Origin: a virus
Strand: one strand, 5' to 3'
IMG/VR virus record: IMGVR_UViG_3300045996_000157
Location: 1-22,932 of that record
Length of the DNA: 22,932 nucleotides
Shown here: positions 1 to 22,932 of the stretch, one piece after another
Layout: each line of letters starts with the position of its first letter
Numbering within the stretch: the stretch's first letter is position 1
Made by a program: the position numbers and the translations under genes
Notes under the pieces: model-generated
What the model was told of the DNA's origin: nothing
The model's database searches: none
The model's input: the letters and a program-made list of their open reading frames with translations, nothing else

Positions 1-1
1 G

Positions 2-268
2 GAATGGTTCACCAAAGCTTTTCCCTATTGGCCACTCGACAGTCGCGGTCATCCGATGCCCGGTAAGGTTACTAGGGACGGTACTGATCGTTACTTCGAC
101 ATGCCCAATGGTGTCCGTGTCTACCTGTCCGCTCTGCACTCTGCACATCTGGCGGATGAGAAATGGACGGACGATTGCGCAGACGAACTGCGCCGCCTGC
201 AAGAGGAGCACGAGGCGGACAAGGCGCACGACAAGCGCCACAGCAAGCGCACTCGGATGGCGTGGTAA
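2..268 (+). CDS. hypothetical protein, 5'-truncated by window edge
   Basis: The reading frame is open from base 2, so the gene probably begins outside the window. An internal ATG at 56 has no convincing ribosome binding site. The visible 88 residues begin EWFTKAFPYWP and end in a charged segment rich in Glu, Lys, His and Arg (about residues 55-85) that could form a helix. No family was recognised. A strong intrinsic terminator follows 12 bases after the stop, so this is the last gene of its transcript. Confidence 0.6.
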   Translation, partial: EWFTKAFPYWPLDSRGHPMPGKVTRDGTDRYFDMPNGVRVYLSALHSAHLADEKWTDDCADELRRLQEEHEADKAHDKRHSKRTRMAW

Positions 269-280
269 TTAACCAACAGC

Positions 281-316
281 GGAGGGCTAGAGAAATCTAG
301 CCTTCCGTTTCTTTTT
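281..316 (+). terminator. rho-independent terminator
   Basis: GGAGGGCTAGA (281-291) pairs with TCTAGCCTTCC (296-306) with one G-T wobble. The hairpin is capped by GAAA and followed by GTTTCTTTTT. It sits just after the stop codon at 268 and closes the upstream transcript. Confidence 0.9.
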
Positions 317-363
317 AACCACACGTATTAGGGTATAGGTCTATTAACTTTCGTCCGGCGCGC

Positions 364-414
364 AAATGCGAATAGTTCTCATTATCACAGATGCAGTCGG
401 CAAACTAGGTATGA
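364..414 (+). repeat. imperfect direct repeat, copy 1
   Basis: The segment reads AAATGCGAATAGTTCTCA, then TTATCACAGAT, then GCAGTCGGCAAACTA and a nearby ATGAG. It matches copy 2 at 640-685 with a short indel. The palindrome that is perfect in copy 2 is degenerate here. The two copies flank a structured gene-free stretch. Confidence 0.6.
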
Positions 415-470
415 GCCGCGCGAGAGAGCGCAGCGAGAGAGGACAAAGGATATCGGGTACGATAGAGCTT

Positions 471-563
471 AGAGATGTAGTGGCAGTCGGGCTAAGGCGA
501 GCCGGTATACGGCAAACCAAGATACGACTGTATAAGTATACAGTGTCCGACCACTGCATCTCT
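471..563 (+). ncRNA. candidate multibranched RNA structure
   Basis: AGAGATGTAGTGG (471-483) pairs with CCACTGCATCTCT (551-563), 13 positions with one wobble if transcribed. TCGG (487-490) with CCGA (547-550) extends the stem after a bulge. Inside are GCCG/CGGC (501-504 with 510-513) and ACTGTATA/TATACAGT (527-534 with 537-544), the last also a DNA dyad. A closed outer stem with at least two inner hairpins suggests a structured RNA or a processing site. Transcription is not shown, and no known RNA family was recognised. Confidence 0.45.
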
Positions 564-582
564 CAGTTCTATTAGGGCTAGC

Positions 583-638
583 GTAGCTGACACTGCTACT
601 GGACTCGTTACGCAAGCCGACAACATTAGGCCAGTAGC
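583..638 (+). promoter_or_regulatory. mutually exclusive hairpins (switch-like)
   Basis: GCTACTGG (595-602) can pair perfectly with CCAGTAGC (631-638). Part of it, GCTAC (595-599), can instead pair with GTAGC (583-587). The two folds exclude each other, as in attenuator-type switches. They lie immediately upstream of copy 2 of the direct repeat and of the gene at 705. Confidence 0.35.
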
Positions 639-639
639 T

Positions 640-685
640 AAATGAGAATCATTCTCAGAGCCGCAGTCAGCAAACTACTTGTGAG
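640..685 (+). repeat. imperfect direct repeat, copy 2
   Basis: The segment reads AAATGAGAATCATTCTCA, then GAGCC and GCAGTCAGCAAACTA. It is a diverged copy of 364-414, about 276 bases away. In both copies the ATG would encode MRI followed by Val/Ile and Leu, but neither ATG has a ribosome binding site. The repeat is therefore more likely regulatory than coding. Confidence 0.6.
643..657. promoter_or_regulatory. perfect 7-1-7 palindrome resembling a Fur box
   Basis: TGAGAAT-C-ATTCTCA is a perfect dyad around base 650. ATGAGAATCATTCTC matches 13 of 15 positions of the central part of the classical Fur consensus (ATGATAATCATTATC). It lies 48 bases before the start at 705, a suitable place for an operator. 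Binding by Fur itself is inference; any dimeric repressor could use it. Confidence 0.4.
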
Positions 686-704
686 GACACGGAGCACAAG
701 ACAC

Positions 705-1028
705 ATGAAACTGAATAGTCGTGCGAGCGGTGATACGCTTCGCAACATCGTGTGTACATTCGATAATGGATGGACACTGTCTATCGGTATCGGTACGTTT
801 CACTATTGTGACAACCGTACGAAGGATAAGGCAGAAGCAACTGCCACCTGTGAGATTGCCCTGTGGCTCGATGAGGACGACATGGTCCGATTCAAGACTG
901 GTGACACGGTACAGCCATACTTTGACGTGGCCAAGCTGCCTGTGCTAATGGCCCTGTTACAGTGTCCCGGTATCACAGAGTCACGCGTTATTGCGGCTGT
1001 CCACAAACTGTCGTCCGACGCGGCCTAA
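705..1028 (+). CDS. hypothetical early protein (107 aa)
   Basis: I chose the ATG at 705 because GGAG (691-694) precedes it by 10 bases. The frame extends back to 642, but that ATG lies inside a repeat and palindrome and has no ribosome binding site. The protein starts MKLNSRASGDTL and carries a mixed beta pattern, an acidic stretch (WLDEDDMVRF) and a C-terminal helical part. No family was recognised. Its stop lies in a CTAACGTAAC motif that recurs at other gene ends. Confidence 0.7.
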   Translation: MKLNSRASGDTLRNIVCTFDNGWTLSIGIGTFHYCDNRTKDKAEATATCEIALWLDEDDMVRFKTGDTVQPYFDVAKLPVLMALLQCPGITESRVIAAVHKLSSDAA

Positions 1029-1046
1029 CGTAACGAGGTACTTTAG

Positions 1047-1211
1047 ATGAAAGTATATATCATAGTGCATGGGTGGGACCATGAAGGTTACTCCATCCAC
1101 TCTGTTTACCTTAGAAAGGAGGATGCCGAGAAGGCCCTTGCTGATCTAGGGCCTCCCGGTTCGTGCCAGTACATTGAGATTGAAGAGCATGAGGTCAAAG
1201 GCTCTGACTAA
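1047..1211 (+). CDS. small protein (54 aa), MKVYII-type phage protein
   Basis: The ATG at 1047 follows GAGG (1035-1038) at 8 bases. The product begins MKVYIIVHGWDHEGYSIHSV, followed by a helical segment with KEDAEKALADLG and an acidic C-terminus. This beta-beta-helix layout resembles small phage proteins that begin MKVYI and carry a later EKAE helix (DUF7336-like, from memory). The function is unknown. The stop is inside CTAACGTGAC. Confidence 0.65.
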   Translation: MKVYIIVHGWDHEGYSIHSVYLRKEDAEKALADLGPPGSCQYIEIEEHEVKGSD

Positions 1212-1232
1212 CGTGACCGATAACGTTTAGGG

Positions 1233-1397
1233 ATGTGTACGGCTATGTCTTACACATCTCTCAGCGATATCCTACATTCGCTGATGGTTGACCGTGCTAC
1301 CATCTGCTATACGCGGATAGCAGCAACTACCGTTGCCGCAGAGAAACACACGGAACGTGTTGTATGCTCACACGTTAAATTAGAGCATACTAGATAG
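1233..1397 (+). CDS. possible small ORF (up to 54 aa)
   Basis: The frame from ATG 1233 (or ATG 1245) runs to TAG at 1395-1397. The product would be MCTAMSYTSLSDIL followed by a helix and EHTR at the end. The AGGG at 1229-1232 is too close to the first ATG and rather far from the second. The 3' end overlaps an inverted repeat. The coding assignment is weak. Confidence 0.3.
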   Translation: MCTAMSYTSLSDILHSLMVDRATICYTRIAATTVAAEKHTERVVCSHVKLEHTR

Positions 1398-1489
1398 AGC
1401 TAAGGTACAGCCCTAGTATACGGCTAACGCTCTATTCGAATATAGAAATAGTATGCTCATAACGCTCTGGTATGCGGCGGGTATACTCA
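1362..1489. repeat. GTATGCTC repeat cluster, probable operator sites
   Basis: GTATGCTC occurs at 1362-1369, inverted at 1383-1390 (8-bp dyad, 13-base spacer), again at 1451-1458, and as GTATACTC at 1481-1488. A 10-bp palindrome TATTCGAATA lies at 1433-1442. The cluster ends just before a strong promoter at 1508. Another GTATGCTC is found at 2324-2331. Spacing and orientation suggest binding sites for one DNA-binding protein. Confidence 0.5.
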
Positions 1490-1499
1490 AGTTAATCGC

Positions 1500-1522
1500 A
1501 AAGGGTCTTGACAAAACCCTTT
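1500..1522. promoter_or_regulatory. 23-bp near-perfect palindrome over the -35 box
   Basis: AAAGGGT (1500-1506) and ACCCTTT (1516-1522) are inverted repeats. The centre, TTG-A-CAA (1508-1514), is also symmetric. Only one position pair mismatches. The palindrome covers the -35 hexamer of the promoter at 1508, a standard place for a repressor operator. A transcript starting upstream could also fold it as a hairpin. Confidence 0.55.
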
Positions 1523-1537
1523 CGTAAGATTTAGGAT
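1508..1537 (+). promoter_or_regulatory. sigma70-type promoter
   Basis: The -35 box is a consensus TTGACA (1508-1513). An 18-bp spacer leads to TAGGAT (1532-1537), which matches the TATAAT consensus at four positions. It lies about 80 bases upstream of the gene at 1621. This is the clearest host-type promoter in the window. Confidence 0.6.
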
Positions 1538-1620
1538 GATGTCAATGCCCTCTGACACACATAGGTGAGGGAGCCGCTAAGGATAGTAGTTTCTTTAACT
1601 AACTTTGGAGAGTAACGACA

Positions 1621-2208
1621 ATGCGTGAGATCAAATCTGTGGTGAATACCGTGCTAAGCGAGAGCTTCACACTGGAGCCCCCCGCTAAGGTCATGGAGTA
1701 CCTTAAGTCCTCTGACTCGTCTGCGGACGTGGCAGAGATCCTCAACGAAAAGGCGTGGGAGCAGGTTGTTGCTACGCTCGCCTTCGGGGGTCTCCCCGGC
1801 ACGCCCGAGGAGTGCTTCAACAAGCTGGAGTCCCTAGAGGTCGATGTGCGCAATTACTTTGCGCTCAAGTCTGACCGTCCGGGCGGTGCTCGGTCCAAGG
1901 GTACTGGCTTCAAGCTGCATCCCACATTCAAGAGCTACAAGTCCACCATTAAGGGTGCGATTGAGCAGGGTGTGGAACTCCTCAATGCCGCTGGTGTGCC
2001 TCGGTCACGTACCGATGTCACGAACGACATCAAGGATGCCAAGCACGTCGAGAAGGCCCCATCCGAGAAACTGACTGGTGCGACTGCCACATGGCTCGCC
2101 TTGTACGATCAGTGTGATCCGAATGATCCGGCCGTGATTGCGCTGGTCAATCAGATCGCTGACAAGGTCGGTCTGCCTCATGTCGAGGAAATGGCTGAAG
2201 CAGCGTAA
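1621..2208 (+). CDS. hypothetical early protein (195 aa)
   Basis: The ATG at 1621 follows GGAG (1607-1610) at 10 bases. The protein is soluble and largely helical, with a central basic stretch (about residues 85-110: DRPGGARSKGTGFKLHPTFK) and an acidic C-terminus. The basic, Gly-rich patch could contact nucleic acid, but no known domain was recognised. It is the first gene after the strong promoter at 1508 and is followed by structured RNA and a terminator. It therefore looks like a separately transcribed, probably highly expressed early gene. Confidence 0.8.
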   Translation: MREIKSVVNTVLSESFTLEPPAKVMEYLKSSDSSADVAEILNEKAWEQVVATLAFGGLPGTPEECFNKLESLEVDVRNYFALKSDRPGGARSKGTGFKLHPTFKSYKSTIKGAIEQGVELLNAAGVPRSRTDVTNDIKDAKHVEKAPSEKLTGATATWLALYDQCDPNDPAVIALVNQIADKVGLPHVEEMAEAA

Positions 2209-2216
2209 AGATACCG

Positions 2217-2290
2217 GGTACGTTAGGTTTCCTACGAGCGCAGTAGGGATTAAATGTGGGTGACATAGTCACCGAGCAGCCTAACGTACC
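2217..2290 (+). ncRNA. candidate three-way-junction RNA
   Basis: A perfect 11-bp stem, GGTACGTTAGG (2217-2227) with CCTAACGTACC (2280-2290), encloses two hairpins: CCTAC/GTAGG (2231-2235 with 2243-2247) and GGTGAC/GTCACC (2259-2264 with 2268-2273). The fold begins 9 bases after the stop at 2208 and lies upstream of a terminator. It could stabilise the 3' end of the early transcript, be an RNase III site, or be released as a small RNA. No family was recognised. Confidence 0.55.
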
Positions 2291-2348
2291 TTGGTTCTAC
2301 CTTAGGCCGAGTTAGTTGAGCTAGTATGCTCCTCACTTCGGACCTGCC

Positions 2349-2387
2349 CGCCCCCAATGTGTAACTACTGCGGGGGCGTTTTTGTTT
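2349..2387 (+). terminator. rho-independent terminator
   Basis: CGCCCCC (2349-2355) pairs with GGGGGCG (2372-2378) across a 16-base loop, followed by TTTTTGTTT. It ends the transcript that starts at the promoter near 1508. Confidence 0.85.
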
Positions 2388-2430
2388 CATCAGGTGACTA
2401 CAGCCTGTAAGATAAATGAGTCGGGGTTTT

Positions 2431-2463
2431 ACTAGGTTCTCCAACGTGACAAAAGAACCTAGT
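2431..2463. repeat. 10-bp perfect inverted repeat
   Basis: ACTAGGTTCT (2431-2440) and AGAACCTAGT (2454-2463) are exact inverted copies around a 13-base loop. It lies between the terminator at 2349 and the next gene at 2581. With no T-tract it is not a terminator. An operator or an RNA processing hairpin is possible. Confidence 0.5.
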
Positions 2464-2472
2464 GACTTTAAG

Positions 2473-2551
2473 GTAGGCTCCTAGCGAGCGTACGACATTA
2501 GCTGTACGACGCCGTCCCTCTCCTGACACGATAGGAGTGTTAGTAGCCTAC
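2473..2551 (+). ncRNA. second branched structure upstream of the 2581 gene
   Basis: GTAGGCT (2473-2479) pairs with AGCCTAC (2545-2551). Inside, CTCCT (2520-2524) pairs with AGGAG (2533-2537) and GTAC repeats could add another hairpin. It would form the leader of the long operon that starts at 2581. This may be a 5' untranslated region structure; transcription is not shown. Confidence 0.35.
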
Positions 2552-2580
2552 AATAAGGTCAATCACATAGGGAGACTACG

Positions 2581-2736
2581 ATGAGACGCTCTACTTGGAT
2601 GCTCTGGGTCGCAGTCAACGTCCTGTTGATGTCCTCTTGCACTGCATTACAGGACAGGACTAACGAACACAATACCTATGGCGGATATATTCCTGCCTGT
2701 GGTGAATTGCCCCCGCTTGTTGGGGATGACTGCTAG
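2581..2736 (+). CDS. small putative lipoprotein (51 aa)
   Basis: The ATG at 2581 follows GGGAG (2570-2574) at 6 bases. The product begins MRRST, has a hydrophobic core (about residues 5-18) and LMSSC at residues 16-20, which fits a relaxed lipobox with Cys20 as the lipidated residue. Two more cysteines lie in the short mature part, at 41 and 51. Phage lipoproteins of this size include superinfection-exclusion proteins and Rz1 spanins. The position in an early region favours the former, but this is inference. Confidence 0.65.
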   Translation: MRRSTWMLWVAVNVLLMSSCTALQDRTNEHNTYGGYIPACGELPPLVGDDC

Positions 2737-2777
2737 GTATAAGTACGTAGTTGCTATGCCTACAAGGGAGTAGTATA

Positions 2778-3011
2778 ATGCTCACACGCAGGAATTATGA
2801 GCAGATCGCTGACATGCTAGCCCGTGCTGCATCGAACGCTGACAAGCTTTGGACTAAGCGTGGTGAAAAGATGGCCGCCAAGGCTACTGTCGGGCACGTC
2901 ACGATCATGCTTGCTGAGTACTTCGCCGTGGATAACCCGGCGTTTGATCGTAAGAAGTTTTACGAGGCTGTTATTGGTACTGATAACGATAAGGGAGCCT
3001 CACATGGATAA
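2778..3011 (+). CDS. small phage hypothetical protein (77 aa)
   Basis: The ATG at 2778 follows GGGAG (2766-2770) at 7 bases; an earlier in-frame codon at 2751 lacks a site. The protein begins MLTRRNYEQIADML and contains AEYFAVDNPAFDRKKFYEAV. This pattern (an N-terminal helix, then DNP, FDR and a helix) is common in small proteins of unknown role in many tailed phages. It overlaps the next start by 8 bases, implying translational coupling. Confidence 0.75.
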   Translation: MLTRRNYEQIADMLARAASNADKLWTKRGEKMAAKATVGHVTIMLAEYFAVDNPAFDRKKFYEAVIGTDNDKGASHG

Positions 3012-3432
3012 GTTTAACGAAGCCTTGATAGACCACATACTTGACGCTGAGCGCCTTGCTAGGTTAGCTCGCGACTGGTGCTCTATACGGGCTAAGGGTG
3101 ATATGTTGAGAGCATTGGCTAACAAAGAAAGGAGAAAATCTGCAATGCCGAAGATCAATCTGTTGCCTGTGCCCGAGGGGTACAAGGTGAGAATCGAACA
3201 CTTCTTCAAGCCAGAAGACTTGGAGTGTCAGTGCTTGTCGCATACGAAGAAAGCCCCACGGTATTACACTGTGTCCGGCCTCTTTGATTCTAAGGGCAAT
3301 CTTGTGTCCCTTGGGTATGCTGCATGTTCGCCGCGCGATACGCCTAGCCGTAAGGTCGGCAGGGCTATCGCACATAACCGTGCGGTGCGCTCATGGCAGA
3401 AGTTACATGAGTCACTTGCGCCGGAGGATTGA
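3004..3432 (+). CDS. hypothetical protein (142 aa) with a possible internal start
   Basis: The ATG at 3004 follows GGGAG (2993-2997) at 6 bases. Residues 1-45 form a charged helix. The rest (from MPKINLLPVPEGYKVRIEHF) has a beta pattern with cysteines at about 79, 81 and 108. A second strong site, GGAG at 3131-3134, lies 10 bases before an in-frame ATG at 3145. This could yield a separate 95-residue product of the C-terminal domain. The family was not recognised. Confidence 0.7.
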   Translation: MDKFNEALIDHILDAERLARLARDWCSIRAKGDMLRALANKERRKSAMPKINLLPVPEGYKVRIEHFFKPEDLECQCLSHTKKAPRYYTVSGLFDSKGNLVSLGYAACSPRDTPSRKVGRAIAHNRAVRSWQKLHESLAPED

Positions 3433-3435
3433 GTA

Positions 3436-3711
3436 ATGTCCAAGAAGATCGCCAAGGAACTTGAGTCCGACCTGCGTGGCTACCTGCAGCAGGCTATGGA
3501 CAGACTGGATGTCGCTACTAAGCCCAATGGGCCGGATCGGTTCTCGTACCATGAGGTAGTGGACCGTGCCCACATCATCCTTGAGATGATTGATACGCAC
3601 CTTGCGGCGCATCCTGTGGTGCAAGCCGATTGGGACTTGGAACTGAAGGTCAAGGCTGCGTCTGAGGCTATTGCCGCAGTCTATCAGAAAGTCGGAGCGA
3701 TGGACTACTAA
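3436..3711 (+). CDS. hypothetical helical protein (91 aa)
   Basis: GGAGG (3423-3427) lies 8 bases before the ATG. The protein is mostly amphipathic helix (MSKKIAKELESDLRGYLQQ, then HEVVDRAHIILEMIDTHL and a C-terminal helix). No motif was recognised. It ends one base before the start of the metallopeptidase-like gene, so the two are probably co-translated. Confidence 0.7.
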   Translation: MSKKIAKELESDLRGYLQQAMDRLDVATKPNGPDRFSYHEVVDRAHIILEMIDTHLAAHPVVQADWDLELKVKAASEAIAAVYQKVGAMDY

Positions 3712-3712
3712 C

Positions 3713-4795
3713 ATGACTGATAACCTTAAGTCCAAGATTGGCATCCTTGCCGTCTCGGACCTCGTTCGATGGGTGCGCTCAGTAGTGGGTGTCCACTATG
3801 ACGTACGCTTTGAGGAGGATGCTCAGACGGCATACGTGGACTATACGAACAAGCGGATTGTCATCCCGACTCCGAATGCTCAGATGTCCCTGCGTGATGC
3901 CATTCGGTTGCGTGGGTTCTGTATCCACGAAACGAGCCATCCCATCTATCAGCCCAAGCTGGCTGAAGTTGTGGATAAGTACCCTGTGAAACAGGGCTCG
4001 CCTCTGGCTGGTGTGTTCAACCTTGTGTTGGACTGTCATGCTGAGTCGATGCGTGCTGCTGACTATCCGGGCGACATGAAAGCGTTGTCCGAGTTCGGGG
4101 CAGTCGTTGGCCATGACGTGACTGAAAAGGTCGCGGAGGGGCTTAAGGATAACGGTAACGTTTGGCCCAAGGGATTCGACAAGATGGCTACAGTTCTCTG
4201 TGCCATGCGCAATGCCGAGTCAACGTGGAATATCGGAATGCTCGTTGGCTTCGCCAAGCTGGTAGATGAACTCTATCCGCCTGAGTGGGTAGCCAAGGCT
4301 GTTGAGTTGGAAAAGAAATTCGACCTCACTCGTAGGCTTGTTACTGAGGGCAGTAAAGAGGACGAGTGGACCCTGTTTGATCTTGCCAAGCAGATATACG
4401 AATACCTCTGGGAACAGTCTGCCGAGTCGCAGATGGCTCCTGCAAAGGGGAAAGGCAAGGGCAAAAAAGAAAAAGGTGAAAAGGGTGAACCTTCGTCCGG
4501 CGCTGATGGCGATGGTGACGATGGTGATGAGGGAGAATCGCAGGAGGGTGACGAGGACGAGTCTGACGGTGACGGAGATGAGGCTGATAAGGATGCCGAT
4601 GGTGAGGCATCCAATAAGAAGCGTAAGACCAAGCTTAAGGTTACTGATCTCCTTAAGACCGACCACTACGAGACGTCACGCAAAGGCGGGGGTCACGGTA
4701 TGGGATTCGATTACACTAACTATACAAGCTATCGAACCTATACGCCAGTTGACCCCGCCACCTTTAGGATTACTAAATACGGAGCGAAGCGATAA
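3713..4795 (+). CDS. HExxH metallopeptidase-like protein, CobT N-terminal-like
   Basis: The 360-residue protein carries HETSH at residues 72-76, a zinc-peptidase HExxH motif. Asp107 and Glu111 in NLVLDCHAESM are candidates for a third ligand. A helical region follows, then a Lys/Gly-rich and strongly acidic low-complexity tract (about residues 245-305), and a short Tyr-rich C-terminus. CobT-type proteins and related VWA partners of AAA+ ATPases combine a similar N-domain, an acidic linker and a C-terminal VWA domain. Here the VWA domain is encoded by the next gene, which overlaps by one base (ATAATGG). I chose ATG 3713 because an upstream extension has no site. The Shine-Dalgarno match is poor (GGAG, 15 bases away). 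Confidence 0.8.
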   Translation: MTDNLKSKIGILAVSDLVRWVRSVVGVHYDVRFEEDAQTAYVDYTNKRIVIPTPNAQMSLRDAIRLRGFCIHETSHPIYQPKLAEVVDKYPVKQGSPLAGVFNLVLDCHAESMRAADYPGDMKALSEFGAVVGHDVTEKVAEGLKDNGNVWPKGFDKMATVLCAMRNAESTWNIGMLVGFAKLVDELYPPEWVAKAVELEKKFDLTRRLVTEGSKEDEWTLFDLAKQIYEYLWEQSAESQMAPAKGKGKGKKEKGEKGEPSSGADGDGDDGDEGESQEGDEDESDGDGDEADKDADGEASNKKRKTKLKVTDLLKTDHYETSRKGGGHGMGFDYTNYTSYRTYTPVDPATFRITKYGAKR

Positions 4796-5571
4796 TGGGA
4801 CGCTACAACCAGTCCCCGCGAGACTATCACATTGGTAAGTCGTCGCCTGCCTTTGTTTCGAACATGCGCCGCTTGTTGCAGGTGAGGGCTGCTAAGCATT
4901 ACTCACACGGGCATAAGCAGGGAAAGCTTGCTGCGTCCCGTCTCTGGCGTGTGGGTCTACCTCCTATCGACGGGGGAGACTGGAACTCCCGTGTGTTTAA
5001 GAAACGCACGGCAGAGACGGACCTTCTTAATACCGCAATCCTAATTCTTACGGACGGCTCTGGCTCCATGTCAGGGGAGAAGTTTGCCACTACCGCAAGG
5101 GCTGCGGGGCTGTGTAATGATGCGTTCGCTAACGTGTTGCATATACCTTTGGCTGTGGTATGCTTCACGTCATCGGGGGCTACTCCGGTGTTGGGCATCA
5201 TGAAAGACTTCAACGAACGTGTGTCCGACGACCAGATGGCCGAAAGGTACTATGACTTTGCCGCACACATGGCAGGCAACAATGATGCTGACTCACTGCT
5301 GTGGGCATACCATCATATCCTTACGCGGCCTGAGAAGCGTAAGCTGATTATCGTCCTGTCGGATGGTAGTCCTGCGGACGGCATCGGTGATCCGTACTAT
5401 GCTCTCAAGCAGGTCACGGAACAGATCCTCAAGGAGGGTCGAGTTGATTTGTATGGCATCGGTATCATGGACACGAACGTGACTGCGTTCTATCCCAAGA
5501 ACCGTGTCATTAAGTCGATCAGTGAACTAGAGAGTGCTCTAGTTGACGTGATGGGTAAGGCACTAACGTAA
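4795..5571 (+). CDS. VWA-domain protein, CobT C-terminal-like
   Basis: The 258-residue protein contains a von Willebrand A fold. ILILTDGSGSMSG gives the MIDAS motif DxSxS at Asp87, Ser89 and Ser91. GNNDADSLLWA (161-171) resembles the second metal loop of chelatase VWA subunits, and IVLSDGSP (about 186-193) carries a further conserved Asp. VWA proteins of this class bind a metal-dependent partner and work with a MoxR/CobS AAA+ ATPase, which is the next gene. The start overlaps the upstream gene by one base. Together with 3713-4795 it looks like a CobT split into two polypeptides. Confidence 0.88.
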   Translation: MGRYNQSPRDYHIGKSSPAFVSNMRRLLQVRAAKHYSHGHKQGKLAASRLWRVGLPPIDGGDWNSRVFKKRTAETDLLNTAILILTDGSGSMSGEKFATTARAAGLCNDAFANVLHIPLAVVCFTSSGATPVLGIMKDFNERVSDDQMAERYYDFAAHMAGNNDADSLLWAYHHILTRPEKRKLIIVLSDGSPADGIGDPYYALKQVTEQILKEGRVDLYGIGIMDTNVTAFYPKNRVIKSISELESALVDVMGKALT

Positions 5572-5596
5572 CCAAGAACGATAGGAGAAAGAGGGA

Positions 5597-6697
5597 ATGG
5601 CTACGATGAAAACTGGTTTCGCGTCTGACTTGGACGCAGACCTCATGCGGCATCTTGAACAGGCGCAGGACTTGGCCGGGATCAAGAAGCCCAAGCCGAA
5701 GGCGTCGGGCGGTGCCCGCACCTTCGAATACCGGGAGGGCTTCAAGCCCATCGACGGCGTGCTTCCGCTCGCCAAGGTCGCGATGCGAATCCCGATCCGT
5801 GTGTTCAAGAGTGAGGATTGGCCCGAGCACATGCGGAAGTTCATCCCGAAGGTGGATGACCAGTATGTGTTCCCGCCTGAGGAAACTCTGGCTGTGGTCG
5901 CTGAGTTATTCAGTGATCGTCCGCGCGAGCAGTGCGGTATCGCATTCCTCTCTGGTCCGAAGGGTTCGGGTAAGACCTCCCTCGTCCAGCAGATTTGCGC
6001 GCGGATCAACATGCCTTGGCTGCGTGTCAATGGCAAAGAGGACGCTGAGTCCGCCGCGTACTTCGGTTCTGTGAAATACGACCCGGTCAATGGTATGTCT
6101 TGGGCCGATGGCCCGGTGACTGAGTGTGCCCGGTTCGGTGGCGTGATTTGCTGTGATGAAGTGTCGCGCAATCCGTCAGGTATCAATGCCTCGCTCATGG
6201 CGGTGGCGGAGAAGGGCTCCAATCTCTACCTTGCTGACAAGCCGGGTAAGTCTGAGGAGAAGTTCATCGTTCCGCATGAGTGGTTCCGGATGACTTGGAC
6301 TGACAACACGGAGTTGCAAGGTGACACTACTGGTAAGTATGTCGGCACGAATGTTCAAGATGAAGCTCTTATCGACCGGGTTGCCACGACCATTCGCCTC
6401 GGTTATCTTTCACAGGCCCATGAAGTCGCAATCATCACGGGCAAGGTTAAGGATATCGATAACTTTACGGCGCAAAAGATGGTCCAGTTGGCCGCCATGA
6501 TCCGCCAGAGCTACGACGGCGGTAACATCGGCTTCACGATGTCTCCCCGTGGCTTGCTGGAGTGGGCAGAGAAGATCGCCTTCTGGCAGAATGAGAAGAC
6601 GGGCTTCAAGCTGTCCTTCTTCAACAAGCTGACGACCTCGGACCAGAACATTGTTGCCGAGTTCTATCACACGGTCTTTGCGGAGAATCTCCGATAA
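5597..6697 (+). CDS. CobS/MoxR-family AAA+ ATPase
   Basis: In this 366-residue protein Walker A is GPKGSGKT (120-127) and Walker B is VICCDE (Asp187, Glu188). TWTDNT (about 235-240) supplies the sensor-1 Asn, and arginines follow in LIDRVATTIRL. The domain order matches CobS, the ATPase of aerobic cobaltochelatase, and phage CobS-like proteins. In cobaltochelatase CobS and CobT insert cobalt into hydrogenobyrinate diamide together with CobN, which is not in this window. AGGAG (5583-5587) precedes the ATG by 9 bases. It is either a cobalamin-related auxiliary gene or a MoxR-type remodelling ATPase acting with the two upstream proteins; sequence alone does not decide. Confidence 0.87.
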   Translation: MATMKTGFASDLDADLMRHLEQAQDLAGIKKPKPKASGGARTFEYREGFKPIDGVLPLAKVAMRIPIRVFKSEDWPEHMRKFIPKVDDQYVFPPEETLAVVAELFSDRPREQCGIAFLSGPKGSGKTSLVQQICARINMPWLRVNGKEDAESAAYFGSVKYDPVNGMSWADGPVTECARFGGVICCDEVSRNPSGINASLMAVAEKGSNLYLADKPGKSEEKFIVPHEWFRMTWTDNTELQGDTTGKYVGTNVQDEALIDRVATTIRLGYLSQAHEVAIITGKVKDIDNFTAQKMVQLAAMIRQSYDGGNIGFTMSPRGLLEWAEKIAFWQNEKTGFKLSFFNKLTTSDQNIVAEFYHTVFAENLR

Positions 6698-6819
6698 TGT
6701 ATACTGTACTTACAAGCACTGGTGCGTTGCTGTTCTGGGCTTCAATGATTATCGCCGGTATCGGATTCCTGTGTGGGATGATGTACCAAGAGAATCGTGA
6801 GAAGAGGGACGAGCCATGA
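6697..6819 (+). CDS. small single-pass membrane protein (40 aa)
   Basis: The ATG overlaps the upstream TAA (TAATG) and the stop overlaps the next ATG (ATGA). GGAG at 6682-6685 is 11 bases upstream. The product has a hydrophobic segment (about residues 9-29, ALLFWASMIIAGIGFLCGMM) and a charged tail (YQENREKRDEP). Its function is unknown. The tight coupling on both sides argues that it is real. Confidence 0.65.
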   Translation: MYTVLTSTGALLFWASMIIAGIGFLCGMMYQENREKRDEP

Positions 6820-7055
6820 AACTCAAGTTCTGTCCGAACTGCGGTCGTAATCCTCCTCGGACTGAGGATGCGGTGATGTGCCAGCAGTGCTACGACTCTG
6901 TGCCCTTCACGCAAAGGGACGACATCGAACGGGTCTTCAAGGCGCTAGTCGCCGGTGATGAGGGGAAGCCACCTATGAAGTACCTCAATGACCTGTTTGA
7001 CGAGTACGAGCGGGAACGGATGGATCAACTAGATAAGGAGAAGAAGGATGTTTGA
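6816..7055 (+). CDS. small zinc-ribbon protein (79 aa)
   Basis: Residues 6-25 contain CPNCG and CQQCY, four cysteines in a zinc-ribbon arrangement. A charged helical C-terminus ends DKEKKDV. Such ribbons in phages bind zinc and often contact nucleic acid or protein partners, but no specific family was recognised. The ATG overlaps the previous stop, and the end overlaps the next gene by 8 bases. Confidence 0.75.
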   Translation: MKLKFCPNCGRNPPRTEDAVMCQQCYDSVPFTQRDDIERVFKALVAGDEGKPPMKYLNDLFDEYERERMDQLDKEKKDV

Positions 7056-7233
7056 CGTATACTTTGTTAACTGCTTTCTGGCAGTTATCCTTGCCTTCAT
7101 CGGTGGTGCATACTACCGTGAGCGGGTGTGGATTGATCGTATGAAGATGATGGTCAAGGCCGGGGGATTCTCCGGCACGGCACTGCGTATGCCTTCGACT
7201 AAGGATACGAGTGACGATAGACCATTGCACTGA
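7048..7233 (+). CDS. small membrane protein (61 aa)
   Basis: AAGGAGAAGAAGG immediately precedes the ATG. The hydrophobic segment (about residues 4-21, VYFVNCFLAVILAFIGGA) is followed by a basic stretch (YYRERVWIDRMKMMVK), which suggests one membrane span with a cytoplasmic C-terminus. The stop (7231-7233) lies 2 bases before the permuted tRNA structure, so both may share a transcript. Confidence 0.65.
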   Translation: MFDVYFVNCFLAVILAFIGGAYYRERVWIDRMKMMVKAGGFSGTALRMPSTKDTSDDRPLH

Positions 7234-7235
7234 AC

Positions 7236-7325
7236 AAGGGAAAGGGTGGGGAGTCGCCGGTTCGAATCCGGCCATCGGGGATTCCGATGTAGCTCAGTTG
7301 GCAGAGCACCTACCTAAATTCCCTT
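7236..7325 (+). tRNA. circularly permuted tRNA (3' half precedes 5' half)
   Basis: The 3' half comes first: GTGGG (7246-7250, anticodon stem), GAGTC (variable loop), GCCGG-TTCGAAT-CCGGC (T arm, 7256-7272) and CATCGGG (acceptor, 7273-7279). After only GAT comes the 5' half: TCCGATG (acceptor, 7283-7289), TA (positions 8 and 9), GCTC-AGTTGGCA-GAGC (D arm, 7292-7307), A26 and CCTAC (7309-7313). The acceptor stem pairs 6 bp plus a U-G. CCTAC pairs with GTGGG with one wobble, and C7314 with G7245 extends it. Outside, AAGGGAA (7236-7242) pairs with TTCCCTT (7319-7325). U8, A14, G18, G19, C48, T54, T55, C56 and A58 are all present. Joining at the shared AAA gives loop CTAAAGG. No CCA is encoded. The amino acid identity is uncertain, because anticodon AAA would be very unusual. 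Confidence 0.65.
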
Positions 7326-7661
7326 ATACACGTTCGCGTGTGGTACGCGAGGAGTTCTCGGGCCAAACAGGGATATGGGGGCGTGCATACACTAGAGAAG
7401 AGGCTAGTTTACCACTTCGATGACGGTGTCAATGATGTCCCGACTTATTATCACCGGCCACAGGCGTTGATCCTGTGAGGAGGTAGCGTGCCATACAGTT
7501 TCATCGTGGCGGTCCACGGGAATACCCCTGCCTGATTGGGGCCAACAATAATTGATAATAAAGCGATAATAAGGACTATAAATAACGCTTAGAGGGATTT
7601 GAGCGGGTCGTGATCCCGGACTCATACGGGGTTTATACTACAACTAAAAGAGGTACAAGTA
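7326..7661 (+). ncRNA. gene-free, hairpin-rich stretch after the permuted tRNA
   Basis: No credible gene was seen. Hairpins are ACACG-TTCG-CGTGT (7328-7341), CGAG/CTCG (7348-7360), ACTAG/CTAGT (7391-7408), CACAGG/CCTGTG (7459-7477), CGTGG/CCACG (7505-7518) and CCCC/GGGG (7525-7541). AGGTAG (7481-7486) is complementary to CTACCT (7310-7315) at the end of the tRNA 5' half. The density of hairpins suggests a folded RNA, perhaps linked to maturation of the permuted tRNA. I could not recognise a group I intron core or any known RNA family. Confidence 0.4.
7552..7582 (+). promoter_or_regulatory. weak sigma70-like promoter candidate
   Basis: TTGATA (7552-7557) and TATAAA (7577-7582) each match consensus at five positions but are separated by 19 bp, which is long. 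GATAATAA is repeated at 7554 and 7565. It would drive the replication operon that begins at 7662. Confidence 0.3.
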
Positions 7662-8003
7662 GTGGCTAACAATACCAAGTACGATAAGGATGTGCGGGAT
7701 TATCAGATCGCCATGAAGTATTTCAATGGCACCTACAGCCAGAGGGAACTGGCAGAAGCTTACTGCGTCAGTCGCGCTACAGTCCGTCGCGCGATTGATG
7801 ACTACCGTAGCACGTTCGATCAGGACAACATGTCCGGTAAGGTGTTCGAAACCGATACCGGGACGTACTACGAAGGGGACGATGAGGGCCGGTCCACCAA
7901 TGAGGAGAAGGGCCAGCCCAAGTGGGTAGAAGTGGGCGCTGCCCTGATTACGGGTGGCCTTGCCTTCTTCGTAGGATTCATCTTGACTAAGGCTCTGCTC
8001 TAA
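7662..8003 (+). CDS. helix-turn-helix protein with C-terminal membrane anchor
   Basis: The GTG start at 7662 follows AAGAGGT (7648-7654) at 7 bases. Residues 24-48 (TYSQRELAEAYCVSRATVRRAIDDY) fit a helix-turn-helix of the kind found in resolvase-like and regulator proteins. An acidic linker (about 55-87) leads to one hydrophobic segment, residues 90-113 (VGAALITGGLAFFVGFILTKALL), at the very C-terminus. The layout predicts a DNA-binding domain held at the inner membrane by a tail anchor. It is the first gene after the structured stretch and may regulate or localise phage DNA. Confidence 0.75.
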   Translation: MANNTKYDKDVRDYQIAMKYFNGTYSQRELAEAYCVSRATVRRAIDDYRSTFDQDNMSGKVFETDTGTYYEGDDEGRSTNEEKGQPKWVEVGAALITGGLAFFVGFILTKALL

Positions 8004-8015
8004 AAGGAGAATACC

Positions 8016-8309
8016 GTGGGCGCGGCTAGGGACAAGTTCCATCACATGCAGGCGAAGGTCGCCAAGCTGGACCGTGAGAATCAGGCCCTTAGGGAAAAGC
8101 TCCGGGACCTGACGGCGTGCGTCGGTAATCACATTACGCAAACCGCGCGGGTACGAAGGATCGCTCATATCGCCTGTCAGTGGAACCTGTTTAACCTTCA
8201 GGTCAACATGCAGGACGATTGGCAGTCTACCAAGCTGCTGACTAGCTTTCTTAGTAAGGCCGGGGTCCAGATGGTCGAGACCCGCCTGAATGACATTGAG
8301 GACCTGTGA
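8016..8309 (+). CDS. coiled-coil hypothetical protein (97 aa)
   Basis: The GTG start at 8016 follows AAGGAGA (8004-8010). Residues 7-33 (KFHHMQAKVAKLDRENQALR and onward) show heptad spacing typical of a coiled coil. The remainder is helical and ends in NDIEDL. No family was recognised. Confidence 0.7.
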   Translation: MGAARDKFHHMQAKVAKLDRENQALREKLRDLTACVGNHITQTARVRRIAHIACQWNLFNLQVNMQDDWQSTKLLTSFLSKAGVQMVETRLNDIEDL

Positions 8310-8310
8310 T

Positions 8311-8574
8311 ATGAGTAGTAGTATATATATAAAGAATATATCTTCTTATACTAGAGAAGAATTACTAGAAGAAGAAGATAAGATTCTTAAAGTACTTAAT
8401 AACCTTATGCAACAGCATAAGGATAGAGAAGAGACTATACATCTACTCAATACTCAATTAGAGGCTTGCCGTAACCTGAGGAGTTTCAAGTATGAAGAAC
8501 CGTTTGAGTCGGGACACACTACGGAGTGCCTTGCAGACAGTCCGAGCTTCGGGCGGCTCCGCCGAGCAGTATAG
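8311..8574 (+). CDS. AT-rich small protein overlapping the primase gene (87 aa)
   Basis: I chose the ATG at 8311 (GAGG at 8298-8301, 9 bases) over an upstream in-frame codon at 8290. Its first 50 codons are far more AT-rich than its neighbours, with repeated ATA, AGA, TTA and AGT codons. They encode a Glu/Lys/Leu-rich helix (SYTREELLEEEDKILKVLNN) likely to form a coiled coil. The last 28 codons overlap the primase gene in another frame and give a low-information Arg-rich tail. The base composition suggests recent acquisition. Confidence 0.65.
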   Translation: MSSSIYIKNISSYTREELLEEEDKILKVLNNLMQQHKDREETIHLLNTQLEACRNLRSFKYEEPFESGHTTECLADSPSFGRLRRAV

Positions 8575-9361
8575 ACTCAACCATGAGGGTTGTCCTGCCG
8601 GTGAGGATGTTCGCTCAAGGCTCTATTGCAAGATCACGGAGGACCGTAGGCTGCTCCTAGTCCACTGCTTCAACTGCGGCAAGAGTGGGGCGGTCAAGTA
8701 CTCAGCGGGCATTGGGAAGCCCTCTACGGGGACGTGGGAGGACGTTACTCACACTGCCCAAGAGGCGGCTTTCAAGGCCGTCTCAATGAACTATGAGGCT
8801 ATGGCCCCCTTGAACGATAAGGACGAGGAGCAGTGGCCATTGCAGTACTTTCGTGAAGGAGATGGACGCTTTGAGTTCCTTGAGTACTTCAGTGAACAGT
8901 TTAGGCAAACCGAGGGCACCGTAATCCTGCGCCGTGGGGAACCCCCTAACGTGATTGGTTACGATATCCGCGTGCTTAGCCCAAAGGGGTTCAAGAGGGT
9001 CATCCACCCGGAGCACATCAAGGAATCACAGATCCTTGTGTATGCCATCAAGCAGAACAAGACTGCTGTGGTGTGTGAGGACCCGATATCCGCAATGAAG
9101 TGCGCGATAGCGGGCTATACCGGGGTGGCCCTGTGTGGGAACAATCTAGGCCAGACGGATGCCTTCAAGATCGGTATCCTGTACGAGAAGATCGTAGTTT
9201 GGCTGGACAATGACGGTGCTATCGTCAAGGCCAATGCCGAAGAGGCTACTGAACGATTGCGCCTGTACAATGACGCGGTGCGTATTGAGCGGGTGAGTTC
9301 TGACCCTAAAAAGTACACACTACATGGGATTCGTCTGCTAGTTGAAGAGAAGTTTACATAG
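8492..9361 (+). CDS. DNA primase, zinc-ribbon and TOPRIM
   Basis: This 289-residue protein makes RNA primers for lagging-strand synthesis. Zinc-binding cysteines are at 34, 46, 59 and 62 (GCPAGE to HCFNCGKSG), as in T7-type primases. The TOPRIM domain shows the catalytic Glu196 in VVCEDPIS and the DxD-type Asp239 and Asp241 in VVWLDNDG. It corresponds to the primase part of T7 gp4 as a separate protein, with the helicase encoded two genes downstream, as in phiKMV-like phages. GAGGAG (8478-8483) precedes the ATG by 8 bases. The start lies 83 bases inside the previous gene. Confidence 0.88.
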   Translation: MKNRLSRDTLRSALQTVRASGGSAEQYRLNHEGCPAGEDVRSRLYCKITEDRRLLLVHCFNCGKSGAVKYSAGIGKPSTGTWEDVTHTAQEAAFKAVSMNYEAMAPLNDKDEEQWPLQYFREGDGRFEFLEYFSEQFRQTEGTVILRRGEPPNVIGYDIRVLSPKGFKRVIHPEHIKESQILVYAIKQNKTAVVCEDPISAMKCAIAGYTGVALCGNNLGQTDAFKIGILYEKIVVWLDNDGAIVKANAEEATERLRLYNDAVRIERVSSDPKKYTLHGIRLLVEEKFT

Positions 9362-9386
9362 AAGAATAACAATAACATGAGGAAAC

Positions 9387-9647
9387 ATGACTGATAACCT
9401 TAACCAATTTAAAAAGAGGATACGACCAGAATGGTATGAGAATGGCCCCGTAAAGCAGTTTACTAGGGAAGAGCTTGACGAGTGGACTGCCACCCGCTAT
9501 GATGAAGTATGGCCCAAGATTGCGAGCCAACAAGGGCTCTCTGAGGCCGACATCAAGTTCCTCGACTCGCTAAAGACGACTCAGGCTGAGTTGGCTTATG
9601 CCGAGATAATGGAGGGGACAAGCGAGGGAGGTAGTAGTGAGTCCTGA
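9387..9647 (+). CDS. hypothetical protein between primase and helicase (86 aa)
   Basis: GAGG (9379-9382) lies 4 bases before the ATG. The first residues MTDNL and 20 bases around the start are identical to those of the gene at 3713, although the rest of the two proteins is unrelated. The product is acidic and helical (PEWYENGPVKQFTREELDEW), with a Ser/Gly-rich C-terminus that overlaps the helicase start by 11 bases. It may be a small helicase or primase partner, suggested only by position. Confidence 0.7.
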   Translation: MTDNLNQFKKRIRPEWYENGPVKQFTREELDEWTATRYDEVWPKIASQQGLSEADIKFLDSLKTTQAELAYAEIMEGTSEGGSSES

Positions 9648-10902
9648 TATTGCACTGTTGGCTTTATTCTCTGAGAGGGCGACGTATGAAAAATTCCGTA
9701 AGATGGTTTCGAAAGAATCGATTACGCTGTCAGAGACAGGGGGACTCATTGCTGACTACGAGGCTTATTACAAGGCTTTTCCTACGCAACAGTCGATTGA
9801 TTGGGACCAGTTTCGGACTTACGTCCGTTGCATCCGCCATGGAGACTGGAAGCCTGAGAAGCACGACGCATATGACGCCATCTTGGGAAGGGTCCAGACT
9901 TGTAAAGCATCGGGAGTGGATGCGGGGATCATCGACCACTTCTCCCGCATCGCGGCCATCGAAAAGATCGTAGAGATAGCCACTGACGTAGCTCAGGGGA
10001 GGAACGATGATCTATCTCCGATTATCGATATCGTCAACAAGGTCACAAGGGAAGCTATCGCTACCGAGGACCTTAGTCATTTGTTTGGTCCCACTGACCT
10101 TACGAAGGTACTTGAGGCGCGTGTTCGCTCGGGCGGCTTGGAATGGAGAGTGGATGAACTCAACAAGTCGGCAGGGGCTTTACATGCTGGCGATTTTGTT
10201 GTTCTTATGGCTCGCCCGGAGGCTGGTAAAACATCGTGGCTGTGCTCCGAACTTACACACATGGTAAAGTTTTTACCAGAGGAGAAAGATGCGGTTATCT
10301 TTAATCCGGAGGAGGGCGGTGGTAGAGTATTTCTACGGCTCGTATCGTCCGCACTGGACTCCGACATCATCACAATTGCATCGGATGAGGCTACAAGCAA
10401 AGCGGAATATGTTAGCGCCGTTGGACGCATGGATCGTATTAAGGTCGTTGAGCCTGCTGGCGGAGTCTCAACGCGCGACATCGAGCGAGTCCTAGAGAAG
10501 GGTAATTATGGGCTGGTTGCTATCAATGTGGTGGACAAGATCAAGTTACCGAAGGCTTATCACGTTGAGAAAGAGGTCGATAGATACCGCAACCTTGCCC
10601 TCTGGCTGCGAGAGTGCGCTAATCGTTACTCAGTACCGATACTTGCGGTCGCTCAAGCGGACGCTTCGGCGGAGGGTCAGAAGTGGTTAAACCAGAGCAT
10701 GATCTATGGATCAAAGACTGGTGTACAGGGTGAGGCGGACTTGCTCATTGGTATGGGGTATGACGCTACCGTACCCGGTAGACGTTACATGAGCCTGTTG
10801 AAAAACAAGCTCCCCGGAAGTACCACTACCAATCCGCTACTCAAACATGCTAAAATTGAGGTAGCCTTCAATGAGGCTACCGGGAGATATTCGGACATAT
10901 GA
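9637..10902 (+). CDS. DnaB-like replicative helicase
   Basis: This 421-residue protein would unwind DNA at the phage fork. A helical N-terminal region (1-150) precedes a RecA-fold ATPase. Walker A is ARPEAGKTS (192-200), with Ala where the first Gly is usual. NPEEGG follows (about 226-231), a Walker B-like strand is YGLVAINVVDKI, and VPILAVAQADASAEGQ matches the DnaB H3/H4 region. The arginine-rich GRRYMSLLKNKL near the C-terminus fits the arginine-finger area. The start is GTG with GGAGG (9627-9631) 5 bases upstream. Confidence 0.87.
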   Translation: MSPDIALLALFSERATYEKFRKMVSKESITLSETGGLIADYEAYYKAFPTQQSIDWDQFRTYVRCIRHGDWKPEKHDAYDAILGRVQTCKASGVDAGIIDHFSRIAAIEKIVEIATDVAQGRNDDLSPIIDIVNKVTREAIATEDLSHLFGPTDLTKVLEARVRSGGLEWRVDELNKSAGALHAGDFVVLMARPEAGKTSWLCSELTHMVKFLPEEKDAVIFNPEEGGGRVFLRLVSSALDSDIITIASDEATSKAEYVSAVGRMDRIKVVEPAGGVSTRDIERVLEKGNYGLVAINVVDKIKLPKAYHVEKEVDRYRNLALWLRECANRYSVPILAVAQADASAEGQKWLNQSMIYGSKTGVQGEADLLIGMGYDATVPGRRYMSLLKNKLPGSTTTNPLLKHAKIEVAFNEATGRYSDI

Positions 10903-11081
10903 AAAACCCTACCATTGGTACGAGGGTCAAGTTCCTTGTGTCTCGGGACTCTGAGGAGTACCTAGAGGGAACGATCATCGACGTGTTGTCTACGCAGTTC
11001 ATCATCCTTGACGATGAGAACAATACGTACGTCACACGGTTTGAGAATGTAAAAGCGGAACCACAGACAGGTGTCGAATGA
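10899..11081 (+). CDS. small beta-rich hypothetical protein (60 aa)
   Basis: The ATG overlaps the helicase stop (ATGA). The strands GTRVKFLVS, LEGTIIDVLSTQFIILDD and YVTRFENVKAE suggest an SH3- or Tudor-like small barrel, a fold that often binds protein or nucleic acid. It ends inside the next start (ATGAG at 11078). Confidence 0.7.
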   Translation: MKNPTIGTRVKFLVSRDSEEYLEGTIIDVLSTQFIILDDENNTYVTRFENVKAEPQTGVE

Positions 11082-11467
11082 GTCCTGACTACAACGACGA
11101 GCAATGGCAGATCGACCGGAAGACGCTGGCCGAGAAGATCGCGGAGCTGACGCCGGAACGGCAGGCGCAGATTGAGCGCCGGGTGGACGAGTTGCTAGCG
11201 GATCAACCGACATGGACTCCCGAGATGCTCGCGCAGGTAGAGCGTGACGCGGCGATGATCCAAAGCAAGATGCGCCCGCTCCCGACAGCGGATCAACCGG
11301 CGGCGGCTCTCTGTGCGAAATGTGCCGGGAAGGGCTACGTTGAGGAGTCGTGGTCGGGGCTGCGCTTGAAGTGCGAGTGCAAAGCGGATAAGCCCTCCGA
11401 TGAGGGTATCCGATGCAAGCACGGAAAGTGGCGCATTGATTGTTATGAGTGTAGGCATGAGACCTAA
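11078..11467 (+). CDS. zinc-finger protein with DnaJ-type motif (129 aa)
   Basis: Residues 1-70 form a charged helical region (PERQAQIERRVDELL and onward). Then CAKCAGKGYVEE and CEC give a DnaJ-like CxxCxGxG half-site, followed by CKHGKWRIDCYEC, a second Cys cluster at the C-terminus. The gene appears richer in GC than its neighbours, which may mark separate acquisition. The stop lies within CTAACGTCAC. The role is unknown; zinc-mediated protein binding is likely. Confidence 0.7.
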   Translation: MSPDYNDEQWQIDRKTLAEKIAELTPERQAQIERRVDELLADQPTWTPEMLAQVERDAAMIQSKMRPLPTADQPAAALCAKCAGKGYVEESWSGLRLKCECKADKPSDEGIRCKHGKWRIDCYECRHET

Positions 11468-11499
11468 CGTCACTAGTTTCGTTTAAGGAGCAACAAACG

Positions 11500-11628
11500 A
11501 TGTTAAAGAAAATACTGTGCAAGATTGGACTCCACAAATGGAGCGGTCTGTTGTACCTTACTTGCTACAGCAACGACTGGAAGTGCCTGCGTTGTGGTAA
11601 GCACAAGTCAGAGTTGGGCATTTGCTAA
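11500..11628 (+). CDS. small Cys-rich protein, DUF1660-like (42 aa)
   Basis: AAGGAG (11485-11490) lies 9 bases before the ATG. The product starts MLKKILCKIGLHKW and continues to WKCLRCGKHKSELGIC. The layout of LCK, GxHKW and CxRCGK resembles the DUF1660 family of small prophage proteins, which probably bind one zinc. The next gene starts directly after the stop. Confidence 0.65.
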   Translation: MLKKILCKIGLHKWSGLLYLTCYSNDWKCLRCGKHKSELGIC

Positions 11629-11931
11629 ATGCGTCCAAACGTAACATCATTTGTTTACGACAAGAAGGGGAACCTACTCGCTGTAGGAAGGAATAGCTAT
11701 GTTAAGACACATCCTCTACAGGCAAAAGCTGCACAGGCTGTGGGTCAAGCGCATCGTATTTTCCTACATTCCGAGATTCACGCTATCGTCAAGATCAAGG
11801 ATTGGAGGGATGCGTACAAAATTAGAGTGGTGCGAACAGGGGCGGATGGGCGATTTCTAAACGCCAAGCCCTGCGCCATATGCGAACATGTGATTAAACA
11901 AACAGGAATAAAAAAAATTGAACACACTTAA
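11629..11931 (+). CDS. cytidine/dCMP deaminase-like protein (100 aa)
   Basis: The zinc-dependent deaminase signature is present: HSE at 47-49 (ligand His, catalytic Glu) and PCAIC at 81-85 (Cys ligands). The protein is short for a dCMP deaminase. It begins with beta strands (TSFVYDKKGNLLAVGRNSY) and stops soon after the last predicted strand (IKKIEHT). It could deaminate dCMP to dUMP for thymidylate supply, which would fit the nucleotide genes here, or act on a nucleic acid. No Shine-Dalgarno lies close to the start, which directly follows the previous stop; translation is probably coupled. Confidence 0.75.
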   Translation: MRPNVTSFVYDKKGNLLAVGRNSYVKTHPLQAKAAQAVGQAHRIFLHSEIHAIVKIKDWRDAYKIRVVRTGADGRFLNAKPCAICEHVIKQTGIKKIEHT

Positions 11932-11938
11932 ACAGTTT

Positions 11939-12079
11939 ATGATTTCGCCACCTATCTTCCTAGGCAGTGTCTTCGGATACGTTGCTAGCATGGTGGTCTT
12001 GGGCTTTAAGATTGGTTGGGTATATGCCAACAAGCACATTGCCGAGGCGTTCGGAGTGACGGCGGAGGATGAGACATGA
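11939..12079 (+). CDS. small membrane protein (46 aa)
   Basis: The ATG at 11939 lies 7 bases after the deaminase stop, with no clear ribosome binding site. The hydrophobic segment PPIFLGSVFGYVASMVVLGF (residues 4-23) is followed by a short soluble tail ending AEDET. The stop overlaps the next start (ATGA). The coupling pattern supports it; the function is unknown. Confidence 0.55.
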   Translation: MISPPIFLGSVFGYVASMVVLGFKIGWVYANKHIAEAFGVTAEDET

Positions 12080-12246
12080 ACCTAGTCACACTTCTTGGGC
12101 TGGTCATGCTGATCTCTTCCCTTTTGGTGGGGGCCGTTTGGGGGGCTATCGTCATTGGTACAACCGCCCCGGTCTTCCTGATCCCATACTTCGCCGCTGT
12201 CGGTCTTGTACTGGTGCTCTTCGGGGAAGGGCTAGATGGCTACTGA
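12076..12246 (+). CDS. small two-span membrane protein (56 aa)
   Basis: The start overlaps the previous stop; GGAGGATGAG directly upstream can serve as its site. Two hydrophobic stretches (about residues 3-25 and 31-50) predict a helical hairpin. The protein ends FGEGLDGY, and its last codons overlap the DUF3310 start by 11 bases. It could be a holin-like or accessory membrane protein, but the replication context gives no direct clue. Confidence 0.6.
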   Translation: MNLVTLLGLVMLISSLLVGAVWGAIVIGTTAPVFLIPYFAAVGLVLVLFGEGLDGY

Positions 12247-12571
12247 TGACGTCAACTCCCCGGACCACTATACCCACGGGGGTATAGAGACTCGGGACTA
12301 CCTCCTAGCAAAGCTAGGGGTGGAGGGATATATTTCGTACTGTTACGGTAACGTACTCAAGTACGGTAGTAGAGCACCATTCAAGGGCAGTGAGGTTAAG
12401 GACCTACGCAAGATGGTCTGGTATGCTTTAGACGTAATAAAACTAAGAGAAGAACAACAAAATGTACCTACTCCACGGAGAAAGCGGGCACGACCTGCCC
12501 GAAGGGTTTCTCGTCGTCGACCTAGAGTGTACAACTCAGCCGGGAAGGATAAAGGCCGTAGACGGAAATAA
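12236..12571 (+). CDS. DUF3310 (SaV-like) protein with basic tail
   Basis: Residues 6-75 match the DUF3310 pattern: VNSPDHYTHGGIETRDYL, GNVLKYGSRAPFKG and DLRKMVWYALDVIKLREE. The family is found in many phages and has been annotated as nucleotide-kinase-related, without firm proof of activity. The normal domain ends near residue 76. The last 35 residues (PTPRRKRARPARRVSRRRP and onward) are extremely basic and are read from DNA that also encodes the start of DNA polymerase, a 110-base overlap in another frame. Confidence 0.8.
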   Translation: MATDDVNSPDHYTHGGIETRDYLLAKLGVEGYISYCYGNVLKYGSRAPFKGSEVKDLRKMVWYALDVIKLREEQQNVPTPRRKRARPARRVSRRRPRVYNSAGKDKGRRRK

Positions 12572-14498
12572 GGTTTACCTCATTGGTAAGCAGGACAATG
12601 ATCTACTGACGGTATGGAATAAAACAGGGGATGAGCCCCTATACCTTCATCCATTCAAGGTACTTGTAGGACACAACCTCAAGTACGACTTGGAGTACAT
12701 TCGGAGGGATAAGGCGCTATCGATGGGCGGCGGCGGGGACTTCTACGAGTACCTCCAGAAGAAGGCTATCGTGTTGGACACTCAGTTCATCACGTACCTT
12801 CACTCTGGGCACACGATGAAGTTCGCCTCGCTTGACGATGCTTGTGAGTATTGGGGTGTCCCCATGCTCAAGACGTTGGACCTTACCGTCGAGCTAGAGA
12901 AGGTCGGACACGACATCACTAAAGTACCTGATATCGATAAGTACTTGGTCAACGATGTCAAGATGACTACTGCGATAATGCGCAAGATGTTGGAAGATCC
13001 GTGGGTCATTGAGAACTTCTCATGGATCTTAAAGATGCACGAAGGGTACCTAGGCACGCATGAGATTGAGTACAACGGGATGCACCTAGATCCTGCGCTG
13101 CTGCACAAGCTCATCGTTGAGGTCACAGACAAGCGTGACAGAGTCCTGCATGACCTGCGGGCCGTGGCCAAGTGGACGCCACTTGAGGCGTTTGAGCCTA
13201 GCTCCAATGACCACGTAGCGGCACTCCTGTTTGGTGGCACGATAGAGACCGAGGAACGTCTGCCCAACGGGGTATACGCCTCTGGGGCAAAGGCCGGTCT
13301 ACCCAAGTTCAGGATCAAGCGTACGGAACATGAGTGTCACGGGATGGTCTCCTATGCCTACTCTGCCGCCCGTGAGGGCCGGTGGAAGGGCAAGAATGGC
13401 AAGTGGTCCGTATCCGAGGAGATCCTAGAGGAACTTATGTTAGACACAGGGGGCTTGACGACCCCCCTAACCACTCTCTGTGAGAAACTCCTAGAGTTTA
13501 GGGAACTACAGAAGCTACTCGGGACGTACCTAGTAGGATTGAATAACCATGTGAGGACTCACGGTGGCGCGTACTACGTTTTTCCGCAGATTAACACGTC
13601 TCAAACGGCGACGGGGAGGACAAGTAGCTCTAAGCCTAATATGCAGAACAACCCCACGCATGACTCGGTTGGAGTGGCGTCTGTATATACTTCACGGTTT
13701 GGTGAACAGGGTGCTCTTCTGGAAGTGGACTTCAAGCAAGTTGAGATACTTGCGCTAGCGATACTAAGTAACGATAGCGTTCTTATCGGAGACATCCTAG
13801 CGGGTCGGGACATCCATGAGGAAACGGGTAAGCCGGTCTACGGCTCAAAGATGACCAAGGAACAACGCCGGATCATCAAGACCATTAACTTTGGCCTGAT
13901 CTACGGCGGTTCCGCCAAGACCCTTGCACAGCAAGCTAAGGTGAATGTGATGACCGCAGCGAAGGCGATATCCTCCTTCTACGCACGATATAAAGGCGTA
14001 AAGGAGTATTTTGAAAGCTTTACACAGGAAATAGGGACACTAAGCGACTTATATGGGACTAACACGGGTGTGGTACTGGAGGGCAGCTACCTTCAAAAGT
14101 CCGCTCTATGGACTTCGTGTACGGGTAGGCGATATGCCTTTAAAACCTATATTGATAAGCGGACCAAGATCCCGAACGTTTCGTATACTGAGACGCGCAA
14201 CTATCCGATCCAAGGTTTCGCAACAGGCGACTTGGTTCTTGCGGGATTAGGCGACGTCTGGCGTAAGGTATTGCCTAACTACGGCAAGGATGTTAAACTA
14301 GTAGGGCTAGTCCACGACTCCCTACGGTTTGACGTGAAGGTTGACAAGGTAGATGATCTCATGCGAGACTTGAAGTATACCCTCTCTAAAGCGGGGGAGA
14401 GCCTCAATCGGGCCTGCAAGAAAGAGGTCTGGCATCTACCGATCAAGGTTACATTTTCTAAAGGTACTGATTTCTTTAACATGAAGGAGATAGAATAA
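12462..14498 (+). CDS. family A DNA polymerase, T7-like
   Basis: This 678-residue replicative polymerase has a 3'-5' exonuclease domain: Exo I VVDLEC (Asp20, Glu22), Exo II HNLKYDLEY (Asp76) and Exo III YLVNDVKM (Tyr161, Asp165). The palm and fingers show GRTSSSKPNMQN (385-396), motif A EVDFKQVEI (Asp423), motif B RRIIKTINFGLIYGG (469-483, with Phe477) and motif C LVHDSL (His618, Asp619). The length and order match T7 gp5. The start must be near 12462, because Exo I begins at residue 18. No Shine-Dalgarno is visible; the ATG is preceded by GAAGAACAACAAA. Confidence 0.95.
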   Translation: MYLLHGESGHDLPEGFLVVDLECTTQPGRIKAVDGNKVYLIGKQDNDLLTVWNKTGDEPLYLHPFKVLVGHNLKYDLEYIRRDKALSMGGGGDFYEYLQKKAIVLDTQFITYLHSGHTMKFASLDDACEYWGVPMLKTLDLTVELEKVGHDITKVPDIDKYLVNDVKMTTAIMRKMLEDPWVIENFSWILKMHEGYLGTHEIEYNGMHLDPALLHKLIVEVTDKRDRVLHDLRAVAKWTPLEAFEPSSNDHVAALLFGGTIETEERLPNGVYASGAKAGLPKFRIKRTEHECHGMVSYAYSAAREGRWKGKNGKWSVSEEILEELMLDTGGLTTPLTTLCEKLLEFRELQKLLGTYLVGLNNHVRTHGGAYYVFPQINTSQTATGRTSSSKPNMQNNPTHDSVGVASVYTSRFGEQGALLEVDFKQVEILALAILSNDSVLIGDILAGRDIHEETGKPVYGSKMTKEQRRIIKTINFGLIYGGSAKTLAQQAKVNVMTAAKAISSFYARYKGVKEYFESFTQEIGTLSDLYGTNTGVVLEGSYLQKSALWTSCTGRRYAFKTYIDKRTKIPNVSYTETRNYPIQGFATGDLVLAGLGDVWRKVLPNYGKDVKLVGLVHDSLRFDVKVDKVDDLMRDLKYTLSKAGESLNRACKKEVWHLPIKVTFSKGTDFFNMKEIE

Positions 14499-14499
14499 T

Positions 14500-15126
14500 A
14501 TGAGCACTTATAGTTTCGAGGTTGCATCAATCAATGAACGTACCGTCACGACCAAGTTTGGCCCTAAAAAGGCTTATGATCTTGTCTCGACAGATGGAAC
14601 GAGGTACGGATTCGCGTTCACTAATCCAGCCCGGTCGGGCATTTCTGTTGGCACGAAGGTGTCGGCGTCTGGCGAAGTGGGACGGTTTGGCGTCGCTCTG
14701 GACCCCAAGACCGTTACAATCGGAGGAGAAGTAAATGACATGGAAACGCCAGCGGCTTCCGTTCCCAAGCAGGTTAGCTACTCGGGTCGGGCTGAGAAGG
14801 TTTTCCCTCTCCCTACCACGCACGGTGATACGGCCATTATTCGGCAGAACGCACTTACGAATGCGGTTGCGACAGTGGCAGATTTTGTTGCTACTCAACC
14901 GACGGAAAAGTGGCCCACCCTAGACACTTGGACGGACATGGTCATCAAGACTGCGTACAAGTATGCGGAGTTCTCTTCGGGTCAGCGTGAAATGAAGGCG
15001 ATCAAGGCCATGCGTGCTGTCGGCATGGAAGCATCCGAGATCAAGTCTGCTGTCGAGCAGCACCTTGACGAGGGTGTCGAGCACATCACCCTAGGTGACG
15101 GTCACAGTGACTGTGAGGCCGCCTAA
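14500..15126 (+). CDS. OB-fold protein, putative ssDNA-binding
   Basis: The ATG lies just after the polymerase stop; AAGGAG (14483-14488) is the site. Residues 1-75 form a five-strand pattern (YSFEVASINERTVTTKFG, AYDLVSTDGTRYGFAF, VGTKVSASGEVGRFG) that fits an OB fold. A linker and a helical domain (about 110-190) follow, containing RQNALTNAVATVADF. The C-terminus is mildly acidic (GDGHSDCEAA), like the tails of SSBs that recruit partners. Position next to the polymerase suggests the gp2.5-type role. Confidence 0.65.
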   Translation: MSTYSFEVASINERTVTTKFGPKKAYDLVSTDGTRYGFAFTNPARSGISVGTKVSASGEVGRFGVALDPKTVTIGGEVNDMETPAASVPKQVSYSGRAEKVFPLPTTHGDTAIIRQNALTNAVATVADFVATQPTEKWPTLDTWTDMVIKTAYKYAEFSSGQREMKAIKAMRAVGMEASEIKSAVEQHLDEGVEHITLGDGHSDCEAA

Positions 15127-15998
15127 TGGACGAAACCAACTTTAAGCCGTATATCAAGTGGGGTATCCGTGGCGCACTAGGTCTACTCGGCCTAGTGGTC
15201 GCCCTCAATAGCTTCACGGTTGTCGATACCGGCTTCCGTGGCGTGAAGACGACCTTCGGTGAGGTACAGGGGTCGGCTCTCCCTGAGGGCTTGTACTTCA
15301 AGATCCCTGTGGCCCAGAAGATCATTGAGATCGACACCCGGATCCAGAAGTGGTCCGGAGATACGTTTGCCTACACGGGCGATACGCAACAGGCAAAGGT
15401 CTTCTTTGTCCTCAACTATCGCTTGGATCCCGCCGAGGCGGCTACTACCTATCGGGACGTAGGCGTTGATTGGGCATACAAGCTCGTTGGACAGGTTGTC
15501 CATGAGAACTTGAAGAAAGAGTTCGGTCAGTTCAAGGCAGTGGACATCGTCGCTAACCGTGACAAGGTCGCTCGTAACATTGAGACTAGCGTTACCAGTA
15601 TCCTTTTGAAGCGGGGCGTGGTTGTCTCTAGCTTCCAGCTAACCAACATCGACTATACGGACCAGTTCGAAAAGGCCGTAGAGGCAAAGGTAGTCGCACA
15701 ACAGGATGCCATCCGTGAACAGAACCGTACCGTCCAGATCAAGGAGCAGGCTACTCAAAAGATTGAGACTGCTAAAGGAGATGCAGAGGCAACGGTTCTT
15801 TCGGCTACCGCCAAGGCGGAGGCGACTGTTCTTAATGCTAGAGCAGAGGCGGAGTCTATCCAGATTCGCGCGAAAGCTCTAGAGCAGAATCCCAAGCTCG
15901 TAGAGTGGGAAGCGGTGAAGCAGTGGGATGGCCGTATGCCTCAATTTGTTATGGGCGAAGGTGGGATGCCCCTTATTCAAATCCCGACCAATCGGTGA
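15126..15998 (+). CDS. SPFH/prohibitin (HflC-like) membrane protein
   Basis: The 290-residue protein has an N-terminal membrane anchor (about residues 13-31, IRGALGLLGLVVALNSFTV). An SPFH domain follows (VDTGFRGVKTTFGEV to about residue 190), then a long Ala/Glu/Lys coiled coil (about 190-260). Prohibitins, HflK and HflC form membrane rings that restrain FtsH protease. A phage copy could modulate host FtsH or organise the membrane, but no partner is visible here. The ATG overlaps the previous stop (TAATG). Confidence 0.88.
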   Translation: MDETNFKPYIKWGIRGALGLLGLVVALNSFTVVDTGFRGVKTTFGEVQGSALPEGLYFKIPVAQKIIEIDTRIQKWSGDTFAYTGDTQQAKVFFVLNYRLDPAEAATTYRDVGVDWAYKLVGQVVHENLKKEFGQFKAVDIVANRDKVARNIETSVTSILLKRGVVVSSFQLTNIDYTDQFEKAVEAKVVAQQDAIREQNRTVQIKEQATQKIETAKGDAEATVLSATAKAEATVLNARAEAESIQIRAKALEQNPKLVEWEAVKQWDGRMPQFVMGEGGMPLIQIPTNR

Positions 15999-16010
15999 AG
16001 AGGATGAGTT

Positions 16011-16193
16011 ATGCCACGCGGAGTTTATCCCCGTAAGCCTAAGGTTGTTCCCCATCATGAGCGACTCCCTGAGTTTGATAGGGAGTTGCGGCAAACCAAG
16101 CGGTATAACAACCGCTTGTTTGTTGGGGTCTACCGGCTAGCAGAGATCTTAGAGATTAGGACACTAAAGAGGATCAATGACGAGAAAGACTAA
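16011..16193 (+). CDS. small basic hypothetical protein (60 aa)
   Basis: GAAGAGGATGAG just upstream provides a site. The sequence MPRGVYPRKPKVV is followed by an Arg/Lys-rich helix (FDRELRQTKRYNNRLFVGVY) and a second helix. It may bind nucleic acid. It overlaps the HNH gene by 17 bases. Confidence 0.65.
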   Translation: MPRGVYPRKPKVVPHHERLPEFDRELRQTKRYNNRLFVGVYRLAEILEIRTLKRINDEKD

Positions 16194-16578
16194 ATGGCCC
16201 TATGAACGAGTCTCTTGCCTTGAGTGGCAAGGGCTCCTAGACGAAGATGGGTACGGGCGGGTAAAGGTTAACAATACCGATACCCGCTCGCACCGTGCCA
16301 TGTTCGAAATGTGGTACCAAGTTAAGCTCAAACCAGAGGACGTGCTACTTCATGACTGCGACAACCCAAAATGCTTCAATCCCCATCATCTTACGAAGGG
16401 GACCCAAGCACAGAACGTCGCTGATATGGATGCGAAAGGTAGGCGCGTCTCGGCTTCATCATTGGTCACCCACTGCCCGTACGGACATGAGTATACGCAG
16501 ACGAACACTGTGGTGTACTCTGATGGTAAGAGGCGATGTCGCCAGTGCATTCAGGCTAAAAGAAGGACGGTAACATGA
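16177..16578 (+). CDS. HNH endonuclease (homing type)
   Basis: This 133-residue HNH_3-type nuclease shows CLEWQG (14-19), SHRAMFEMW (38-46) and the core LHDCDNPKCFNPHHL (58-72) with GTQAQNVADM (75-84). A C-terminal zinc ribbon is made by CPYGH (100-104) and CRQC (121-124). Free-standing HNH genes of this type in phages are usually mobile and insert between genes. It sits between two unrelated small genes and overlaps both, so it is integrated into the translational layout. Confidence 0.88.
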   Translation: MTRKTKWPYERVSCLEWQGLLDEDGYGRVKVNNTDTRSHRAMFEMWYQVKLKPEDVLLHDCDNPKCFNPHHLTKGTQAQNVADMDAKGRRVSASSLVTHCPYGHEYTQTNTVVYSDGKRRCRQCIQAKRRTVT

Positions 16579-16823
16579 AGCTGGAAATTAACATCGATCT
16601 CCAAAGTGAGGGAGACTATGATAACTCTATAGCAGAGTTGATTAGGGACGCCATTGAGCGTGCCGTCACGTCGGAGGTCACTAAGGCTATCAAGGACCAT
16701 AGGGGTAGCATCGCCTTAGAGGCTCAGAAGATCGTCAAGGACGCGATCAAGACGCTTGAGCTATCGCGCAACGATGAGGTTGTCGCCTTGGTCAAGCGTA
16801 AGCTAAAGGAGTTAAACAAGTGA
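16575..16823 (+). CDS. hypothetical helical protein (82 aa)
   Basis: The start overlaps the HNH stop (ATGA). MKLEINIDL is followed by long amphipathic helices with many Lys, Glu and Ala residues. No motif was recognised. It ends inside the GTG start of the exonuclease gene. Confidence 0.65.
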   Translation: MKLEINIDLQSEGDYDNSIAELIRDAIERAVTSEVTKAIKDHRGSIALEAQKIVKDAIKTLELSRNDEVVALVKRKLKELNK

Positions 16824-17785
16824 CTAGCCACTTTGACAACCTAGAGTACGACATCAAGCAGATGCTGAAGGGGAACCATGCAAGTGAGACACTTGAGATT
16901 TCGCATTCGACTTCGGAACGAATCGTTGCCCTCGCTAAAGGTATCGCAAGTCACACCCTTGATATGGCGAGCCACAAGCCGCCGCGAATCAAGTCGCCTA
17001 CTGACAAGACTATCCGTATGTCAGAGGTCGGCGCTCCCTGTCACCGAAAGCTACTCTACAGTTGGTATTCTCCGATGCGTGGGCTACCACCGTACGCAGA
17101 CGAGAACCACCCCTACCTACCTGTCAAGTTCACGTATGGAGACTATATCGAAGAGCTAGTTCTGTTCCTTTGTGAGGAAGCAGGCCACACTGTTGCCGAC
17201 CGTCAGAAGGAGGTAACGTTACATGTTAAGGAAACTGTGTGGTATGCTGTTGGTCATATGGATGCTACTATCGATGGCCATGTTGTTGACATCAAGTCAA
17301 GCGCCGATGTCTCCTTCAACAAGTACAAGCGAGAGGGACTCACCGAGGAAAACGATAGTTTCGGATACCTTTACCAGATAGACTCCTACGCCATGGCTCA
17401 CGGGACCGACGACAGGGCAGTGATCTTCACCAACAAGCACGATGGGGAGATCTACATTGCCCACCGGAGCGGCGTGGACTTCATGCCGGTAGAGACGAAG
17501 ATCAAGGTCCTAGGGGATGACGCGGACCTGTACATTGCGACGGGGGAAATGCCTATCCGCCTAGAGCCTAAAGTTACCAAGTACGGTAAGCAATTAAATA
17601 CCGTATGTAGCTATTGCAACTTCAAACATACGTGTTATGATGGAGGTATACTAGGCGTGATTGCATCGGGTCGCCCTCAGTATTTCCTAGAAGAAACAAT
17701 AACAAGTGAGGGTTATGCCTACATCAAAGACAAAGCGAAAATCGCCAAGCCGAAAGGCTTTGCCAAGACTAAAGTCGAAGTTTGA
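16820..17785 (+). CDS. Cas4/RecB-like PD-(D/E)xK exonuclease with Fe-S cysteines
   Basis: The 321-residue protein carries the nuclease core GHMDATIDGHVVDIKSS, with Asp148, Asp157 and Lys159 as metal and catalytic residues, and YQIDSY (Gln186, Tyr190) as the QxxxY motif. Cys74 (PCHRKLLY) together with Cys263, Cys266 and Cys272 (CSYCNFKHTC) matches the 4Fe-4S arrangement of Cas4 and AddB. It is likely a 5'-3' exonuclease for host DNA breakdown or recombination, as T7 gp6 is in T7. The start is GTG with AAAGGAG (16805-16811) upstream. Confidence 0.85.
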   Translation: MTSHFDNLEYDIKQMLKGNHASETLEISHSTSERIVALAKGIASHTLDMASHKPPRIKSPTDKTIRMSEVGAPCHRKLLYSWYSPMRGLPPYADENHPYLPVKFTYGDYIEELVLFLCEEAGHTVADRQKEVTLHVKETVWYAVGHMDATIDGHVVDIKSSADVSFNKYKREGLTEENDSFGYLYQIDSYAMAHGTDDRAVIFTNKHDGEIYIAHRSGVDFMPVETKIKVLGDDADLYIATGEMPIRLEPKVTKYGKQLNTVCSYCNFKHTCYDGGILGVIASGRPQYFLEETITSEGYAYIKDKAKIAKPKGFAKTKVEV

Positions 17786-18101
17786 GAAGCGGTTTTATGA
17801 GGAGACTCAGAGGCGTGGTTTGGTTCTCTCATATGAGGCCGATGCCCTGCCATACAGACTGGATCTATTATACAAACCGGACTGGAAGGTTTCTGATGAT
17901 CTATTCCTTGAGACCAAAGGCAAGTTCGACTACTCTGAGCGGCGTAAGATGTTGGCGGTACGCGCCGCCAATCCCGGCAAAGAAGTTCGTATGGTCTTCA
18001 TGCGGAACCAGAAGCTAGGGAAAGGCTCCAAGATGACCTACGGGGAGTGGTGCGATAAGCACGGCATCCGTTGGTCAGTGTTCCCGGACCTACCGCTATG
18101 A
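17706..18101 (+). CDS. T7 endonuclease I-like Holliday junction resolvase
   Basis: The protein (131 residues from GTG 17706, or 128 from ATG 17715) resolves branched DNA before packaging in T7-like phages. KSKFEKRFYEET (Glu27), LLYKPDW (Asp59) and FLETKG (Glu69, Lys71) match the catalytic Glu, Asp and ExK of T7 gp3. KMLAVRAANPGKEVRMVFMR is the conserved core helix and strand. A basic N-terminus (KTKRKSPSRKALPR) precedes it. The start is uncertain: neither codon has a well-spaced site, and both lie within the end of the exonuclease gene. Confidence 0.9.
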   Translation: MRVMPTSKTKRKSPSRKALPRLKSKFEKRFYEETQRRGLVLSYEADALPYRLDLLYKPDWKVSDDLFLETKGKFDYSERRKMLAVRAANPGKEVRMVFMRNQKLGKGSKMTYGEWCDKHGIRWSVFPDLPL

Positions 18102-18451
18102 GCATTACGTACGGAAAGGACCCCAAGGCATTTATAGAGCCTATCCGTAGGGACGAGTACAAGGTAGAGATCTTCCGCACCAGTGAAGCCATTTCCCGGC
18201 ACCACTTGGAGACGATGGAGCCACAGGAACTGATGAAGTGGCTCAAAGAGCGCGCAGCGGCTGCGCTAGCACGACACCTGATCGCTAAAGATCTGGTTAC
18301 GTTAGTCGATGTAGAAGATGCTATCAGGACTAACGAGAAGAGGTTTACATTCGAATTAAAAGCACTAAAGGATAATAATAAGAACAATGGACTACAAAAT
18401 CACGACTACGACAAGCCCGATCCTGTCTGGGACAAGCACGACTACTTCTAG
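18098..18451 (+). CDS. hypothetical protein (117 aa)
   Basis: The ATG overlaps the resolvase stop (ATGA). The protein is charged and helical (HLETMEPQELMKWLKERAAAALARHL), and its C-terminus is Asn/Asp-rich (KDNNKNNGLQNHDYDK). That tail is read from DNA shared with the next gene's start, an overlap of 65 bases. No family was recognised. Confidence 0.65.
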   Translation: MSITYGKDPKAFIEPIRRDEYKVEIFRTSEAISRHHLETMEPQELMKWLKERAAAALARHLIAKDLVTLVDVEDAIRTNEKRFTFELKALKDNNKNNGLQNHDYDKPDPVWDKHDYF

Positions 18452-18872
18452 CCCGACGTGGATTGACTCGACCTACGGGTCGCTCGTTGGCTCCACCGTC
18501 ACGGTACCCCCAGATTACATCAAGTCCGTACTTGATGCACTGGACGCGGCGTCTAAGAAGTCTAGTACCCCGCCGGTCCTCATGGGCGTGCCAAGCACGG
18601 AGAAGCGTGTCACCCTAGAGGCTAAGTCTAGGGTCAACAAGGCCACCTTGACCCGTCGCCAACCCCACCAGCTAGTAGTAGACATCAAGCAGAAGCTTGC
18701 CAAAGAACTGCTTGCGCAATTGCTGTTGGGTGATATGATTGAAGTAGAGAGTTCTACGAACCCTACTTCCGGGGCAACGACCTTCGTTGCTCGCATCACG
18801 TTCGTCAAAGACACTAATAAGAATAATAATGAGTCACCTACCACAAACCAATCGACAACCGAAAATCCTTGA
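18387..18872 (+). CDS. hypothetical protein with low-complexity ends (161 aa)
   Basis: The N-terminus is Thr/Ser-rich (ITTTTSPILSGTSTTTSS) and the C-terminus Asn/Thr-rich (KNNNESPTTNQSTTENP). Both lie in overlaps with the flanking genes. The middle (about 40-145) has a helix-strand pattern (RQPHQLVVDIKQKLAKELLA). The ATG is preceded by GGATAATAATAAGAACA, with no canonical ribosome binding site. Confidence 0.6.
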   Translation: MDYKITTTTSPILSGTSTTTSSPTWIDSTYGSLVGSTVTVPPDYIKSVLDALDAASKKSSTPPVLMGVPSTEKRVTLEAKSRVNKATLTRRQPHQLVVDIKQKLAKELLAQLLLGDMIEVESSTNPTSGATTFVARITFVKDTNKNNNESPTTNQSTTENP

Positions 18873-19602
18873 GATAGATATCGAAACAGCCCCTCACAAG
18901 GGCTACGTCTGGTCCCTGTTCAAGCAAACCATTTCCCTAGACCAACTGGAGGAGACAGGTCGAACCCTGTGTTTCTCTTGGAAATGGCGAGGCGATAAGG
19001 GTATCCGTTACGTTAGTGAACGAACCGGACGCTTGGAGATGATCCACCTAGCGTGGGATCTACTCAACGAAGCCGACATTGTCGTAACCTACAACGGGAA
19101 AAAGTTCGATGTACCGACCCTTAATAAAGAGTTCCTTGAATCCGGGCTTGGCCCCCCTAGCCCGTACAAACAAGTTGATCTATACCGAGTTGCCCGACGG
19201 GAGTTTAGGTTCGCATCAAACAAGATGGATCATTTGGCTAAACAATTGGGTATTCGAACGAAGGTGCGACACGGAGGATTTAGACTATGGGTACAGTGCA
19301 TGGAGGGAGACCCGAAAGCGTGGACGAAGATGGAGAGATACAACAAGCGGGATGTCCTGATCCTCGACAAGTTGTACGACCGGATGTTACCATGGATCAA
19401 AGGACACCCCAATGTCACGATTTACAAGGATGAGGGGGACACTGTTCATTCGTGCCCTACCTGCGGTTCACGTAAGGTACATAAGAGGGGGACTTATGTT
19501 GCACGGTCTCTGCGATATCGGAGGTACCACTGTACTTCCTGTGGGAAATGGTCGCGCGACGGGACAATCAAAGGCGTGGGCCCACTCATGGAAGCAACGT
19601 GA
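18829..19602 (+). CDS. DEDD 3'-5' exonuclease fused to a zinc ribbon
   Basis: The 257-residue protein has an RNase H-like exonuclease domain: LEIDIET (Asp17, Glu19), VTYNGKKFDVPTL (Asp94) and YNKRDVLIL (Asp175). These are the four acidic residues of DEDD nucleases, in a DnaQ/YprB-like setting. A C-terminal zinc ribbon has Cys209 and Cys212 in CPTCGS, and Cys235 and Cys238 in CTSCGK. The ribbon probably binds DNA or RNA. I chose ATG 18829 because Asp17 lies soon after it. The first 44 bases overlap the previous gene. Confidence 0.82.
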   Translation: MSHLPQTNRQPKILEIDIETAPHKGYVWSLFKQTISLDQLEETGRTLCFSWKWRGDKGIRYVSERTGRLEMIHLAWDLLNEADIVVTYNGKKFDVPTLNKEFLESGLGPPSPYKQVDLYRVARREFRFASNKMDHLAKQLGIRTKVRHGGFRLWVQCMEGDPKAWTKMERYNKRDVLILDKLYDRMLPWIKGHPNVTIYKDEGDTVHSCPTCGSRKVHKRGTYVARSLRYRRYHCTSCGKWSRDGTIKGVGPLMEAT

Positions 19603-19811
19603 TGGCCAGATTCGACACAAAGTTCCAAGCCTACCGGAGGGACCAGCTAAATAAGTACCGGGAGATGGACCCGGATGTCCTGATCGATGAACTAGATATT
19701 GATACTGATATCCTTATGGATGTCTTATGGTTTAAAATAGAACAAAAAATAGAGGAATCCTATAATGACAACGAAGAAGAAGACGACTACGAAGACCCCT
19801 ACGAAGATTAA
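19602..19811 (+). CDS. acidic hypothetical protein (69 aa)
   Basis: The start overlaps the exonuclease stop (TGATG). A basic N-terminus (MARFDTKFQAYRRDQLNKYR) leads to an acidic helical body and a strongly acidic end (DNEEEDDYEDPYED). The acidic tail overlaps the next gene. Acidic tails like this often serve as DNA mimics or partner-binding tails; the role here is unknown. Confidence 0.6.
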   Translation: MARFDTKFQAYRRDQLNKYREMDPDVLIDELDIDTDILMDVLWFKIEQKIEESYNDNEEEDDYEDPYED

Positions 19812-20019
19812 GATGTGGGCCACGCAGGGCCACCTTGGCGGTCCTCTGGATGTGGACTGTATGTGTCTGTTTGGTGACCTTGAGCTAGCCAAGGAATATG
19901 CTATCGAACGGATCGAGGAGGGTGATAGCGTCGCAGAGGACATCATTGAGGTCACCGTGACCCGGCGCTGGAAGGTGTCCAAGCCAGAGATCGTAATGGA
20001 AGAGGTCGAGCCATCTTGA
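19765..20019 (+). CDS. hypothetical protein (84 aa)
   Basis: The ATG at 19765 has GAGGAA about 8 bases upstream. A Lys/Thr-rich leader (MTTKKKTTTKTPTKIK) is followed by a compact alpha/beta domain (DLELAKEYAIERIEEGDSVA, then IIEVTVTRRWKV). It overlaps the previous gene by 47 bases and the reductase start by 4. Confidence 0.65.
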   Translation: MTTKKKTTTKTPTKIKMWATQGHLGGPLDVDCMCLFGDLELAKEYAIERIEEGDSVAEDIIEVTVTRRWKVSKPEIVMEEVEPS

Positions 20020-21881
20020 CGCCGTATGAACAGTACATCGCGCTTTCTAGGTATGCTCGCTACCGTGAGGACGAGGGGCGACGTGAGACGTGGCCAGAGA
20101 CAGTTGAGCGATACTTTGCTTTCTTCAAAGATAAGAACCCGGAGCTTAGGCTGCCGTGGAAAACCCTTGAGGATGTGGTGGTCGCGCGCGAGGTAATGCC
20201 GTCGATGAGATGTTTGATGACTGCCGGACCAGCCTTAGAGAGGGATAATGTCGCGGGATACAATTGCTCGTATTTACCAATTGATAATGTCAAAGCTTTC
20301 GATGAAGTCATGTACATCCTCATGTGCGGAACCGGAGTCGGATTCTCCGTCGAACAGCAGTACGTTAACCGACTGCCAGAACTTCCAGATGAGTTCCACA
20401 GCACAAGTACTGTCATTAGAGTGCAGGATTCAAAGATCGGATGGGCAAGAGCCACCCGAGAGCTTTTTGCCATGCTTTATGCAGGTCAGATCCCCCAATG
20501 GGATCTACGAGAACTCCGACCGGCAGGGAGTCGCCTCGTCACCTTCGGAGGCCGCGCTTCTGGGCCTGAGCCTCTTGAAGACTTTTTCCGGTATGCGTGT
20601 GATACCTTTAGACGTGCAAGTGGCCGACGACTCAACTCACTGGAGTGTCACGATCTCGTATGCAAGATTGCCGACATCGTCGTATGTGGAGGCGTCCGAC
20701 GCTCTGCACTAATATCACTCAGTAACCTTACTGATGAACGGATGAGGAACGCTAAACAAGGGGAGTGGTGGATTGGACAGACACAGCGAGCTTTGGCTAA
20801 TAACTCAGTCTGCTACACTGAGCGGCCTGACCCCGGTATATTTATGCGAGAGTGGCAATCCCTTTATACTTCCAAGTCGGGCGAGAGGGGCATCTTCTCG
20901 CGCGTGGCTGCTGCGGCGCAGGCAGGTCGTTCTGGCCGTAGGGACCCCTCGCTGGATTTCGGTACCAACCCGTGTTCGGAAATCATCCTGCGTCCAAATC
21001 AGTTTTGCAACCTCTCCGAGGTGGTCGTCCGATCTTCGGATAACCTTGACTCCCTTAAGGACAAGGTTAAACTTGCTACGATGTTGGGGACCTTACAGTC
21101 CGGACTGACCGACTTCCGTTACCTTACCCAGAAGTGGCGGCGTAACACGGAGGAGGAACGTCTACTCGGAGTCAGCTTGACGGGGATCATGGACAATGCT
21201 ACACTTAACGTACCTAGTGACCTTTGTGGAGAATGGTTAAATGAGCTTAAATCCGTGGCGATTAAAACGAACAAGAGGGTTTCATCCGAGGCGGGGATTG
21301 CGCCGTCCGCTGCGATTACATGTGTCAAGCCCTCCGGTACGGTTTCACAGTTGGTCGGTTCTGCGTCGGGGATCCACCCTCGCTACGCCAAATCGTATGT
21401 CCGTAGAGTTAGAGCGGACGTTAAGGACCCGCTTGCTACGTGGATGAAGGACAAAGGAGTACCCTGTGAGCAAGACTTCTACAACCCTAATAACTTGGTC
21501 TTTGCCTTTCCGATACGTGCGCCGGAAGATGCTATTACGAAGGAGGATGTTTCAGCGATTGAACAGCTTAGACTGGTACAGCACTACAATGACCACTGGT
21601 GCGAACACAAGGCGTCGGTTACGGTTTACGTTCGGGAGGATGAATGGCTAGACGTTGGTGCATGGGTGTTCCGGAACTTCGACTCCATCAGCGGCGTCTC
21701 TTTCTTACCGACAGACAATGGGTCCTATCGTCAGCCGCCTTACGAGGAAAAGACGACCACAGAACTAGACGCTTTGGAGAGTTCAATGCCCGCTATCGAC
21801 TTCGGGGCATATACGGAGAGCTACGACAATACGACAAGTTCGCAAGAGCTTGCTTGCACAGCAGGAGTATGTGAATTATAA
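20016..21881 (+). CDS. class II (B12-dependent) ribonucleotide reductase
   Basis: The 621-residue protein reduces ribonucleotides to deoxyribonucleotides using adenosylcobalamin. Cys84 (GYNCSYL) and Cys331 (QFCNLSE) are the redox pair. Cys320 in NPCSE is the thiyl radical residue, with Asn318 and Glu322 beside it. The 11-residue spacing from Cys320 to Cys331 equals that of the Lactobacillus leichmannii enzyme. The C-terminal CTAGVC (Cys614, Cys619) is the thioredoxin-accessible shuttle pair. The length fits the monomeric phage type. The start is TTG, overlapping the previous TGA, with AGAGG upstream; the rare start codon may limit its level. Confidence 0.95.
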   Translation: MTPYEQYIALSRYARYREDEGRRETWPETVERYFAFFKDKNPELRLPWKTLEDVVVAREVMPSMRCLMTAGPALERDNVAGYNCSYLPIDNVKAFDEVMYILMCGTGVGFSVEQQYVNRLPELPDEFHSTSTVIRVQDSKIGWARATRELFAMLYAGQIPQWDLRELRPAGSRLVTFGGRASGPEPLEDFFRYACDTFRRASGRRLNSLECHDLVCKIADIVVCGGVRRSALISLSNLTDERMRNAKQGEWWIGQTQRALANNSVCYTERPDPGIFMREWQSLYTSKSGERGIFSRVAAAAQAGRSGRRDPSLDFGTNPCSEIILRPNQFCNLSEVVVRSSDNLDSLKDKVKLATMLGTLQSGLTDFRYLTQKWRRNTEEERLLGVSLTGIMDNATLNVPSDLCGEWLNELKSVAIKTNKRVSSEAGIAPSAAITCVKPSGTVSQLVGSASGIHPRYAKSYVRRVRADVKDPLATWMKDKGVPCEQDFYNPNNLVFAFPIRAPEDAITKEDVSAIEQLRLVQHYNDHWCEHKASVTVYVREDEWLDVGAWVFRNFDSISGVSFLPTDNGSYRQPPYEEKTTTELDALESSMPAIDFGAYTESYDNTTSSQELACTAGVCEL

Positions 21882-22087
21882 TGAAATATAGATTAGTATA
21901 TGATCCACAGACGGACTCGACTAGTCCGTACCTGATTCAGTATCGTTCTGGTAGCCCGACTGATCCATACGTCCCCGTAGTGTGGTACATGTACGGCAGT
22001 CGATTCCCGGATTTACAGTCCGCCATGTCCTCATTGAAAGGGCTGGTCTGTGGAGGAGTAATTATTGCGGAGACAGCTAATGAATAA
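21881..22087 (+). CDS. hypothetical protein (68 aa)
   Basis: The ATG overlaps the reductase stop (TAATG). The protein is beta-rich (KYRLVYDPQTDSTSPYLIQY, YVPVVWYMYGSRF) with a short helix and a hydrophobic end (GGVIIAETANE). No family was recognised. It overlaps the next gene by 8 bases. Confidence 0.65.
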   Translation: MKYRLVYDPQTDSTSPYLIQYRSGSPTDPYVPVVWYMYGSRFPDLQSAMSSLKGLVCGGVIIAETANE

Positions 22088-22349
22088 GAATCCGATGGAG
22101 AATGGAAAATGGCCGGAAGGTACCCCCCTTCCGTGGGAGGACGAACCGGCCAAACTTAAAGAGGAGGTATTAAATCTTCGAAATGATCTTGAGCGTACGA
22201 CTTTTAAACTAAAGGAGACTCAACGAAACCTAGAAGATGCTCGCGATAGGTGCGGTAAGCTCTCAGAGCAGAACTGGACCCTTCAACAGCGCAATATGGA
22301 CCTTATGGAGGTAATCGTAACGCACACCCCAATTAACGGGGTTAAGTAA
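22080..22349 (+). CDS. coiled-coil hypothetical protein (89 aa)
   Basis: I chose the ATG at 22080 because GGAG (22069-22072) lies 7 bases upstream; an in-frame TTG at 22065 is less likely. Residues 25-78 (KLKEEVLNLRNDLERTTFKL, then KETQRNLEDARDRCGKLSEQ) are a strong heptad coiled coil. It is the last plus-strand gene of the operon. Confidence 0.7.
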   Translation: MNKNPMENGKWPEGTPLPWEDEPAKLKEEVLNLRNDLERTTFKLKETQRNLEDARDRCGKLSEQNWTLQQRNMDLMEVIVTHTPINGVK

Positions 22350-22599
22350 CTTTAGGGGCGGATGTTGGGCAGTACAACGCAGGTAGGGTCTGGAGTACGG
22401 GAGTGCTCTGCTAGGCTAGGCGAAGCTCGGTGGTTGTTGAAGAGGGACACGACAGTACGGGTCCCGACAGCCCCATAGATCGCGAGGCGACTCATTTCTG
22501 AAGAGCGCAGAGTGTAAGTAGGCGTAGGGTCACCGTAAACAAATACCATTGAGCCAGCAGAGATGCTACGATGAGGACCGCTGGCTTATCCATAACCCC
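22350..22599. other. gene-free structured stretch at the convergent junction
   Basis: No convincing gene was seen on either strand. GGGGC (22355-22359) pairs with GCCCC (22470-22474), and GTTGGG (22364-22369) with CCCGAC (22464-22469) continues that stem with one wobble. ACAAC/GTTGT (22374-22378 with 22434-22438) lies inside. Further right, an AGCCAGC/GCTGGCT inverted repeat lies just before the terminator. If transcribed, this is a large branched RNA at the 3' end of the replication operon. Confidence 0.4.
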
Positions 22600-22637
22600 T
22601 AAAAAAGAAAGCCCCCGAAAGGGGGCTTTTCTTATTT
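22600..22637. terminator. bidirectional rho-independent terminator
   Basis: AAAGCCCCC (22608-22616) pairs with GGGGGCTTT (22621-22629) around a GAAA loop. An A-rich flank on the left and a T-rich flank on the right allow it to work in both directions. It separates the plus-strand operon from the minus-strand gene and overlaps that gene's stop codon region. Confidence 0.92.
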
Positions 22638-22932
22638 GGCGTCTAGCATATCCATTGTTATTTTATACAGGGCAGAGTTGAGCCATTCTCGCCCTCCCTC
22701 CGATACGACTACGTCGATTTTGTCGGAGAGGATTGGATCCCCATTCGGGTCCCGCATAACCTTCCCCTTGGCTTCCCCCTCAGTGTACCGTTCGAACACG
22801 TCAGGCTGACGCCCCTTGGGCTTGCCAGTTATCAACTGGCCATTCTTATCCCGCTTGACTACGATAAGCTCCTTGGCCTTCTCGTCGTATAGCCAGAACT
22901 GAGGAGCCCCATCCTTGACGCCCTTGGCGGCA
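22632..22932 (-). CDS. hypothetical protein on the minus strand, 5'-truncated
   Basis: The minus-strand frame is open from the window end to TAA at 22632-22634, giving the C-terminal 99 residues of a longer protein. Visible parts include PQFWLYDEKAKELIVVKRDK, NGQLITGKPKGRQPDVFERY and DVVVSEGGREWLNSALY, a mix of beta strands and a final helix. An internal TTG near 22835 is not the true start. The change of strand suggests it begins the late (structural or packaging) region, but no family was recognised. Confidence 0.75.
   Translation of the reverse strand, partial: AAKGVKDGAPQFWLYDEKAKELIVVKRDKNGQLITGKPKGRQPDVFERYTEGEAKGKVMRDPNGDPILSDKIDVVVSEGGREWLNSALYKITMDMLDAK

What the first reader, a model, noticed from the sequence alone, without database searches (positions are those of the whole stretch)
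7236..7325. Circularly permuted tRNA gene in a phage
The T-arm half and the D-arm half of one tRNA are both textbook sequences but occur in reversed order. Four independent pairings support one folded unit: the acceptor stem across a GAT gap, the anticodon stem, the T and D arms, and an extra 7-bp helix AAGGGAA/TTCCCTT joining leader and trailer. All standard conserved bases are present. I know of permuted tRNA genes in Cyanidioschyzon, some green algae and a few archaea, where a splicing endonuclease matures them. Bacteria lack that enzyme, so a phage version would need another joining route, or would act uncut as a tRNA mimic.
Basis: partly seen in the sequence, partly recalled or inferred. 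Interest (0 to 1): 0.95.

Follow-up and report, generated by a model that had tools for sequence, protein, structure and literature searches.

The report
Phage Y RNA that mimics tRNA
The reversed-order tRNA in this phage fragment is real, but it is best read as a short Y RNA of the known YrlA kind, a small non-coding RNA whose head copies the shape of a tRNA, rather than a scrambled tRNA gene that has to be cut and rejoined.

Summary
At 7236-7325 (+) the T-arm half of a tRNA precedes the D-arm half. Acceptor, T, D, inner and outer helices form one four-way fold (MFE -41.9 kcal/mol, z -3.9), and ARAGORN calls a tRNA once the halves are put in normal order. The interpretation changes. This arrangement is that of YrlA, the bacterial Y RNA with a tRNA-like head on a Ro60-binding stem. 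Rfam RF02553 matches 7236-7328 end to end at 46.5 bits (E 1.3e-8), below its 69-bit cut-off; ordinary tandem-tRNA junctions in five control loci reach at most 34.2. I found about 50 more such modules in viral contigs, with strong covariation in the T and acceptor stems. In 27 of 51 of those records a Ro60 (TROVE) gene is present, mostly within about 2 kb, against 2 of 40 tRNA-cluster controls. RtcB ligase is in only 2 of 48. The window's 22.9-kb fragment shows no Ro60, so its partner is unproven: host-encoded, beyond the fragment, or absent. The likely role is a Ro60/PNPase adaptor, or a tRNA decoy. Phage Y RNAs are already reported, so this is a new, compact member of a known kind. More curious: 23 of 53 modules keep a canonical anticodon loop, which the window lacks.

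The parts
7236..7325 (+). whole element: compact YrlA-like Y RNA, 90 nt
   Evidence: RF02553 match 7236-7328, 46.5 bits, full-length model; fold -41.9 kcal/mol, z -3.88
7236..7242 (+). outer (basal) stem, 5' strand AAGGGAA; candidate Ro60-binding helix
   Evidence: 7 of 7 pairs with 7319-7325
7319..7325 (+). outer (basal) stem, 3' strand TTCCCTT
   Evidence: pairs with 7236-7242; inside it lies a 1 x 3 internal loop (A7243 against AAA 7316-7318)
7244..7250 (+). inner helix 5' strand GGGTGGG (tRNA positions 37-43; occupies the anticodon-stem place)
   Evidence: 7 of 7 pairs with 7309-7315, G-U included
7309..7315 (+). inner helix 3' strand CCTACCT (tRNA positions 27-33)
7251..7255 (+). variable region GAGTC; its GTC (7253-7255) is shared by 55 of 58 related modules
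   Evidence: GTC was part of two of the three scan patterns, so the count is partly by construction
7256..7272 (+). T arm GCCGG TTCGAAT CCGGC
   Evidence: fold; T stem covaries over 53 modules
7273..7289 (+). acceptor-like stem CATCGGG / TCCGATG closed by a GAT gap (7280-7282): the ends of a normal tRNA are joined here
   Evidence: 7 of 7 pairs; all seven pairs covary over 53 modules
7292..7307 (+). D arm GCTC AGTTGGCA GAGC, preceded by U8 A9 (7290-7291)
7308..7308 (+). A26-like junction nucleotide
   Evidence: spacing as in tRNA

Best explanation
The element is a phage-encoded Y RNA of the YrlA type. Its RNA is used uncut: the T, D and acceptor-like arms make a tRNA-shaped head, and the paired 5' and 3' ends make the basal Y-RNA stem. 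Shown here: the fold, the RF02553 similarity, the existence of a covarying family of such modules in viral contigs, and that family's strong link to Ro60 genes. Inferred from the studied bacterial YrlA: the basal stem docks on a Ro60/Rsr ring (host-encoded, or phage-encoded outside this fragment), and the tRNA-like head docks on PNPase and other tRNA-binding enzymes, so that the RNA gates or tethers an RNA-degradation or RNA-repair complex during infection. Identity as a YrlA-like RNA: about 0.8. The Ro60 step for this particular copy: about 0.5.
For: RF02553 YrlA matches 7236-7328 over model positions 1-114, 46.5 bits, E 1.3e-8 in 2.6 kb and 2.8e-11 in the record. Tandem tRNA junctions in five control loci reach at most 34.2 bits. 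A length of 90 nt with paired ends and a tRNA-like D/T/acceptor domain fits the published description of YrlA (PMC8394870). In 53 modules of this layout, 52 from viral contigs (the window included) and one from phage Rey, 98.1% of pair cells are kept, the covariation score is 0.72 against 0.16 shuffled, and 10 of 16 pairs have two-sided changes. TROVE/Ro60 is in 27 of 51 module records against 2 of 40 tRNA-cluster records, Fisher p 3e-7; in 24 of the 27 it lies within about 2.1 kb of the module. The basal part, a 7-bp helix followed by one unpaired nucleotide facing three, resembles the layout given for the vertebrate Ro60 site (PMC4726728; the single base here is A, not C). Ro60/TROVE proteins and YrlA in phages have been noted before (PMC7824862; PMC7765460).
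Against: The Rfam score is below the curated 69-bit cut-off; none of the related modules reaches it either. The window's record has no TROVE gene, though it is a 22.9-kb linear fragment. The basal stem is much shorter than in the YrlA consensus, and the conserved sequences of a bacterial Ro60 site were not tested. No sigma-70-like promoter on the + strand and no terminator-like site was found near the element, so a separate transcript is not shown. No expression data.
Confidence: 0.78

Rival explanations
1. A Ro60-independent tRNA mimic: the phage RNA keeps the tRNA-like head to occupy host tRNA-binding enzymes (an anticodon nuclease, RNase P, a modification enzyme or PNPase) and has no Ro60 partner.
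For: No TROVE in the window's record nor in other module carriers, among them the complete 83.7-kb Mycobacterium phage Rey and several records over 100 kb. [quoted passage not shown]
Against: About half of the module-bearing records do carry Ro60, mostly close by; hosts may supply Rsr; the paired basal stem is kept although a decoy would not need it.
Confidence: 0.12
2. A true circularly permuted tRNA gene: the transcript is cut and the halves are joined into a working tRNA, for instance by RtcB.
For: ARAGORN calls a tRNA in the reordered sequence. 23 of 53 modules keep a canonical Y32-U33-NNN-R37 loop. Two module carriers, one of them phage Rey, encode RtcB.
Against: In the window neither strand at the junction gives a canonical loop, and the nominal anticodon is AAA (Phe). 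The junction is a 1 x 3 internal loop, not a bulge-helix-bulge motif. RtcB is in only 2 of 48 records and not in the window. The layout and Ro60 linkage of the family fit Y RNA.
Confidence: 0.05
3. Debris: the 3' half of one tRNA gene next to the 5' half of another, left after loss of a tRNA cluster.
For: Tandem tRNAs with very short spacers give the same T-arm/D-arm order at their junctions.
Against: At 262 junctions overlapped by a called tRNA the acceptor halves pair 7 of 7 once (mean 3.3), against 37 of 58 tRNA-free modules (mean 6.3) and 7 of 7 in the window. The inner and outer helices would be unexplained. No tRNA was called in the window.
Confidence: 0.03

Closest known systems
YrlA / bacterial Y RNA (Rfam RF02553; Salmonella YrlA)
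   Same: Permuted tRNA-like head (T arm, acceptor-like stem closed by a short loop, D arm, in that order) on a basal stem of paired 5' and 3' ends; length at the low end of the published 90-150 nt; end-to-end covariance-model match.
   Different: Compact: roughly a whole helix segment of the consensus basal stem is missing. 46.5 bits, under the 69-bit cut-off. No Ro60 gene in the fragment.
Y RNA-like modules of other phages (for example Mycobacterium phage Rey 57992-58061, IMG/VR loci in this report)
   Same: Same order of arms, the same GTC before the T stem, RF02553 scores in the same range (about 23 to 58 bits), and like several of them without a TROVE gene in the record.
   Different: Many carry longer basal stems and a canonical anticodon loop 5' of the 39-43 strand; the window does not.
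Circularly permuted tRNA genes of red and green algae and archaea
   Same: 3' half of the tRNA precedes the 5' half.
   Different: Those give working tRNAs through a splicing endonuclease (general knowledge); here there is no bulge-helix-bulge junction, no usable anticodon loop and no known joining enzyme in the fragment.
tmRNA
   Same: A non-coding RNA that uses part of a tRNA fold.
   Different: No tag reading frame; ARAGORN finds no tmRNA in the window.

Membership tests
YrlA / bacterial Y RNA | tRNA-like domain with D, T and acceptor-like arms in permuted order | tested here: met
   covariation over 53 modules
YrlA / bacterial Y RNA | large basal stem made by pairing of the 5' and 3' ends | tested here: met
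   7-bp outer plus 7-bp inner helix with a 1 x 3 internal loop; shorter than the Rfam consensus
YrlA / bacterial Y RNA | score at or above the Rfam curated cut-off (69 bits) | tested here: not met
   46.5 bits, E 1.3e-8; no viral relative reaches it. This is a database threshold rather than a biological feature, so I call it YrlA-like and not a formal RF02553 member
YrlA / bacterial Y RNA | encoded near a Ro60/Rsr (TROVE) gene | tested here: inconclusive
   none in the 22.9-kb fragment; present in 27 of 51 related records against 2 of 40 controls
YrlA / bacterial Y RNA | binds Ro60/Rsr by the stem and PNPase by the head | not testable with these tools
   needs binding assays
circularly permuted tRNA gene | halves in reversed order that give a full tRNA when joined | tested here: met
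   ARAGORN on the reordered sequence, with a poor anticodon loop
circularly permuted tRNA gene | canonical anticodon loop (U33, purine 37) | tested here: not met
   GGAAAGG on one side, CUAAAUU on the other
circularly permuted tRNA gene | bulge-helix-bulge junction cut by a splicing endonuclease | tested here: not met
   the junction is a 1 x 3 internal loop between two 7-bp helices
circularly permuted tRNA gene | mature joined tRNA in cells | not testable with these tools
   needs RNA sequencing

The most novel reading that the evidence does not exclude
The phage modules, of which this is a reduced example, are permuted tRNAs in their own right rather than only Y RNAs: many keep a canonical anticodon loop for different amino acids, some phages that carry them lack Ro60, and two encode RtcB. 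They might be joined into working tRNAs, or act as bait for anticodon nucleases that hosts use as defence.
Probability: 0.1. Interest if true: 0.75.

Novelty: new member of a known kind. Interest (0 to 1): 0.33.

Why it matters
It shows that a 'permuted tRNA gene' in a phage is, in this case, best read as a tRNA-mimicking Y RNA, a trap for any scan that looks for permuted tRNAs. It also gives a set of about 50 phage modules, about half with Ro60 in the record and some without, on which the open question of what Y RNAs do for phages (Ro60/PNPase adaptor, tRNA decoy, RNA repair) can be tested.

Tried and rejected
Rfam at gathering threshold found nothing in the window; only the lax search showed YrlA. 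A search for relatives of the nearby AAA ATPase in viral contigs found none, and phage records show only distant relatives of it and of the polymerase, so the host and the rest of this genome remain unknown. The one scan of bacterial genomes gave five loci, three of them plain tandem tRNAs; the other two (L316, L319) were not pursued. The key papers (Chen et al. 2014; Sim and Wolin 2018; Wang et al. 2018) are not held, so what they say rests on citing papers and on my memory. I considered a divergent Ro60 in the vWA protein at 4795-5571: Pfam places it in CobT_C, and TROVE gives no match. RtcB linkage was tested and found rare.

Full report
What is there. Window 7236-7325 (+) lies just after a 61-codon reading frame (7048-7233) and before the next sizeable same-strand frame (7662), in a phage-like fragment with DNA polymerase A, a DnaB-like helicase, a class II-like ribonucleotide reductase and a MoxR/vWA pair. 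Read 5' to 3' it holds an outer strand AAGGGAA, an inner strand GGGTGGG, variable GAGTC, a T arm, the 3' acceptor strand CATCGGG, the gap GAT, the 5' acceptor strand TCCGATG, TA, a D arm, A, the inner strand CCTACCT, AAA, and the outer strand TTCCCTT. It folds into exactly that four-way junction, at -41.9 kcal/mol with z -3.88. ARAGORN sees nothing as it stands, but calls a tRNA when the two halves are put in normal order.

What it is. The permissive Rfam search gives YrlA (RF02553) at 7236-7328, end to end on the model, 46.5 bits, E 1.3e-8. YrlA is the bacterial Y RNA: 90-150 nt, paired ends forming a basal stem that binds the Ro60 homologue Rsr, and a domain that copies the D, T and acceptor arms of tRNA and binds PNPase (PMC8394870). 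In the RF02553 consensus the T arm comes before the D arm, and the acceptor stem is closed by a short loop; the order is reversed because the RNA's ends lie where a tRNA has its anticodon. Nothing has to be cut or joined. The score is below Rfam's cut-off of 69, and the model also gives sub-threshold matches in 9 of 14 control genomes, so I tested further.

Relatives. Three scans of viral contigs for the T-arm/acceptor/D-arm layout, plus phage Rey from the BLAST search, gave 345 matches, of which 59 distinct ones, the window included, are not overlapped by a normal tRNA. At tRNA junctions used as controls the acceptor halves rarely pair (mean 3.3 of 7; 7 of 7 once in 262), whereas in the tRNA-free modules they do (mean 6.3; 7 of 7 in 37 of 58), as in the window. 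In an alignment of 53 modules the T and acceptor stems covary strongly: score 0.72 against 0.16 for shuffles and at most 0.17 for slid partners. These 53 were chosen for at least 6 acceptor pairs, and the D stem was fixed by the scan pattern, so the acceptor percentage is inflated; the outer three pairs of the T stem are free of that choice. Tandem tRNAs in five control loci reach 34.2 bits with RF02553, less than the window.

Ro60 linkage. A TROVE match (E <= 0.001) is present in 9 of 22 and 18 of 29 module-bearing records, against 2 of 40 records with ordinary tRNA clusters; Fisher p about 3e-7, computed with 27 of 50 against 2 of 40. Two of the 27 are below Pfam's curated cut-off. In 24 of the 27 an RF02553 match lies within about 2.1 kb of the TROVE match (positions). 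Records are not all independent, and a few of those counted hold modules with weak acceptor pairing (L064, L087, L111). The window's record and several long records, phage Rey among them, have no TROVE gene. So the class is a Ro60-linked Y RNA class, but the partner of this copy is not shown.

How it most likely works. By analogy with Deinococcus and Salmonella (PMC8394870; PMC7790460): the basal stem binds a Ro60 ring and the tRNA-like head binds PNPase or tRNA enzymes, as tether or gate. These steps are inferred, not shown. The base of the stem, a 7-bp helix followed by one unpaired nucleotide opposite three, resembles the layout of the vertebrate Ro60 site (PMC4726728), but the single base is A rather than C, and bacterial sites may differ, so this is a lead only. 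A Ro60-free decoy role is the main rival.

Against a permuted tRNA gene. The junction has no canonical loop on either strand, no bulge-helix-bulge motif, and no RtcB in the record; RtcB is in 2 of 48 records searched.

Known or new. Phage Ro60/TROVE proteins and phage YrlA have been noted (PMC7824862; PMC7765460), and from memory Chen et al. 2014 reported Y RNAs near Ro60 in more than 250 bacterial and phage species; that paper is not held. The window is thus a new, compact member of a known kind. The observation I would follow is that 23 of 53 modules keep a canonical anticodon loop, with anticodons UGU, GUU, GCU, UUU and others, which I did not find described in the passages I could read.

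Noticed in passing
L107, L160, L181, L249, L272, L298, L308 and others (coordinates): 23 of 53 permuted modules keep a canonical anticodon loop (Y32-U33-NNN-R37) directly 5' of the 39-43 strand, with several different anticodons (UGU 9, GUU 5, GCU 3, UUU 2, others).
   Followed up: partly
L122 4001-4069 (Mycobacterium phage Rey 57992-58061): Unannotated YrlA-like module (43.6 bits) in the tRNA array of phage Rey, a complete genome that has RtcB (63112-64254) but no TROVE gene.
   Followed up: partly
window 3671-6697: CobT-like protein split into two overlapping reading frames (3671-4795 and 4795-5571, both matching phrog_1576) followed by a MoxR/CobS-like AAA ATPase; resembles the MoxR-vWA-metallopeptidase pair described in jumbo phages (PMC7824862).
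   Followed up: no
window 7326-7345: A hairpin with a UUCG loop (ACACG-TTCG-CGTGT) follows the element directly, without a T run; in the longer fold it competes with an extension of the basal stem.
   Followed up: no
window 7411-7573: Several inverted repeats (for example 7444-7452 with 7565-7573, and 7411-7423 with 7501-7513) in the non-coding stretch after the element; no convincing Rfam match there.
   Followed up: no
window 15126-15998: SPFH/Band 7 protein encoded in a phage (PF01145, E 2e-29).
   Followed up: no
L014 5010-5434: GOLLD RNA (270 bits) inside a viral tRNA array.
   Followed up: no
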